A stretch of 64,000 bases of DNA from the NCBI GenBank assembly GCA_027449865.1, contig DAIDKV010000164.1, positions 1-64,000 of the forward strand. The letters are read 5' to 3'. The stretch comes from Planctomycetales bacterium (GTDB lineage Bacteria; Planctomycetota; Planctomycetia; Isosphaerales; Isosphaeraceae). Numbering within the stretch: the first letter of the stretch is position 1; each line of letters opens with the position of its first letter. The position numbers and the translations under genes were made by a program. The notes below the pieces were generated by a model. The model did not search any database, had not been told where the DNA came from, and worked only from the letters and a program-made list of their open reading frames with translations. Of the stretch, positions 1-64,000 are shown in pieces.

Positions 1-102
1 TGCGGGGCCGATTGGAATGCCGCCCGAAACATCCGAGACCGGGCATTCGTCGGGATGCCTAATGTCGGGGCCGTTGACGCCGGGCTCGGAACCCGGCCGA
101 GG

Positions 103-1491
103 CTACTGGCAAGCCCCGCCCTTTAGGGCTGGGGTCCTGACCTCCTTACTTTCTCGACGCTCCAGCAAACCCATCAGAGCGACCGCCCCGAGCAGGGCAT
201 TGGGTGCCTGGATCGGCAGGAAGTAGCGGTCCCATGCCAGCGGAAGATAGGCCGCTACGACCAACCAGGCGATCGAGGCCCAGACCAGAAGCGCCCAGGC
301 CGTCGGCGCCTGGCCCTCCCGGATTTGTCGGCGTCCGATGCGAGCCGTGCGCACGATGCCGAGGATCACGATGGGCCACCAGACGATCAGCCCCCAGTCC
401 TGCCCGACGTCGTAGCGAACCTCCGAATTCGAATGCGAGGGACCAAGCGGCCCGAATCGGCCGAAGCCCTGCACGGCGAAGACCGCGGTCTTGTCCGCGG
501 GGCCGCGAACGACATCCCGGTCGAACTTGGCCATCTTCCTCTGACCCTCGGCCGTGCTCAGCCGGAACTGAACCATCCGGCGGAACCGCGCCCAGGGCGG
601 CTCCTGGATCCTCTCCACGAATTCTGGCTGGGTGGTTGGTACGCGGGGATGGCAGGTGTACGTCGGGTTGAAAAAGACCATCGTCAGGAGCATCATCGCG
701 ACCGCCGTTGCGCCCCCGGCCACGATGCTCGTCCGCATCCGCCATCCCGATCCCGGCGCGATCATCAGGAGCCCACTCCAGCACGCGATGACGATCGGCC
801 CGAGCAGGCCGTTGAGCTTGCTGTCGATCGCGAGTCCCGCGGCCACACCGGCCAGAGCCAGCAGAAGGAGGCCTGATCGCAGGCCCCTCGCCGCGCCAAG
901 CCTGGACAGGCCGACCAATGCCAGCCCCATCGATCCGATCAAGAACGCTTCGCAGGGAACGTCCGACATCGCCCGATGCGCGTGCAGGCGGTAGAGGGGG
1001 TTGGCGACCAGGAGCAGGCCGGCGAGTGTTGCCGTCCATCGTCCGCCGATCGCCAGGCCGCAGCCGAAGAGCGCCAGCACCCCGGCGACTCCGAGCGGGA
1101 CGATCGACAGGCGCGCGATCGCGAGCGCCCTGGGCGGGCCGAATCGCGTGTGAGGATTATCGTACCAGCGGAACGCATCGGAGCGACGCGGCATCCGCAG
1201 ATGGGCCACGCGGAAACTCGCGCCGACCAGATACTTCGGAATCGGCTGGAGGTCGATGGCGGGAGGCTCATCGAGCCAGGCCGGGTCGTCGCGATCGCTC
1301 GCGAAAAAGAGGTCGGCGTAATAACACTGGGTGATATACGCGTACTCATCGACGAACGGACCGTCGGTAAGCCCCCATCCAAAGACTACCAGAGCCGTCA
1401 TCGCGACGACTCCAGCCAGCCGGACAGGGGAGGCTGAGGTCTGCGAAAACTTTGACGCAGAAACGTATTGCCCGGATGGCGTAAGCCTCAT
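103..1491 (-). CDS. PMT/ArnT-like polytopic membrane glycosyltransferase
   Basis: Predicted GT-C fold membrane glycosyltransferase of 462 residues that would move a sugar from a lipid-phosphate donor to an acceptor on the outer face of the membrane. A first hydrophobic segment lies at about residues 24-42. It is followed at once by an acidic pair (Asp48-Glu49, context FVDEYAY) in the first external loop, as in the PMT/ArnT families. Several more hydrophobic stretches follow, for example near residues 130-160 and 200-250, and the protein ends in a basic tail. It is divergent from the lipoprotein gene that begins at 1989. The donor and acceptor cannot be told from sequence. A related protein is encoded at 58427-60205. 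Confidence 0.75.
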   Translation of the reverse strand: MRLTPSGQYVSASKFSQTSASPVRLAGVVAMTALVVFGWGLTDGPFVDEYAYITQCYYADLFFASDRDDPAWLDEPPAIDLQPIPKYLVGASFRVAHLRMPRRSDAFRWYDNPHTRFGPPRALAIARLSIVPLGVAGVLALFGCGLAIGGRWTATLAGLLLVANPLYRLHAHRAMSDVPCEAFLIGSMGLALVGLSRLGAARGLRSGLLLLALAGVAAGLAIDSKLNGLLGPIVIACWSGLLMIAPGSGWRMRTSIVAGGATAVAMMLLTMVFFNPTYTCHPRVPTTQPEFVERIQEPPWARFRRMVQFRLSTAEGQRKMAKFDRDVVRGPADKTAVFAVQGFGRFGPLGPSHSNSEVRYDVGQDWGLIVWWPIVILGIVRTARIGRRQIREGQAPTAWALLVWASIAWLVVAAYLPLAWDRYFLPIQAPNALLGAVALMGLLERRESKEVRTPALKGGACQ

Positions 1492-1988
1492 CTTCGAGAG
1501 AAGCCTTGAGTGGTTTATCGGGTGCGCCGCAAAGACTTAAAGTCCCCCTCCGGAAATCGGCCGGAATCTTTGGCAGCGCCGGGATCGTCGGCTAAGTTTC
1601 GTTGACGGCCCTTTGCGGGGCGCGTCGGAGCGGTCGCCGGATTCGGACCAGTCGGGCAACTCCGGGTGGTTCTAGATCGGGCCGAGGATCGGCCGCCAGG
1701 CTGGCGGATCCGATCCCGAGGCCCGGGCGTCTGCGTCCCGGTAACGAGCACCGAACCACGAGCCAGCACCCCGAGCCTTCCGATGTGCATCGTCGCCTGG
1801 AGCCCCCAGTCCCGTCAATCACCCCGAAGTCGGCGGGACGTCCCCGCGCCTCGGGGCCGCCGGGGGGTCGAAGGCGATCCGAAGGCGTCGGCCGGACCCG
1901 TCTCCGGGTGTACGACCGCACGCGCCCACCGGCGCGGACGGTCGGCGTCCCTGATGCGCTTCGCGGCGTGCAACCAAAGGAGAGTTTT
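1492..1988. other. Divergent intergenic region, no gene seen
   Basis: Spacer between two divergent genes. Open frames across it have arginine- and proline-rich translations typical of GC-rich noncoding sequence. No convincing promoter pair was found. The only clear signal is the Shine-Dalgarno AAAGGAGAG just before the ATG at 1989. Confidence 0.5.
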
Positions 1989-3656
1989 ATGAGCATCCAT
2001 TGGAAATGGTTGAGAGCCGTTCGAGCCCCGCGTGGAACGCCACGGAGTGCCATGAGGCGCCGGATCCTGGCGATCGGGCTGATCGCCGTGATCGCGATTC
2101 TTGAGACCGGATGCCAGTCGGGTGTGGGATGTGGCAGTTGCCGGTCGTGCGGCTGGTGGCAGCGGACGCGGTCTCGAATCTTCAATCGTCCCTCGCGGGC
2201 GTATGGGTCGCCGGTCATCGGTGATTCCGCCGTGGAGATTTCGGGCCCCGCGACGGTGGTCTCGCCATCGACGACAGGCGGTCCGCTGAGCGCTCCTGTG
2301 GGTGGCGGCTCGATTCCCTCGACGGTTGTCCCGCCCGCCGGCGGCTCGCCACCGATCGATCTTGAGCCCGCGCCGACGGCCCGACCGGGCACCAGTTCGA
2401 CCTTAGGATCAGGCGCCGGTCGGACCAGCTACATCGGGCGGCCGTCAACAACCCGGACGGCCGTTCGACTCGACTCGGGCCTCACCCCTGATCGGGCTTC
2501 GCTTCACCGCTCGAAGTCCGGACTCTCGTCCGATGGTCCGCCCACGCCGGCTGAGGCCGACGAGGACAATCCACTGGATCACCTACCGCCGCTGGATCTT
2601 CCCGGCGAGGTGACGAAGTCGGCGGACACCCCTCCGGCCACTCGGCCGGAGGGCGGGTTCCCCGCTCGAACGGTCGAGGGCGGAACCGCCACCGCGGAGG
2701 CCGACCTGCCCGAGAAAGGCGTTCATCTTCTCGCCGCCGAGCCGGTTTCCGACTCCGAACCGGCGCCGGCGCCCGCTCCGGGTGGTCGAAACGGAATGGC
2801 TCGTTTCACTTCGGTCGATCCGAAGCTGGCCGGTGGAAGCGTTCCATCTTCCGAGGGACTCGCCTGGCTCGCCGAGAAGGGCTATCGGACCATCCTCGAT
2901 CTCCGACCCTCCAATGAGGTCTCGCCCGCCTTCCTCGCCGAGGTCGCCGCGCGAGGCCTGCGCTATCTCGCCATGCCCGTCGATCTCGGCCGAATGGACG
3001 CCGACCGCCTCGCTCGCTTCCAGTTCGAACTGGCCGCGCCCGAGGCTCGTCCGCTGTATTTCTTCGATACCGATGGTTCCCGGTCCGGCGCTCTCTGGTA
3101 TATCCGCCGGGTCTCCGTCGACCACGTCGACCCGCAGATCGCCCGCCGCGAGGCTGAGGAAATCGGTCTCAAAACCCCGGCCGCCTGGAACGCCGTGACG
3201 GCCTTTCTCGACTCGATCCAGGCCGTGCAAGCTCATCCAGCCCGAACCGCAGCCGACGTCCCGTCCACGCCTCCTCCCGCTCCGGCGAACTCTCTCGAAC
3301 CCAGCGAGAAGCCGGTCCACCGCGACGCGGCCGGATCCGGCACCAACCAGATCTCCGCGCCACCCGTCCTCGCCTCCGCATCTTCGATCGAGGTGTCGGG
3401 ATCGATCTACCCCCCGGCGTTGCCCCCGTCGTACACCTCTAACAATCTCCCGCCGATTGGAACGCCGCTTCCGGCCCTTCCCGCGACGAGCCGGCCCAAC
3501 TGGCGCCCGATCGCCGTAATGCTCCTGACCGGTCTTAGCCTTCCTCTCGTTTACTGGTCTCGCTCGGTCTTTCCCGAGGCGATCGCCCGGGTCCGGGCCA
3601 GTCTGCCGGCACCGGGGCCTCAACCCAGATCTCTTCCGCCCGGGTCGGGTGAGTGA
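1989..3656 (+). CDS. Lipoprotein with a dual-specificity-phosphatase-like (DUF442-type) domain lacking the catalytic Cys
   Basis: The start is set by AAAGGAGAG six bases before the ATG; the open frame extends upstream but without a ribosome site. The 555-residue product has a hydrophobic N-terminal segment ending in a lipobox-like LETGC at about residues 38-42, so it is probably a lipid-anchored envelope protein. A long Ser/Pro/Gly-rich linker follows. Residues about 270-400 resemble the small tyrosine-phosphatase-like fold of the DUF442 family (RFTSVDPKLAGG, then YRTILDLRPS). The P-loop reads FFDTDGSRSGALW: Gly363, Arg365 and Ser366 are kept, but the expected Cys is Asp360. A hydrophobic segment near the C-terminus may be a second membrane anchor. 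The 3' end overlaps the convergent pseudouridine synthase gene by 122 bases. Confidence 0.65.
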   Translation: MSIHWKWLRAVRAPRGTPRSAMRRRILAIGLIAVIAILETGCQSGVGCGSCRSCGWWQRTRSRIFNRPSRAYGSPVIGDSAVEISGPATVVSPSTTGGPLSAPVGGGSIPSTVVPPAGGSPPIDLEPAPTARPGTSSTLGSGAGRTSYIGRPSTTRTAVRLDSGLTPDRASLHRSKSGLSSDGPPTPAEADEDNPLDHLPPLDLPGEVTKSADTPPATRPEGGFPARTVEGGTATAEADLPEKGVHLLAAEPVSDSEPAPAPAPGGRNGMARFTSVDPKLAGGSVPSSEGLAWLAEKGYRTILDLRPSNEVSPAFLAEVAARGLRYLAMPVDLGRMDADRLARFQFELAAPEARPLYFFDTDGSRSGALWYIRRVSVDHVDPQIARREAEEIGLKTPAAWNAVTAFLDSIQAVQAHPARTAADVPSTPPPAPANSLEPSEKPVHRDAAGSGTNQISAPPVLASASSIEVSGSIYPPALPPSYTSNNLPPIGTPLPALPATSRPNWRPIAVMLLTGLSLPLVYWSRSVFPEAIARVRASLPAPGPQPRSLPPGSGE

Positions 3657-4251
3657 ACCGAAGCGATCGCGCATGCAAGGCAATCCGATGGCCGCCATCG
3701 GACGCCTCCACTCGTTTTCGAGCCCCATACTTTCGATCGCCCAGGATCGGCACGCCGCGACTTGCGAGCTGAACCCGAAGTTGATGACTTCGGCCCGTCG
3801 CTGGCCTCAGCTCAATCCAGGACGTCCCACCGCCTCGCCCCAGCACCCGGAAATCCACTCGCGCCTCACGCCCTTCCCCCTCCACGGTCATCGAGGTATT
3901 CGACCGACGATCCTTCGCCAGTCGATCGATCCACGTTCCCTGGTCCTCGACCAGATTCCCCTCGACGATCGCCCAGTAGAGCTTCTCGATTGTCCCATCG
4001 CGGAACTGCGCGGAGAGCCGTGAAGCCGCCTTGCTGGTTCGAGCCAGCAGGACCACTCCGGACGTCGGCCGATCGAGCCGATGCACGAGCCCCACGAATA
4101 CGTTTCCGGGCTTCCGATAGCGACGCCGGATGTCGTCCGCGGCGATCTCGACCAGTGGGACCGCACCCGATTCATCGGCCTGAGACGGCATCCCCGCCGG
4201 TTTGTTCACGGCCAGGCAATGGTTGTCCTCGTAGAGGACTTCCAGGCTCAT
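3535..4251 (-). CDS. RluA-family pseudouridine synthase
   Basis: Isomerises uridine to pseudouridine in rRNA or tRNA. The 238-residue protein has the family signature HRLDRPTSGV at residues 57-66, with catalytic Asp60, after the conserved start VLYEDNHCLAVNKPAGMP. It lacks an N-terminal S4 domain, so it is a short RluA-type enzyme, close in size to RluC/TruC-like single-domain members. Its ATG overlaps the stop of truD by four bases (ATGA), so the two are cotranscribed. The last 40 or so codons, a polar Arg/Pro-rich tail, lie antisense to the end of the lipoprotein gene. The target position cannot be assigned. Confidence 0.9.
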   Translation of the reverse strand: MSLEVLYEDNHCLAVNKPAGMPSQADESGAVPLVEIAADDIRRRYRKPGNVFVGLVHRLDRPTSGVVLLARTSKAASRLSAQFRDGTIEKLYWAIVEGNLVEDQGTWIDRLAKDRRSNTSMTVEGEGREARVDFRVLGRGGGTSWIELRPATGRSHQLRVQLASRGVPILGDRKYGARKRVEASDGGHRIALHARSLRFTHPTRAEEIWVEAPVPADWPGPGRSPRERPSETSKREEG

Positions 4252-5426
4252 GACGGCGGCTCCGCGGCGTCCGTGATTCGCTTCACGAGGATCGTCGCAT
4301 ACGACCCCTTCGGCAGCTCGAACGACAGGCGCAAGGCCAGGCGTCCGGGATGCAGGGCGTCGTCCTCAACCTCCGATCGCAGTCCTTTCGCCTCGAAGAG
4401 ACACGGACGTCCGCCCTTCGACAGGAAAATGTCCTTGATGTGCTTGATTCGGAGGTCGTTCCAGGTGAGCCCAAATTCCGAAAGGACAGCCTCGGCCGCC
4501 TCGCCGAGTCGGCCGACTGGAGCCGGGCTCCGGGCACTTGGCAGCGTCAAGCTGGCTCGACGTGCCTCGTCGATCCGATCGCGTGGGATGAAGCGCGGGA
4601 ACGGGAAGTCTCCGAGCTTGAGCCGGACAGGGACCAGATCCCCCGCTCCACAAATCTCTTCAAGCCATCGCGCAAGGAGCAAGTTCCAGAGGTGACTCTG
4701 GAAGGCCGAGAAATAGAGCATCCGGAGGTCTTTCCTCAGCCGGGCGAACGCGCCGCGAAAGTCCTCGGGATGATCGACGAGATACGTCACAATACTCCGC
4801 GCCGACGATCGAGGGAGTCGCCCCTTGGCCTCGGTCCAGTTGCCCCAGCAGTCGCGAAGGATGGCCTTCTCCGCCTTCGCCGCCGCGCGATCCGAAGGGT
4901 TGGGCTCGGCCATCGCCAGCCAGAGGGCCCGACCATGATCGCCTCGCATCCAGGCCGAGGCCACGAATTCGCCTCGGCGGCCAACGGATCCGAATCGCTG
5001 GTCGTCGAAATAGTTGGGCAAGCCGGCCGCGGCCATCTGATCGATCGCCGCCGAGGCCTGCGCGACGACCGGCCCATCCATCTCGCGGATGATCAACTCA
5101 AATCGATTGCCGATCAGTAGCTGCGACGTGTAGGGACGGTCGAGCCGACCTATGGGCTCCAGCTCAAAACGCGGGGTCTGAATCGATCGATCCGGGCCAT
5201 CAGCAATCGCGAGAAACTGAACGGTCACGGCGTGCCGATCCTTGAGGCCCGCGTAACTCACCTGCCGGGCGGCGAGGTTCCATCGTCGGCATATGGCGTC
5301 GACGGCCTCAATGGTGCCGAGATCGGTCTTGGTGAGTCTGTAGAAGGCAAAACGACCCTTCGCGGCGGCGCGAGCGGCGGTGAGTTCCTCGACCCGGAAA
5401 TCCTCCGGTTGGCACTTAAGTTTCAT
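4248..5426 (-). CDS. truD: tRNA pseudouridine(13) synthase TruD
   Basis: Makes pseudouridine 13 in tRNA. The 392-residue protein shows the TruD hallmark GLKDRHA at residues 60-66, with catalytic Asp63, and the N-terminal PEDFRVEEL of the family. Other family blocks are NYFDDQRFGS and FSAFQSHLWNLLLARWL. It is longer than E. coli TruD (about 350 residues). It is the first gene of a two-gene operon with the RluA-family enzyme, with a four-base stop/start overlap. The upstream 600 bases separate it from the divergent desaturase gene. Confidence 0.93.
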   Translation of the reverse strand: MKLKCQPEDFRVEELTAARAAAKGRFAFYRLTKTDLGTIEAVDAICRRWNLAARQVSYAGLKDRHAVTVQFLAIADGPDRSIQTPRFELEPIGRLDRPYTSQLLIGNRFELIIREMDGPVVAQASAAIDQMAAAGLPNYFDDQRFGSVGRRGEFVASAWMRGDHGRALWLAMAEPNPSDRAAAKAEKAILRDCWGNWTEAKGRLPRSSARSIVTYLVDHPEDFRGAFARLRKDLRMLYFSAFQSHLWNLLLARWLEEICGAGDLVPVRLKLGDFPFPRFIPRDRIDEARRASLTLPSARSPAPVGRLGEAAEAVLSEFGLTWNDLRIKHIKDIFLSKGGRPCLFEAKGLRSEVEDDALHPGRLALRLSFELPKGSYATILVKRITDAAEPPS

Positions 5427-6031
5427 GAGAGACCAGGCGAATCCGATGGAGCGAAGGACATGACAAGGAATTTTTTCCTATTCTAGCATCAATCGCCTCG
5501 CGAGGACCAGCCGGTCGGATCGCCAGGCGCTGAAGGGGGATTCTTCAATATCCACCATCCCGGTAAGGACTTCCGATCGTCCGATCGACGAACCCCGGCC
5601 ACTCCAATGGGCCGCCTCGGAAAATCCAGAAGAAAGCCTGTGGAAAGTCGAGGCCAGGGCGGGTACAAAATCACTTCGATCTCATCCCTGTGAGCGCATC
5701 CAACGAAGTAGGTCAAGACCCCCCGATCATCGCCCGGATAAGAAAAGTGAGAGAGCGCCGGCGATGTCTCCAGATCCCGGCGTCCTATGACCGGCAGATG
5801 AGATGAGCGGACCAGGTCGGGCCGAACGCCGGAGCAGGGTTGAGCCTGATCGGCCCGGATGGCGACGGTCGCCCTGCCGGTCCGCTCGAACGCACTGCCT
5901 GACATTCTGCTTCCCGCGTCTACCAGCCTGGTAGTGGCGGCGCATCGGCCCGGCGTGAGCCCGCGATTCGCGCCGTCCCCGCGAATCCGGGCGGCCATCG
6001 CCCCGGCAATCTCCTGTTCCAAAGGTTTAAC
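5427..6031. other. Divergent intergenic region, no gene seen
   Basis: 605 bases between truD and the desaturase gene. A long minus-strand frame runs through it and on under the desaturase, but its translation has no recognisable features and it is antisense to a clear gene, so it is not called. A short AT-rich patch (TTTTTTCCTATTCTAGCA, about 5471-5488) lies just upstream of truD and could hold its promoter. No defined −35/−10 pair was seen. Confidence 0.45.
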
Positions 6032-6922
6032 ATGGCGACCTCGACTCTTGCTGAACGGCCACGCCTGCAGATTTGCTGGCCGCCGGTCCTCTGGATCGGC
6101 GCTCTCCACGTACTGGCGCTGCTGGCGTTCGTCCCCTCGTTCTTCTCGTGGTCCGGCCTGGCCGTGTGCCTCGTTTTGCACTGGGTCACGGGTGGGATTG
6201 GCATCTGCCTGACGTACCACCGCCTTTTGACTCACCGGAGCTTCGCGCTTCGACCCCGGTGGCTGGAGTACGTCCTGACGATCATCGGCACGACGGCGTC
6301 GGAGGGCGGTGCCATCGGCTGGGTCGCCGATCATCGCCGCCATCATGCAAACTCGGACGATGAGGAAGATACCCACTCCCCGCTCCGTGGTTTCCTCTGG
6401 GCTCACATGGCCTGGTGGATGTTCATGAAGGGGGATAATGAGCACAATCCCGAGTATTACAAGCGATGGGCTCCCGACCTTTACAAGGATCCGGTCCATC
6501 GATTCCTGGAGAAGACGCATCTCGTCTATCCGCTTCTGCTCTTCGCGGCGCTCTACGCGGTGGGTGGGATGAGCTGGCTGGTCTGGGGCGGGTTTGTCCG
6601 GACGGTCTTCGTGCTTCACTCGACCTGGCTGGTGAACTCCGCGAGCCACATCTGGGGCTATCGTTCGCATGTCACCCGCGATCGGTCGACGAATCTCTGG
6701 TGGGTCGCTCTTCTGACTTATGGCGAGGGCTGGCACAACAATCACCACGCCTACCAGACCTCGGCCCGACATGGCCTGAACTGGTGGGAGATCGACCTGA
6801 CCTACATCACCATCTCCGTGATGAAGGCGCTCGGGATCGCGTACAACATCAAGGCGGTTCGGCCACGAATGAACCCGGTACCCGCAATGACAGTTCCGGT
6901 GGCCGGTCCCGGCTCCGAGTGA
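6032..6922 (+). CDS. Delta-9 acyl (stearoyl-CoA-type) fatty acid desaturase
   Basis: Membrane di-iron desaturase that puts a cis double bond in acyl chains and so tunes membrane fluidity. The 296 residues carry all three histidine boxes of the acyl-CoA delta-9 family: HRLLTH at 63-68, HRRHH at 101-105 and HNNHH at 235-239. Hydrophobic segments lie near residues 18-55, 77-95 and 165-205, in the usual arrangement of two pairs. EGWHNNHHA and GYRSHVTRD are also typical. The length matches bacterial homologues without a fused cytochrome b5. It lies alone between truD (divergent) and the intron-containing tRNA. Confidence 0.93.
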   Translation: MATSTLAERPRLQICWPPVLWIGALHVLALLAFVPSFFSWSGLAVCLVLHWVTGGIGICLTYHRLLTHRSFALRPRWLEYVLTIIGTTASEGGAIGWVADHRRHHANSDDEEDTHSPLRGFLWAHMAWWMFMKGDNEHNPEYYKRWAPDLYKDPVHRFLEKTHLVYPLLLFAALYAVGGMSWLVWGGFVRTVFVLHSTWLVNSASHIWGYRSHVTRDRSTNLWWVALLTYGEGWHNNHHAYQTSARHGLNWWEIDLTYITISVMKALGIAYNIKAVRPRMNPVPAMTVPVAGPGSE

Positions 6923-6991
6923 GCCGACGATCGATCCGACTTGCCTTTGACCGGTTCGCAGGCGAAGATGAGATCGCCTTTGAGAAAGGGA

Positions 6992-7354
6992 GCGGCCCTA
7001 GCTCAACGGCAGAGCAGGGGACTCATCGAAAGAAAAGGTGGCACCGGAGGGTAACCTCCGACTGCGAACCGGGTGAATTGCGGGAAACCTAAACCCCAAT
7101 GGGGCATGGCAATCCGCAGCCGAGCCTGGCCGGGTCTGGGTAGCCAGGAAGGTTCAGAGACTAGCGGGGTGAGTCCCAACAATAATCTCCGCCGCGAGCG
7201 CCCGGCCTCCTCGTCAAGCGTCCTGGTCATCCCTGGAACAGTTCCAGGGATTCCATCGGGACGCCGAACGAGGAGGATGAGATAGTCCAAGCCCCGTGGA
7301 AACGCGGGGGCCCCTTGAATCCCTTGGTTGCAGGTTCGAATCCTGCGGGCCGCA
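6992..7354 (+). tRNA. tRNA with anticodon CAU (elongator Met or Ile2), interrupted by a group I intron
   Basis: Exons 6992-7026 and 7318-7354 join to a 72-base cloverleaf. The acceptor stem is GCGGCCC/GGGCCGC, the D stem GCTC/GAGC, the anticodon stem GGGGA/TCCCT around loop CTCATAA, and the T arm GCAGG-TTCGAAT-CCTGC. The discriminator is A; CCA is not encoded. The anticodon CAT is at 7024-7026 and the intron follows directly after its last base. The G1-C72 pair argues against an initiator tRNA. Elongator Met and lysidine-modified Ile2 cannot be told apart by eye. Confidence 0.92.
7027..7317 (+). ncRNA. Group I self-splicing intron (IC3-like) in tRNA(CAU)
   Basis: 291-base intron with no ORF. 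The core matches the Azoarcus/Anabaena tRNA introns: GAAACCTAA (7084-7092), GCATGGCAA and CCGAGCC in the P4-P6 region, GAGACTAG (7157-7164) as the 5' side of P7 and ATAGTCC (7282-7288) as its 3' side. The 5' exon ends in CAU and a GUG in the nearby GGTGGC can act as the internal guide (U·G at the splice site). The intron ends in the expected G (7317). A long nested hairpin at 7206-7276 enlarges the P8 region. Self-splicing is expected from the family and is not shown here. Confidence 0.92.
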
Positions 7355-7419
7355 TTCCACTCGCTTTTCGGAGTCGCGCCGGTGCCCCGGCCGGGGATCT
7401 CCACCGGCGCGGGCCTGAC

Positions 7420-8850
7420 GTGGATTCCCATTCCGACCCTTTCGCTACCGGCTTCGAGAAGGATCTCCGTGACGCAGGACGGCACAACGACCAGGGTGCC
7501 AGGTTGGCCGTCCGCGGGGATCTCTCCGGAGCCATCCTCGAATTCCGAGAAGCGCTTCGACTCGTTCCCGATAGCCCCCAGGCCAGAACCAACCTCGCGA
7601 ATGCTCTGACTGAGGCCGGTACCCTCGCCCGCGATCCCGCCTTGTTGGCCGAGGCTATTCAGCAACAGCAGGCCGCGGCGAAGATCGCTCCCGACGATCC
7701 TCGTATTCGCCGCAACCTTGGCAACACGCTCGCCCGTGCCTTTTTCCTCGACGAGGCCGCTGCGGCCTATCGGGCTGCGATTTCTTTGGACCCTTCGTGC
7801 ATCTCGGCGCGTGTCGACCTTGGGACGGCGATCGCGGCCCTCGGTCAATATTCCGAGGCTCTTGCGATCCTCGACGAGGCCCTCCAGCTCCATCCAGGCG
7901 ACGTCGAGGCCCGGTTCGCTCGGGGCGGGGTGAAGATGGCGATCGGTGATCCGGTCGGAGCCTGGCCTGACCTGGAAGCGCGGTTCGATCGGCCGGAAGG
8001 GTATGCCCGACGAATCCCGGGTGTCCCCATCTGGAAGGGCGAGCCGTGCTCGGGCGCCCTGGTCATCCACGGAGCGATGGAGGGCGTCGGCGACCTGATC
8101 CAGGGTTTACGCTTCGTCCCCGAGATCCGCAGTCGCGTCGGCTCGGTTGTCTTGCTGTGCCGCCCGGATCTCGTCCGCTTGGTCTCTCAGGTGTCGGGCC
8201 TGGATCGGATCGTGACGGATCTCTCCACGTTGCCTCCTGTCGAAAAACAGGTTGCGCCGATGAGCCTGCCGGCGATTCTGGGCGTGGGACCCAACGAAAT
8301 GAGAGGTGAAACGGCGTACCTGTCAGGCCAAACCGATGTCGTCACGCGCCTCCGTTCGATCGCGGCGACCCTCCCCGGCCTCAAGGTGGGCATCGTCTGG
8401 CAGGGGAATCCCTCGCATCCCAACGATCCATATCGATCTTTCCCGATCACCGCCATGGAACCTCTGGCTGCCGTGCCGGGTGTCCAGTGGGTGGCCCTCC
8501 AGTGGGGCCAGGCGATCCAGCAGGCCGATTCCGCACCGTTCCCGGTCCGATCGAGGGGCCTGACTGATCCCGGCAGCGACTGGATGGACACAGCGAATGC
8601 TGTCAGCGTGCTCGACCTCGTGATCGGGCCCGATTCGGCCCTGATCCACCTGGCCGGAGCGCTGGGCATGCCGGCATGGCTCGCGCTCTCCACGCCCCCC
8701 GAGTGGCGATGGACCGTTTCCTGCGAAACAACACCCTGGTACCATTCCGTTCGACTCTTCCGACAACCCAAACCCGGCGATTGGCGGTCCGTCTTCGAGC
8801 AGATGGCCGCGGCGCTTGCCAGGCTCCAACCACGCTGGTCGTCGGCTTGA
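7420..8850 (+). CDS. TPR protein with C-terminal glycosyltransferase-9-like domain
   Basis: The open frame begins inside the tRNA 3' exon, so the true start must lie downstream. The GTG at 7420 (VDSHSDPF) is the first sensible choice but has no strong ribosome site. About 476 residues. The N-terminal half has tetratricopeptide repeats (for example GDLSGAILEFREALRLVPDS and QYSEALAILDEALQLHPGD). The C-terminal half resembles the heptosyltransferase-like domain often fused to TPRs (LVIHGAMEGVGDLIQGLRF; GIVWQGNPSHPND; VIGPDSALIHLAGALGMP). It probably acts in glycosylation together with the membrane glycosyltransferases downstream. The substrate is unknown. Confidence 0.75.
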   Translation: MDSHSDPFATGFEKDLRDAGRHNDQGARLAVRGDLSGAILEFREALRLVPDSPQARTNLANALTEAGTLARDPALLAEAIQQQQAAAKIAPDDPRIRRNLGNTLARAFFLDEAAAAYRAAISLDPSCISARVDLGTAIAALGQYSEALAILDEALQLHPGDVEARFARGGVKMAIGDPVGAWPDLEARFDRPEGYARRIPGVPIWKGEPCSGALVIHGAMEGVGDLIQGLRFVPEIRSRVGSVVLLCRPDLVRLVSQVSGLDRIVTDLSTLPPVEKQVAPMSLPAILGVGPNEMRGETAYLSGQTDVVTRLRSIAATLPGLKVGIVWQGNPSHPNDPYRSFPITAMEPLAAVPGVQWVALQWGQAIQQADSAPFPVRSRGLTDPGSDWMDTANAVSVLDLVIGPDSALIHLAGALGMPAWLALSTPPEWRWTVSCETTPWYHSVRLFRQPKPGDWRSVFEQMAAALARLQPRWSSA

Positions 8851-8874
8851 ATCGCCGGGGCGAGATGATATAAT
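8847..8874 (+). promoter_or_regulatory. Candidate sigma-70-type promoter
   Basis: TTGAAT (8847-8852), a 16-base spacer, and a consensus TATAAT (8869-8874). It overlaps the stop codon of the upstream TPR gene and would start transcription near 8881, about 70 bases before the next gene. Sequence match only. Confidence 0.5.
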
Positions 8875-8949
8875 CATTGCCTTCATAACGACTTATCGAT
8901 TTCGAATTCATCCGGCCGATGCCGGCCGGAACGGGGGACCGTGCCGCCG

Positions 8950-10857
8950 ATGCCTGATCCCGTGCCCCGACGGCCGATCGCCCAGATACTGGAAAAGGTC
9001 CTGCCAGCGGCGGTTCTTACGGTACTCGCGATGGCGCATAGCCTGGCCATCTGGGTCGGAATGGGACGTGATGCCGGGCTCGTCAACGGATGGCCTCTCT
9101 GGCGCGACGATCATCCGCTTTACTACCACAGCGCCCTCGTCACGCGATCCTTTCTCGCCGAGACCGGGACCACGGCCGGCTACGATCCGAGCTTCATGGC
9201 CGGGTACGCCAAGAGCGTGGTTTTTCCGGCCTCCTCGACGCTCCCCGAACTGGTCGTGGCCTTCCTCGGCGGTTCGCATCCCGATCGAGCGTACAAGATT
9301 TACGTCCTCCTGAGTGCGGCGGGCTATCCCTGGCTGATCGCCCTTGCGGCCTGGTTGCTCGGTGTTCGGGGATGGGCCTGTGCCTCGGCGGTCGCCATCG
9401 CGCTTGGGTATCTTTGGACCGACTGGCCGATCAACTACGTCACCTTTGGAATGCTCCCTTACTTCGTCGGGATCCCCGTCGCGATTGTGGCAACCGTCGC
9501 CTTCGGACGATTCCTGGAACGCCCGGGAGTTTTCTTCTGGGTCGCCTCGACTGCCCTGATGAGCCTGGCCGTTCTCATCCATCTGACGACGGCGATGCTG
9601 ATCGCGCCGGCCGCCCTGGCCGCCTACCTGGGCTCGATCTGGTCCCCGCCGAGGCCCGGCTGGCGCCGGCATGCGGCCGTGTGGATGATCCCGGTCATCG
9701 TTCTGGCGGCCAACGCCTTCTGGTGGATGCCGGGCCTCTCGCTGGCCGGCACGAAAGGGGACAGCAGCTTCGCGTTCTCGCACTCCGGCGAGAGCCTCTT
9801 TGGCCGGCTCCTCAAGATTGCCTGGTCCGAGGCGCCGATTCAGTCGATCCTGCTGGCGGCCGGACTACCCGGGCTCCGGGTGCTGCTTCGGCGATCGCCG
9901 ATCTCGGGCCTCGCGATGGCCGGATTTTGCGGGGCGGGCCTCGGATGGGGTTACCTCGCGGCCGTCCTGGCCTCGCTCGACTTTCTCCAACCGGGCCGGC
10001 ACACGTTCGCGCTCTACTCGGGCCTCGCGATCGCCAGCGCGGTTGGGCTTTCGACGGTGGTTCGACGCCTCCGAAAGCCGGGGCTCGCCCGATGGGCGGT
10101 GGTTGGGCTGCTTCTGGTTTCGGTCCGGGTGATCGGGCCGACGCTCCTGGAATCGGTCCGGCTGCACCTCGCCGCGGGAGAGCCGTTTCTTTCCAGTCGG
10201 CCCTCCTCGCGACTGGTCTGGGTCGTCGAGAACGTCCGAAAGCACGTTCGGCCTGGCGAGCGGCTGCTTTACGAGGAGGGTGGCAAGGATATCCCCGAGG
10301 CCCCCGACCCATTCCGCCGCGGACGATTCAGCGGGCTCCTTCCCGAGCGGACCGGCGTCGAGCTGCTCGGCGGACCGTACCTGCATGCCGCCCTCACGAC
10401 CAATTTTACCCAGTTCGGCGAGGGTAAGCTCTTCGAACGCGCCGATTGGGACCGCGATTTCTTCGTCCGATATGCGCGCCTTTACCGGCCGTCGGCGATT
10501 CTCTGCTGGAGCCCACACGCTCGGGGATTCTGCCGGGCCAATCCCGATCTCATCCGAATCGTCGCCGACGATGGCGTGCTGCTCCTCGGCCGGGTCGAGG
10601 GATTCGGCGGCGAGACGATCCGGGGCCAGGCCAACGTCCATGCCGGTCCAAATCGTCTCCGAGTGACGGGGATGGTTCCCGACCTTGACGGCTCGATCGT
10701 GCTTCGGTATCACTTCGTGCCGTGTCTGACGACCAGCTCGCCGGTCGCATGCGAGCCGGAATCTCATGAGGAGGATCCGGTCCCCTTCATCCGCCTGCGA
10801 CCGCCACCCGGGATACGAGACGTCGAGATCCGGATGTCCCCGTCCGTATGGCCCTGA
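8950..10857 (+). CDS. Polytopic membrane protein, probable GT-C-type glycosyltransferase or YfhO-like
   Basis: About 635 residues with many hydrophobic segments in the first 400 and a soluble C-terminal part. The ATG at 8950 is preferred over the in-frame GTG at 8941 because a GGGGGA motif is better spaced to it. After the first membrane segment comes an external loop with acidic and aromatic residues (WPLWRDDHPLYYHSAL), as in GT-C enzymes. The C-terminal part (RLLYEEGGKD, PSAILCWSPHARG) looks like the extracytoplasmic domain of large membrane glycosyltransferases. No decisive catalytic motif could be named. It lies directly upstream of the GT87-like gene and they probably work on the same glycan. 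Confidence 0.6.
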   Translation: MPDPVPRRPIAQILEKVLPAAVLTVLAMAHSLAIWVGMGRDAGLVNGWPLWRDDHPLYYHSALVTRSFLAETGTTAGYDPSFMAGYAKSVVFPASSTLPELVVAFLGGSHPDRAYKIYVLLSAAGYPWLIALAAWLLGVRGWACASAVAIALGYLWTDWPINYVTFGMLPYFVGIPVAIVATVAFGRFLERPGVFFWVASTALMSLAVLIHLTTAMLIAPAALAAYLGSIWSPPRPGWRRHAAVWMIPVIVLAANAFWWMPGLSLAGTKGDSSFAFSHSGESLFGRLLKIAWSEAPIQSILLAAGLPGLRVLLRRSPISGLAMAGFCGAGLGWGYLAAVLASLDFLQPGRHTFALYSGLAIASAVGLSTVVRRLRKPGLARWAVVGLLLVSVRVIGPTLLESVRLHLAAGEPFLSSRPSSRLVWVVENVRKHVRPGERLLYEEGGKDIPEAPDPFRRGRFSGLLPERTGVELLGGPYLHAALTTNFTQFGEGKLFERADWDRDFFVRYARLYRPSAILCWSPHARGFCRANPDLIRIVADDGVLLLGRVEGFGGETIRGQANVHAGPNRLRVTGMVPDLDGSIVLRYHFVPCLTTSSPVACEPESHEEDPVPFIRLRPPPGIRDVEIRMSPSVWP

Positions 10858-10951
10858 ACCGGGTCGGTCGGGGAATCGATCGGCGTCGACCGTACGGACA
10901 TCGCCACGCGAACCGGCCGCCACGCGGCGGCCGACAGGGAAGGGGTCTACC

Positions 10952-12328
10952 GTGTCAGGGATCGACACAGGATCTGAGGAGCTTTTCCACCGCGATCGAC
11001 GATCGCAGTGGGTCTTCTGGTCGTTCTGGGCAACGATCGTACTGATCGCGGCGGCCTTCTACTTCGACAAGGCGGCTGACAATCGAAGCGCCTTTGTCCG
11101 ATGGCGGCCCCAGGTCCTTCAGTTCGCCCAGGGAGTGAACATCTATGATAAGATGCTCTTCCCCACACCGCCGCTCATGCCGATGACGCTCTATCCGCTG
11201 ATGGTCTTGCCGACCGTCACCGGTGCCATGTGCTGGTTCGCCTTGAAGGTCGCGATGACCAGTGCCGCTCTCGTGATGTGCTTCCGGTTCGTCCGGCCGC
11301 GCGAGGGGGTGCTTCCGCCGATGTTTCGCTCGCTGGTGCTCCTGCTGAGCCTGCGGCCGATCCTTGGCGACCTGCACCACGGCAACAATAACCTGCTCAT
11401 CCTCTTTCTGATCGTGTCCACACTGGCGGCCTGGCGCAAGGGGTACGACGTGACCGCTGGGTTGCTCCTCGCGCTGGCGACGACCTACAAGGTGACTCCC
11501 GCGCTGTTCTTCGTCTACTTCGCCTACAAGCGATCGTGGCGAACGGTCAGTTGGGGCCTTCTCGGAATGGGGATCTTCCTGCTGATCCTTCCAAGCGCGA
11601 TCATCGGGCCCTCGTTCAATGGTGAGTGCCTGGGGATGTGGTGGACCCGGATGGTCATGCCGTTCGTCAGCGAAGGAGCGGCCAGCCCGCAGGAGGTCAA
11701 CCAGTCGGTCATCGGCGTTTTGTTCCGTCTGCTGACCCGTCCAATCCACGGCGTCGGGCCATATGCCGTCGAGATGGACGTCCACATGGCCGAGCTGGCG
11801 CCTTCCGCCGTGAAATGGCTGATCAAGGGTGTCGTCGCGGTACTGCTCGGCCTGCTCGCGGCTCTCTGTCGGACCCGGACGACCGATCGCCGCGACCCCA
11901 GGCTCCTCGGCGAGTTCTCGCTGGTGGTTCTGACCATGCTCTTCGTCTCGGAGCGAAGCTGGAAACATCATTATGTCACCATTTTGTTGCCGATGACCTA
12001 CCTGGCCGCCGAGTTCTTCTCGGCACGGATCACCCGACGAGGCCGCGCCTTGATTGCGGGCTCCTGGGTGCTTTCGTTCCTCCTGATGGCCTCAACCTCG
12101 CCCGAGCTTGGCGGCCTGTTCTTCGACGGCCAGGGGCACGAGATGGCCCAGGCCTATGGATTATTCATGTGGGCGGGCCTTGTCATGTACGCGGCGGTGG
12201 CCTGGCGGGTCTGGGCCCGTCGGAATGAGCCGACACCCACGGACAGCGATGGAGCCAAAACGCCCCTCTACCGGCCTCACGCGACCACCGTACGCGCCGG
12301 TGTCCAGTTCGCGACGGAGACAACCTGA
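10952..12328 (+). CDS. GT87-family (DUF2029) membrane glycosyltransferase
   Basis: GTG start chosen for the purine-rich AGGGAAGGGG just upstream; a longer open frame reaches back into the previous gene without a ribosome site. The 458 residues are mostly hydrophobic, with around ten membrane segments. The protein matches the PimE-like GT87 pattern: an N-terminal segment followed by GVNIYDKMLFPTPPLMPM, a HHGNNNLLILF segment, ATTYKVTPALFFVYF, and the late SERSWKHHYVTILLP. These enzymes transfer mannose or another hexose from polyprenyl-phosphate sugars at the outer membrane face. It follows another membrane protein gene in the same direction. Confidence 0.78.
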   Translation: MSGIDTGSEELFHRDRRSQWVFWSFWATIVLIAAAFYFDKAADNRSAFVRWRPQVLQFAQGVNIYDKMLFPTPPLMPMTLYPLMVLPTVTGAMCWFALKVAMTSAALVMCFRFVRPREGVLPPMFRSLVLLLSLRPILGDLHHGNNNLLILFLIVSTLAAWRKGYDVTAGLLLALATTYKVTPALFFVYFAYKRSWRTVSWGLLGMGIFLLILPSAIIGPSFNGECLGMWWTRMVMPFVSEGAASPQEVNQSVIGVLFRLLTRPIHGVGPYAVEMDVHMAELAPSAVKWLIKGVVAVLLGLLAALCRTRTTDRRDPRLLGEFSLVVLTMLFVSERSWKHHYVTILLPMTYLAAEFFSARITRRGRALIAGSWVLSFLLMASTSPELGGLFFDGQGHEMAQAYGLFMWAGLVMYAAVAWRVWARRNEPTPTDSDGAKTPLYRPHATTVRAGVQFATETT

Positions 12329-12518
12329 CTCCAGGCAAAACCCAGGATCGCGGCCCTCGATTGTGTCGCCCCGGGACGCCTTTTCTCGATCGATCGATAG
12401 TCGGGGTGCGGGCCGACGCGGACGGGATGTCCGACCAGGCCCGACCTCCCCTCTTCCGGCCGAATCCGAACGGCCGATCTCTCATCTCCCAATCCGGACG
12501 AAGGCCAAGGAGGGCCGC

Positions 12519-13562
12519 ATGAAGATCACGAAAGAATCGACCCGGGTACTTCGCCGACACCGCCTCGCCCCCGAGCAGCTTGAGGATCGCATGGTCCTCA
12601 GTGCCGGGCAGGGAAGTACGTTCGCGATCATGCCCGACTCGATCACGACCCCGGGCAAGGCCCAATCGACCTCATTCACGATCTCCCCGTCGCTCTTCAC
12701 GGCGGGCACCCACGGAAAGATTACCCTGGGTGTCGATGTGACGGCCGTGACGCCGCCCAGCTCCGCTTCGTCCAACCTCCCCTCGGTCGCCAATGCCGTC
12801 AAGCCGCTGGTTGTCTCGATCACCGGGCCGAACGGTCAGCGAATCGCCGTCGAGCACAGCCACTACGACGCCCAGATCGCCCGTGCCAATCACCTGGGCA
12901 ACACACCGACCTCCGCCGCGCTCTTCACCGTCCGGGTTCCGAAAACCGGCCAGGCGCCGCAGAGCTATAGCGTTCAGGTGAAGGGTTTGCAGCACTCGAC
13001 CGGCAGGTATCTCCTGGGCTTCTACCTCCCAGGCGACGCGGCCGGAACGGGCACCGTCACCAAGACCGATGTCACCACGATCAAGACCCTTCAGGGGGTG
13101 ATGTCCACCAGCGCGAATTACAACTTCGACGCCGACGCCAACCGCAACGGCGTGATCAATCGCCAGGATCTCCGGATCGCTCAGATGAACCTCGGGGCCT
13201 CGACCATGGTCAGCCCGGTGCTCTCGGTGAATCTCGATCCGGCGTCCGACCCGGCCATGAATCGGACGACTCCCTACAGCTCCGTCCATTTCGCCGGGAA
13301 GACGACCCCCGGTGCCACCGTGACCTTCGCCGACCAGGCCAACCACAACGCGACCACGACCACAACCGCCGACTCGACCGGCGCCTACTCGATCATGGTC
13401 CCGCTCGTCCAGGGCTCGAACACCTTCACGGTGACGACCCACGACGGCTTTGGCCAGTCGATCAGCGGGCCGATCTCGCCGGTGGTCTACTCGCCACCGC
13501 CGCCGACCGGCACGCCCAACACCAACGCCGCGACCCCAACCAGCACGACCACCGGCGCCTGA
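12519..13562 (+). CDS. Secreted planctomycete protein with dockerin-like and Ig-like regions
   Basis: Start supported by AAGGCCAAGGAGG upstream. The N-terminus has the planctomycete extracellular-protein motif (PF07595-like): RRHRLAPEQLEDRMVLS at residues 12-28. The middle holds a beta-rich region. Then come two EF-hand-like loops spaced as in dockerin type I (GTGTVTKTDVTTIKTL and DADANRNGVINRQDL), which would bind calcium. The C-terminal part resembles a bacterial Ig-like domain (GATVTFAD, GAYSIMVPLVQGSNTFTV) and ends in a Pro/Thr-rich tail. It is probably exported and cell-surface bound, in line with the neighbouring glycosylation genes. No enzymatic motif was seen. Confidence 0.75.
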   Translation: MKITKESTRVLRRHRLAPEQLEDRMVLSAGQGSTFAIMPDSITTPGKAQSTSFTISPSLFTAGTHGKITLGVDVTAVTPPSSASSNLPSVANAVKPLVVSITGPNGQRIAVEHSHYDAQIARANHLGNTPTSAALFTVRVPKTGQAPQSYSVQVKGLQHSTGRYLLGFYLPGDAAGTGTVTKTDVTTIKTLQGVMSTSANYNFDADANRNGVINRQDLRIAQMNLGASTMVSPVLSVNLDPASDPAMNRTTPYSSVHFAGKTTPGATVTFADQANHNATTTTTADSTGAYSIMVPLVQGSNTFTVTTHDGFGQSISGPISPVVYSPPPPTGTPNTNAATPTSTTTGA

Positions 13563-13569
13563 TCGCCGA

Positions 13570-14715
13570 TCAACCAGAGCCGCCCGGATCCTCCGTGGAC
13601 CGGGCGGCGGCTTCTCGGACCGCTTCACGGACGACCGGATCCTCGTCATCCCGATGCCGGGCGATCGCCTCTCGGGCCTCATCGCCCGGGATCCGACCGA
13701 GCGCCCAGGCCGCCGCGGCCCGGACCGTCGCATCCTCCTCCCGATCGTCGAGACGTCGCGCCAGTGCCGCGACGGCCTCGACGCCCCCCCTCGCGCCCAG
13801 AACCAGCGCGGCATTCCGCAATAATCCGGCCCGACGCGCCCTTGAGGCCGCCGACCCCTTCAGCCGGGCACGCCAGGTCTCCTGATCCTCGTCCAGCCAG
13901 CCGAAAAGGTCGGGTTCGAGCCACTCGGATCTGGGCTCCAGCTCGGGCATCCGACCCCCAGGCGCCTTGCGATTCCAGGGGCAGACGTCCTGGCAAACGT
14001 CGCAGCCGAAAACCCAGCCGTCGAGCTGCCCCGCCTCAAAATCCGGGATCGGACCGCGGTGTTCGATGGTCCAGTAGCTAATGCAACGCCGCGCGTCGAG
14101 ACGATTCGGGCCGTCAAAGGCACCCGTCGGGCAGGCGTCCAGACATCGGGTGCAGGTCCCGCAATGCGAGGTCTCGTGTGGTCGGTCGGTGACAAGCTCG
14201 AGATCCGTCAGAAGCGCCCCGAGGAACGTGAAGCTGCCGAGGTGCCGGTCAATCAGCATCGTGTTCTTGCCGATCCAGCCGAGCCCCGCGAGGCGGGCAA
14301 AGTCGCGCTCGAGCAGGGGAGCCGTGTCCACAACCACGCGGCCGCGCGCCTCGGGATGCTCGGCCCTTAGCCAGTCCAGGAGCGCCCCCAGCTTATCCCA
14401 GAGCACTCGATGATAGTCGTCGCTCCAGGCGTAGCGAGCCACTTTCCCGGATCGGGGCCCGATCTCGCCAACCGGCCTCTTCGATCCGTAGACGACGCTC
14501 ACCATGACGACCGACCGAACGCCTTCGAGGATCGAGTCGGGATGCTCACGCGCCGGTCCGTTCCGGCGAAGGTATCCCATCCCTGCCTCTCGCCCCTCAT
14601 CAAGCCATCGGAGGAAGTTTGGGTATCCCGGCGGCGAGACCGCCGGCGCGATCCCCACCCGGTTGAATCCCAGGCGCAGAGCCTCCGCCTTCAGCCGGGC
14701 GGTGAGGTCATCCAT
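13570..14715 (-). CDS. queG: Epoxyqueuosine reductase QueG
   Basis: Last step of queuosine formation in tRNA: reduces epoxyqueuosine to queuosine using cobalamin and two 4Fe-4S clusters. The 381-residue protein shows the DUF1730 N-terminal domain (PNFLRWLDEGREAGMGYL) and VVDTAPLLERDFARLAGLGW. Two ferredoxin cysteine groups follow, CGTCTRCLDACPTGAF and CDVCQDVCPWN. The C-terminus carries HEAT-like repeats (VEAVAALARRLDD, VRAAAAWALGRI), found in many QueG proteins. It is the last gene of the minus-strand run nth-metF-queG. Its 3' end faces the dockerin-like gene with seven bases between the stops. Confidence 0.93.
   Translation of the reverse strand: MDDLTARLKAEALRLGFNRVGIAPAVSPPGYPNFLRWLDEGREAGMGYLRRNGPAREHPDSILEGVRSVVMVSVVYGSKRPVGEIGPRSGKVARYAWSDDYHRVLWDKLGALLDWLRAEHPEARGRVVVDTAPLLERDFARLAGLGWIGKNTMLIDRHLGSFTFLGALLTDLELVTDRPHETSHCGTCTRCLDACPTGAFDGPNRLDARRCISYWTIEHRGPIPDFEAGQLDGWVFGCDVCQDVCPWNRKAPGGRMPELEPRSEWLEPDLFGWLDEDQETWRARLKGSAASRARRAGLLRNAALVLGARGGVEAVAALARRLDDREEDATVRAAAAWALGRIPGDEAREAIARHRDDEDPVVREAVREAAARSTEDPGGSG
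13579..13608 (+). terminator. Candidate terminator hairpin after the dockerin-like gene
   Basis: GCCGCCCGG pairs with CCGGGCGGC, extended by TCC/GGA across a one-base bulge, around a five-base loop. It begins 17 bases after the stop of the secreted protein gene. There is no T-run, and it lies inside the 3' end of the convergent queG gene, so its role is uncertain. Confidence 0.35.
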
Positions 14716-14748
14716 CGTGGTCGCTCGGTGGGTTGTTTCAAGCTCGAA

Positions 14749-15672
14749 TCAAACCGTGACCGGCCGGTTCTCGAGCGCGGCGGAATCCTTCACGCCGAGG
14801 TTTTCGTAGATCCGACGCGTGGCGTCCGACCGGTTGAGGGTATAGAAATGCAGGCCGCGAACCTGGTTGTCGAGCAGGTCTCGGCATTGTTCGGTGGCCC
14901 AGTGAATACCCACCTTGGCGACAGCTTCGGGGTCGTCACCGCACCGGGCGATCGCACGCTGGAGCCGGGCGGGGAACCGCATTCCGAGGGCGAGCTCGGC
15001 CATCCTCGCCATGTTCTCCCGCGAGGTGATCGGCATGATCCCGGCCAGGATGGGGACCCGAATTCCGGCCAGCTCGCAGCGCTCTCGGAAGTCGTAAAAG
15101 TCGGCGTTGCAGAAAAAGAGCTGCGTGCAGAGATAATCCGCGCCGGCGTCGACCTTTCGTTTGAGGTGATCCATCTCCTTGACCCGATTGGGCGTTCCGG
15201 GATGCCCTTCGGGGAAGCCGGCGACGCCCACGCCGAACCCGCGTGAGTCCGGGAGCATCTCCCGCGATCGGATGAAGGCGACGAGCTGCTCGGCGTGCTG
15301 GAAGGCGTCGCGAGACCGGTCGTAGCCCTCCATGCCACGCGGAGGGTCGCCGCCGAGGGCGAGGATGTTCTCGATCCGTGAGTCGGCGTACCGGTCGAGG
15401 ATCGCGGCCAGCTCCTCCCGGCTGTGGCAGACGCAGGTCAGATGCGAGATCGCCGTCAGGTCGGTTTCCTGCTGGATGCGGACGATCAGGTCGTGGGTCC
15501 GCTCTCGGGTCGACCCACCCGCGCCGTAGGTTACCGAGACGAAAGAAGGACGAAGTGATTGCAAATCCGCGATCGTCCGGAAGAGGTCCTCGGAGGCCCG
15601 ATCGGTTTTCGGCGGGAAGAACTCGAAACTGAATGTGGTCGGCCGCTGCTCGAAAATATCCCTGATGTGCAT
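14749..15672 (-). CDS. metF: Methylenetetrahydrofolate reductase MetF
   Basis: Reduces 5,10-methylene-THF to 5-methyl-THF for methionine synthesis, with FAD as cofactor. Start taken at MHIRDIF; the open frame reaches 58 codons further but that part is Arg-rich and unlike the family. The 307 residues begin with FSFEFFPPKT, containing the catalytic Glu of the family. VSVTYGAGGSTRERT, HLTCVCHS, ILALGGDPPRG and the Arg/Lys region around DHLKRKVDAGADYLCTQLFF follow in order. The length equals that of bacterial MetF (about 300). It is tandem with nth upstream and queG downstream. Confidence 0.95.
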   Translation of the reverse strand: MHIRDIFEQRPTTFSFEFFPPKTDRASEDLFRTIADLQSLRPSFVSVTYGAGGSTRERTHDLIVRIQQETDLTAISHLTCVCHSREELAAILDRYADSRIENILALGGDPPRGMEGYDRSRDAFQHAEQLVAFIRSREMLPDSRGFGVGVAGFPEGHPGTPNRVKEMDHLKRKVDAGADYLCTQLFFCNADFYDFRERCELAGIRVPILAGIMPITSRENMARMAELALGMRFPARLQRAIARCGDDPEAVAKVGIHWATEQCRDLLDNQVRGLHFYTLNRSDATRRIYENLGVKDSAALENRPVTV

Positions 15673-15769
15673 GGTCGCCCCGCGTCCTCCGTCCCGACGA
15701 TCCACTGTTCCAGCCCGGCACCCCGGCAGACAGCTTACAACACCAGCCGACGATTCGTGAAGCCAACGG

Positions 15770-16501
15770 TCAGGCAGCCGGCGTCTTGTCGGCCGACTTC
15801 TTCGGGCGAACCGATCGTTTTCCAGCCGGCTTCGGGACGGAGACACCGACCCGAGGGCAGAGTTCCGCCAGCGGGCATTCCTCGCATCGCGGCCGGCGGG
15901 CCATGCAAACTTTCCGCCCGTGCTGAATCAGGCGATGGCTCAAGTCGACCCATTCGGAGGACGGAACTACCGCCATCAGTTCGCGTTCGATCGGCTCGGG
16001 CGTCGTTCCCTTCGCCAGCCCGAGCCGCCTCGCCAGTCGCTTGACGTGCGTGTCGACCACCACTCCCTCCGCGCGGCCGAATGCGGTGCCCAGTACCACA
16101 TTGGCGGTCTTCCGTCCGACACCGCCGAGGGCCGTCAGCGCTTCAAGATCCTCGGGGATCTCGCCGCCGTGCCGGTCGACCACCTGTTTGGCCATTGCCA
16201 GAAGATTCCGGGCCTTCGCCCGGTAAAACCCGGTCGACCGGATGAGTTCCTCCAGCTCCTCCGGACGCGCCTTCGCCAGGCTCTGGGCGTCGGGATAGCG
16301 ACGGAAGAGTCCGGGAGTCACCAGATTGACCCGGGCATCAGTACACTGGGCCGAGAGGATCGTCGCCACCAGCAGCTCGAACGGGTTGGCGTGGATCAGG
16401 GCACAGACCGCCTCCGGATACGATCGGCGGAGCGCCTCCACGACGAGGGCGGCCTGAGATTGTCGCGAGCCTTGGCTCCGCCTCCTCCCGCTTTTTGCCA
16501 T
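15770..16501 (-). CDS. nth: Endonuclease III (DNA glycosylase/AP lyase)
   Basis: Removes oxidised pyrimidines in base excision repair. The 243 residues show the helix-hairpin-helix LGGVGRKTANVV with the catalytic Lys, followed by VDTHVKRLARRL with the catalytic Asp. The C-terminal 4Fe-4S site is C-x6-C-x2-C-x5-C (CMARRPRCEECPLAELC). The LSAQCTDARVN block is also typical. A basic, low-complexity tail of about 30 residues follows the cluster. The downstream gene on this strand is metF, 97 bases away. Confidence 0.95.
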   Translation of the reverse strand: MAKSGRRRSQGSRQSQAALVVEALRRSYPEAVCALIHANPFELLVATILSAQCTDARVNLVTPGLFRRYPDAQSLAKARPEELEELIRSTGFYRAKARNLLAMAKQVVDRHGGEIPEDLEALTALGGVGRKTANVVLGTAFGRAEGVVVDTHVKRLARRLGLAKGTTPEPIERELMAVVPSSEWVDLSHRLIQHGRKVCMARRPRCEECPLAELCPRVGVSVPKPAGKRSVRPKKSADKTPAA

Positions 16502-16521
16502 CGCGACCCTCCCATGCCCCG

Positions 16522-16549
16522 CTTGTCGATATCCGACCCAGAACTACAA
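16522..16549 (+). promoter_or_regulatory. Candidate sigma-70-type promoter
   Basis: TTGTCG (16522-16527), 16-base spacer, TACAAT (16544-16549). It sits just outside the start of divergent nth and about 200 bases upstream of the LON-domain gene, the only gene it could serve. Sequence match only. Confidence 0.35.
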
Positions 16550-16754
16550 TCCACTCGACCGGTGTTCGTTGCCGATCTCTTCTGGAGTCACGAGCCTTCG
16601 CCCAGACTGGTCACGGTGAGCCGACCCGCTTTCGGCTCCCGCTCGGTCGATCCATTGGGACGGTCCGGCCCCGTTCCTGTCAAGCGCCGCGATGGGACGT
16701 GGCGCCGCGAACCTGGAACGTCTCGGGGACCGGCGGAACGCCGGGGTGGGAGTC

Positions 16755-17432
16755 ATGCACGTCCATTCCGATCTTCTGGATTTCTCCGGCGTGACCCGGC
16801 TGTTTCCCTTGCCGAAGGTTGTGCTTTTCCCCCACGTCATTCTCCCGCTGCACATCTTCGAGCCGAGATACCGCCAGATGACCGAGGACGCAATCAAGGA
16901 CGACCACCTGATCACCATGGTCCAGTCGCGTCCCATCGCCCCTGGAACTCCTTGCCTGGAGCCCGTTCCCATCTACGAGGTCGGCTGCGTCGGACGGATC
17001 GTTCAGTACGAACGACTCGCCGATGGTCGATTTCACCTGCTTCTCCTTGGTTGCAAGCGTGTTCGACTGGTGCGGGAAATCGATTCGCCGAAGCTTTATC
17101 GAACCGCCGAGGCCTCCCTGCTCGAGGATCAGGAACCCGTCTTGCCGCTGGATTCTCTTCGAGAAGAACTGATCCGAATCTTCCTCGGGATCCTCAAGCA
17201 GAACAACGATCTCGATTCCGACCTCGCACGACTCCTCCACTCCAATTTGTCTCTGGGGAGTCTCACCGACATCATGGCCCACGCCATTGATGCGCCAGCA
17301 TCCGTGAAACAATCACTTCTGGAAGAAGTTCACGTGGCGGATCGCGTCACGGTCCTGCTTGAGATGCTGCGAGGGCGGCAGGATCCCCAGTCCGGCCCTC
17401 GACGATTCCCCCAGCCGTTCAGCCTCAACTGA
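16755..17432 (+). CDS. LON substrate-binding-domain protein
   Basis: Stand-alone LON N-terminal (peptidase S16 substrate-binding) domain of 225 residues, with no ATPase or protease part. Start placed at the ATG after GTGGGAG; upstream residues are unlike the family. Recognised by LFPLPKVVLFPHVILPLHIF near the start, followed by EPRYRQMTEDAI, the VGCVGRIVQYERLADGRFHLLL strand region and a helical second half. Such proteins may bind unfolded proteins or serve as adaptors; the function is not settled. It is upstream of folE in the same direction, with 174 bases between. Confidence 0.88.
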   Translation: MHVHSDLLDFSGVTRLFPLPKVVLFPHVILPLHIFEPRYRQMTEDAIKDDHLITMVQSRPIAPGTPCLEPVPIYEVGCVGRIVQYERLADGRFHLLLLGCKRVRLVREIDSPKLYRTAEASLLEDQEPVLPLDSLREELIRIFLGILKQNNDLDSDLARLLHSNLSLGSLTDIMAHAIDAPASVKQSLLEEVHVADRVTVLLEMLRGRQDPQSGPRRFPQPFSLN

Positions 17433-17448
17433 GCGATTCGGCCGCGGC

Positions 17449-17525
17449 TTGATTTTTGCAATCATTGGACTAAAATACGAAAGGTCTGCGGAAGTCCGTA
17501 TTTTTGTGGGACTTACGAAAAGTCT
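17449..17525 (+). promoter_or_regulatory. Candidate folE promoter with overlapping palindromes
   Basis: TTGATT (17449-17454), 16-base spacer, TAAAAT (17471-17476). The −10 is part of an inverted repeat AAAATACG (17472-17479) / CGTATTTT (17497-17504). TACGAAA-[G/A]-GTCT occurs twice (17476-17487 and 17514-17525), and AAGTCC/GGACTT forms another small palindrome. This layout suggests an operator, or alternatively a terminator for the upstream gene because T's follow the stem. Confidence 0.4.
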
Positions 17526-17606
17526 ACCAAGCACGACGCCCGGTTCGGCGTGACACAGCCGCCCACATATGGAGGTGGTTGGGGTCGGTTCTTCGAGGTG
17601 AGATGA

Positions 17607-18281
17607 ATGGCGATCAATACCTTCCTCGCGGAGGCCTCGGCCTACGCGAATGGCGATTCGATGGGATCGAATGTCGATGATCTCGACGAGACCACCGTTC
17701 GTCCGGCCACGGATTCGATGGACCTCGACCGGATTCGTCGGGCCGTCCGCGAGATCCTGCTGGCCGTCGGAGAGGATCCCGAGCGGGAGGGATTGCGCGA
17801 AACGCCTGACCGGGTCGCCCGGATGTACGCCGAGGTGTTCCAGGGGCTCCACCAGGATCCTCGCCTTCACCTGAAGAAGCTCTTTACTCAGAAGTATGAT
17901 GAAATGGTCCTCATTCGGGACATTCGTTTCGTCAGCTTCTGCGAGCATCATTTGCTGCCGGTTGTCGGCCGGGCGCATGTGGCCTACATCCCCAACGGGC
18001 GGGTCGTCGGCCTCTCGAAGATTCCTCGGGTGCTCGATGTGCTCTCGAAGCGGCCCCAGATGCAGGAGCGGCTCACCGAAGAGCTTGCCGAATTGCTGAT
18101 GCGAGAGCTGGACGCCAAGGGCGTGGCCGTGGTGATCGAGGGCACACACAGTTGCATGACGATCCGCGGTGTGAACAAGTCGGATAGCTCGTTTGTGACC
18201 AGCGCCATGCGGGGCACCTTCAAGGAGAAGCTGGCGACCCGGACCGAGGTCATGGCCCTGATTTCGGGCTCTCGGAGCTGA
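17607..18281 (+). CDS. folE: GTP cyclohydrolase I FolE
   Basis: First enzyme of tetrahydrofolate synthesis: turns GTP into dihydroneopterin triphosphate. The 224 residues include DPEREGLRETPDRVARMY, FCEHHLLPVVGRAHVAYIP and GLSKIPRVLDV. The zinc ligands of the family are all present: Cys112, His115 (CEHH) and Cys183 (THSCMTIRG). Active-site context KSDSSFVTSAMRG is intact. The first 40 residues are a variable extension. GTGAGATGA surrounds the start, a modest ribosome site. A strong hairpin terminator follows. Confidence 0.96.
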   Translation: MAINTFLAEASAYANGDSMGSNVDDLDETTVRPATDSMDLDRIRRAVREILLAVGEDPEREGLRETPDRVARMYAEVFQGLHQDPRLHLKKLFTQKYDEMVLIRDIRFVSFCEHHLLPVVGRAHVAYIPNGRVVGLSKIPRVLDVLSKRPQMQERLTEELAELLMRELDAKGVAVVIEGTHSCMTIRGVNKSDSSFVTSAMRGTFKEKLATRTEVMALISGSRS

Positions 18282-18290
18282 CCGATTAAA

Positions 18291-18321
18291 AAGGCCCCGG
18301 CATGATGCGCCGGGGCCTTTC
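18291..18321. terminator. Bidirectional intrinsic terminator between folE and the TlpA-like gene
   Basis: Perfect 11-base stem AAGGCCCCGGC / GCCGGGGCCTT with a seven-base loop ATGATGC. A's precede it and T's follow it, so it can stop transcription from both convergent genes (folE ends at 18281, the thioredoxin-like gene at 18336). Confidence 0.85.
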
Positions 18322-18335
18322 TTCGCTCGGGTCTC

Positions 18336-19406
18336 TTACTTGCCTTCACCGGCGAGAAGATTGGGGATCATCTGGTCCAGTTCCTCGACCGCGCGGGTCG
18401 AGACGAGTTTCCCGTCGCGATCGACGAGGAACATTGAGGGCAGAACGTTGATCGCCCACGACCGGGTGAATTCGCTCTCCCAACCGTTACCCAGGTAGTA
18501 TTGCGGCCAACGGATCTGCTGAGTCTGGACGAAGGCCCGGAGCTTTTGAAGTCCACCCTGATCGACCGGGGCGTCGAGGCTCACGCCGATGATCTCGAGC
18601 CCCTTGTCGTGGTACTTCTGATAAAGCTCCTTCAGGTGTGGCATTCCGGCGACGCAGGGGGCGCACCAGGTCGCCCAGAAGTCGATCAGGACCACTTTCC
18701 CCTTGAGGTCCTTCATCGCGATGGATCGGCCTGTGATCGCGTCGTCGAATCGCAGTTCGAACGGCTTGCCGATGGCCTCGGCTTGCCGGCGATTCCCCTG
18801 AATGTCGCTGGCTGCCCTCGACTTCGGGTACTCCTTCAGAACACGATCCTCGTATTTCTGCCGAACCCCAATGTCCTTTGTGTACAGAGCGGCCATGTAC
18901 AGAAGTTGCGAGGAGCGCTCGTCCTGGGGGAGTCTTTGAACAAAATCGTCGACGGCTTTCAGTTGAGTGACGCCGGTTTGGGCGGTCTTGACGATATCGA
19001 TCTGTGCCCGGGCGTAGAAGGCTTCGACTTTCAATCGATCGTTGTGAGTCGCGGCGAGGACTTCATCCACTTCCTTGCCCAGCCGGTCGGGGTTCGGCGG
19101 GATCGGAGGCATGCGTCTCCATCGCTCGGTCATCAGCTCGGGGAGCCTTGGATGATCGGGATCGAGTCGGAAGAGGTCGAGGATCAGGGTGTCGCGTCGC
19201 GCCAGGAGGTCGACGTATTGCTTTTGAACAGCCTCCCGATAGCCCGGTTCGGCCTCCCGTCGCTGGTCGAACGGGGGCGACTTCATCGAATCCAGTTCCT
19301 GGAGGATCTGAGGGGCGGTGCGGTCGGCCGCGTCGGCCGGATGGCTCCACGCGAGCAGTCCGCCGAGCAGAGCGGCGGCGATCGACCAGGGTCGGCAACG
19401 AAACAT
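18336..19406 (-). CDS. Exported TlpA-like thiol-disulfide oxidoreductase with long N-terminal domain
   Basis: Start placed at the ATG with AGGAG nine bases upstream. The 356 residues begin with a signal peptide (about residues 1-26, ending in HPADAA). Residues 30-210 are helical and unassigned. The C-terminal part is a thioredoxin fold with VVLIDFWATWCAPCVAGMPHL, CxxC at Cys248 and Cys251, and the cis-Pro region NVLPSMFLVDRDG. It is expected to reduce or oxidise disulfides outside the cytoplasm. The N-terminal helical domain is common in planctomycete TlpA-like proteins, and its role is unknown. It is divergent from the YdiJ-type gene. Confidence 0.88.
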   Translation of the reverse strand: MFRCRPWSIAAALLGGLLAWSHPADAADRTAPQILQELDSMKSPPFDQRREAEPGYREAVQKQYVDLLARRDTLILDLFRLDPDHPRLPELMTERWRRMPPIPPNPDRLGKEVDEVLAATHNDRLKVEAFYARAQIDIVKTAQTGVTQLKAVDDFVQRLPQDERSSQLLYMAALYTKDIGVRQKYEDRVLKEYPKSRAASDIQGNRRQAEAIGKPFELRFDDAITGRSIAMKDLKGKVVLIDFWATWCAPCVAGMPHLKELYQKYHDKGLEIIGVSLDAPVDQGGLQKLRAFVQTQQIRWPQYYLGNGWESEFTRSWAINVLPSMFLVDRDGKLVSTRAVEELDQMIPNLLAGEGK

Positions 19407-19809
19407 CGCGGATTTCTCCTGGTGGGAGACCTTCGAAGGGGAATTCGTGGAGCGTTGACCGGTTTCGACCGCGTGGCGAGGTGGTCGAGGGTTGTGAGGG
19501 CAAGAATCCGGAAGGGGAACGTCGTTCGGTGCCGACGTCCGCCCCAATCGAACTTCCATGGTATTCCGGGCCCGATCTCGACCGCTAGGGGACCGCTGGC
19601 CATCCTTCCGAAAGAGGCTGCTCCGCTCACGGCCGATCGCTTATCTCGGGGCCTCGGATCGATTACAATCGGTGGTACTGGAGCCCGGGGGTCGATTGAG
19701 CGCCCCGACGTCGAGGCGTCGCGCCGGGCGGCCTGGGCAAGGTTTCCCTCCTGGCGGGCATCCGCTCGCGAGGTTTTCCCTCCTTCCCTGACGAGGTACG
19801 GCGGCCGAA
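19407..19809. other. Divergent intergenic region
   Basis: 403 bases between the TlpA-like and YdiJ-type genes. A TACAAT at 19664-19669 with a weak TTATCT 17 bases upstream could be a promoter for the plus-strand gene. No small gene was recognised. Confidence 0.4.
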
Positions 19810-22800
19810 GTGGATGAACGCCGGGCAAGAATTCATGACGATCTTCGCGACGTGATCGACGGCGAGCTTCACTTCCAGCCGCTCGACAGGGCGCCGTACG
19901 CGCACGACGCCAGCCTCTACGAGATGGATCCGCTCGGCGTGATTGTCCCTCGGACCGAGCAGGACGTCGCCACGGCTGTTCGATACGCCGCCGACAACCG
20001 GATTGCGATTCACGCCCGAGGCGCCGGGAGCGATCCAGGCGGAGGCTCGCTCGGGCCGGGCCTCGTCCTCGACTTCAGCCGGCACCTCCGCCGGATCCTC
20101 GCGATCGAGCCTGAGCATGTGGTCGTGGAAGCGGGCGCCGTCCCCGATGAGATCAATCGGCAACTGGCGAACATCGGCCGGCGGTTGGAGCCCATCCCTC
20201 GCGATCCGGACATCATGACGATCGGCGGGATGGTCGCCGTGGATGCCGCGGGCGGGCGTTCGCTCCGTTATGGATCGACGGGTCAGCAGGTCGACCGCCT
20301 CCGTGTGGTTCTTGCCGGTGGCGAGACGGTGGAGCTTGGCTACGAGCCCTGGCCAACCTCGGACGTCGAGCCGGAAGGGTTGGTCGATCGGATCGTCCGG
20401 AAGCTTCACGTCCTGCACCGGAGCGCTCGAAAACGCCTGGCCCGAGCGCGATCGGCCGCGCCCCGCGACCGCGCTGGATACGCTCTCGACCGCGCCGCCG
20501 ATGAGTCGGGGATCCACCTCGCCCGGCTGGTCGCGGGATCGGAAGGGACGCTGGCACTGGTCACCCAGGCGGTCCTCCGAACCGTCCCGATTCCTGGGGC
20601 TCAGGCGGTCCTTCTGCTCCCGTTTCACCGGCTGATCCAGGCGTCGGCGTTTGTCCCCCGGCTTCTGGACGCGGTCGGGGTCGCCAGTTCCTGCGACCTC
20701 CTCGATCGCCGCTCGCTCCGCCTTTTCCGCGATGGCGACCGGCTCTTTCGCGAGGCCGTCAGCGAGGCGGCCGAGGCGCTCCTGCTGGTCGAGTGCGAGG
20801 AGCTGAACGCCTCGCTGGTCGCCCATCGGATCGCCTCGGCGATCGCGCGGGCCGATCGGACGGGATGGCTGGCCGGTGCCCCTTCGACGTTTACCAGGCG
20901 CCTCGATTGCGATCGCCTGCTCGGCTGGCGACGGCCGGTTGAGGCCCGGTTGATGCGGCTCCGCGGCCCGGCCCGACCCGTGAGCCTTTTCGACGACGTC
21001 GCGGTTCCGCCCTCTCGACTCGCCCAGGTTCTCAAGCGGCTCCAAAGACTCTTCCAGTCGATGGACCTGACCTGGACACTCGAAGCCCACGCGGGCGAGG
21101 GCCGGCTCCGCATCCGCCCGTTCCTCGACCTCTCCTGCCCGGAGGATCGCGAACGGATCGAGCCCCTCGCCGCCGCGGTTTACGAGGTGATTCTCAAGGC
21201 CGGCGGGACGATCTCCGGCTCCCAGGCCGTCGGACTGCTCCGAACGCAGTTCCTCCGCCGGCAGTTTGGCGAGCTGATCCCGGTCTTCCGAGAAATCAAG
21301 GACGCGTTCGACCCAATCGGTCTACTCAATCCGGGCAAGGTCATCGGCGAGGATCCGCACCCGATCACGAGCGCCCTTCGGCCGATCCTCTCCACGCCCG
21401 AGGAGATCGAGACGGAGAGCAGTTCCACTCTGATTCCCATCCTGGTGCCGGCCGACGATCCCGATCCGTCTCACCCCTCGCACGAGGCCGCCATGCCCGT
21501 CGGACCGATCGAGGCCGGGCATCCCCCCTCATCGACGATCGAGCCGGCCCTGATTTGGCCCGGCCCCGGGATGCTCGCGACGACCTCCGCCTGCCACGGA
21601 TGCGGCGTCTGCCGATCCACCGAGCCGACCCTCCGGATGTGCCCGAGCTTCCGATCTTCTCGCATGGAAGGGGCCTCGCCTCGGGCCCAGGCGAACCTCA
21701 TCCGACAGGTCGCCACCGGGTCCATTGACCCGAAACTCTGGGGCACGGAAGAATTCCGGGCTCACGCCGATCTTTGCATCCATTGCAAGCTCTGCCGCCC
21801 CGAATGCCCTTCGGGCGTCGATGTCTCCTCGCTGATGGTTGAGGCCAAGGCGGCCTATGTCGAACGTCACGGCCTTCCTCCGCGCGACTGGATCTTCTCC
21901 CGGCTCGAAGTTTGGGCACGGCTCGCCAGCCGGCTTCCGATTTTGACCAACTTCCTCCTGACCCGCCGATGGAGCCGAGGCTGGCTGGAGCGTTTGCTCG
22001 GCGTGTCTAGGCACCGGGTCCTCCCTCTCGCCCGACGGTCCTCGTTCACCCGACGCGCCGCCCGGCTGGGGCTCGATCGACCCCGTCCTCAGCAATCCGG
22101 CCCTCGCGTCGTCTACTTCGTGGACCTCTTCGCGAATTATTACGACCACGATCTCGCCGAGGCCACCGTTTCGATCCTCCGGCACGCCGGGGTCAACGTC
22201 TATGTCCCTTCACGCCAGCGTAGCTCGGGGATGGCCTCCCTGGTCGTCGGAGACATCGACCACGCTCGCGAGCAGGCGACCGCAAATCTTCGCATCCTGG
22301 CCAACGCCGTTCGCGATGGGTACACCGTTGTCTGCTCCGAGCCGACCGCCGCACTGATGCTCCGCGAGGACTACGCTCGACTGACCGAGGACCTCGACGC
22401 CGAACTGGTCGCCGCTCACACAATGGAACTGGGGCAATACCTGCTGGGACTGGCCGAACGCGGTCAGCTTCCGCCGGTCGAGGAGCCTCTGCGGGGCCGG
22501 GTCGGCTATCACCAGCCTTGCCACCTCCGAGCGCTGGGCGTCGGCACTCCGGGCCTCGACCTGCTCCGAGGTATCCCCGAGCTGGAGGTTGAGTTCATCG
22601 ATCGGGGCTGCTCCGGAATGGGTGGGACCTACGGCCTCGCTCGCGACCGCTTCCGGTCCTCGCTCCGGGCGGGACGTGGATTGATTCGTCGCATCCGCGA
22701 TGACGACATCGACCTGGGCGCCACCGAGTGCGCCGCCTGTCGAATCCAGATGGAGCAGGGAACCACCAAGCGAACCTTGCACCCCGTCAAGCTTCTGAAC

Positions 22801-22872
22801 CTCTCGTACGGCCTCGATCCCCATCTCCGGCAGCACCTTCGCGACCCGAAGCCGCGGCACGTCATGTCGTGA
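19810..22872 (+). CDS. FAD-binding/4Fe-4S fused 2-hydroxyacid dehydrogenase (YdiJ-type)
   Basis: GTG start. The 1020 residues match the length of E. coli YdiJ, an FAD/Fe-S dehydrogenase for D-2-hydroxyglutarate or similar D-hydroxyacids. The N-terminal half is a PCMH-type FAD domain (PRTEQDVATAVRYAADNRI, HARGAGSDPGGG, IMTIGGMVAVDAAGGRSLRYG). The middle is the FAD-oxidase C-terminal domain. Two ferredoxin motifs follow, CHGCGVCRSTEPTLRMCP and CIHCKLCRPECPSGVD. The CCG-type Cys-rich region (YHQPCHLRALG, GCSGMGGTYG, TECAACRIQ) comes last. Electrons would pass from substrate via FAD and Fe-S to the quinone pool. The exact substrate is inferred only. Confidence 0.88.
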   Translation: MDERRARIHDDLRDVIDGELHFQPLDRAPYAHDASLYEMDPLGVIVPRTEQDVATAVRYAADNRIAIHARGAGSDPGGGSLGPGLVLDFSRHLRRILAIEPEHVVVEAGAVPDEINRQLANIGRRLEPIPRDPDIMTIGGMVAVDAAGGRSLRYGSTGQQVDRLRVVLAGGETVELGYEPWPTSDVEPEGLVDRIVRKLHVLHRSARKRLARARSAAPRDRAGYALDRAADESGIHLARLVAGSEGTLALVTQAVLRTVPIPGAQAVLLLPFHRLIQASAFVPRLLDAVGVASSCDLLDRRSLRLFRDGDRLFREAVSEAAEALLLVECEELNASLVAHRIASAIARADRTGWLAGAPSTFTRRLDCDRLLGWRRPVEARLMRLRGPARPVSLFDDVAVPPSRLAQVLKRLQRLFQSMDLTWTLEAHAGEGRLRIRPFLDLSCPEDRERIEPLAAAVYEVILKAGGTISGSQAVGLLRTQFLRRQFGELIPVFREIKDAFDPIGLLNPGKVIGEDPHPITSALRPILSTPEEIETESSSTLIPILVPADDPDPSHPSHEAAMPVGPIEAGHPPSSTIEPALIWPGPGMLATTSACHGCGVCRSTEPTLRMCPSFRSSRMEGASPRAQANLIRQVATGSIDPKLWGTEEFRAHADLCIHCKLCRPECPSGVDVSSLMVEAKAAYVERHGLPPRDWIFSRLEVWARLASRLPILTNFLLTRRWSRGWLERLLGVSRHRVLPLARRSSFTRRAARLGLDRPRPQQSGPRVVYFVDLFANYYDHDLAEATVSILRHAGVNVYVPSRQRSSGMASLVVGDIDHAREQATANLRILANAVRDGYTVVCSEPTAALMLREDYARLTEDLDAELVAAHTMELGQYLLGLAERGQLPPVEEPLRGRVGYHQPCHLRALGVGTPGLDLLRGIPELEVEFIDRGCSGMGGTYGLARDRFRSSLRAGRGLIRRIRDDDIDLGATECAACRIQMEQGTTKRTLHPVKLLNLSYGLDPHLRQHLRDPKPRHVMS

Positions 22873-23250
22873 GCCGGTCCAGGCACGGGTGGGTGGGAAA
22901 CCGCAATTGCCCGAACGGGCGAATGGACGAAGGGCAAGTGGTGGGGCGTCGGTCTTGACGGTCCTCACGCATCCGGCTATTGTCCGCCCCGATTGTCCTG
23001 TCCGCCGCATGTCTTTTGAAAGTGCCCGACCCATCAGAGACGGCGACGACCCTTCGCCCTGGGGCCGTCGATCCAGGAGCCACGGCCGGTCCGGAAACCT
23101 CGGAGGGCCGCGATTTCCGGCGAAGGGGCGATGCTCGGAGCAGGGGTCCGGTCGCCCGCGAGGCATCCAGAAGGCGGGCGACGATCGATGGCGATTCGGC
23201 CAGGGAGGGCCGTCCGCCCACTTACGTCAGGTCGTTCGTTGGGAGGAATC
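22873..23250. other. Intergenic region upstream of the lptD-like gene
   Basis: 378 bases. Holds a candidate promoter (see separate entry) and the strong ribosome site GGGAGGA before the GTG at 23251. Open frames here give Arg-rich translations and are not called. Confidence 0.5.
22955..22983 (+). promoter_or_regulatory. Candidate sigma-70-type promoter for the lptD-dgkA pair
   Basis: TTGACG (22955-22960), 17-base spacer, TATTGT (22978-22983). This would give a leader of about 260 bases before the lptD-like gene. Sequence match only. Confidence 0.4.
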
Positions 23251-26200
23251 GTGCGAGGGGACGACCAACCCAGTCGCTACCCGCCTCGCGGCGTGTGGTT
23301 TGGGCTCTTTCTGTCCGCGCTCCTGCTGCCCGCCGCGATGGCGACGGCTCAGGATTCGACGGCGACCAATCCTGGTGCGCCCGCCGATCCTCTACGACTG
23401 GCCGCCGAGCGGATCACCCGATGGAGCGACCCGGAAGCGCGCTACCTCTTCCTCACCGGGAACGCCTCGGCGTTCCAGGGGACCGAGGGCCTTCGCGCCT
23501 CGCAGATCCTCTGCCGGATCGTGGACATCAACGGAGCCGACGCGACCACTCACGAGGTCGAGATCTACGCCGAGGGGAACGTCCGGCCAACCTCGTCGTC
23601 GGTCGAGCCCGGGCCCACCGGCCGACTCCGATTCCGGACCTCCGAAATCGCGATGACCGCGTATGCCGGAAGCGGCGGATATCGCTCGCTTGATTCACCA
23701 CCCCGCGGATTCGCGATGCTCGATCGCTCGGGTCTGAACCGGACCCAAACGCCCCCAGTACAAGTGCGGCAGGCTCGGTCATCGAACGCGATGCCGGACG
23801 GTCTCGATTCGACGCCTCCGCCGCTATCCACGGCTCCCGCTCCGAGCCGGCCACGTTCGTCCGCTCAACGGAGCGCGCGCCCCAAAATCGACCCGATGGT
23901 CATCACCGCGCAGGCGACGGCAAACGGGCCGCCAGCACCCGAGGACGACCCGCCGCCCGTGGGACCCGACGGTGAGGAAACCGTTCCTCAGCTCATGCCC
24001 CCGGGACGCGGTCGTCCGTCATCGGCGGCCGAGGCACCTGCCAACGCGCCCGGTGTCGACCTCCCGCCGATCGAGGAGCAGGCCCCCGGCGTGGACGTCC
24101 CCGCGCTGCCTGCGGAGGAGACCGTTCAGCCGCCCTCCATTGAACCGCTCCCCGAAGGCCGACAAAAACCCGACGAACCCAACGCCGCCCCCGGGCCGGC
24201 GTCCGAGCCAAAACTCCTGGTCCCGATCGCTCCTGGCAGCCAGCGCGTCACCTACATCGAGCCCCGCGGCGGCCAGGAGATGGACATCAAGGCCCTTCCG
24301 ACCGCTCCCGACGGCACCCAGGTCGTCATCTATCGGAACGGTGTCCGCATCCACTCCGTCGTCCCAGGCTCGGGCGGGGAGATCGATATGGAGGCCGACC
24401 AGGCCATCATCTGGCGTGGTCCTTCTCCCAGCGAGAACCAACCCCAGACCGGGCCCAACGGCGAAATCATCGAGGACGGAAAGCAACCCTTCGAGGTCTA
24501 TCTCGAAGGGAACGTGATCGTCCGTCAGGACCAGCGCAAATATGCCGGACGCGCCGACCAGCGCACCATCCGCGCCCCTCGGGTCTACTACAACCTCCTG
24601 ACCGATCGCGCCGTCGCCGTCGACGCCGAGATCGACCTCTGGGCCCAGGGACTCCTCGCCCCGTTCAAGGTCAAGTCGCCCCGGATCGAGCAATTCCACG
24701 AGCTGATCAAGCAGCCCGACGGAACCCTGAAGGCCGATCCGACTCCCAAGATCCGGATCGACAAGGCCAACCTGACCGGAAGCCGATTCCCCGATCCAGG
24801 TTACCATATCTTCATCAACTCGCTCGAATTGAGCCAGTACGCCAATCCTTCGACCGACCCGATCACGGGGAAGCACCTTTATAACCCCGGCGATCCCAAC
24901 CCGCCCCAGGATCTTCGATGGCGGATGGACGCGCGGCAAAACTTCTACTACATGGGCGGAATGCCCGCATTCTTCTGGCCCCGCGTCGCCGCCGATGTCG
25001 ACGAGGAGCAGCGTGCCTTCCGTCAGTTCTTCTTCCGGACCAACAACTACTTCGGCCAGCAGTTGCTCACTGACTGGAACGGCTTCCGCTTCATCGGCGT
25101 CAAGAAACCCGACTGGATCGATGTCTGGAACATCGACATCGATTACCTCAGTGCCCGGACCAAGACCTTCCCCGCGCTCGGGTCGGAGATCGGTTGGTTC
25201 GGCAACGACCTGATCAAGGACCTCCGCGACCCTTACCACAAGACCCGCAAGGCGTCGAACATCACCAACACCTACTACGGGTACTTCACGATCTGGGGCC
25301 TCCAGGATTACGGAACCGACGTCCTCGGCCAGGGCCCCGCGATCGTTACCAACGGTCCGCCGGGCGCTGGTAAGGCGGGAATCCAGATGTATAGCACGCC
25401 CGCTTACAAGCTGGATCGATTTCGCCTGGACTTCCGCCACATGCAATCGTTCCTCGACGAGGATCCGAACGGCGATCACCCATACGAGGCACTCCGCCTT
25501 CAGACCGAGGCCGCCTATTACACCGACCGCTATTTCCTTTTCGAGTATTACCAGATGCTCTGGGATACCGGGATGGATCAGGAGACTCTAACCTTCGGCT
25601 ATTACCAGAAAAACAACACCTTTACCGACATCGAGGTCTCGGGTAACCCCATGAACTGGGTCACCCAGACCGAGTGGCTACCGAAGGTCGATTACTACCG
25701 GATCAGTGACTCGTTCCTGAACAACCACCTCGTTTATTACCAGCACTCCGGCCTCGACTATGCCACGATCACGACCGACATCATGGTGAACAACCCGAAC
25801 CTGTTCGCCTACATGCCCTATGACCCGATCTCCAATACCTCGGGAACCTTCTCGTCCGGCCGGTATTGGACCAGCCACGAGCTTGACCTCCCGATGAACT
25901 TCTTCAACGCGTTCCGGCTCGTGCCTTATGTGCAGGGACAGCTTGCCGCCTGGAGCAACCAGCTCGGCGGCGGCCCGCTGCTTCACCAGCCTTCGGGACC
26001 GATGGGACGGGCCTGGGGTGCTGTCGGCACCCGGGCCGAGGCGACATTTTACAAGCGATACCGCGGGGTCCACAGCGAGATCCTCAACATCCACGGGCTG
26101 AACAACAAGATCAGCCTCTTCCTCGACGCCCGCGCCGCCTTTTCCAACGTTTCGCTCAACAGCATCGCCGTGCAGGATACCCTCGACGACAACACCTATG

Positions 26201-26991
26201 AATTCATCCGTCGCTATTTCGCGATGACCAATTTCGTCGGCGGCATCCTGCCCTATCCCTACGATCCACGGTTCTACATTCTGCGTAACATGATCTCGCC
26301 GATCACGGGGACGACTGATATCCAGGCCTCGATCGACACCGTGCAGCTCGGTATCCACCAGCGGCTCCAGACCAAGCGCGGTCCCATCGGAAATCGGCGG
26401 ATCGTCGACTTCATGACTCTCGACGCCACGACCACCTATTATCCCGACGCACGCCGAGACAATTACGGTACACCCTGGGGCCTCGCCCAGTACAATTACC
26501 AGTGGTACATCGGCGACCGAACCAGTCTCGTTAGCCAGGGCTGGTTTGATTTCTTCAACCTCGTCGGGAGCCAGCCGCTCGTCAACAATCTGACGACCGG
26601 ATACAACCCCAACGGAATCAACGTGATCACGTCGGGGATCAATCTGATGCGTCCCCCGCGCTCCAATATCAATATTCTCTATACGATCATCGATACCGGA
26701 CCGATCAAGACCTCGGCCCTGAACACCTCGTTCAACTATTGGCTAAGCCCGAAGTGGTATGGTACGTTTGCCAACTCCTACGACTTCGGCGACGGGGTGG
26801 ACCTCGGTACGATGTTTACCTTCACCCGGATCGGGGCCGATTACCTGACGACGCTGGGCCTCTCGGTGGACCCTCAGCGTCAAAGCTACCAGTTCGCCGT
26901 GCAGATCACGCCGAGGATGAGCCCGGCGTTCCGGATGGGCTCCAACGCGGCGATGAACACGTTTGATACGCGGTTCGCCCCGAGTCAGTGA
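23251..26991 (+). CDS. LptD-like outer-membrane protein (OstA domain plus C-terminal barrel)
   Basis: The GTG start has GGGAGGA four bases upstream; earlier in-frame codons lack this. The 1246-residue product has a signal peptide (WFGLFLSALLLPAAMATAQ). A first OstA/LptA-like strand region follows (ARYLFLTGNASAFQG, HEVEIYAEGNV), then a 200-residue Pro-rich linker. A second OstA-like region comes next (FEVYLEGNVIVRQDQRKYAG, RAPRVYYNLLTDRAVAVDAE). The last 600 or so residues are Tyr/Asn-rich alternating strands, as expected of an outer-membrane barrel. LptD inserts lipopolysaccharide into the outer leaflet. The Pro-rich insert and total length exceed E. coli LptD (784 residues). The downstream dgkA-like gene starts after three bases. 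Confidence 0.8.
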   Translation: MRGDDQPSRYPPRGVWFGLFLSALLLPAAMATAQDSTATNPGAPADPLRLAAERITRWSDPEARYLFLTGNASAFQGTEGLRASQILCRIVDINGADATTHEVEIYAEGNVRPTSSSVEPGPTGRLRFRTSEIAMTAYAGSGGYRSLDSPPRGFAMLDRSGLNRTQTPPVQVRQARSSNAMPDGLDSTPPPLSTAPAPSRPRSSAQRSARPKIDPMVITAQATANGPPAPEDDPPPVGPDGEETVPQLMPPGRGRPSSAAEAPANAPGVDLPPIEEQAPGVDVPALPAEETVQPPSIEPLPEGRQKPDEPNAAPGPASEPKLLVPIAPGSQRVTYIEPRGGQEMDIKALPTAPDGTQVVIYRNGVRIHSVVPGSGGEIDMEADQAIIWRGPSPSENQPQTGPNGEIIEDGKQPFEVYLEGNVIVRQDQRKYAGRADQRTIRAPRVYYNLLTDRAVAVDAEIDLWAQGLLAPFKVKSPRIEQFHELIKQPDGTLKADPTPKIRIDKANLTGSRFPDPGYHIFINSLELSQYANPSTDPITGKHLYNPGDPNPPQDLRWRMDARQNFYYMGGMPAFFWPRVAADVDEEQRAFRQFFFRTNNYFGQQLLTDWNGFRFIGVKKPDWIDVWNIDIDYLSARTKTFPALGSEIGWFGNDLIKDLRDPYHKTRKASNITNTYYGYFTIWGLQDYGTDVLGQGPAIVTNGPPGAGKAGIQMYSTPAYKLDRFRLDFRHMQSFLDEDPNGDHPYEALRLQTEAAYYTDRYFLFEYYQMLWDTGMDQETLTFGYYQKNNTFTDIEVSGNPMNWVTQTEWLPKVDYYRISDSFLNNHLVYYQHSGLDYATITTDIMVNNPNLFAYMPYDPISNTSGTFSSGRYWTSHELDLPMNFFNAFRLVPYVQGQLAAWSNQLGGGPLLHQPSGPMGRAWGAVGTRAEATFYKRYRGVHSEILNIHGLNNKISLFLDARAAFSNVSLNSIAVQDTLDDNTYEFIRRYFAMTNFVGGILPYPYDPRFYILRNMISPITGTTDIQASIDTVQLGIHQRLQTKRGPIGNRRIVDFMTLDATTTYYPDARRDNYGTPWGLAQYNYQWYIGDRTSLVSQGWFDFFNLVGSQPLVNNLTTGYNPNGINVITSGINLMRPPRSNINILYTIIDTGPIKTSALNTSFNYWLSPKWYGTFANSYDFGDGVDLGTMFTFTRIGADYLTTLGLSVDPQRQSYQFAVQITPRMSPAFRMGSNAAMNTFDTRFAPSQ

Positions 26992-26994
26992 GCG

Positions 26995-27531
26995 ATGATG
27001 ACCGATCCTTATCTCCGACCGCCCGCGTCTTCTCGGCCCAGGGAAGGCGCCCCGGGACCTCATGTTGATCCGATCGTGGTTCCCGAACCGATTCTCTCCG
27101 CCGAGGACGAGGCCCGGTTCGCCGATCTGGTCCCGTCGCCCATCCCAGCCGCCCAGGCCGACCGCCGAAATGTCCAGGGGAAGCTGGCCGCCGGTATGCG
27201 CGGGCTCAAAACCGCCATCCGCGGCGACTCCAGCTTCTTCGCCCACATCTACCGCGGCACCCTGATCGTCATCGCCGCGGTGATGCTCAACATCGAACTC
27301 CGAGGCTGGTGTCTCCTCGTCCTCGGCGCCTGCCTGGTGCTGGTCTCCGAGCTGGCTCACAGCGCCGTCGACACGCTGGCGCGGGCCATCGGCGACCCGG
27401 AGGAATTCCGCCTCAAAGCGGCGCGCGAGATCGCGGCGGCGGGCGTCCTGGTCGCCGCGATCGGCTCCGGATTCGTCACGCTCTCGGTTCTCCTGACTCG
27501 CTTCGTCGAGCTACTCGGCTGGCGATGGTAG
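26995..27531 (+). CDS. dgkA: Diacylglycerol/undecaprenol kinase (DgkA family) with N-terminal extension
   Basis: Phosphorylates diacylglycerol or undecaprenol in the inner membrane, recycling lipid for envelope synthesis. The 178 residues have a polar 60-residue N-terminal extension. The DAGK core follows: KLAAGMRGLKTAIRGDSSF, a first membrane segment (TLIVIAAVMLNIEL), a second (WCLLVLGACLVLVSEL) leading into SELAHSAVDTLARAIGD with the catalytic Glu, and a third after REIAAAGVLVAAIGSG. It starts three bases after the lptD-like stop, so the two are very likely cotranscribed. It converges with the sulfite-oxidase-like gene. Confidence 0.88.
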   Translation: MMTDPYLRPPASSRPREGAPGPHVDPIVVPEPILSAEDEARFADLVPSPIPAAQADRRNVQGKLAAGMRGLKTAIRGDSSFFAHIYRGTLIVIAAVMLNIELRGWCLLVLGACLVLVSELAHSAVDTLARAIGDPEEFRLKAAREIAAAGVLVAAIGSGFVTLSVLLTRFVELLGWRW

Positions 27532-27557
27532 CCCACCGCACCGCGTCGGGAGTAACT

Positions 27558-28046
27558 TCAATGGCCGGCCTGCGCCCGGTGGAGCGCCTCATGCTCGGCC
27601 TCGTTGGTCGGACGCGTATCCTGGCCGCGACGCGTCGTCAGCTCGATCCGGCTCAGGAACTTCACGTTCGCGCACTCATCCAGCTCGCCGGTGTTGCAGA
27701 CCGTTGGGTCGCGAACGAGGAACCGGATCGGGCCGCCTTCCTCGATCGTGAGCCGCCCGTCACCGACCCGATGCACGACAATCCCCTGCTCGCGGATCGG
27801 CTCCAGCGGAACTGAAACGTGGAAGCCGTCGCGATCGGCGTGCAGCGTCACGTAATTGGCCTCGGCCTGGATTCCGGCCCGGTCGAAAATTGCGTCGAGA
27901 GTGACTCCATCCCCTCGACGTTTCGGGTGGAACCGCGAAACGTCAGCGACCCAGGCCGATTCAGGAAACGCATCCAGGTCATCGAACGTCAGCGAAAGCG
28001 GCCGTTCCACCAGTCCGTCGATCGTCAGGACAACGTCCTTGCTCAT
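27558..28046 (-). CDS. Small molybdopterin-dependent oxidoreductase-like (sulfite oxidase fold) domain protein
   Basis: 162 residues resembling the sulfite-oxidase/YedY molybdopterin domain: LTIDGLVERPLSLTFDDLDAF at the start, then GVTLDAIFDRAGI and YVTLHADRDGFHVSVPLE. The Cys that would ligate molybdenum is absent: the region reads WVADVSRFHP, with Ser37 near the expected place. The protein is shorter than the usual domain and has no signal peptide. Cys117 and Cys125 lie in VCNTGELDECANVKF. It begins four bases after the stop of the Hsp70-like gene, so it is probably cotranscribed with it. Catalysis is doubtful and the fold may be reused for binding. Confidence 0.7.
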   Translation of the reverse strand: MSKDVVLTIDGLVERPLSLTFDDLDAFPESAWVADVSRFHPKRRGDGVTLDAIFDRAGIQAEANYVTLHADRDGFHVSVPLEPIREQGIVVHRVGDGRLTIEEGGPIRFLVRDPTVCNTGELDECANVKFLSRIELTTRRGQDTRPTNEAEHEALHRAQAGH

Positions 28047-28050
28047 CGGG

Positions 28051-29862
28051 TCAATCCTCGGGCGCCTCGCGAACGTTGAATTCGAGCTTCCATCGGCGGT
28101 TATCTCGGGCGCTTCGGCACCAGAGGTCCAGCGTACCGACCTCGGTCACGTGCGCGTGCAGCCGAACAGGAACGACCTCGCCCGCGTTGCCCTCGTCGCT
28201 CGGAAGCGACGCCTCGACGGGTGTCATTTCCTCCAGATCCTCGGGTGACCATCGTTCCAGGACCGTTCCAACCGGGTCCTCGCGACGGGTCGTTGAGCCG
28301 AGGAAGCGGAACTCGGCCGGATGACCGACAACCAGGCCCAGCTCCGGTCCTGGGACGTCGGTTTCTGTCCCTTCCTCCATCCCCATCGGGACCACGCAAA
28401 GGGCCTTGATCGGAGGCGCGACACCCGGAACCGCCGGCGCCGAGGTCTCCAGACCGATGTAATACGATCGCGGCACCCCGCCTCGAATCCGGATGCCTCG
28501 ACCGCGGCGCACCTGACCGTAATAGGCGGCTCCATGGGCGACCGCCAGGTCGAGGTCCGACGCATCGAGCTCGGGAACCGGACGTCCGGCCCATCCGGAG
28601 AGGACATCCAGCACACGGCGCCGAAGCTCAAACGCCTTGAAGACGCCGCCGTTGAACAGGACGGCGGAGGGATAGAGCGTCGATCCGCCCGTCTGAAGCG
28701 AGCCGGCCTGCTGGCCGAGGAACCTGGCGAGGTGTCGGGTGATGGCCGGGTCGGCGGCATATGGGAGCCCGATCTCGGTCAGGCCGACCCTGCGACCGCG
28801 TTCGGGCATCTCGTTCGGACCGGAGGCTGGCAGGAAGCCGTCGAGGATGGTCGACTGGAGCATCGCCCGGGTCAGCTCGGTCTTGATCGAACCGCCGATG
28901 ACCTTCGATCCCCGGCCGAGTACGGTCACCGGCGCGGTCTCTTTTTTGGGATCGGCAAAGAGCGTTTCCTTGGCGACCCGGCAAGCATGACCGAGCCCAA
29001 TCCGTTGCGCGGCGTCGAGCCCTTCCACCCCTCGAGGAATTGTCCCCGCGACGGCGTACGCAAGGGCCAGGTCCATGTTGTCGCCACCGAGCAGGATATG
29101 CTCGCCGACGGCCAGCCGGGTGAGGATCAGATCGCCGCCCTCGTCGCTCACGGCGATCAGCGTGAAGTCGGTCGTTCCGCCGCCGACGTCGCAAACGAGG
29201 ATGATGTCGCCGACCTTCACCTTCCTCCGCCACTGATCTCCCTGTGCGGCCAGCCAGGCATAGAACGCGGCCTGCGGCTCCTCGATCAGGGTGACATGTC
29301 GGAGCCCTGCCCGAGCGGCGGCCTCGGTGGTCAGCTCGCGAGCGACGGCGTCGAACGAGGCCGGGACCGTGAGCAAAACATCCTGTTCTTCCAGCCGATC
29401 GACGCCCCCCTTCCCGCCGAACCGGGCGTTCCAGGCGTCTCGGAGGTGTTCCAGGTAGGCTGACGACGCCTCGACCGGCGAGATCCGGGAGACCTCCTCG
29501 GCGGGAGTCCACGGCAGGATGGCGGCCCGACGATCGACCCCGGCATGCGAGAGCCAGCTCTTGGCCGAACTCACCAGCCGTCCCGGTACCTTGCCGCCGT
29601 GGTCGCGGGCAAACGTGCCGATGACCCGGTCGTTGCCCGACTTCCAGGGGAGTTGAAGCGCCCCCTCCGGAAATTCCCGAGCCGCCGGCAGGTACAGAAA
29701 AGACGGCAAAAGCGGACGATCGGCGACATCGTTCAACCCGACGATCTGCGCGACCGGCATCGGCGAAACCGGGACCACGCCCTCCGTCGCCTCGCCAAGC
29801 TCGGCATACGCCAGAGCGGAATTCGTCGTCCCCAGGTCAATCCCTACCACGTATCGCGACAT
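28051..29862 (-). CDS. Hsp70-family (DnaK-like) protein, variant form
   Basis: ATP-binding Hsp70/actin-fold protein of 603 residues. Start placed at MSRYVVG; upstream codons encode Arg-rich filler. The phosphate-1 motif GIDLGTTNS is at 7-15. LTVPASFDAVARELT, EEPQAAFYAWL, phosphate-2 VCDVGGGTTDFTLIAV and the adenosine motif LFNGGVFKAFELRR follow in order. It ends after a beta-rich region (VEASLPSDEGNAGEVVPVRL) and lacks the DnaK-type helical lid and GGMP/EEVD tail. A close paralogue with a longer C-terminus is at 37466-40333. The DUF2760-like gene lies 31 bases upstream and the sulfite-oxidase-like gene 4 bases downstream. This suggests a functional unit whose clients are unknown. Confidence 0.88.
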   Translation of the reverse strand: MSRYVVGIDLGTTNSALAYAELGEATEGVVPVSPMPVAQIVGLNDVADRPLLPSFLYLPAAREFPEGALQLPWKSGNDRVIGTFARDHGGKVPGRLVSSAKSWLSHAGVDRRAAILPWTPAEEVSRISPVEASSAYLEHLRDAWNARFGGKGGVDRLEEQDVLLTVPASFDAVARELTTEAAARAGLRHVTLIEEPQAAFYAWLAAQGDQWRRKVKVGDIILVCDVGGGTTDFTLIAVSDEGGDLILTRLAVGEHILLGGDNMDLALAYAVAGTIPRGVEGLDAAQRIGLGHACRVAKETLFADPKKETAPVTVLGRGSKVIGGSIKTELTRAMLQSTILDGFLPASGPNEMPERGRRVGLTEIGLPYAADPAITRHLARFLGQQAGSLQTGGSTLYPSAVLFNGGVFKAFELRRRVLDVLSGWAGRPVPELDASDLDLAVAHGAAYYGQVRRGRGIRIRGGVPRSYYIGLETSAPAVPGVAPPIKALCVVPMGMEEGTETDVPGPELGLVVGHPAEFRFLGSTTRREDPVGTVLERWSPEDLEEMTPVEASLPSDEGNAGEVVPVRLHAHVTEVGTLDLWCRSARDNRRWKLEFNVREAPED

Positions 29863-29893
29863 GGCCCGTCTTTGCCCTCGTCCGTCTGCTCGA

Positions 29894-30382
29894 TCAGGCG
29901 ATCTCAACCTCGGCGGGCGAGAGGACCGACGTCTCATCCCGGGTCGCCGGAAGGAGCGGCAGATGCACCGATCGGACCCGCCAGCCGTGGTGCTTCAGAA
30001 CCCCCTGAAAGGGTGCCGAGCCATTCACATTTCCCACCAGCCGAATCGCGGCCGGGTCGAAGTCGCCGGGAACCGTCACCCGCTCCTCTTCCGGGGCATT
30101 GATGATCGGCTCGATCGTGAGATACTCGTGCAGCGACTTCCGACAGTTCCGGTGAATGTCTCGCACGGCCGCCCCAATCTGGGGATCGGTGTAGGCGTCG
30201 ATCTCTTCCTCCAGGAAGTCGATCAACCGCCCGTCACGCTGAAGGACCGCCAGAACCCGCAAATCGGGGCCAGTCGGCACGCGGGAAAAAAGTGGCTCGA
30301 CCCGCGCGGCAAAGTCGGCGTCGGTCAGAACGTGCCAGAAAGTTCGGAGCGCCAGGACGAAGCGGTTCCAGGTTCCAGTCAT
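29894..30382 (-). CDS. DUF2760-like protein, partner of the Hsp70-like gene
   Basis: 162 residues. The ATG at 30382 is preferred to the in-frame TTG two codons earlier. The sequence resembles DUF2760: WNRFVLALRTFWHVLTD at the start, AVLQRDGRLIDFLEEEI, QIGAAVRDIHRNCRKSLHEY, and a C-terminal GVLKHHGWRVRSVHLPLLP. No membrane segment or catalytic motif was seen. Genes of this family occur next to unusual Hsp70 genes, as here (31 bases upstream), so a co-chaperone-like role is inferred. The family assignment is from memory of the sequence pattern. Confidence 0.72.
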   Translation of the reverse strand: MTGTWNRFVLALRTFWHVLTDADFAARVEPLFSRVPTGPDLRVLAVLQRDGRLIDFLEEEIDAYTDPQIGAAVRDIHRNCRKSLHEYLTIEPIINAPEEERVTVPGDFDPAAIRLVGNVNGSAPFQGVLKHHGWRVRSVHLPLLPATRDETSVLSPAEVEIA

Positions 30383-30771
30383 CGGCAATCCTGAACGAGA
30401 TGGGGCGGTGGGGGCGCGATCGCCCCGGATCGTCGAATCCCCGGTTGCCCCATCTTAACAGCCCATCCGCCCCTTGCCAATCATTCGATGGCGAGGGCCC
30501 TTCCGCCGAGGAGGGTCGAAGCGACTCTGGAGAATCGACGGACCGAATTGCGTTCGAGACATTCGGCGCGATATGATGACCTAGAGATTCGGAGGGAACA
30601 TCGGCCGGGGTTCGATCCTGATCCGGTCCCATGGATTTGCTCGACGTCGACTCCGCGCCGGCGTTCGGAGATTGAGCCGGCGAGCCATTCCGTTCGCCGG
30701 AGCCGTCCGATCGCGATCCTTGATCCCTTCGTGCCCGCTCCTGACGAAACAGCGGAGGTCTACGCGTCGTC
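30383..30771. other. Divergent intergenic region
   Basis: 389 bases between the DUF2760-like and STAS genes. A weak promoter-like pair, TTGCGT (30548-30553) and TATGAT (30572-30577) with an 18-base spacer, could serve the STAS gene. Nothing else was recognised. Confidence 0.4.
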
Positions 30772-31134
30772 ATGTCAGCCTTCAGCACCCGGACCGAATC
30801 CGACGCCCTGATCGTCACGTTCGAGGCCCCCGGCAGTCTCAACGATTTCCGGAACAACGCGCTCCGCGACTCCCTCTACGAACTCATCCAGAATCAGCCC
30901 ATCCCCCTCCTCGCCGTGGATCTCCAGAAAATCGACTATCTCTCCAGTTCCGGCGTCGCCATCCTCGTCGGCCTGAAGCGTCGCGTGGATACCCGCCAGG
31001 GAAAGATCGTCTTCTTCCAGGTCCAACCCGTCGTCCGCGACCTCCTCGCCGTGATGAAGCTCGACCGCTTCTTCGTCGTGGCGGATGACGAGTCCAGCGC
31101 CCTCGCTTCCCTCCGGCCCGTTCCCACGGCGTAA
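30772..31134 (+). CDS. STAS-domain anti-sigma factor antagonist
   Basis: 120 residues forming one STAS domain, the fold of SpoIIAA and RsbV. Such proteins free sigma factors by binding an anti-sigma kinase and are switched by phosphorylation of a Ser. The loop here is IDYLSSSGVAILVGLKRR, with Ser58-Ser60 in the phosphorylation position before Gly61. The strand VDLQKIDYL and the helix RDLLAVMKLDRFF are as expected. No partner kinase or sigma factor is next to it. It is divergent from the DUF2760/Hsp70-like operon. Confidence 0.88.
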   Translation: MSAFSTRTESDALIVTFEAPGSLNDFRNNALRDSLYELIQNQPIPLLAVDLQKIDYLSSSGVAILVGLKRRVDTRQGKIVFFQVQPVVRDLLAVMKLDRFFVVADDESSALASLRPVPTA

Positions 31135-31484
31135 TCGGCTCGTTCGCTTTCCTCGAACCCCTGGTTTATCCAGCTTTCCGAGTCGCATGAAGTCCCGTTG
31201 GGCGGTGCGACGATGGAGAGAGGCGTCAGGGCGGTGCGCTCGGCCCCTGGCCGGTGTCGTCAGCGATCGGTCGTCGTGTGCGATCCGCACGTCCAGAACC
31301 TCGACGACACTGACGCCGCGCGCCGGGGCGGTGTCGGCGAGTGGGTCGCGCACGACCGGGGATCGATCACCGACTACCTAGAACCAGAAAAGGGAGGGCG
31401 GCTTCCGGGGCCTCGTCGTGTCCGGGCGGATCTTCCGCCGCGGGACCGGCGCCGCGTCACGAGCTGCCGAGGAGGGAGTCTTCC
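31135..31484. other. Intergenic region, no gene seen
   Basis: 350 bases between the STAS gene and the secreted protein gene. Frames through it lack recognisable features. GGAGGGAG just before 31485 is the ribosome site of the next gene. Confidence 0.45.
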
Positions 31485-33188
31485 ATGAGAGGCACGCGGC
31501 GGCGCTCCGACCGTCCGGAGTCGGACCGGCGGAGACACGTGACCCAGCCCGAAAGCCTGGAGGGACGAGTGGTCCTTTCCAGCGTCGTCCCATCGTATCT
31601 GGCACCGTGGATCCCCAGCGACCTGCCGGTGGTCAACCCGGTCACGAATCAGCGCGAGCTGTACTCGATTGCCAGCCAGAATCCCAGCAATCCCAACAGC
31701 CAGCTTTATTCCAACCAGGGGAAGGTTGTCTCGGGCACCGATCGCGCCGGCAACCTCTGGACGATCACCGTCCATGGGCCCGGCAAGGTCATCGTCACCG
31801 ACACCACGCCCAACGACGGCGTATTGATGGATAACATCAATACCATCCAGCTCGTCGGGACCAATCCCAACACGACTTACGTGACGGGTGAGGTTCGGGC
31901 TTCGGCCAGCGAACTGACGACCGGCTCCATCCCATTCAATGAGTTGATCGCCACCTCAGGTGTTCGATCGATCGAGTTGAATGGCTTCACGCTCACCAAC
32001 CAGGTGACACCGGCTGTCGACACGCCGACCGGCATTTTCCTTTACGGTGGCGTTCGGGTTCTCTCGTTCAACGGGATCGTGGCGCAGCTCGATACTTCCG
32101 TCAACACGACTCCCTATCAGATCATCATCGGGAGCGGGTCGAAACCGCTGAAGTATGCTCCGTCGATCTACATGAACTCGATCCAGGACATCGTCTTCAA
32201 CAGCGCGGCAACGACCGTGCCGACGACTCCTGTGACCTCGCCGACGGTCCAGTTCATCATCAACGGATCGCTCCAGAACTTCGACATCACCTCGGCGACT
32301 CAGGGCCCGATCACCGCCGGATACCAGTTCGAGTTCCCGATCGTCGGGACGACGGGCCGGACCGCGATCCAGGCCAACGGCATTAACAACCTGAACGTCG
32401 CCGGTTCGGCGGTCAACTTCACGGTCTCGAAGTCGGCCGTCCCGTTCTCCTCCAACGGGAGCGGCGTCCACCGGATTGGGACCGCCCGGTTCGGCGGCGT
32501 CTCCGACGCGGTTGGGCTGAATGTCAGTGGGACGATCCACCATCTGACCTTCGCCCGCGGCCTCGGAAATCCAAGCGGCGTCTACACCGCTTACACCAGC
32601 TCCGGCCAGGCGCTCCCGGCGACGATGTACGGCTACACCCAGGGCTCGACCGGATATCCCTCGGCCGGCCTCCTGGGCGGACTCGTCACCGCACGGCATA
32701 TTCACAAACTTACCATCGGACCCGCCAGCACCTTCACGCAAACGCCGCAAAACCCGTTCTTCGCTCAGATCGCGCGGGGCAACGGCTTCCCGTCGTACTA
32801 TGCGAGCCCAGGCTACGCTCTCTCGAACGCCGTCATCGCCACCTCGGGCTCGATCGACCAGGTCAACATCAACGGTTCGCTTCAAAACTCCGAGATCAAG
32901 ACCGGGTTCAATTACCCCTCGTATGTGACCGGCCTCGAGGGAACTCGGGCGCGGAGCCAGATCCGAAGACTTCAGATCAACGGAAGCCTGGTCAACAGCG
33001 CGGTCTCGGCGTCGTTCCGACCGGCCAACTTCCATTATGCTCGGTCAACCGGGACCGCCGGCCCCGGCTCGATTACCGGAAACGTCACCGGCACCGCATA
33101 CGACACCAACGGAACGACCGGACTCGGAAACACGGGTGCGGGCGTATTCGCGCGGCACCTTCGCGGACGGCTTCCGGCCACGCTCTGA
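31485..33188 (+). CDS. Large secreted beta-rich planctomycete protein
   Basis: 567 residues; the ATG has GGAGGGAG at the right spacing. The N-terminal 32 residues are basic and end in QPESLEGRVVLS, the planctomycete extracellular-protein motif. The rest is Thr/Ser/Gly/Asn-rich and beta-like, with recurring phrases such as INGSLQNFDI, INGSLQNSEI and INGSLVNSAV about every 100-300 residues, and similar IRRLQING or IRSIELNG lead-ins. This suggests a repetitive beta-helix or adhesin-like surface protein. No enzyme motif or anchor was seen. Function unknown. Confidence 0.7.
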   Translation: MRGTRRRSDRPESDRRRHVTQPESLEGRVVLSSVVPSYLAPWIPSDLPVVNPVTNQRELYSIASQNPSNPNSQLYSNQGKVVSGTDRAGNLWTITVHGPGKVIVTDTTPNDGVLMDNINTIQLVGTNPNTTYVTGEVRASASELTTGSIPFNELIATSGVRSIELNGFTLTNQVTPAVDTPTGIFLYGGVRVLSFNGIVAQLDTSVNTTPYQIIIGSGSKPLKYAPSIYMNSIQDIVFNSAATTVPTTPVTSPTVQFIINGSLQNFDITSATQGPITAGYQFEFPIVGTTGRTAIQANGINNLNVAGSAVNFTVSKSAVPFSSNGSGVHRIGTARFGGVSDAVGLNVSGTIHHLTFARGLGNPSGVYTAYTSSGQALPATMYGYTQGSTGYPSAGLLGGLVTARHIHKLTIGPASTFTQTPQNPFFAQIARGNGFPSYYASPGYALSNAVIATSGSIDQVNINGSLQNSEIKTGFNYPSYVTGLEGTRARSQIRRLQINGSLVNSAVSASFRPANFHYARSTGTAGPGSITGNVTGTAYDTNGTTGLGNTGAGVFARHLRGRLPATL

Positions 33189-33266
33189 TCGAGTCGAACC
33201 GGTCGGGGTCGGCGGGGGAAGCCCATCCTCCATCGACCCCGATCGGCCTTTCGAGGCTGGCCGGAT

Positions 33267-34364
33267 TTACCACCGCCAGAGAACCGTTCCCCAGTTCAGC
33301 CCGGCGCCGAAACCGGAGGTCAGCAGGAGGTCTCCGCGACGGATGTTCCCTTGCTGATACAACTCGTCCAGCGCGATCGGTATCGAGCCGGCCGACGTGT
33401 TTCCGTACCGCTCCAGGTTCTTGTAAACAGAGTCGCGCGGGATGCCGAGAACATCGGTCGCCGCGTGGATGATCCGGACGTTCGCCTGGTGGGGGATGAA
33501 CCATCGGACGTCATCGACCTTGTTCTGCGAGTGAGCCAGAACCGTGAGGGTCGAATCGGCGAGGATGCGGACCGCCCACTTGAAGACGGCTCGGCCGTCC
33601 ATCGTCAGGTAATGCAACCCCTGTTCGAGCGCCGCCGCCGAGGGGGGAATCCGGCTCCCGCACGCCGGACGACTCAGAAGGTCGCCGCCGGCACCATCCG
33701 AGCCAAGCTGGTACGAGACCAGTCCCTGATCGGGCTCGCCCGGCCCGAGCAAAACTGCGCCGGCGCCGTCGCCGAAGAGGGGGAAGCTCTTCTGGTCGCC
33801 GGGATTGATGACCCGGCTATTGCAATCGCCCCCCACCACGAGGGCGCATCGGCTGTTGCCGGTCGCAACGAACTGCGAAGCGATCACCAGGGCGAAGACG
33901 AACCCGGCGCACGCGGCCTGCACATCGAACGCCGGGCAGACCAGCTTCAACTGGTCCTGTACGAGATTCCCGGTCGAGGGAAAGGCCATGTCGGGCGTGA
34001 AGGTCGCGACGACCAGCAGATCGACATCCTTCGGATCGCGACCGGCCGACCGGAGGCAACGGATCGCCGCCTGGTTGCAGAGGTCACTGGTCGCCTGGTG
34101 GGGCGCGGCGAACCTTCGCTCGTGGATCCCCGTCCGATTGACGATCCATTCCGGGTCGAACCCGTGGGTGCGCTGAAGGTCGTGATTGGTCACCACCCAG
34201 TCGGGCACGTAGCTGCCGGTCCCCAGGATGCGCACGCCCGTGAGAGACTGGGCCCTCGGCAAAAGAGGGGGCTGGCCGCTGGGCGAGGAAGACCGACGCG
34301 ATTCCTCGGTCGAGGGAACGTCCCGGTCCGCGTGAGCCGTCTTGCCCACTCGATCATTGGTCAT
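33267..34364 (-). CDS. 3-oxoacyl-ACP synthase III (FabH-type)
   Basis: Condenses an acyl-CoA starter with malonyl-ACP. Start placed at MTNDRVG, which leaves a polar extension of about 40 residues before the family begins at VRILGTGSYVPDWVVTN. The catalytic triad is intact: Cys in VQAACAGFVFAL, His in FIPHQANVRII, Asn in YGNTSAGSIPIALDEL. The WIVNRTGIHERR and LFGDGAGAVLLG motifs are also present. Length without the extension (about 325) matches FabH. It is isolated from other fab genes, so it could start a secondary pathway such as hydrocarbon or special lipid synthesis rather than the main one. Confidence 0.9.
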   Translation of the reverse strand: MTNDRVGKTAHADRDVPSTEESRRSSSPSGQPPLLPRAQSLTGVRILGTGSYVPDWVVTNHDLQRTHGFDPEWIVNRTGIHERRFAAPHQATSDLCNQAAIRCLRSAGRDPKDVDLLVVATFTPDMAFPSTGNLVQDQLKLVCPAFDVQAACAGFVFALVIASQFVATGNSRCALVVGGDCNSRVINPGDQKSFPLFGDGAGAVLLGPGEPDQGLVSYQLGSDGAGGDLLSRPACGSRIPPSAAALEQGLHYLTMDGRAVFKWAVRILADSTLTVLAHSQNKVDDVRWFIPHQANVRIIHAATDVLGIPRDSVYKNLERYGNTSAGSIPIALDELYQQGNIRRGDLLLTSGFGAGLNWGTVLWRW

Positions 34365-34688
34365 GGCGTTGACTGTAATGGAGGCTAGAGAGGACCGGAC
34401 CCTTCCATCAAGGGGGCGGGGAACAGAATCGCGTCCTGGGGTCGAGGGCTCGCCCGGCTCTCGCATCATCCTGGGTGCGGTGCCCTCGGAGATGGACAAA
34501 TCCCGGCGTTTCCGAATGAAAAGCCTGAGACGGCACGAGTGCCGCGCCTTCGACGGCCCCGCGATTCCTCCGGTGACGACATTCGGAACGTTCGACTATA
34601 ATGCGTCCGGGAAATCAAGGCTAGAGCAATGCCGCCCTGCCGTCCTGTCCTGTGGCCCGAAGTACGAACTCCCGTCGAAGGATCTGGC
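34365..34688. other. Divergent intergenic region
   Basis: 324 bases between fabH-type gene and a small hypothetical gene. Holds a candidate promoter at 34573-34602 (separate entry). Nothing else was recognised. Confidence 0.45.
34573..34602 (+). promoter_or_regulatory. Candidate sigma-70-type promoter
   Basis: GTGACG (34573-34578), 18-base spacer, consensus TATAAT (34597-34602), about 85 bases upstream of the ATG at 34689. Sequence match only. Confidence 0.45.
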
Positions 34689-35087
34689 ATGGAAGAACAC
34701 ACAATCCGGCTCCGCGGCGGCTGGGAGTGCTTCCGGCCCAACGAACCCACAACCCATCCCTCCACGATCGCGCTGCCCACACCCTCCGCCACATTACCCC
34801 CCGGGCGGCTCATCCTGAGGCGACGATTCGGCCGGCCCCCGAGCCAGCCGAGCGCTCCGGCCATTCTATGGATCTCGGGGATGCCGGGACTTCGTTCTCT
34901 TACCTTCAACGGGCGTCCGATCGAGGCCGGCTCACCGGACGGCCCGGATTTCCGGGCCGATCTGGGCCCGCTCCAACCGCGGAACGAATTGACCATCGAG
35001 GCCGACGCTCCGGCCCTCGCATCCGACTGGGGAGACGTTCGGCTGGTCTTTGCCGAGCCTTCGGCCAGCGAGCCCCCCTCGGCGTAG
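34689..35087 (+). CDS. Small hypothetical protein, beta-sandwich-like
   Basis: 132 residues from an ATG downstream of a good promoter match. I do not recognise the family. The sequence alternates short strands (HTIRLRGGWECF, LILRRRFGRP, ILWISGMPGLRSLTFNG, NELTIEADAPAL, DVRLVFAEP) in a way that recalls the galactose-binding-like beta-sandwich in glycoside hydrolases. No signal peptide or membrane segment. The codon-position GC pattern fits coding sequence. It precedes the thioredoxin/NHL gene by 121 bases in the same direction. Confidence 0.6.
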   Translation: MEEHTIRLRGGWECFRPNEPTTHPSTIALPTPSATLPPGRLILRRRFGRPPSQPSAPAILWISGMPGLRSLTFNGRPIEAGSPDGPDFRADLGPLQPRNELTIEADAPALASDWGDVRLVFAEPSASEPPSA

Positions 35088-35208
35088 CCTCTGGCGGGAC
35101 GGGACGGTTCGGCTACAATTGCCCAGGTGGGGAGGCGCGGGCCGGCAACGATGCGGGCCCGCCTGTCATCGACATCGAATGGACCCGGCACCCCGAAAGG
35201 CCCCTCGC

Positions 35209-37311
35209 ATGCATTGTCCTCGTCTATCCACGCGGTCCCCGTGGTTGCTGGCTGGCCTCGCGATGATCGTCGGACTCTCGGCGATTCTCACACGGGCCGG
35301 ACGTCACGACCCCGCCCAGCCTGCCGCCCGAACGCTCGCCGAGGCCATCGCCTCCGACCCGAGCTTCCAGCTCGTTTCCTACCGCCAGGCGGAACGCCCC
35401 AGCTTCGACGGCGGTGTCGGCTGGATCAACAGCGGCCCAATCCGGATGTCCGACCTCCGCGGCAAAATCGTCCTCATCGACTTCTGGACCTTCTGCTGCA
35501 TCAACTGCCATCACGTCCTGCCCGACCTCGCCAGGCTTGAGGAGAAGTACCGCGACGAACTGGTCGTCATCGGCGTCCACACCGCGAAATTCTCCGCCGA
35601 GCAGAACACCGAGAACATCCGCCGGAAGGTCCGCGAGTACCGGATCAAGCACCCGGTCGTCAACGACGCCAACCAGGTGATCTGGCGACGATTCGGCGTT
35701 CAGAGCTGGCCCACACTCGTACTGCTCGACCCGAGCGGCGAGTATCTCGGCGCGCTCTCGGGCGAGGGGCATTACGAACAGCTTGACCTCGCGATCAGCA
35801 AACTCATCGCGATTCACAAGGAACGCGGCGACCTGAATCTCTCGCCGCTGAAGTTTAGCCCCGAGATGGATCGTCCTTCCGACGGCCCTCTGCTGTTCCC
35901 GGGCAAGGTCGTCGCCGATGCGGCAAGCCAGCGACTCTTCGTCTCGGATACCGGTCACAATCGAATCCTCCAGTCGGGACTCGACGGCAAGAATGCGATC
36001 GCGATCGGTAGCGGCGACGAGGGCTTCGAGGACGGGTCCTTCGAAAAAGCCCGATTCAACCGCCCGCAGGGGATGTACCTCGACGGAGAGATCCTCTACG
36101 TGGCCGATACTGAGAATCACGCGATTCGGGCGGTGGACCTCAAGTCGAAGGAGGTCAACACAATCGCCGGAACCGGGAAACAGATGGCGCGCATGGTCGC
36201 GATCCCGTTCTCGGGTCCGCCAAGGACCACCGCGCTCTCCAGCCCGTGGGACGTCATCCGCATCCCCGGTGACAGCGGCCTCTACATCGCAATGGCAGGC
36301 CCGCACCAGATCTGGCGCCTCGATCCGACCAATGACAAAATCGGCGTCTTCGCCGGTTCGGGCTACGAGAACATCCAGGACGGCACGCCGGCCGAGGCCC
36401 GGTTTGCTCAGCCGAGTGGACTCGCGACCGACGGCGAACATCTCTTCGTGGCCGACTCGGAGGTCTCGGGCGTCCGGATGCTTACGGGGATCAAGGAAGG
36501 CTCGCCCATGGTCCGGACGATCGTCGGGGAGGGTCTCTTCGAATTCGGCGACCGCGACGGAAAAGGCGCGGCCGTCCGGCTCCAGCACTGCCTCGGCCTG
36601 GCCTACGGCAACGGCCATCTTTTTATTGCCGACTCTTATAACAACAAGATCAAGGCATGTGTGCCACGAATGCACACCGTCCACACCTTCGTCGGTTCGC
36701 ACAAGCCTGGCGATGCCGACAACCCTCCCCATTTCTACGAGCCCGGCGGCCTCAGCGTCGCGGGCGACAACCTCTACGTGGCCGACACCAACAACCACAA
36801 GATCCGGGTCGTCGACCTGAAGTCGCGCGCCGTCAAATCGCTGAGCCTCGACGGGATCACGGCCCCGAGGCCCGCCGCCCACCGCCCAAGATTCCCGAAC
36901 GCGACCGTCATCGACGCTCCGCGGGTCGAGGCCGCGCCGGGGAATTCGGTCACGCTGGAGGTCTCGCTCGAACTCGACAAGGGACTCAAACTCAGCGAGG
37001 AAGACAACAGCCAGATGCTCTACCTCGTCGAGGCCCCCGACCAGCCCATCGCTCTTTCCGAGAAGGTTTCGCCATCCGGCGAGAAGATCAAGCCGACGAG
37101 CCGGTTCACGATCCAGGTCCCGCTCGCCCACCCGGCCGCCGACGGCGAGACCCTCAACCTGAAGGTCTCGACGATGGCTCTGGTCTGCCGGCACCAGTCG
37201 AGCGTCTGCTACATCAAGAGCCTCGTCTGGAACGTCCCGTTGAAGTTCGTCTCCACGAAGAAGCCGGGTGATCCGGTCGTCCTGTCGGCCCCGGTCTCGG
37301 TCGGAAGATAA
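35209..37311 (+). CDS. Thioredoxin-like/NHL-repeat protein (NHLRC2-like)
   Basis: 700 residues. An N-terminal hydrophobic anchor or signal (residues 11-30) is followed by a thioredoxin-like domain, with the active site DFWTFCCINCHHVLPDL (Cys96, Cys97, Cys100). The CCINC form is that of the NHLRC2 family. QSWPTLVLLDPSG holds the cis-Pro. An NHL beta-propeller fills about residues 210-560 (LFVSDTGHNRIL, LYVADTENHAIRAVD, LFIADSYNNKI, LYVADTNNHKIRVVD). The last 120 residues form a beta-rich domain. Probably a periplasmic or membrane-facing redox protein; its substrate is unknown. The stop is followed by a 29-base inverted repeat. Confidence 0.88.
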   Translation: MHCPRLSTRSPWLLAGLAMIVGLSAILTRAGRHDPAQPAARTLAEAIASDPSFQLVSYRQAERPSFDGGVGWINSGPIRMSDLRGKIVLIDFWTFCCINCHHVLPDLARLEEKYRDELVVIGVHTAKFSAEQNTENIRRKVREYRIKHPVVNDANQVIWRRFGVQSWPTLVLLDPSGEYLGALSGEGHYEQLDLAISKLIAIHKERGDLNLSPLKFSPEMDRPSDGPLLFPGKVVADAASQRLFVSDTGHNRILQSGLDGKNAIAIGSGDEGFEDGSFEKARFNRPQGMYLDGEILYVADTENHAIRAVDLKSKEVNTIAGTGKQMARMVAIPFSGPPRTTALSSPWDVIRIPGDSGLYIAMAGPHQIWRLDPTNDKIGVFAGSGYENIQDGTPAEARFAQPSGLATDGEHLFVADSEVSGVRMLTGIKEGSPMVRTIVGEGLFEFGDRDGKGAAVRLQHCLGLAYGNGHLFIADSYNNKIKACVPRMHTVHTFVGSHKPGDADNPPHFYEPGGLSVAGDNLYVADTNNHKIRVVDLKSRAVKSLSLDGITAPRPAAHRPRFPNATVIDAPRVEAAPGNSVTLEVSLELDKGLKLSEEDNSQMLYLVEAPDQPIALSEKVSPSGEKIKPTSRFTIQVPLAHPAADGETLNLKVSTMALVCRHQSSVCYIKSLVWNVPLKFVSTKKPGDPVVLSAPVSVGR

Positions 37312-37325
37312 GGAAAATGTAGAAC

Positions 37326-37452
37326 AACCACGAAAAACACGAAATCACACGAAAAATCCAGGAATTCGAATCCACTTCGATCGCGATTGCGGCTGCGATC
37401 ATGGATCAGAATCCTCGGGATTCTTTCGTGTGATTTCGTGTTTTTCGTGGTT
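37326..37452. repeat. 29-base perfect inverted repeat built of CACGAAA-type words
   Basis: Arms 37326-37354 and 37424-37452 are exact reverse complements, separated by 69 bases. The left arm starts AACCACGAAAAACACGAAAT and the right arm ends TTTTTCGTGGTT. It lies between the converging ends of the NHLRC2-like gene and the second Hsp70-like gene. It may act as a two-way terminator or be a copy of a dispersed intergenic repeat. Open frames over it are not real genes. Confidence 0.85.
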
Positions 37453-37465
37453 GCCTTTTCTTCCC

Positions 37466-40333
37466 TCACGCAGTTCCGTGGTCGTCGGAGAGGAGTCGGA
37501 GGCCGATCGGCAGGGCGTCGCCGAGGGCCTGGCCTTCCTGCGTGGTTTCCAGCTCGTGATACTCGCGGACTGGGCGAAGCACGTTCTCCTCAGCGCCAAG
37601 TTCTTCGAGGCGTTGCAAAACGCGCTCGCGCAGGACATCGTCGATGTCGCGGGCACGGTCGTTGGAGACGCGCCCGATCTGCGAGAGCGCGAAGATCGCC
37701 TCGGCAGTCTCGCGGCCGGGTGCCGGCGATCGGTCGAGCAGGGCGTGAAGCCAGCGCTCGGCTGCCTCCTTGCGGACGGCCGTGTTCGCCAGCCCGTAAA
37801 GTGGAACCCGGGCGCCGAAGCGTCCGAGGCACCAGAGGGCCGTCGCGTTCGGAATCGGCGTCCGCTCCTTGATCAAAACCGAGCCGAGCGTCTCCTTGAT
37901 CTCTGGCGAGAGCCTTTCCAGGCTGGCGGCGCACCGCCACATCTCGGCCAGTTCGTGCGGCTCGGGCTTCGGACGCCCGGACTTCTTCGCCGGACTCGTT
38001 CCCTTCGGCGGCGTAAGAAACGGCGCGAGACGACGGTGGATCTCGTCGTGATGCGCCCGGGCGAGTCCAGCGGCGACGCGCCGCCAGAGAATCCACCACT
38101 CGGCCCAGCATTGTACGTCCTTGACGTGCCGAACCCCCTGGTGAAAAATCGGCCAGAGGGCCTTGATCCGAACCTCGTCCATCGGGAACCCTCGCCCTGG
38201 CCGAAGAACGAAACCGGCGAGGTTCAGCCATCGCGACTCGTGCGGGGCGCTTTTGAGCCGGTGGTCGGCCAGATCGCGCAGTGGATCCCAGAAGGCTCGA
38301 AGCGCTGACGGCGGCCATCGGTCACGCGGCTCGTCGATCGCCTCTTCCAGCCGCTTGATCACCCGGGCAGGCCCTGGCGCATCGGGCGGCACGGAGATCC
38401 CGGCCTGAAACGCCGAGCGGATCACATCGAGCGCCGCGTCGATCACGGATTGCTCCAGAACAACGCGGTCGGTCTCCTGATCGGCGACGGTCGTCGGCCG
38501 CTCGGTTGGTCCGGCCGTTCCTCGAAGCTGAATTTGCAGCTTCCAGCGCCGGTCGTCGCTGCGCGACTGGCACCAGAGCTCCACCGTGCCGACCTCGGTC
38601 ACCCGCGCGGCCAGCCTCACCGGCACGCGCTCGGCTTTCGCCTTGCGACCGACCCGCATCAGCCCCTGCAACGGCGGCATCTCTCGGATCGAATCGGAAT
38701 CCGAGGCGACGAGGTCGCCGGGCCGATCGTCGGGACGGACTGAGCTGCTTGCCAGAGGAAACGCCACCGGTTGTCCCATCAAAAGCTCGAAGTCGTGACC
38801 GGCGATGGCGATTTCCTCGCCCTCCTGCGCATCGCGAGGGACAGCGCACAGCCAGGGCTTCTCGGCCGAGGCTCCCTCGAACCCGACGTAAAAGGATCGA
38901 GCGGTCCCCCCTCCGATCCGGATACCGCCGCCTCGCCGGACGACGCCGTAATACGCCGCACCCCGCGCCACCGCCAGGTCGAGCGAGGGATTGGTCAGCA
39001 CCCGAGGAGCGTACGGCGGGCCGGCATCCTCAACGAACCATGAGGCGATCACCTCGATAATCCGGTTGCGGACAATATCAGGCGTCAGCGCACCACCGTT
39101 GAAGAGAATGGCATCGGGCCGCGCGGGACGATCCTCCGCCTGGTGCCCCGAGGGCTCGATCGCCTCGGCGCGGTGTCGTCGGAGGAACCAGCCGAGGTGC
39201 TTCGGCACGGCCGGATCGGCGACGAACGGCAGGCCGAACTCCTGCAATCCGAGCTTCGACGAACGCTGTGGCTCCTCGCCTCTCGGCGTTCTGGGGAAGA
39301 ACCCCTCGATCGCGATCGCCTCGACCTCGGAACGAGTCAATTCCGACTGGATGCTCCCGCCAATAATCCGGGAGCCGCGCCCGGCGATCGTCACCGGCCA
39401 GCGTTCCTGCGCAGGCTGACTCTCGCCGAGAAGCTTTTCCTTCGCGGTCCGGCAGGCAAACCGAAGGGCGCTCCATTGTTCGGCGTCGAGCTTCGTTCCG
39501 CCGAGCTTCTTCTCGACGTGATGCGCCAGGGCCAGGTCGATGTTATCGCCACCGAGCATCAGGTGATCGCCAACCGCAACTCGCCGAAAACCTGGACCGG
39601 TTTCGGTCTCAACAACAGTGATCAGGCTGAAGTCGGTCGTTCCGCCGCCAATGTCGCAGACGAGGATCAACTCACCCGCACGGACCTGCCGCTGCCAGCC
39701 ATCCTTGTGCGAGACGATCCAGCAATAGAACGCCGCCTGCGGCTCCTCCAACAGTGTGAGATGAACGTACCGTGCCCGACGCGCCGCTTGCAAAGTCAAT
39801 TCGCGTGCGGCCTCGTCGAACGATGCCGGGACGGTCAAGACGATCTCCTGATGCTCCAGCTTCAACGCCTCATTGCCGGTGGCGAAGGTAGCGTCCCAGG
39901 CGTCTCGGATGTGTTCGAGGTAGGCCGCCGACGCCTCGACCGGTGAGACTTTCCGGATCTCGGGCGGGCTGCCCCAGGGAAGAATTTGCGCCTCGCGATC
40001 GATCCCCGGGTGACAGAGCCAGCTCTTGGCCGAACTCACCAGCCGATTCGGGACGCGAGCCCCCTGAATCCGGGCAAACTCGCCGATGATCCGGTCGGAG
40101 TTTTCCGCCCAGGGAAGGGCCGCCGAGCCGGCCGGAAGCTCCACGCCACCGGGAATGTAGAGGAATGAAGGCAACATCGACCGAGGTGCCGTCTCGGCTG
40201 GTGCGACAAGCTGCGGGACGGGAAAGTCGCGAATGTCGGCCGACGGCCGCTCGCGCCCCTGTGTGTCCACGTAGGCGACCGCGCAGTTGGTCGTACCCAG
40301 GTCGATCCCCACAATGTAACGCGACCGAGACAT
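37466..40333 (-). CDS. Second Hsp70-like protein with long C-terminal extension
   Basis: 955 residues, start at MSRSRYIVG. The first 600 residues parallel the 603-residue Hsp70-like protein at 28051-29862 almost block for block: GIDLGTTNC, MLPSFLYIPGG, RLVSSAKSWLCHPGIDRE, LTVPASFDEAARELT, LEEPQAAFYCW, VCDIGGGTTDFSLITV, LFNGGALTPDIVRNR. The remaining 340 residues are helical and absent from the shorter paralogue. They include Trp-rich WPIFHQGVRHVKDVQCWAEW and end with repeated-helix-like sequence (TALWCLGRFGARVPLYG). Hsp70 lid and tail motifs are missing. Intergenic inverted repeats flank the gene on both sides. ATPase activity is likely; clients unknown. Confidence 0.88.
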   Translation of the reverse strand: MSRSRYIVGIDLGTTNCAVAYVDTQGRERPSADIRDFPVPQLVAPAETAPRSMLPSFLYIPGGVELPAGSAALPWAENSDRIIGEFARIQGARVPNRLVSSAKSWLCHPGIDREAQILPWGSPPEIRKVSPVEASAAYLEHIRDAWDATFATGNEALKLEHQEIVLTVPASFDEAARELTLQAARRARYVHLTLLEEPQAAFYCWIVSHKDGWQRQVRAGELILVCDIGGGTTDFSLITVVETETGPGFRRVAVGDHLMLGGDNIDLALAHHVEKKLGGTKLDAEQWSALRFACRTAKEKLLGESQPAQERWPVTIAGRGSRIIGGSIQSELTRSEVEAIAIEGFFPRTPRGEEPQRSSKLGLQEFGLPFVADPAVPKHLGWFLRRHRAEAIEPSGHQAEDRPARPDAILFNGGALTPDIVRNRIIEVIASWFVEDAGPPYAPRVLTNPSLDLAVARGAAYYGVVRRGGGIRIGGGTARSFYVGFEGASAEKPWLCAVPRDAQEGEEIAIAGHDFELLMGQPVAFPLASSSVRPDDRPGDLVASDSDSIREMPPLQGLMRVGRKAKAERVPVRLAARVTEVGTVELWCQSRSDDRRWKLQIQLRGTAGPTERPTTVADQETDRVVLEQSVIDAALDVIRSAFQAGISVPPDAPGPARVIKRLEEAIDEPRDRWPPSALRAFWDPLRDLADHRLKSAPHESRWLNLAGFVLRPGRGFPMDEVRIKALWPIFHQGVRHVKDVQCWAEWWILWRRVAAGLARAHHDEIHRRLAPFLTPPKGTSPAKKSGRPKPEPHELAEMWRCAASLERLSPEIKETLGSVLIKERTPIPNATALWCLGRFGARVPLYGLANTAVRKEAAERWLHALLDRSPAPGRETAEAIFALSQIGRVSNDRARDIDDVLRERVLQRLEELGAEENVLRPVREYHELETTQEGQALGDALPIGLRLLSDDHGTA

Positions 40334-40356
40334 GCACTCGCCCCATGAAGACAACG

Positions 40357-40569
40357 AACCACAGAGACACAGCGCGGCCGAGCCGCATCCCATTAGAACG
40401 GATTCACCACAGAGTCACAGAGAAGAGGAATTTATAAAATACTCTACAAAAATGAATATATGATTTTCGGCGATGAGATTGTGCGCGGCGTACAAAATTC
40501 TCGCAGTTAGTGGTACACAGAAATCTCTGATATTTTGATTGTCGTTCTCTTCTCTGTGTCTCTGTGGTT
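40357..40569. repeat. Inverted/direct repeats of CACAGAGACACAG-type words around an AT-rich core
   Basis: Arms 40405-40429 and 40545-40569 are reverse complements at 22 of 25 positions; a further direct partial copy is AACCACAGAGACACAG at 40357-40372. The 115 bases between the main arms are far more AT-rich than the rest of the window. The region lies upstream of the long Hsp70-like gene (so it may include its promoter on the minus strand), and its right edge overlaps the stop codon of leuS. Confidence 0.8.
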
Positions 40570-43348
40570 AATTGGAAACCACGAAGTTGACGAGCTTCCC
40601 CGGCACGATGACGACCTTGCGGACGGTCTTCCCCTCGATCAGCGCGAAGACTTTCTCGTCTCCCCTCGCCGCGGCTTCCAGGGTTGGACCGTCGGCGTCG
40701 GCCGGGACGACGACCCGCGCCCGGAGCTTTCCGTTCACCTGCACCGGCACCTCGATCTCATCGTCTTTCAACAGGGCCGGATCATATTCGGGCCAGGGCT
40801 CGTAGGCGAGCGACTGACCGTGGCCGAGCAGGTTCCAGAGTTCCTCGCCCAGGTGAGGGGCCATCGGCGCGAGCAACAGCGCAAACGTCTCCATCGCCGA
40901 TCTCGGACGGACTTCCTGGCCCGTGAAGAAGTTGGTGAACTCCATCAGACGGCTGATCGCCGTGTTGAACCGGAGTGCCTCGAAGTCGTCGGTCACGGCG
41001 GCGACCGTCCGCGCCACGACCTTCGCCTGCTCGACGGTCAGCTCGGCCTCGCGTACTTTCGGATCCAGCCGGACTTCATCGGCCTCGGCATCCACGACCA
41101 TCCGCCAGGCGCGGGCCAGGAACCGATAAACGCCCTCTACACCTTTCATGCTCCAGGGCTTCACGGCCTCCAATGGGCCCATGAACATCTCGTAGAGTCG
41201 GAGGCTATCAGCGCCGTATTCCTTCACAATCGTGTCGGGGTTGATGACATTCCCTCGGCTCTTCGACATCTTGTGCGATCGCGCGTCGACGCGGACCTCG
41301 GGACTCTCGAGCAGGACGAAGCCGTCCCCCTTCTTGACCACCTGATCCTCGCGCAGCGCCACCGGCTGGACGGTCCGCGAGGCCTTTGCCTCGATCGCGA
41401 CAAAGCCGCCGTGCTCGGTCGGCTCGACCATCGAGCTGGAGACCCATCCGCCCGACTCGTCGCGGTAGCCCGTGTATTCCACCTCACCCAGGATCATCCC
41501 CTGGTTGACCAGCCTCTGGAACGGCTCGGCGGTGCTGACCAGCTCGCGGTCGAACAGGACTTTCTGCCAGAACCGACTATAAAGCAGGTGCAGAACCGCA
41601 TGCTCGGCGCCGCCGACATAAAGGTCGACCGGCATCCAGTACCGTTCCTTCTCCGTATCCCAGGCGCGTTCCTTGTTGTCCGGGTCGATGTAGCGGAGGT
41701 AGTACCAGCACGAGCCCGCCCACTGCGGCATCGTGTTGGTTTCGCGTCGGTACGTCTCCGAGAAGTGGACCCACTCAACGGCCTTCGAGAGCGGCCCCTC
41801 GGGGTTGCCGGTCGGCTTGAAGTCCTCCAGCTCGGGCAGCAAAACCGGCAGTTCCTCGACTGGTACCGCATGCGCCCGCCCCTGGTCGTCGATCAGCACT
41901 GGGAACGGCTCGCCCCAGTACCGTTGCCGCGAGAACAACCAGTCGCGGAGCTTGTAGTTGACCGTCTTCTTGCCCAGGTCGAGACTTTCCAGATAGGCCG
42001 TGATGGCGGTCTTCGCCTCGGCGGTGGGGAGGCCGTCGAGCGTGATCGAGGCGTTCCGCGAGTGGACCGCGACCCCCTGGTTGGTCTCGGCGCGGAGCAG
42101 GGGGGTATCGGCCTGATCGACCGAGGGAGCCACAACCCGGACGATCGGCAGGCCGAAAACCCGCGCGAATTCGAAGTCGCGTTCGTCGTGGCCCGGGACG
42201 GCCATGATCGCCCCGGTGCCGTAGCCCATCAGCACATAATCGGCGATCCAGATCGGGATGCGGTTGTCGTTCACCGGATTGATCGCATAACCGCCGGTGA
42301 AGACACCCGTCTTGGTCTTGCCCAGCTCGGTCCGGTCGAGATCGCTCTTGCGCGAGGCCGTCTCGCGATACGCATCGACGGCCGCTCGCTGCTCGGGCGA
42401 GACGATTCGATCGACCAGCGGATGCTCGGGCGCCAGGACCATGTAGGTCGCGCCGAAGAGGGTATCCGGCCGGGTCGTGAAGACGCGGATCACCTCGTTG
42501 GCATGCTCCAGCTCGACCGGGAAGTCGACCTCGGCACCCTCGCTTCGTCCGACCCAGTTGCGCTGCATTTCCTTGATGGGACGGGGCCAGTCGAGGTCTT
42601 CCAGATCCTCGACCAGCCGGTCGCCGTACGCGGTGATTCGGAGCATCCACTGAGTGAGTGGGCGACGGATGACCGGATGATCCCCACGCTCACTCTTGCC
42701 GTCGATCACCTCTTCATTGGCCAGGACGGTCCCCAGCTCGGGGCACCAGTTGACCGGCACCTCGGCCCGATAGGCGAGCCGTCGGGAATCCCGATAGGCG
42801 TCGGGGTCGGGCGTCCCGGGCGGGATCGGCAGCTCGGCGATCGGACGGCCTTTCCCTCTGCGCTTCCGGCCCGCGGGATCGATCCACTCGAAGTCGGGGT
42901 CGTACCACGTATCGTGGATTTGCAGGAAGATCCACTGGGTCCACCGGTAATACTCGGGATCGGTCGTGTTCACCTCGCGGTCCCAGTCGTAGGAGAAGCC
43001 CAGCGACTTGATCTGCCGGCGGAAGTTCTGGATATTCTGCTCGGTCGTGATCCGGGGATGAACGTTTTCCTTGACGGCGAACTGCTCGGCGGGGAGTCCG
43101 AACGCATCCCATCCCATCGGGTGCAGGACGTTGAACCCACGCATCCGTTTGTAGCGGCAGAGGATGTCGGTCGCGGTGTAGCCCTCGGGATGGCCGACGT
43201 GCAGCCCGGCCCCGCTCGGGTAGGGGAACATGTCGAGGATGTAAAGCTTCGGCCGATCGGGGTCGAGGTCTCGGGCGCGGAAGGTCCGGTTCCGCTCCCA
43301 CTCAGACTGCCATCGGGGCTCGATTCGCTGCGGGTGATACGCGGGCAT
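40568..43348 (-). CDS. leuS: Leucyl-tRNA synthetase
   Basis: Class I synthetase charging tRNA-Leu. The 926 residues start at [14 protein letters not shown]; 46 further upstream codons read as filler. HVGH lies at 50-53 in [19 protein letters not shown], and the [13 protein letters not shown] loop is near the end of the catalytic part. The CP1 editing domain contains [20 protein letters not shown] and [17 protein letters not shown]. The C-terminal anticodon-binding and LeuRS-specific domains are present ([19 protein letters not shown]). It is slightly longer than E. coli LeuS (860), partly because of inserts near [14 protein letters not shown] and in the region before KMSKS. Confidence 0.97.
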
Positions 43349-44135
43349 GATTCCCTGTCTCCGGCCCCGAACGTCGGCCCCGGGTTCGCGCACTCTCGCC
43401 CCGGCCGACCCGAAGGCCGTCCCACTGACAAAAAAAGCCCGCCGGAAGTTCGGGGGCCGCTCTCGCCGTAACGTCCATCCCAACATAACGTCTCGTCGCC
43501 GGGCGCGGTAGGGTGATCCGGCGTCGATCCCCCTTGATCCGACGACCTTCCCTGGAGGAACGGGAAGCCGGGTCGGGGTGAGCTTTGCCTACCGTGGAGA
43601 GTCAACGCTCGATTGGGAATCCCGGCTTCGAGCGGCCTTCCTCAGCGTGGTGTCTGACCCACGGATCAACCGGCGCGGCGTTGCACGATCGAGACACTCC
43701 GTTGCCTGGCGGCATAGTCCGCATAACTCCACTGGGAAGCATGTCCTAGACTGGAAAAAAGGCCGGCGAGCGGATCGCGGTCCGCCCACCGATCGTCGTT
43801 GCGAGCCGCACGATCGGCATCACCCAGCCGTGACGCCGGCGCCCTCCGGGAGCCGAGGTTTTCGTGTCGCTGAAATGAGGATGTTCTCGACATCTACGAT
43901 GAGGTTCTTCCTCGAATCTGATGCATGAGTGGCAAGCGGAGTCCCGTCCACTCCGACCGCTCGACACGCGCCCTGGGCCTATCAGCGTCGATGGGTTGAT
44001 GATCGGCGTGCGTCTCCAACCTCCTTGAACTCGCCTGCTTGATCGTCTCGCATTCTCGGACAGGGAAGTCATCGTTCGCTGAAGGGAGTCGGACTCCGAT
44101 GATTTTGCGTACCAACATCATTGAGGAAAGCATCG
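43349..44135. other. Long divergent intergenic region, no gene seen
   Basis: 787 bases between leuS and the eqolisin gene. Short frames on both strands give unconvincing translations. A 13-base palindrome, GGAGTC-G-GACTCC (44085-44097), lies 38 bases before the eqolisin start and could be an operator; it may also be chance. No RNA gene was recognised. Confidence 0.45.
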
Positions 44136-45512
44136 ATGCGCACTCATCGCAAGGTCAGATACCGGCCCCTCCACGACCTCCTTGAAGATCGCAGCCTGCT
44201 CTCTCAGACCCAGCCCTTCCAGGCGGTGGTCGACATCCAGAACCAGAGCAGCTACACGATCGGGTTCGCCTTCACGTGGGGCCCGAACTCAGCGGTGAAC
44301 GTTTACTACGAGTCGCCCGGGCAGAGCCTTGAGTTGACCTCCAGCGCCACCACCAGCGCCCACCCGATGATCGCGTATTTCAACTCGCCGTACTCAAACT
44401 GGCCTACGATCCAGAGGCTGAGCTACGGCAAGTGGTACGATACCTCGAACACCAATCCACCGGCCTCGGCAGGCACCGATTACGCCTTCCAGGACACCTG
44501 GTGGGGTGGAGTTCACCTCAACTTCCAGTCGGACCCCACCACGCCGAGCCCAACCCCGTCACCGACACCGGCCCCCACGCCCACTCCGACACCAGCGGCG
44601 GCTCCCAACCCGCAGCTCAGCACGAACTGGTCCGGCTACGTGGCGGCGAGCAATTTGAACAGCCCGATGCCGGGCTCGGTGACCTCGGTCAGTGGAACGT
44701 GGACGGTTCCCCAGGTGACGCCCACGGCCGGGCAGACGGCCTATTCCTCGGTCTGGGTGGGGATCGACGGAGCCACCAGTAGCTCCTCGACAGTCGAGCA
44801 GATTGGGACGAGCCAGGACGTCATCAACGGCCGCGTCCAGTATTATGCATGGTGGGAGATGTATTCCAGTGGAGCCCAGCAGCCCGAGCAGCCGATCTCC
44901 GGTATGGTGATCCAGCCGGGCGACTCGATCACGGCTTCGGTCCAGTACATCATCTCGGGCGCGAACGCCGGGGATTTCTCTCTCTCGATCGTGGACAACT
45001 CCCAGTCCAATGATTCGATGAGCCTGATTGTCAACCCGGGGAATTATCAGTCGCCGCTCGCGAACGAGACCTCGGCCGAGTGGGTTGTGGAGGCTCCGAC
45101 GGTCGGCAACAACGTCGCGGCGCTCGACAATTTCGGCTCGGTCACGTTCACCAATGCCTCCGCCACGATCAACGGAGTCACCGGTCCGATCAATGACCCG
45201 AGCTGGCAGAACACCGCGATGAACATGGTCTCACCGACCACAAATGCCAACCTCGATACGACCTCGGTACTGACGAACAACGGATCGTCGTTCGTCGTGA
45301 GCTACGGGTCGGGCGCGGCTGGAGGCGTCAAGGTGTCTCCAGGTGGGGGTGGTTCCACCGCGGGTCTGCTCGGCTCGTTCTCCGTGAACCAGCCCACCTC
45401 GTTCGCGACACCGCCCGCTCAGTCGCCTCAGGTGGTCGCCTTCGGCGTGATTCCAGACACGTCCACCCTGTCGTCGAAGCGGTCGGATTCGGGCGCCTCG
45501 GTCGTTCGCTGA
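44136..45512 (+). CDS. Secreted eqolisin (peptidase family G1) protein
   Basis: Acid glutamic peptidase-like protein of 458 residues. The ATG at 44136 has AGGAAAGC upstream; the TTG five codons earlier is less likely. Residues 10-23 hold the planctomycete export motif (RPLHDLLEDRSLLS). Residues 25-130 form an unassigned beta-rich domain, followed by a Pro/Thr linker (TPSPTPSPTPAPTPTPTP). The G1 domain has NWSGYVAA, SVWVGIDGATSSSSTVEQIG with candidate catalytic Gln222, YYAWWEMYS, and SAEWVVEAPTV with candidate Glu315. Eqolisins are best known from fungi. The 3' end overlaps the convergent SGNH gene by 85 bases. Confidence 0.88.
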   Translation: MRTHRKVRYRPLHDLLEDRSLLSQTQPFQAVVDIQNQSSYTIGFAFTWGPNSAVNVYYESPGQSLELTSSATTSAHPMIAYFNSPYSNWPTIQRLSYGKWYDTSNTNPPASAGTDYAFQDTWWGGVHLNFQSDPTTPSPTPSPTPAPTPTPTPAAAPNPQLSTNWSGYVAASNLNSPMPGSVTSVSGTWTVPQVTPTAGQTAYSSVWVGIDGATSSSSTVEQIGTSQDVINGRVQYYAWWEMYSSGAQQPEQPISGMVIQPGDSITASVQYIISGANAGDFSLSIVDNSQSNDSMSLIVNPGNYQSPLANETSAEWVVEAPTVGNNVAALDNFGSVTFTNASATINGVTGPINDPSWQNTAMNMVSPTTNANLDTTSVLTNNGSSFVVSYGSGAAGGVKVSPGGGGSTAGLLGSFSVNQPTSFATPPAQSPQVVAFGVIPDTSTLSSKRSDSGASVVR

Positions 45513-46615
45513 TCCGAGGGAGTTCGATCGGGCGTCGCCAGCTCTCGCAGGGCCGGCAGCGCCCGAAGCTCCCGCGCAATCCTGCGGGAGAGTATGGCGT
45601 GCCCCTCCGCGTTCGGATGGAAGTCGCTCGGATGGACCGCCAGTTCGACAGGATCGCGGCCGTCGAAGGCGTCCGAGACGTCGACGACGGCCGTGAAGCC
45701 TGCCGCCTTGGCTTCGTGGACCAGCTTTCGGATCCGCTCCTCGGGGACGAACCGTCCAACCCTCGGGATCAGCACCCAGACACAGGGGATCCCGCGTTCC
45801 CGGCATTCGGCCACCACCGTCCGATAGGCCGCCGCGAGCAGGTCCCATCGATAAGGGGCCAGCGCCTCCCAGTACATTTCGGCCGTCCCGCCAGGACGCA
45901 ATCCCGAGCGTTCCAGCACGTCGCCATAGATCGACGAGTCCCATCCGATCCCGCGCGGGAGGATCTCCGAGAGCCGCCGCCGATCCCAGTTGTCATCGGC
46001 GGGCGTCGCCTCGAATAGGACCACATCGGGCTGAGTGGCCCAGCCGGTCTTTCGAAAATGGTCCCATCGCTGACCGGGGCTCCGGCCGGGTAACGCGAAG
46101 TTGAGAATCTCGATCGACGGCCCACCCATCTGTCGGGATCGCGCGTTGAGCGATCGCTCCAGAAGCGGTTCGAAGCCCTTCCCGTCGCCGACGCCCAGCC
46201 CAACACCAATCGAGTCGCCCGTCATCGCGATCCGGATCGTACGCGGTGGTTTCTCTCGCGGATAAAATCGGTCACGCAGGCCGAGGTTGTTCGCCGTCCA
46301 GGTCGTCCCGTCACTTCGGACAATCGAAAGATTCGGACGAAGGACCAGCTCGCGCAGTTCGTCCACGGCGATCGCGATCGAGGGAGGTCGATCGGCGCGC
46401 AGACCGGTGTCGAGAAGCTGGTTGTAGTAGCCGTGATCGGTGTGGTCGCCGTCGATCCGGCACAGCAGCCGGTCGAGTTTCTCGACTTCGTCGCAGGCAA
46501 TCGCCCATCGAATCCGGTCCAGACCGGCCAGGCCCCAGGCCGAGGGCCACCAGTGCCAGCCAAGCAGGCCCACCGCCACGGCCATCCTGAGAGCCATTCG
46601 CGAGGATCGAATCAT
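45428..46615 (-). CDS. SGNH/GDSL-like hydrolase, partner of the MBOAT acyltransferase
   Basis: 395 residues. The ATG at 46615 is chosen because GGAAGGAG lies just upstream; an in-frame ATG six codons earlier abuts the MBOAT stop. An N-terminal signal or anchor segment (LRMAVAVGLLGWHWWPSAWG) is present. The SGNH motifs are block I MTGDSIGVGLGVGDG with the Ser nucleophile and block V HPSDFHPNAEGH with Asp and His. By analogy to AlgJ/AlgX it would receive acyl groups from the MBOAT protein and place them on a polysaccharide outside the membrane. Its 3' end is antisense to the eqolisin gene for 85 bases. Confidence 0.82.
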   Translation of the reverse strand: MIRSSRMALRMAVAVGLLGWHWWPSAWGLAGLDRIRWAIACDEVEKLDRLLCRIDGDHTDHGYYNQLLDTGLRADRPPSIAIAVDELRELVLRPNLSIVRSDGTTWTANNLGLRDRFYPREKPPRTIRIAMTGDSIGVGLGVGDGKGFEPLLERSLNARSRQMGGPSIEILNFALPGRSPGQRWDHFRKTGWATQPDVVLFEATPADDNWDRRRLSEILPRGIGWDSSIYGDVLERSGLRPGGTAEMYWEALAPYRWDLLAAAYRTVVAECRERGIPCVWVLIPRVGRFVPEERIRKLVHEAKAAGFTAVVDVSDAFDGRDPVELAVHPSDFHPNAEGHAILSRRIARELRALPALRELATPDRTPSDQRTTEAPESDRFDDRVDVSGITPKATT

Positions 46616-46633
46616 ACTCGAATCTCCTTCCAT

Positions 46634-48010
46634 TCAGTATCCGAGGCCGCGCCGGTACATCGCCCACCATCCGGCCACGCTCGGACTCGACCAGAGCGAC
46701 CAGAGAACGGTGATCGTGGCGAGTGTCACGCCGACCCGAAGAGCGTGCCAGGCGCCCTGGAAGATACCTCGCGAGGTGCGTCGATCGATCCGGCCACAGC
46801 CCGAGCCTCGGGCATCGATCTGGACGTTGACGACCACCAGCCCTCCGAGGATTCCCCAGAACAGGGCATCCGGGCCGCTGAAGCCCCAGGCGCCCCGGAG
46901 CCAGAACGATTGATAGGCATGAAGCAGCCAGGTGGCGAGGAAGACGGACGTCGTCGCCGCCGCGAGCGCCAGGGGCCTCGGCCACCGCTTCAGCCGAAAG
47001 ACGACCGGGTTGAAGACCACCCGGATCATGAAATCCTTCCAGTAAATATTGATCCGTCGCCAGTAGTCGGTGAAGCTCGACGCGAGCAGATAATGATGGT
47101 GCGTCTCGGGGAGCCGGAAGCCGTAGAGGTGCAGCATCCCGCAGGCCATGTGAAACTGCCCCGAGACCCGAAGGTACAGCAGATAGTTGCAGACGACGTA
47201 TCGGGCGAGACTGATCGGATTGACAACGGCCTCGGGAGCGATCATCAGCAGGCGATCGATCGCCCGATAAGCGAGTAGATGGAGCATTCCTCGCGCGATA
47301 ATCGCGACGCCCGTTCGCTGAATCTCGTGAATCTCGGCCGAAAAATACCCGCGCTGGTAGGTGCGGAAGTCGATGACCGGGAAATGCGGAAACGCGGCGT
47401 TGGGCATCAGGAAAAAGTAGCCGAGGACATCCGCGAGCGGTTCGGGGCCCTTCGCATGCTTCCGCTCATAGAGAAAGACGATCATTCGAAACATGAAGAG
47501 CGAGGCCAGCACGGGTACGAAGCCGGATGAGACCGCCTCGGGTCCGGTGTCGCCATCCGGTCGATGCACGGCCAGCCAGGCCGTCGCCGCGGCGATCACT
47601 CCGACCCGGATCGACCAGCGGAGCGGTGAAACGGCGACCAGAATCAGGCCAAGGCCGGCGGTCACCACGGCCATCGCCGTGACCGGTCCCTGAACCATCG
47701 TCAGCCCAACGATCGAGAGCCCCACGAAGACCGGCTTCTTCCAGCGGAACGGGGCCAGATAATGTATCGGGAGCGCGGCGACCGAGAAGAGCGCGAGCAT
47801 TCGGAAGGCTCGCGTCTCCAGGCGATAGGCATCGAAGACCGCCAGCAACAGCCCGAGTTCCGCCAGGATCGCGAGGAAGGCGAGAGGCCGCCGCCGACTG
47901 TTCTCGGGCTCGCCGTCCCAGAGTCCCTTTCGGTCAGGTCTTCGAAGTGGTCGGAATCGACGATGGAGGATGGCACGCCGATCGCGCGGCGGCCGGATGA
48001 GGATCGACAT
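46634..48010 (-). CDS. MBOAT-family membrane O-acyltransferase
   Basis: 458 residues, polytopic. Typical AlgI/DltB-like features are SSFTDYWRRINIYWKDFMIRVV (the conserved Trp/Arg region) and the membrane His in LATWLLHAYQSFWLRG. At least eight hydrophobic segments are seen. It would carry acyl groups, usually acetyl, across the membrane to be put on an exopolysaccharide or wall glycan by the SGNH protein encoded next. The two genes are separated by 18 bases or fewer. The first 35 residues are basic and unlike the family, so the true start may lie further in. Confidence 0.85.
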   Translation of the reverse strand: MSILIRPPRDRRAILHRRFRPLRRPDRKGLWDGEPENSRRRPLAFLAILAELGLLLAVFDAYRLETRAFRMLALFSVAALPIHYLAPFRWKKPVFVGLSIVGLTMVQGPVTAMAVVTAGLGLILVAVSPLRWSIRVGVIAAATAWLAVHRPDGDTGPEAVSSGFVPVLASLFMFRMIVFLYERKHAKGPEPLADVLGYFFLMPNAAFPHFPVIDFRTYQRGYFSAEIHEIQRTGVAIIARGMLHLLAYRAIDRLLMIAPEAVVNPISLARYVVCNYLLYLRVSGQFHMACGMLHLYGFRLPETHHHYLLASSFTDYWRRINIYWKDFMIRVVFNPVVFRLKRWPRPLALAAATTSVFLATWLLHAYQSFWLRGAWGFSGPDALFWGILGGLVVVNVQIDARGSGCGRIDRRTSRGIFQGAWHALRVGVTLATITVLWSLWSSPSVAGWWAMYRRGLGY

Positions 48011-48178
48011 GGTCTCTCCACGAATTGAGGAGCGGGACCCCTGTCGGGATCGCTTTCGGGCGGGTACGGACGCCGACCGGGCCGTCGGACGACAGCTCGA
48101 ACCGTGGGAGGGCCGCTCAGGCGGTGGCCGCCCGTCCGGTCGACGTTTCCATCAGGAGGGGAGTGGTGGAGAGCGCGC

Positions 48179-48577
48179 TCAGCAAAGGAACCGGCAGAGG
48201 ACCGGAATCAGCCCGTCGGCCCATCGCTCGATCGGGAAAGTCGATCGGATCGGCGCGCGAGGGCCGGTCGTTCCCGACACCCGCGGCGTTGGATCGAGAG
48301 CCACGAAGTCGCCCGAGGATCCTTCCCCGAGACGGATGCGCAGGCTGGTCGCCAGCCCTCGATTGATGCCAGGAGCGCCTGGGCCGCCGTCGTCGTGATC
48401 GGTCGGACCCGGCCAGGGCATGGAGCCCGTTTGAGAATCCACCGGCGCTCCGGAATCCACGGCCGAGGCGAGCAAGCCCAGGAGCCAGGGCGAGGAGAGG
48501 TCGCAAGGGTCGGGCGTGATCGCCTGCAAACCCATCGCGACCAGCAGCATTGTCGATACGATCCGTCTCGACGGCAT
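48179..48577 (-). CDS. Small secreted hypothetical protein
   Basis: 132 residues with a possible signal peptide (RRIVSTMLLVAMGLQAITP) followed by DPCDLSSPWLLGLLAS. The ATG is preceded by a purine-rich stretch GGCGAGGAG, which favours this frame over two overlapping frames. I do not recognise a family. It lies upstream of the MBOAT gene in the same direction, and could belong to the same transcript. Coding potential is moderate. Confidence 0.5.
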   Translation of the reverse strand: MPSRRIVSTMLLVAMGLQAITPDPCDLSSPWLLGLLASAVDSGAPVDSQTGSMPWPGPTDHDDGGPGAPGINRGLATSLRIRLGEGSSGDFVALDPTPRVSGTTGPRAPIRSTFPIERWADGLIPVLCRFLC

Positions 48578-49047
48578 CTCCTCGCCTCGCTCTCCCTCGA
48601 TCGCCGATCGGTCAGCTTGAACCGAATTGGTTCGGCATCGACTCGTATTATGGTCGTCTTCGGGTTTGTGAACAGGGCAATTCCACCCGTTCGCGGGGGC
48701 CTTTCCGTTAAGGAATCTATGCCGAGGCGGCAAAACACGATTATGACGCCGATTCCCATCACGACCAGGGGACGCGATCGCCCGTCCACGCCCTGGAGCG
48801 CTGGTAAGACTTACAAGGAAGACCCTGCGGGATCGAGCGGCTCTGACTTGAGGGAAAATCGAAAAAAATTCAGTCGGCCCGCCCGTCGTCCAATCGGCGT
48901 GTAGACTTGAGTCGAAAGCCGGGAACGCACGAACGACACCTGGAGACTTCTGAAAACTCGCCCGGCATCCGGCTTGCGGTAGGGGTTGCCATCCGCCCCG
49001 GCCGCGGTGGTCGGGCGGCTTTCCCATCTGGAAAGGAGATACGGATC
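48578..49047. other. Divergent intergenic region, no gene seen
   Basis: 470 bases between the small secreted protein and the amidase lipoprotein. Contains the strong AAAGGAGAT ribosome site just before 49048 and an A-rich patch near 48850. No promoter pair or RNA was recognised. Confidence 0.45.
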
Positions 49048-50130
49048 ATGACGCTCGGGAACCGGGCCACGCTCGCCGTTCGCCCGCTGCGCTGGGGGCT
49101 TGCCGCGGCTGGCCTGCTGGCACTCGCCCACCTGTCCGGCTGCAGCCACCACCGTCAGACAACCTATCGACCGGTTTACACCAGCCCTGCCTCGGCCACC
49201 GCGCCCTGCACAAACTGCGGATCGTCGAGCCGTGGCAGTTCCTCGGTCGTCACCGAGTCGGAGGAGCTTCCATCGTCCTCGGTTCCCTCGCTCTCGGCGC
49301 CCTCGACCGACTCAGCCGTCACGCCGAGCACGTCGATCCAGAAGGAATCGGGATCGGGATCGGCGACTGTCCGCAGCTCACCGATCGAGACCCCTCCGAG
49401 CGCCCGGATCGGCCAGGAGCCCGAGTACGACGAGTACGCACCGACCTATCGACGGAAGAGCGCCAAACCGTCCGCGCCGAGCGCGGTCCCGTCACTGGTT
49501 CCGCCGAAGGGGAATGACAACACCTCGGCCAACTGGAACACCAATGACCCCAACGCCCGGCTTGCCGGGCGTTCGGGTAAGGCGAACTCGGGCGGCGGCA
49601 CGGCCGCCCGACTCGAGCCCTTCATCGCCGGCAGTGCGTCTCGCGAGCTTTACTACCCGAACAAGGCCGATCGTCCCTGGCGCTACATTGTCCTGCACCA
49701 TAGTGCCTCGTCGGCCGGCAGCTATGACGAGATCGACCGCGAGCATCGAAAGACACTCGGTTTCGACGGGTGCGGTTATCACTTCGTGATTGGCAACGGA
49801 AATGGAAGCGGCGACGGCGTGATCGAGGTCGCTCGCCGTTGGGACGCTCAGAAGGCGGGCTTTCACTGCAGAAACGCCCGAAGCCACGATGTCGACGAGT
49901 ATGGAATCGGCATCTGCCTCGTCGGCGACCTCGACCAGAGCCCGCCCACTCCTCGACAGGTCGCCGCCACGCGTGCCCTGATCGCCTACCTGAGCGAGCG
50001 ATATCGGATTGACGACGCACGCATCAACACCCACGCCCATCTCGCCACGACCGAAGAATCCTGCCCCGGCCGTCTGTTTCCAAACTCAATCCTCGCGACC
50101 TCGCGCGCCCAATCAACCCAGGCCTGGTAA
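49048..50130 (+). CDS. Peptidoglycan-recognition/N-acetylmuramoyl-alanine amidase lipoprotein
   Basis: Predicted zinc amidase cutting the bond between muramic acid and the stem peptide, anchored to an envelope membrane. The ATG has AAAGGAGAT upstream. A signal with lipobox LSGC (about residues 28-31) opens the 360-residue protein, then a 170-residue Ser/Pro-rich linker. The amidase_2/PGRP-type domain has WRYIVLHHSASSAGSYDEID with a first zinc His. DGCGYHFVIGNGNGSGDG, GFHCRNARSHDVDEYGIGIC and NTHAHLATTEESCPG, with the last His and Cys ligands, complete it. Probably used in wall remodelling, which fits planctomycetes having peptidoglycan. Confidence 0.85.
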   Translation: MTLGNRATLAVRPLRWGLAAAGLLALAHLSGCSHHRQTTYRPVYTSPASATAPCTNCGSSSRGSSSVVTESEELPSSSVPSLSAPSTDSAVTPSTSIQKESGSGSATVRSSPIETPPSARIGQEPEYDEYAPTYRRKSAKPSAPSAVPSLVPPKGNDNTSANWNTNDPNARLAGRSGKANSGGGTAARLEPFIAGSASRELYYPNKADRPWRYIVLHHSASSAGSYDEIDREHRKTLGFDGCGYHFVIGNGNGSGDGVIEVARRWDAQKAGFHCRNARSHDVDEYGIGICLVGDLDQSPPTPRQVAATRALIAYLSERYRIDDARINTHAHLATTEESCPGRLFPNSILATSRAQSTQAW

Positions 50131-50149
50131 GAGCCAGGTGGCGAAAGGG

Positions 50150-50256
50150 CACAATATTCGTTATGACAATCATTGATTCAACTAACGTTTGTTAAGCAAA
50201 TTCGAATTGGAAAACTTGAATCTAAAATTTTGAATCTTGTGTCCGGAATCCTGAAA
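50150..50256. repeat. AT-rich intergenic patch with TTGAATCT word repeats
   Basis: Between the converging ends of the amidase and Nudix genes. TTGAATCT occurs at 50216-50223 and 50230-50237, with degenerate copies such as GAATTGG and GGAATCCTGAA around. Much more AT-rich than its surroundings. Could be a degraded dispersed repeat or act in termination. No gene. Confidence 0.5.
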
Positions 50257-50260
50257 AACC

Positions 50261-50866
50261 TCATCCGCTCTCCCCTCCCAGCCGCGCTTCCAGCCGTCGA
50301 ACGGCCTCTTCGAGCAGGGCGATCACGCTCATCGAGTCGGTGATCTCGCCGCGGCGAAGCATCGCATGGGCCTCGTCCCACTCGACCCGTCGGATGGCGA
50401 TCCGCTCGCAACCCTCGGGATCGCCGGGCCCCTCGGTCAGGCCGGTCGCTCGAAAGATATAGGCGAGCTCGTCGCTGACGGAGTTCGACAGGTGTGCGGT
50501 GGAAATCAGCTCAAGCTGGGCAGCGACGAGTCCGGTTTCCTCGCGCAGTTCGCGGAGGGCGGTTTCCTCGGGGGTTTCCGAGGTGGGGCAACCGCCCTCG
50601 GGGATTTCCCACGAGTAGGCATCGAGCGGATACCGGTGCTGGCCGACGAGCCAGATCCGGCCCTGATCGTCGACCGGAAGCACGCCGACGGCCCGGTTCT
50701 TGTACTGGACGACGCCGTAGATCCCGGGCTGGCCATCGGGGCGGAGAACCTGGTCCTCGCGGACGAGGATCCAGGGGTTCTCGTAGATGGTTCGGCGGGA
50801 GAGCGTGGTCCAGGGGTTGGAGCGGCCGTTGGTATCGAGATCGGTATAGGGATCGGGCGGGGTCAT
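50261..50866 (-). CDS. Nudix hydrolase, ADP-ribose pyrophosphatase-like
   Basis: Hydrolyses a nucleoside diphosphate linked to another group, probably ADP-ribose. The 201-residue protein (ATG at 50866, just past the sucD stop) has the Nudix box G-x5-E-x7-REUxEExGU at residues 91-113 (GGCPTSETPEETALRELREE). The preceding VGVLPVDDQGRIWLVGQHRYP is as in the NudF group. Fourth and last gene of the sucC-sucD run: eight bases separate it from sucD. Confidence 0.9.
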   Translation of the reverse strand: MTPPDPYTDLDTNGRSNPWTTLSRRTIYENPWILVREDQVLRPDGQPGIYGVVQYKNRAVGVLPVDDQGRIWLVGQHRYPLDAYSWEIPEGGCPTSETPEETALRELREETGLVAAQLELISTAHLSNSVSDELAYIFRATGLTEGPGDPEGCERIAIRRVEWDEAHAMLRRGEITDSMSVIALLEEAVRRLEARLGGESG

Positions 50867-50874
50867 GGGGCGGA

Positions 50875-51756
50875 TCAACCCTTCAGGACCGACTTCAGGG
50901 TCACGCCCATGTCCGCTGGGCTCTTGGCGACATGAATCCCCGCGCCCTCGAGCGCGGCGATCTTGTCGGACGCCTTGCCCGATCCGCCGGAGATGATCGC
51001 GCCGGCGTGGCCCATGCGCTTCCCGGGCGGAGCGGTCTGTCCGGCGATGAACGCGGCGAGCGGCTTGGTGAACTGGCCGGAGGCCTTCATCGCGGCGGCC
51101 TGCTCCTCGGCGTTTCCGCCGATCTCGCCCATCATCAAGACGGCCTCGGTCTCGGGATCGGCCTCGAACATCGTGAGGGCGTCGACGAAGCTGGTCCCGT
51201 TGACCGGATCGCCGCCGATCCCGATGCAGGTGCTCTGACCGATCCCGAGGTTGGTCAGTTGCCAGACGGCCTCATACGTCAGCGTTCCGGACCGGCTCAC
51301 CACGCCGACCTTCCCCGGCTTGTGGATATAGCCGGGCATGATCCCGATCTTGCACTGGCCTGGGGTAATGATCCCGGGGCAATTCGGCCCGATCAGCCGA
51401 GCATCCGGGCGATGGGTCTTCAAATAGGCGACCGCGCGAACCATGTCGATGACCGGAATTCCCTCGGTGATCGCGACGATCACCGAGATCCCCGCGTCGG
51501 CGGCCTCCATGATCGCGTCGGCCGCGAACGGCGGCGGGACGAAGATCATCGTCGCATTCGCGCCGGTCTCCTGAACGGCCTCGGCGACGGTGTCAAAAAC
51601 GGGAACGCCCAGCGTCTTCGTCCCGCCCCGACCAGGGGTCGTCCCGCCGACAAGGTTCGTCCCGTACGCCTGGCACTGCTCGGAGTGAAAGGCGCCGGCC
51701 TTACCCGTGATCCCCTGGCAAATGAGCCGCGTGTTCTGATCGACCAAAATGCTCAT
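50875..51756 (-). CDS. sucD: Succinyl-CoA ligase alpha subunit
   Basis: TCA cycle enzyme making ATP or GTP from succinyl-CoA. The 293-residue protein has the CoA-binding Rossmann start ([20 protein letters not shown]), [14 protein letters not shown], and [20 protein letters not shown]. The phospho-His region is [20 protein letters not shown]. Length equals the family norm (about 290). It pairs with sucC upstream, but a 144-residue retropepsin-like gene lies between them, with gaps of 40 and 46 bases. Confidence 0.96.
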
Positions 51757-51796
51757 GTGTGTCCCCAGATACCGAATATGTCTTCGTCGATCGCCC

Positions 51797-52231
51797 TCAG
51801 TACAGCTCGATGATCTGCTCGCCGCCGTGCCTGGGGTTGCCGATAATGCAGTGATTTTTCCTGTCGATCACCCAGTCCATCGCCTCGAGCGGGATCTGGC
51901 CGATCAAAACGGGGCATTCCTCGGGGATTTCGGTGACATCGGTCGGCATGTCGCGACCCTGGATCATCAGACGGACGGTGCCATAGATGCCGACATCGAC
52001 CACCCCCGCGCTTGTGACAGCCTTTCGGGTCCGAATGAGTGTCAGGCCCAGCTTCTCGATCAGGCTCTTCGGCAGCGAGAGCGCGGTGGCGCCGGTGTCG
52101 ATCAGGGCCTGATCAACAACGACCATCCGGACCTCCTCCGGCTTGATCAGTCCCCTGTCGAGCATAAAAAGATCGCCAAGGTTCTCGATCTTCGCCTGGA
52201 CCAGCACTCGTCCCATCGTCTCGGTTTCCAT
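51797..52231 (-). CDS. Retropepsin-like aspartyl protease-fold protein (clan AA)
   Basis: 144 residues. Single clan AA domain with the active-site motif DTGA at residues 45-48 in [23 protein letters not shown], followed by [14 protein letters not shown] and the second hydrophobic block [18 protein letters not shown]. One motif per chain means it must dimerise to act as a protease. No signal peptide, so it is probably cytosolic. The N-terminal [20 protein letters not shown] also occurs as the flap-side strand in such bacterial proteins. It sits between sucC and sucD in what looks like one operon. Substrate unknown. Confidence 0.8.
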
Positions 52232-52277
52232 GGGAGCCTCTTTTCAGGAGGAGAACCGCTCCATCCCAGGCGAACGA

Positions 52278-53528
52278 TCAGGCCGCGCCCCTTGCCGCGG
52301 CGACAACCTTTTGCGCGGCGTCGGTCAGACCGTCGGCGGTGATGATCGGGCGTCCGCTCTCCTTGAGGAGCGACTTGCCTTTCTCGACGTTGGTTCCTTC
52401 GAGCCGGACGACCAGCGGAACGCGGAAATCGATCTCGTCATAGGCGGCCAAAAGTGCGGTCGCGATCGTGTCGCACTTCATGATCCCGCCGAAAATGTTC
52501 ACCAGCACGGCCTTGACCTTCGGCGAGCTGAGCAGAATTCGGAAGCCTTCGAGCACCTGGTCCTTGTTCGCGCCGCCACCGACATCCAGGAAGTTGGCCG
52601 GCTCGCCGCCGTGATACTTGATGAGGTCCATCGTGCTCATCGCGAGCCCCGCGCCGTTGACCAGGCAGGCGATGTCGCCATCAAGGCTGACATACGAGAG
52701 GCCGATTCGCGTGGCCCGGAGCTCGGCCGGGTCTTCCTCGGCCTCGTCGAGCATCGCGACGACCTCGGGGTGTCGGAACGAGGCGTTGTCGTCGAAATTC
52801 AGCTTGCAGTCGAGCGCCAGAACGTCTCCCTCGGCGGTGACGATCAGCGGGTTGATCTCGGCGAGCGAGGCGTCCTTTTCGATGAAGAGTTTGACGAAGT
52901 TCTTCAGGAACGTGACGCCCTTCTTCGCCGATTCGCCGGTGAGTCCGAGCGCCTTGCAGACGTTCCGCGCCTGGAAGTCGGCCAGTCCCAGGCCGACGTC
53001 GATCGGCTCGCGATGGATCTTCTCGGGATGGGTCGCCGCGACAGTCTCGATCTCGACGCCTCCCTCGGTCGAGGCCATCAACACGGGGCACTTGAGCGCC
53101 CGGTCGACGGCCATCCCCAGATAAAGCTCGCGGGCGATGTCGTGGCCGACGGTGACCAGCACCTTCGCGATGAGCTGCCCCTGGGCGCCCGTCTGATAGG
53201 TGACCAGCGTCTTGCCGAGCAGGCTCTCGGCGGCGAGCTGCGCCTCCTGAGCCGTTCGGACGAGCTGAACGCCCTTCGCCATCGAGGCGGGTCTCGGAGC
53301 CTGGCCGCTCGCGATCTTCAGCGCCTGTTCGTGATCGTCGTCCGGGCCGATCGCGACGCCCTTGCCTCGACCTCCGGCGTGGACCTGTGCTTTGATGACG
53401 ATCAGGCCGCCGCCGAGGGCGTCAAATGCCTTCGCGGCCTCCTCGGCCCGGGTGATGACGATCCCCTCGGGGACCGCGACGCCCGCGCTCTTGAGCAGCT
53501 CTTTCGCCTGGTATTCATGTACCTTCAT
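52278..53528 (-). CDS. sucC: Succinyl-CoA ligase beta subunit
   Basis: ATP-grasp subunit of succinyl-CoA ligase, partner of SucD. The 416-residue protein begins [20 protein letters not shown], then [18 protein letters not shown] (nucleotide grasp), [20 protein letters not shown] and [20 protein letters not shown] followed by [13 protein letters not shown]. All family blocks are in order. It is a little longer than E. coli SucC (388 residues). First gene of the minus-strand run sucC - retropepsin - sucD - Nudix. Confidence 0.96.
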
Positions 53529-53663
53529 CGTGACCGGACCCCGCTGAACAGGACGGTTCGTCCACGCTCGATCTCGGCGCGGATCTCCAAGGAATTCGTT
53601 TTTACCACGGATACCGATCGCATGCCAGGACGAGGCAAGGAGAACGGAGATCGACCCGCCGGC

Positions 53664-54263
53664 TTAACCCTCGCGATCGATGATCCTCTGAATCTCGGCG
53701 ATCTCCGCGTCCGTCAGCATGGTATCGCCAGGCGCCCGGAGATCGGCGACGCCGGGAATCTCCTCGACCTCGGCAAAAGTGGCGACCCAGAATTCCGGGT
53801 CTTCCGTCGCGATCAACTCGTCTCGGTCGAGAACGCGAGGGGCCGGACGCGGAGGCGCCAGCAGGCGGGGATGATCCTTCACGTCGAGAAATGCGTCGGC
53901 CGTGATCGACCGGGCCCGCCGTCGCGAGGCGGCGTCTCGAATCCGGCGGTCCGACGAGACGACCGTGAGCGTCCGGGGATTCGAGTCTTTTGAGAGGATG
54001 TACTCGATCCGAGCGTCGGCGTTCTCGTCGCCGTACGCGAAGAGAACGCGTACCCCTCGATACCGAGAGGAGAGCGGAAAATCGCCGGGCGGGACCGAGG
54101 CGTCAAAAACGATCGTCACGTCGCCGTCGTTCTCGGCCGGCAGGGCGCGAGCGACCTCATCCAGAAACTTCCGACGGGCGCGTCGAAATCCCTCCCGGCT
54201 CAGCCTGGGGCCGAGCCGGCCTGCCGCGTACATCACGTTATAACCGTCGATGAGCCATCGCAT
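53664..54263 (-). CDS. YacP-like NYN-domain RNase
   Basis: 199 residues with the NYN (PIN-like) fold of YacP/Rae1: LIDGYNVMYAAGRLG at the start, VTIVFDASVPPGDFP, FAYGDENADARIEYILSK, and LTVVSSDRRIRDAASRRRA. The acidic residues expected to hold metal (Asp7, the Asp of FDAS, Asp of DENAD and SSDRR) are present. In Bacillus the homologue Rae1 cuts mRNA on the ribosome; the role here is inferred from family. It follows pyrC by 60 bases and may be cotranscribed with the pyr genes. Confidence 0.88.
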   Translation of the reverse strand: MRWLIDGYNVMYAAGRLGPRLSREGFRRARRKFLDEVARALPAENDGDVTIVFDASVPPGDFPLSSRYRGVRVLFAYGDENADARIEYILSKDSNPRTLTVVSSDRRIRDAASRRRARSITADAFLDVKDHPRLLAPPRPAPRVLDRDELIATEDPEFWVATFAEVEEIPGVADLRAPGDTMLTDAEIAEIQRIIDREG

Positions 54264-54323
54264 TGGCGATCGCCCGAGCCCAGTAGGTTCCCCTCTTTCA
54301 GTGTAGAACCGCCAACCGCCGAT

Positions 54324-55640
54324 TCAAGCCGGAACGCTCGCGCCGGCATGCTGCACGATTCCGCCACGCGTGTACCGAACCTCACCCCCAACAATCACCG
54401 TGTGGGCTCGCGCATTCACTTCCCACCCGCCAAACGGCGTGTTCTTGCTCTTCGAGCGGAACTCGGCCGGATCGATCGTCCATCGGGTCTCCGGATCAAT
54501 GATCGTCACGTCGGCATCCGCGCCGCCGCGAAGTGTCCCCTTGTCGACCAGTCCGAGGAGAACCGCCGGGTTGCACGACATCTTGGCGATCGCCTCGGGC
54601 CAGGTCAGGTGGCCCGACTCGATGAGGGCCTTTGCCGTGATCGGAACCAGCGTCTCCAGGCCGACGATCCCGAACGGAGCCTGGTCGATCTCTCGCATCT
54701 TCTTTTCGCGAGCGTGGGGGGCGTGGTCGGTCGCGATGAACTCGATCGTGTTGTCCTTCAGCCCACCGATCACCGCCTCGACGTCCGACCACGTCCGAAG
54801 CGGCGGGTTCATCTTGAAGTTCGAGTCGAACGTCCGGAGGTTCTCGTCGGTCAGAGAAAAATGATGAGGACAGGCCTCGGCCGTCACCCGAACGCCCCGG
54901 CGCTTTCCCTCGCGGACCAGTTCCACCGATCGGGCTGTCGAAATATGCTGAATGTGGATCCGGCCGCCGGTGATCTCGGCCAGGCGGATGTCTCGGGCGA
55001 CCATGATATCCTCGGCGGCGGCCGGCATCCCGCCGAGTCCAAGCCGCATCGATTCGATCCCCTCGTTCATTACCCCACCGACCGTCAGTTCCGGCACCTG
55101 GCAATGTTGCATGATCACGCGGTCGAACATCCGCGAATATTGCAGGGCCCGCCTCATCAGGTCGGCCGAGGCGACGGGCGCTCCGTCGTCGGTGAAGGCG
55201 ACGGCCCCTCCAGCGACAAGCTGGCCGAGTTCCGCCAGCTCGGCCCCTTGCCGCCCCTTGCTCACCGCGCCAACCGGGAAGACGTTGGCCTGCCGGGCTC
55301 GCTGGGCCTGGAGGAGGATAAATTCGGCCGCCGCCTGGGTGTCGATCGCCGGGATCGTGTTCGGCATGCAGGCGACCGACGTGACCCCGCCAGCCAGCGC
55401 CGCGGCGGCACCGGTGGCGATCGTTTCGTCCTCCTCGTTGCCCGGCTCGCGGAGGTGAACATGGATGTCGATGAGTCCGGGGCAGACGATCATTCCACGG
55501 GCGTCGATGACGACCTCGGCGTCGTCGAAGCCGCCGCCCATCGGAAGAATTCGGCCCCGGCTGATCCAGAGGTCTCCGACCTGGTCGAGCCCCTGGCTCG
55601 GGTCGATGATCCGTCCGCCGTTGATGAGGATGGTAGCCAA
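54324..55640 (-). CDS. pyrC: Dihydroorotase
   Basis: Third step of pyrimidine synthesis: closes carbamoyl-aspartate to dihydroorotate. The 438-residue protein is the longer type I/III amidohydrolase form. Metal ligands and landmarks are CPGLIDIHVHLREPG, SVACMPNT, VAFTDDGAPV, HCQVPELTVGGVMNEG, HIQHISTARSVELVR, TAEACPHHFSLTD and FIATDHAPHAREKK. All metal His residues and the final Asp are kept, so it should be active. It follows pyrB (31-base gap). Confidence 0.95.
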   Translation of the reverse strand: MATILINGGRIIDPSQGLDQVGDLWISRGRILPMGGGFDDAEVVIDARGMIVCPGLIDIHVHLREPGNEEDETIATGAAAALAGGVTSVACMPNTIPAIDTQAAAEFILLQAQRARQANVFPVGAVSKGRQGAELAELGQLVAGGAVAFTDDGAPVASADLMRRALQYSRMFDRVIMQHCQVPELTVGGVMNEGIESMRLGLGGMPAAAEDIMVARDIRLAEITGGRIHIQHISTARSVELVREGKRRGVRVTAEACPHHFSLTDENLRTFDSNFKMNPPLRTWSDVEAVIGGLKDNTIEFIATDHAPHAREKKMREIDQAPFGIVGLETLVPITAKALIESGHLTWPEAIAKMSCNPAVLLGLVDKGTLRGGADADVTIIDPETRWTIDPAEFRSKSKNTPFGGWEVNARAHTVIVGGEVRYTRGGIVQHAGASVPA

Positions 55641-55671
55641 GGGAATCTCTCCGATCGATGGCGGGACGCGT

Positions 55672-56649
55672 TCAGTCTCGGTGACGGCTTCCGGCCTCGA
55701 TCCGGCCGCTCAGCAGGTAGAGGACGGCCATCCGGATCGCCAGGCCGTTGGCAACCTGATCGAGAATCGCGGAGTTCGGACCATCGGCGACCTCGGGCGT
55801 GAGCTCGACTCCTCGGTTGATCGGGCCGGGGGCGAGCAGGAGCAGATCCGGCTTTCCGAGCCGAATCCGGTCCTTCGTCATCATATAAAACTGCGAGTAT
55901 TCCGAGACCGACGGAAAAAGTCCGCGCTGCTGCCGCTCGAACTGAATTCGAAGCACATTCATCACATCGCAGCGAGGGAGAACCTCGTCGAGCTGATGGA
56001 CGACCTCGCAGCCGAACCGTTCCCAGCCGCGAGGAACGAGTGTCGGCGGTCCGCAGAGGATCACGTGCGCGCCGAGTTTCTTCAGCGCGTGGATGTTTGA
56101 CCGAGCGACCCGGGAGTGTGCGATATCGCCGAGCAGGCAAACGGAGAGTCCCTCGATCTTCCCCCGGGCGCGTCGAATGGTCATCAGGTCGAGGAGGGCC
56201 TGGGTCGGATGTTCGTGGGCGCCGTCGCCCGCGTTGATGATCGCGCAATCGACGTGCTGGGAGAGCAGGTGGGGTGTCCCGGGAGTGGGGTGGCGAATCA
56301 CCAGGATGTCGGCGCCCATCGCCTCGATATTCCGGGCGGTATCGATGAACGACTCACCCTTGGAGAGGCTCGATGCGCTTGCGGTGAAGTCCTGGGTATC
56401 GGCCGAGAGTCGCTTGGCGGCGAGGCTGAAGCTGGTTCGAGTTCGGGTTGAGTTCTCGAAGAAGAGGTTGAAGACAATGCGCCCCTGAAGCGCGGGGACT
56501 TTCTTGCGGCTTCGGGTCGAGACCTCGGCGAACGACTCGGCGGTGTCAAGGATCGCGGTGATCTCCTCGGCCGAGAGTTCCTCCAGGCCGAGCAGGTGCT
56601 TGCGAGTCCAGACGGCGGCGGCGGTCTCGGCGTGGTTCGTGGCGGTCAT
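55672..56649 (-). CDS. pyrB: Aspartate carbamoyltransferase catalytic subunit
   Basis: Joins carbamoyl phosphate and aspartate. The 325-residue protein has VFNLFFENSTRTRTSFSLAA with the STRTR carbamoyl-phosphate site, DILVIRHPTPGTPHLLSQ, INAGDGAHEHPTQALLDLMT, and VMNVLRIQFERQQRGLFPS. LLLAPGPINRGVELTPEVAD closes the site. Its start overlaps the pyrR stop by four bases. No pyrI regulatory subunit lies next to it. Confidence 0.96.
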   Translation of the reverse strand: MTATNHAETAAAVWTRKHLLGLEELSAEEITAILDTAESFAEVSTRSRKKVPALQGRIVFNLFFENSTRTRTSFSLAAKRLSADTQDFTASASSLSKGESFIDTARNIEAMGADILVIRHPTPGTPHLLSQHVDCAIINAGDGAHEHPTQALLDLMTIRRARGKIEGLSVCLLGDIAHSRVARSNIHALKKLGAHVILCGPPTLVPRGWERFGCEVVHQLDEVLPRCDVMNVLRIQFERQQRGLFPSVSEYSQFYMMTKDRIRLGKPDLLLLAPGPINRGVELTPEVADGPNSAILDQVANGLAIRMAVLYLLSGRIEAGSRHRD

Positions 56650-57233
56650 GGAGCGGGGCGTGCCTCCGTCGCGGGGTGGTCGGTCAGGTCGTTCCGGACG
56701 ACCGTCACGATTTCGTCGGCCGGGTCGATGGGTCGAAGCCGGACCCGAACGTGGTCCTCGCGGCCCGTCTCGATCGCGAGGCCGACGACGTCGGCCTGGA
56801 TCGGCAACTCTCGGTGGCCGCGGTCGACCAGAACCGCCAGACGCACTGAGGCGGGACGCCCCAGGTCGCAGACCGCGTTCAGCGCTGCGCGAATGGTCCG
56901 GCCGGTAAAGAGTACGTCATCCACGAGGACCACGTCTGCGCGCTCGATGTCAAACGGGATTTCGGTCCCTCGAAGGACGGGCCAGGCCGGGCTCAGAGCC
57001 AGGTCATCGCGATAAAGGGTGATTTCGAGGGCTCCAACGCCCACGGGCTCGCCGGTCAGCCGTTCGATCTCGCCAGCCAGGCGGACGGCCAGCGGAACGC
57101 CCCGAGTCCGGACGCCGACCAGCCGGAGTGCGACCTCGGCACGTCGCGTCCTTGCCAGTTCTCCGGCCATCGCGGCGAGCATGCGCTCGACCGCTGGGCC
57201 GTCGCTGATTCGATGCTCGCCCAGGTTTTTCAC
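56646..57233 (-). CDS. pyrR: PyrR bifunctional regulator/uracil phosphoribosyltransferase
   Basis: GTG start with GAGGAG upstream. The 195-residue protein is of the type I phosphoribosyltransferase fold: LVGVRTRGVPLAVRLA, DITLYRDDL-like EITLYRDDLALS, and the PRPP loop VVLVDDVLFTGRTIRAAL. In Bacillus, PyrR binds the pyr leader RNA to attenuate transcription; many other PyrR proteins have mainly enzymatic roles. No PyrR-binding loop was found in the 165-base upstream region. First gene of pyrR-pyrB-pyrC. Confidence 0.93.
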   Translation of the reverse strand: MKNLGEHRISDGPAVERMLAAMAGELARTRRAEVALRLVGVRTRGVPLAVRLAGEIERLTGEPVGVGALEITLYRDDLALSPAWPVLRGTEIPFDIERADVVLVDDVLFTGRTIRAALNAVCDLGRPASVRLAVLVDRGHRELPIQADVVGLAIETGREDHVRVRLRPIDPADEIVTVVRNDLTDHPATEARPAP

Positions 57234-57398
57234 CGTCCAATCTCCTCAAGGCCAGTTCGCGTTGAGGGGAACTGTAGCAGACTCTCCGCCCAGCTTTCAA
57301 GGATTGCGACCCCGATCCGGGTAGTACGGGGCCGACCGAACTGATAACCTGCTTCAGACATCCTGGTGGATCAACCGAGGCTCGCGAGGGAGGAGAAC

Positions 57399-58430
57399 TT
57401 GGCCGGGTCGAAGCCAGTTCGGCTCCGGGTGGGGGTGGTCGGATTGGGCCGGCTCTGGGAGACCCGGCACAAACCGTCGCTCGCCCGGATGGACGACCGT
57501 TTCCGCGTCACGGCGGTGTACGACCAGGTCTGCCGCCGCGCCGAGATGGAGGCCGCGCAGATTGGATGCGCCGCTTGCGAGGGGCTCTCGGCCCTGGTCG
57601 AGAGACCTGACGTCGACGTGGTTTATCTGCTCGCACGTCAGTGGTTCGGCCTCGAACCCATCGTCCTCGCGTGCCACGCGAAAAAGCCAGTCTACTGCGC
57701 CCTACCACTGGCCGACGATCTCGATGAACTGGAGCAACTGGTCGATCTCGTGGAGTCGACCGGAACCCAGTTCATGCCGGAGTTCGCCCGGCGATGCTAC
57801 CCGGCCACCCTTCGCCTGAAGGAGTTGCTGGCGACGGAGCTGGGATCGCCCCGGTTGATTGTTGGGCATTCCCGGCTCTACGGATTCGACCGATACGCCG
57901 TCCCCGGACCAACCACTCAGATCGCGCCAGCCCCCTTGCTGATCGACCCGGGAAGTTACTTGCTGGACTGGTGTACCTTCATCTTCCAGTCGATGCCCGA
58001 AATCGTGCAGGGCGTGAGAACCCGGGTGATCCCGACCTCTGCCAGCGACGACGGCGAGCCCGATTTCGAAAGCCTGATCGCGCGGTTCGCCGGTGGCGCC
58101 TCCGCCCATCTGTCGATCGGGCTCTATCACCGAAACTGCTGGGGCGATGCAACCTCATTCCTACCGGCGCCAGGGTTCCAGGTCTATGCTGAGCGCGGGG
58201 TCGCCAGCCTGGAGATGCCCGAGCGGATTCAGTGGTCGGGCCTTGGGAAAACTCACGACGAGCGGCTTCCGCTGGAGCCGACCGTTGGCGATGTGCTGAA
58301 CGAGCAGTTTCACCGTCTCGTCCGGGGCCAGAACGCTCTGGCACCAACGATCCGGGACACTCTGGCCATCGCCCGGCTCATCCGTGAAATTCGGAGGAGT
58401 CAGGCTCAGGGAACCTCCCCTGCCTCGTGA
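57399..58430 (+). CDS. Gfo/Idh/MocA-family oxidoreductase
   Basis: NAD(P)-dependent oxidoreductase of about 343 residues. The TTG at 57399 is chosen for its ideal GAGGGAGGAG site; a GTG 11 codons earlier is possible. The Rossmann start VRLRVGVVGLGRLWETRH is followed by VTAVYDQVCRRAE. Then comes a region resembling the second family motif, but here LADDLDELEQLVDLVE replaces the usual EKP: AKKPVYCALPLAD. The lost catalytic Lys may mean altered chemistry. The next gene starts in the stop codon (GTGA overlap), so the two are a transcription unit. The substrate is probably a sugar. Confidence 0.82.
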   Translation: MAGSKPVRLRVGVVGLGRLWETRHKPSLARMDDRFRVTAVYDQVCRRAEMEAAQIGCAACEGLSALVERPDVDVVYLLARQWFGLEPIVLACHAKKPVYCALPLADDLDELEQLVDLVESTGTQFMPEFARRCYPATLRLKELLATELGSPRLIVGHSRLYGFDRYAVPGPTTQIAPAPLLIDPGSYLLDWCTFIFQSMPEIVQGVRTRVIPTSASDDGEPDFESLIARFAGGASAHLSIGLYHRNCWGDATSFLPAPGFQVYAERGVASLEMPERIQWSGLGKTHDERLPLEPTVGDVLNEQFHRLVRGQNALAPTIRDTLAIARLIREIRRSQAQGTSPAS

Positions 58431-60205
58431 CCAGGAGCGCTTGCATGCGGGATGGATCCCGAGAGCACGAGGTTGTCGCGGCCGAAGAGGCTCTGTCCGG
58501 CCGTCATCGGTCGTGGGGACCGAGCGCGGCGGTGGCCGTGGCGGCGCTGGTCGGCCTCGGACTGATGCTCGACACGATCGGACGGTCCTCGGCGACTTAC
58601 GACGAACCGTTCTACCTCGAGACCGCCGCCCGGTGGTGGCGCACCGGCGATCAGGCCGAGATTTCCCGGGCCGGGTCGCCCTTGACTTTCTGGAAGCTCC
58701 AGCAGATTCCGATGCTCTGGGCGCTCGATCATCTCGGCCGGGGCAACTGGATCGACGACCCCCGAAGGTTCGAGCCTGAGCTGCTCCCGATGGCGAGGGC
58801 CTCGTCGCTCTGGATCTGGGCCGCCGCCTTCGCGATGGTCGCTCTCTGGAGCCGGCAACTTTATGGGCCGAGAGCCATGGTCCTCGCCTCCTGGTGGTTC
58901 GCGCTCAGCCCAAACCTGCTCGCTCACGGGTCTCTCGCGACCATGGAGACCCCGATCCTCGCGGCCATGACGGCCACGTTCTTCCTCTTCTGGATCTTTC
59001 TTCGAACAGGCGATCGTCGCGTCTTCGCCGGCTCGGCGGTGGCGGCGGGGCTCGCGTTCTCGTGCAAGTTCACCGCGGTTTTGATCCCACCCATACTCTC
59101 GATCCTCTGGATCATCGCGTGCAGGATCGACGGCGAGCAAATGCCACGGCGGACGATTGCCCGCGTCGCGGCCGGAATGCTGGTCTTCGCAACCATCATG
59201 GCGGCGACCGATCTGGTGGTCACCGGCGGTTCCACTGTCACGATCAGCCCGCGATCGGGCGATCATCCGAGCCTGAGCGGTCGGCTGGGGCCGCGGGGCG
59301 AGGCGATGGTCCGTCGTCTGATCGAGACGCCGATGCCGCAGGATCTCGCCGCCTTCATTCGGCAGTCCGTCCAGCAGAAACAGGGGGCTCCCAGCTATCT
59401 CCTCGGCGAGGTTCGCTCGACCGGATGGCGCTATTACTACCTGGTCGCCCTCGCCGTCAAGGTGCCCCTTTCGTTCTGGCTGATCCTGGCCGTCCGATTC
59501 TGGGCCAACCGGCGCCTGTTGAGGGCTCGACGAGACTGGATGCTTCCCACGTTGGCGGTGACGTTCGTCGCGATGGCATCGCTGGGATCGTCGCGGAACT
59601 TCGGCATACGTTATCTTCTGCCGGTCGCTCCATTCGCGATCATCTGGATCTCAGCGCTGGCGGAGGGGCCGGCTCGACTCCGGCGACTGATCTGGGTCGG
59701 ACTGGTCTTGCAGGCGATCGCTGTGGCGACGATCCATCCTCATGAGCTCTCGTACTTCAATGTGGCGGCTGGCGGCCCGATCGGCGGGCGTCGTATCCTC
59801 TCCGACTCCAATCTCGACTGGGGCCAGGGCCTCCGATCGCTCGGCCGTCTCCAGATCGCCCGCCCCGAGCTGAACGATCTGACCCTGTACTACTTCGGCG
59901 ACTCCCACCCCAGTTCGTACGGGGTCCGGGGAACCTTTTACGAGGTTCGAGCGATCGACCAGGGAAAACTGCCGCCGAGGTTGGAGGCACGGACCGAATT
60001 CCTGGCGGTCTCGGCCTCGCTCCAGTGGGGGCCCTGGGCCCCCTCTGGATATTTCCGGGCCCTTGCCGGCGTCGAGCCGTTCCTCTTCACCCAGGACACC
60101 ACGATCGCCGTTTACCGAACGGCCGACGTCCCCGGCCTCGGCGGGCCCCTGGCCGTTGGTCGGGAGCGTCCGATCGGCCAGGCGTCACCGGGTTCGCGAC
60201 AATAG
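58427..60205 (+). CDS. PMT/ArnT-like membrane glycosyltransferase
   Basis: 592 residues, polytopic. GTG start overlaps the oxidoreductase stop. The first membrane segment (VAALVGLGLMLDTIG) leads to an external loop with ATYDEPFYLETAARWW, the Asp-Glu pair of the GT39 type. LSPNLLAHGSLATMETPILA and FGIRYLLPVAPFAIIW are family-like. A soluble-looking C-terminal part follows (ILSDSNLDWGQGLRSLGRL, then TLYYFGDSHPSSYGV), as in planctomycete PMT-like proteins. It would transfer sugars to proteins or lipids outside the membrane. Sugar and acceptor unknown. Confidence 0.82.
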   Translation: MTRSACMRDGSREHEVVAAEEALSGRHRSWGPSAAVAVAALVGLGLMLDTIGRSSATYDEPFYLETAARWWRTGDQAEISRAGSPLTFWKLQQIPMLWALDHLGRGNWIDDPRRFEPELLPMARASSLWIWAAAFAMVALWSRQLYGPRAMVLASWWFALSPNLLAHGSLATMETPILAAMTATFFLFWIFLRTGDRRVFAGSAVAAGLAFSCKFTAVLIPPILSILWIIACRIDGEQMPRRTIARVAAGMLVFATIMAATDLVVTGGSTVTISPRSGDHPSLSGRLGPRGEAMVRRLIETPMPQDLAAFIRQSVQQKQGAPSYLLGEVRSTGWRYYYLVALAVKVPLSFWLILAVRFWANRRLLRARRDWMLPTLAVTFVAMASLGSSRNFGIRYLLPVAPFAIIWISALAEGPARLRRLIWVGLVLQAIAVATIHPHELSYFNVAAGGPIGGRRILSDSNLDWGQGLRSLGRLQIARPELNDLTLYYFGDSHPSSYGVRGTFYEVRAIDQGKLPPRLEARTEFLAVSASLQWGPWAPSGYFRALAGVEPFLFTQDTTIAVYRTADVPGLGGPLAVGRERPIGQASPGSRQ

Positions 60206-60222
60206 AATGAAGCGATGGCCGG

Positions 60223-60789
60223 TCAATAAATGTCGGCGCCGCGAGAGAGACGGTCCTCGAGACCGTCGGCCAGTTCGGCGATCCGTCGGATCAGGCCGCG
60301 GGCGTCGAGCGAGGGAAGAAGATTGCCAGCGAGGTTCTGAATGACGACGAAGTACTCCTCGCCGCGGAGAACCCGGATCGCGAAGTGGCCCTCGACGATC
60401 CGGGCGTTGAGCTTCAGAAGCGTCCGGCAGTCGCGGTCGTTCACCGGACCGCAGACCGAGACCAGGCCAAGGACCGGCCTGCCCTCCGGATCGGTCCCGG
60501 CGGGCCCGATGTAGACGGCCTGCTTGCGGTCTTGCCGAAGCGGGACGACAACCTGCCAGCCCTGACCGGCGGGGCTCGTCTCGTAGCCGGTCTGCCGGCC
60601 AAACTCGCGGGCCTGTCGGGCACCGTCCGGGTCGGCCGGGTCGGGCACCTCGTACGGACCAAGCGCCTCGGAGCCAGCCCCGGCGTCGGCCAGGACCGCT
60701 CCGAGCGGTAGCCCACAGCACGAGCAGTAGCGCTCCGAGGCATGGTTCGGTCGCGTGCATCGGGCGCAGGCGATGGTGATGACCGTCAT
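60223..60789 (-). CDS. Zinc-ribbon protein of unknown function
   Basis: 188 residues; CAGGAG upstream of the ATG supports the start. An N-terminal zinc ribbon CARCTRPNHASERYCSCCGLPL (two CxxC pairs) is followed by a linker and a C-terminal domain (WQVVVPLRQDRKQAVYIGP, HFAIRVLRGEEYFVVIQNLAG, then LIRRIAELADGLEDRL). The latter resembles YbjN or type III chaperone-like folds. That assignment is weak. It lies upstream of nothing obvious and is followed by the convergent PMT-like gene. Confidence 0.65.
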   Translation of the reverse strand: MTVITIACARCTRPNHASERYCSCCGLPLGAVLADAGAGSEALGPYEVPDPADPDGARQAREFGRQTGYETSPAGQGWQVVVPLRQDRKQAVYIGPAGTDPEGRPVLGLVSVCGPVNDRDCRTLLKLNARIVEGHFAIRVLRGEEYFVVIQNLAGNLLPSLDARGLIRRIAELADGLEDRLSRGADIY

Positions 60790-60841
60790 CGTTGGCTCTC
60801 CTGACGCGTTCGCCCCTCTCGGCCCGGCCCGCGTCCTACCC

Positions 60842-61411
60842 TCAGTTCCCGATCTGAATCGTCTTGAGCATCTCGTCAAACTCGGGACGGAGCTTCGTCA
60901 TCGTCCGGTCCGGGCCAATCATCCGGATGTAATAGCTGGCGTCGTCACCCATCACGATCGCGGCCAGCATCCGGGCGTCCTTGCGGACCGGCTGCGGGGC
61001 CTGACCCGGGAACTGCGGCGGATGATACTCGCCCCGGATCTCGGCCCGGGTCACCTCGACGTTCTTCCCTCGAACCTTGTTCGACTCGATCTTCGGCGGG
61101 TTCCCCTGCTCGTCCTTGAACTGAGTCTGCCACCGCGCGAGGTTCTGCTCGACGGAGCCCGCCCCACCAGGGAACGCATACACAATCATCTCCGCCGGGT
61201 AGTCGTCCCCCTCGGCCGGCTCGACCGTCAACTGCGCCCGCCTCATCGACGAGGCCGGCGGGCTCGACTTCCACGACTTCGGCGTCTGGAAGGTCAGGCC
61301 GCGAGCGTCGATCGTCTGCTTGGCCTCGTCGGCCGCCACCGCGAGCAGGGCGACCGCCGCCAGGCCCATCGCGAGCCCCGCGCCCCGTCGGAAATCGTTC
61401 GCATATCTCAT
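60842..61411 (-). CDS. Exported hypothetical protein
   Basis: 189 residues with signal peptide-like FRRGAGLAMGLAAVALLAVA, then a beta-rich domain beginning LTFQTPKSWKSSPPASSMRRA. The body (YPAEMIVYAFPGGAGSVEQN, ASYYIRMIGPDRTMTKLRPEF) resembles proteins annotated as hypothetical in planctomycetes. A Mog1/PsbP-like fold is possible. No catalytic motif. It is 52 bases upstream of the zinc-ribbon gene on the same strand. Confidence 0.7.
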   Translation of the reverse strand: MRYANDFRRGAGLAMGLAAVALLAVAADEAKQTIDARGLTFQTPKSWKSSPPASSMRRAQLTVEPAEGDDYPAEMIVYAFPGGAGSVEQNLARWQTQFKDEQGNPPKIESNKVRGKNVEVTRAEIRGEYHPPQFPGQAPQPVRKDARMLAAIVMGDDASYYIRMIGPDRTMTKLRPEFDEMLKTIQIGN

Positions 61412-61584
61412 CGCTGGATGACTCCTCCGGTCTCTCGATTCCCTGGCCGGCCGAGTCTTGCGAGACGCTCCCGGCCGGGCTACTCTGTCGTTTCCCATTC
61501 CCCGATTCGAGCGGGACAACCCAACACCATTCCATCCAACCCAACCCGCCGTGTCGGCGGGCCGCCCATCCAGGAGCCTGACCC

Positions 61585-62361
61585 GTGAAGCCAATCTCCC
61601 TCGTCGGCCTGATCCTGGCGACGACACTCCTCCTCCCGCACCCGGCCGAGGCCCAGAAAAAAGGGAATGCCGGTTCGGCCAAGGTCTTCCTGCTTTCGGG
61701 CGGCCAGCGCAACCACCACGGTTACCGTGACCAGGCATTCTACCTGGCAAACCTGCTGGAGAATACGGGCCGGTTCGAAGTGACCATCGGCGAGGACGCG
61801 GCCATCGTCGAAACCTCCGCCATCCGGAACTATGATGTCCTGATCGTCGCCGTCGATCGTCGCGATCCCGAACACAATTTCTCCGAGGGTCAGCAGAAGG
61901 CGATCTTCGAGTACGTCCGCTCCGGTCACGGATACGTCTCCATCCACGGCGGCGACAACGCCGCGAAGAACTGGCTCCCCACCTGGAAGGAAATGCTCGG
62001 CGGCGTCTTCTCGCACTTCGGACTACCCGACGGCAAAACCCGCAAGGGTCACTTCACGGTCAAGATCACCGACACCACCAGCCCGATCACCCGGGGAATC
62101 TCGGAATTCGAGCTCGACGACGAGCTGTATTATCAGCTTCAAATGCGGCCCGAGATCCGACCCCTCGCCACGATCGAGTACAAGGGAACCGCCTGGCCCG
62201 TCGCCTGGACAAACACCTTCGGCAAGGGCCGGGTCTTCCACACCACGATGGGCCACCGCGACTTCGGTCCCAACAAGAACGACCCGCTCCAGAATCCCAG
62301 CCTCTCCCGGCTGATTGTCCAGGCCCTTGAATGGGTGGCCGAGGGAGCCGCCAACCGCTAA
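61585..62361 (+). CDS. Exported ThuA-domain protein
   Basis: 258 residues with a signal peptide (ISLVGLILATTLLLPHPAEA). The ThuA/glutamine-amidotransferase-like fold is seen as VFLLSGGQRNHHGYRDQA, YDVLIVAVDRRDPEHNFSEG, YVSIHGGDNAAKNWL and PVAWTNTFGKGRVFHTTMGH. Planctomycetes have many such exported proteins, thought to act in sugar or glycan metabolism; none has a firm reaction. Convergent or divergent neighbours do not suggest a partner. Confidence 0.88.
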   Translation: MKPISLVGLILATTLLLPHPAEAQKKGNAGSAKVFLLSGGQRNHHGYRDQAFYLANLLENTGRFEVTIGEDAAIVETSAIRNYDVLIVAVDRRDPEHNFSEGQQKAIFEYVRSGHGYVSIHGGDNAAKNWLPTWKEMLGGVFSHFGLPDGKTRKGHFTVKITDTTSPITRGISEFELDDELYYQLQMRPEIRPLATIEYKGTAWPVAWTNTFGKGRVFHTTMGHRDFGPNKNDPLQNPSLSRLIVQALEWVAEGAANR

Positions 62362-62756
62362 TCGATCCCGACACACCTATCGCCCCTCCGATTCCCTCGA
62401 CCATCGGCGTCGGAGGGGTGTCCATCCCACTCTCGGACGTTTCGAACGCCCCGCGGTCCCGGCCCCACTTCGCGATCCTCGCCTGAATCCGAACAACCAC
62501 ATCGACGGATTCTGGCAACGTGATTGGGGATTTCTTGCCCTTCGGAGATCGACCTCGTTAAGATCTCCCTCGCCTATAGTCACGTCTGGCGCGCTGATGC
62601 GGTAACAAGGATGAAGTCGTCCGGCGGTCGCGATCCTCTGAATGCTCAGCGAGCGTGCGAGACACTTTCGCAGGAGTCCTGCGCCCTCCTGCTCGGGAAG
62701 TCGCTTCGGCTCCCGATCGGGCATGGCCCTGGCGACAAATCGAAGGGGATGGTCGG
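62362..62756. other. Intergenic region with hairpin
   Basis: 395 bases. CCCCTCCGA (62383-62391) pairs with TCGGAGGGG (62410-62418) 22 bases after the ThuA stop, a possible terminator without T-run. The rest shows no gene. A TATAGT at 62574-62579 lacks a good −35. Confidence 0.45.
62383..62418 (+). terminator. Candidate terminator hairpin after the ThuA gene
   Basis: Nine-base perfect GC-rich stem with an 18-base loop, 22 bases after the stop codon. No T-run follows, so intrinsic termination is uncertain. Confidence 0.4.
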
Positions 62757-63410
62757 ATGCGATCCGGATGGTGGGTAGGGTCCTGGGTCATCATCGGACT
62801 GAGTCTGTTCCACGCGGGCGAGGCGCGGGCAGGTGGCAACCTCCTGGTCAACGGCGGCTTCGAGACGGGGAACCTGAGCGGCTGGTCGGTTTCGGGCAAC
62901 ACCCGCTTCACGATGGTGACGGATTATTCGGTCGGTCTCCAGGGCACCGGGCCGGACGCGCCTCACTCCGGAAGCGACTATGCCTTGCTCGGACCGGTCG
63001 GGTCGATGGGCCACCTGAGCCAGACGATCGCCACCACGGCCGGCCAGACTTACCTTATTCGCTGGTGGCTCGCCAGCGATGGCAGCACCGGCAACGAATT
63101 CTCAGCCTCCTGGAATGGCTCCACGCTTTTCGATCAGGTCGACGTCCCGCGCCAGGGTTATCAGCTCTTCACCGAGAAAGCCGTGGCGGCCGGCTCGTTC
63201 AGCACTTTGACGTTCTCCTACCAGAACAATCCGGGTTTTTTCTCGCTCGACGACGTTTCGGTCTCCGTGAGTCCGATGGCCGCGAACAACCTGAACGCCA
63301 CGTCGGTCCCTGAACCGTCGGGCCTGCTCCTCCTCGCTTTGGGCCTCGCGGCGGTGATCGCGGCCGGTCCGTCCGGCATCGCCTTAACCCGGGCGGTTCG
63401 CCTCCGGTAA
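62757..63410 (+). CDS. PEP-CTERM surface protein
   Basis: 217 residues. Start at the ATG with GAAGGGGA upstream. A signal peptide (GSWVIIGLSLFHAGEARA) precedes a beta-sandwich region starting NLLVNGGFETGNLSGWSVSG, a carbohydrate-binding-like domain. The C-terminus is a PEP-CTERM sorting signal: SVPEPSGLLLLALGLAAVIAA followed by a basic tail TRAVRLR. Such proteins are processed by an exosortase, which must be encoded elsewhere. It is 75 bases upstream of selA. Confidence 0.85.
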   Translation: MRSGWWVGSWVIIGLSLFHAGEARAGGNLLVNGGFETGNLSGWSVSGNTRFTMVTDYSVGLQGTGPDAPHSGSDYALLGPVGSMGHLSQTIATTAGQTYLIRWWLASDGSTGNEFSASWNGSTLFDQVDVPRQGYQLFTEKAVAAGSFSTLTFSYQNNPGFFSLDDVSVSVSPMAANNLNATSVPEPSGLLLLALGLAAVIAAGPSGIALTRAVRLR

Positions 63411-63485
63411 GATAAAAGAACCGACGTCGGATCGTCTCGTGAAGGTTCACGGGGGACCGTCGCGGGCCGGGATTGAGGATGAGAC

Positions 63486-64000
63486 TTGGGCGAGGCGGAT
63501 GGCCGGCGTCGATTGCCACCGGTGGATGCGATCCTGAGCGAAAACGAGTTGACCGAGCCGATCCTTCGGCACGGCCGGCTCGCGGTGCGCCGGGCCGTTC
63601 GCAGGGTTCTCCAGGATCTCCGGGAAAACCTCGGAGCCGCCTCATCTCAACCGCTACCCGATCTCCCCTTCATCGTGAGTCGTTCGTTGGAGATCCTCGA
63701 GCGCGATCGTCGATCACTTCGGCCGGCGATCAATGCGACGGGAATCCTGCTGCACACGGGTCTTGGCCGGGCACCGATCGCCGAGGAGGCCATCGCGGCC
63801 GTCGCCGAGGTGGCCGGCGTGTACAGCAACCTGGAGCTGGACCTCGACTCCGGCGTCCGGGGGCGTCGAACCTCGGGGATTTCTGGTCTGCTTCGCGAGC
63901 TGACCGGGGCGGCGGCGGCGACGGCCGTCAACAACAACGCCGGAGCGACCGTGCTAGCTCTTCGGGCCCTGGCGTCGGGGCGCGAGGTGATCGTCTCGCG
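63486..64000 (+). CDS. selA: L-seryl-tRNA(Sec) selenium transferase SelA, 5' part
   Basis: The gene runs off the window; 171 codons are visible. SelA uses PLP to turn seryl-tRNA(Sec) into selenocysteyl-tRNA(Sec). A stop at 63480-63482 limits the start; TTG at 63486 has GAGG upstream. Family blocks are clear: LPPVDAILSENEL, RPAINATGILLHTGLGRAP, VYSNLELDLDSGVRGRR, ELTGAAAATAVNNNAGATVL and GREVIVS. The PLP-binding Lys lies beyond the end. It implies that the organism decodes selenocysteine. Confidence 0.93.
   Translation, partial: MGEADGRRRLPPVDAILSENELTEPILRHGRLAVRRAVRRVLQDLRENLGAASSQPLPDLPFIVSRSLEILERDRRSLRPAINATGILLHTGLGRAPIAEEAIAAVAEVAGVYSNLELDLDSGVRGRRTSGISGLLRELTGAAAATAVNNNAGATVLALRALASGREVIVS

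Follow-up and report, generated by a model that had tools for sequence, protein, structure and literature searches.

A tRNA-Ile2 gene split by a putatively self-splicing group I intron throughout the planctomycete family Isosphaeraceae

The window, i.e. the whole analysed stretch of 64,000 nucleotides, belongs to a genome of the Isosphaeraceae, the family which includes Singulisphaera acidiphila (contig NC_019892.1). At positions 6992-7354 on the + strand it carries a 72-nt tRNA(CAU) gene, interrupted after anticodon base 36 by a group I intron of 291 nt. We estimate at about 93% the probability that this is a tRNA-Ile2 gene whose intron, predicted to self-splice, is old and has been inherited vertically within the family. 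An entire planctomycete family would then depend, for an essential tRNA, on a single gene that is split by an intron. Splicing should be essential there, and the locus would be a clear example of an intron passed on vertically over a long time with no homing gene.

Structure of the split gene and its intron

The exons and intron elements described here lie on the + strand. The 5' exon (6992-7026, 35 nt) ends with anticodon base U36, and the same tRNA half occurs in 40 further genomes of the family. The intron occupies 7027-7317 and ends with a G, followed by a 3' exon of 37 nt (7318-7354) which starts with A37 and does not encode the CCA end. On the raw window, ARAGORN detects no tRNA at 6992-7354 and reports only a distant tRNA-Ala, and with introns allowed it again misses the gene and returns only a spurious tRNA-Pro elsewhere. 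From the joined exons (6992-7026 and 7318-7354) the same program recovers a complete 72-nt tRNA(cat) with fully paired arms. A preliminary description made from the sequence had already proposed a tRNA(CAU) split by a 291-base group I intron and folding only without it. Its coordinates are exact to the base, and the Infernal/Rfam search that it suggested as a check gave an RF00028 match at 7014-7309 with 75.4 bits (cut-off 50) and an E value of 2.5e-17, far above chance. This match covers model positions 1-253 and thus spans the whole group I core. RF00028 is the sole Rfam family reaching the gathering threshold in the window, and the intron is the single group I intron found by the Rfam search of the whole genome, a draft of 278 contigs with an estimated contamination of 3.3% in which this locus is syntenic with that of relatives. 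Directly downstream lies a TPR-repeat protein gene (7315-8847), whose longest ORF runs over the tRNA 3' exon and whose true start must therefore be further down.

The intron has the group I hallmarks of a U.G pair at the 5' splice site and a G as last base, and it contains the P3/P7 pseudoknot core together with P4-P6, P8 and P9. Helix pairing was counted over 40 aligned complete introns of the Isosphaeraceae. The internal guide sequence GUGG (7038-7041) forms P1 with U33-U36 of the 5' exon (7023-7026), placing U36.G at the splice site; 157 of 160 cells are paired and GUG is kept in 40/40 introns. P2 (7045-7060) is a hairpin with a GNRA loop (GUAA), in which all 240 cells are paired, five of the six pairs show double changes and the loop is recognised as GNRA in 38/40. 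P3 (7069-7075 with 7199-7205; 279/280 cells paired) forms the core pseudoknot with P7 (7159-7163 with 7283-7287), the guanosine-binding helix, which is paired in 200/200 cells and invariant in all 40 introns. P4 (7079-7083 with 7114-7118) encloses P5 (7088-7089 with 7108-7109), both nearly invariant, as well as P5a (7094-7097 with 7101-7104; 144/160 paired, four covarying pairs). In P6 (7119-7121 with 7151-7153) and P6a (7125-7130 with 7143-7148) every cell is paired, P6a accounting for 240/240 with four covarying pairs. Between the 5' strand of P7 and the 3' strand of P3 lies a P7.1 hairpin (7164-7192), paired in 240/240 cells within the family. P8 (7206-7213 with 7269-7276) has an extra hairpin in its loop and is paired in 287 of 316 cells, with four covarying pairs. 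P9 (7292-7298 with 7303-7309; 266/280) is capped by a GAAA loop in 40/40 introns. The adjoining P9.0 (7288-7291 with 7314-7317) was misplaced by the plain alignment and its covariation therefore comes from direct counting, which gives A-U in 30 and G-C in 10 of the 40 introns with zero exceptions. Double changes are seen in P2, P5a, P6a, P8 and P9. A homing endonuclease gene would not fit beside the core within the 291 nt of the intron.

In the proposed pathway, the intron of the transcript would fold around the P3/P7 pseudoknot, with P1 holding the CAU through the guide GUG and with probable contacts of the L2 and L9 GNRA loops. A guanosine would then cut after U36, and the freed U36 would attack after the terminal G (7317). 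The joined tRNA would be matured by addition of CCA and by TilS turning C34 into lysidine, allowing AUA to be read.

Identity of the tRNA

Judged from its sequence, the split tRNA is tRNA-Ile2, the decoder of AUA, and not a tRNA-Met. The preliminary description had asked for these two to be told apart. Among annotated genes, the joined tRNA best matches tRNA-Ile of E. coli genomes, and its CAU anticodon sits in an Ile-type body, with a variable region (UUGGU) and an anticodon stem (GGGGA/UCCCU) that are Ile2-like. The lysidine synthetase TilS is present in the genome (155 bits), where two other CAU tRNAs were found, an initiator-like and a Met-like one. AUA codons are few but in use, making up 9 of 748 Ile codons in the 29 long ORFs of the window. 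Taken together, the Ile matches, TilS, the separate Met-type CAU tRNAs and the AUA usage identify the split gene as that of the AUA-decoding tRNA-Ile2. A second Ile2 gene was not found in this genome among the tool matches and tRNA lists, and the intact elongator-type CAU genes detected in 12 genomes of the family all have a Met-type anticodon stem. An intact second tRNA(CAU) of the Ile2 type, which the preliminary description held would, together with RNA in the unspliced form only, speak against its proposal, was likewise found in none of the 45 family genomes surveyed.

An elongator or initiator tRNA-Met at this locus is thus very improbable. The label Met given by ARAGORN is its default for any CAU anticodon, and it stands against the tRNA-Ile matches, the Ile2-like stem and variable region and the presence of separate initiator-like and Met-like CAU tRNAs; moreover, AUA would otherwise be without a decoder among the tRNAs found. 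The Met identity was rejected on these grounds. Even less probable is a dead tRNA whose intron no longer splices while another gene supplies the function. The division of the assembly into 278 contigs speaks for this reading, but no other Ile2 gene was found in the genome, AUA is in use, TilS is present and the helices are maintained with compensating changes across the family. As the tRNA-Ile2 reading is kept, splicing of this tRNA should be essential.

Distribution and descent of the intron

An RF00028 match is present in 43 of the 45 family genomes. A survey of related genomes, also proposed in the preliminary description, located the intron in tRNA-Ile2 at position 36/37 in 41/45, one copy being cut by a contig end. 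In the remaining four genomes the Ile2 3' half was not found, making them not scorable; one of these (G400) is 96% complete. Intact Ile2 genes occur in 0/45 family genomes and in 89 of 353 other genomes of the class. Any group I intron was found in 12/392 genomes of a phylum-wide draw and in 84/398 of a class-wide draw. In five loci of other planctomycetes with an intact Ile2 gene (L148, L127, L102, L183, L206), the desaturase neighbour described below is missing, so none of them offers a syntenic empty site. In the rest of the class only one split tRNA-Ile2 (36/37) was found (L248); it is without P7.1 and not close kin, and the age of the insertion can therefore not be extended beyond the family.

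Directly upstream of the split tRNA lies a fatty acid desaturase gene (6032-6922, + strand; Pfam PF00487, E 4.8e-17). Of 29 loci read in the family, 24 have its WHNNHH motif just upstream of the tRNA; in the other five, the neighbour is absent within the stretch read. The intron and desaturase trees have 9 of 21 splits in common, with a random mean of 0.23 and a maximum of 3 in 1000 shuffles. A tree was built from 172 core columns of 115 tRNA introns, with the P7.1 stretch left out; in it, the Isosphaeraceae tRNA-Ile introns form one clade (100/100). This single clade, the missing empty site, the shared neighbour and the partly matching trees point to one gain before the radiation of the Isosphaeraceae followed by vertical descent as the simplest account. 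Local exchange may have occurred, since five loci are without the desaturase and only 9/21 splits agree.

The preliminary description had left open horizontal transfer or an old presence. Old presence fits the data, and no recent horizontal transfer needs to be assumed for the Isosphaeraceae. The intron as a recently acquired mobile element, derived from interbacterial transfer of the Azoarcus-type tRNA-Ile intron, would agree with the tRNA and the insertion site, which are the same as in the Azoarcus type, and the related P7.1-bearing introns in tRNA-Ile2 of beta- and gammaproteobacteria do imply a transfer between phyla at some time. However, the introns of the family group in a single clade, with the Azoarcus type placed elsewhere (AU p 0.044), an empty site was found in no family genome, the neighbour gene is conserved with partly matching trees and the intron has no room for a homing endonuclease. 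Recent transfer is thus very improbable, only slightly less so than a tRNA-Met, and recent transfer from the Azoarcus lineage was rejected based on the separate clades, the AU test, the shared desaturase neighbour and the absence of empty sites. Under the preferred account of an old insertion, the intron would have entered before the radiation of the family and been inherited vertically since.

Other introns were observed along the way. In Planctomycetia, group I introns occur in at least six tRNA species; their positions were assigned by script, and for some of the Arg and Asn genes more than one register fits. Some Isosphaeraceae carry a further group I intron, which interrupts the anticodon of tRNA-Lys(UUU) after U34 (L074, L208, L214, L217, L219, L221, L224, L225); the tRNA-Lys(UUU) of the window's genome (L002) is intact. 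In planctomycetes, a verrucomicrobium and proteobacteria, a different intron lineage occupies another site of tRNA-Ile2, between U33 and the anticodon (L092, L114, L122, L154, L176, L193, L250, L255, L257-L260, L266, L269, L270, L273, L276, L277, L279, L312). Other planctomycete introns interrupt tRNA-Asn GUU at 35/36 (L036, L240, L246), tRNA-Arg CCU (L041, L042, L272), tRNA-Arg UCU (L032, L033) and, as in cyanobacteria, tRNA-Leu UAA (L247, L253, L254, L256, L263, L268, L274, L275, L278, L281, L283) and tRNA-fMet (L037, L252, L264, L267). One family genome has a tRNA-Leu(UAA) intron at 33/34 where 34/35 is the usual site (L226), which may be contamination. Group I introns were also seen in the 23S rRNA of other planctomycetes (L035, L039, L040, L043), the inserts of L035 and L039 being long enough for a homing endonuclease gene. 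The window's genome further contains two clusters of odd, low-scoring second tRNA copies, as on phage or plasmid DNA, one for Lys, Gly, Pro and Asn (L044, G000:C50:23154-23670) and one for Cys, His and Arg (L054, G000:C19:34554-34899). Since the usual tRNA finders miss split genes, the tRNA sets of Planctomycetia genomes are likely under-annotated.

The P7.1 clade and comparison with known systems

The window intron falls in a larger clade of P7.1-bearing introns (support 96/94). Besides the Isosphaeraceae tRNA-Ile introns, this clade comprises introns in tRNA-Ile2 (gammaproteobacteria and some betaproteobacteria), in tRNA-Asn (planctomycetes and one betaproteobacterium) and, in two planctomycete cases, in tRNA-Arg(CCU). 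The P7.1 hairpin has six pairs and is kept, with covariation, across the clade. In 61 of the 62 clade introns the first four pairs are complementary, with eight different stems in use; as a control, stem arms exchanged between introns found a partner in 51 of 255 trials. No P7.1-like hairpin was found in the Azoarcus-type, Leu, Lys and Ile-33/34 introns examined. P7.1 is not part of the usual IC3 plan and marks other subgroups. The IC3 membership put forward in the preliminary description is therefore doubtful, given this hairpin and the different tRNA-intron clade; RF00028 itself does not separate group I subgroups.

The closest comparison is the Azoarcus pre-tRNA-Ile(CAU) intron (IC3), tRNA-Ile(CAU) group I introns being known since Azoarcus. 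It has in common with the window intron the tRNA, position 36/37, the guide GUG, the core and the GNRA loops L2 and L9. The insertion site and guide match those of L299, which we take to be Azoarcus-type by the published ribozyme sequence, and of L303, in agreement with the earlier placement of the insertion after CAU at the Azoarcus position. Of the claim that three core words recur in the Azoarcus and Anabaena introns, the first part stands, as L299 has GAAACCTAA, GAGACTAG and ATAGTCC, but the Nostoc tRNA-Leu intron (L227) has only GAAACCTAA, without GAGACTAG and ATAGTCC. L299 differs in its length of 205 nt, against 291 nt here, in its clade and in the stretch that joins P7 to P3, which is short and has no P7.1. 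The Azoarcus-type tRNA-Ile introns, despite sharing the site, form a separate clade (100/100), and a tree that unites them with the group of the window intron is worse by 46 log units (p-AU 0.044, a mild rejection). The close tie to the Azoarcus intron once proposed is thus reduced to the site. A Burkholderiaceae locus (L180, near position 3250) has a tRNA-Ile 3' exon preceded by the 3' portion of an Azoarcus-type intron, with the 5' half absent, apparently a broken copy.

The odds seem about even that the P7.1-bearing tRNA introns are a distinct non-IC3 subgroup that radiated among tRNA-Ile2, tRNA-Asn and tRNA-Arg of Planctomycetota and Pseudomonadota, arrived independently at the tRNA-Ile2 nucleotide that the Azoarcus type occupies, and in the Isosphaeraceae went to fixation in an essential gene across the family. 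With two distantly related intron lineages at one nucleotide of one tRNA, site choice by the guide sequence becomes directly testable.

Introns from Comamonadaceae/Burkholderiales (L100, L101, L166, L172, L293) share the site, P7.1 and clade of the window intron. The tRNAscan-SE 2.0 paper (PMC8450103) reports Ile2 genes missing because of group I introns, with Acidovorax and Burkholderia named; the passage on them contains neither sequences nor a subgroup and mentions no planctomycete. The five introns above are likely the same as those Acidovorax/Burkholderia introns. The cyanobacterial tRNA-Leu(UAA) and tRNA-fMet introns (PMC4033280, PMC3984707) are likewise group I introns of the anticodon loop, and the tRNA-Leu intron is described there as old and vertically kept. 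They differ in their tRNAs, in their positions (34/35 and 33/34) and in being without P7.1. Reviews place bacterial tRNA group I introns in cyanobacteria, alpha- and betaproteobacteria (PMC4033280, PMC3984707), and an earlier report of planctomycete tRNA introns was not found in the freely accessible literature searched. The kind of intron itself is known; new here are its host phylum, its family-wide fixation and the P7.1 clade.
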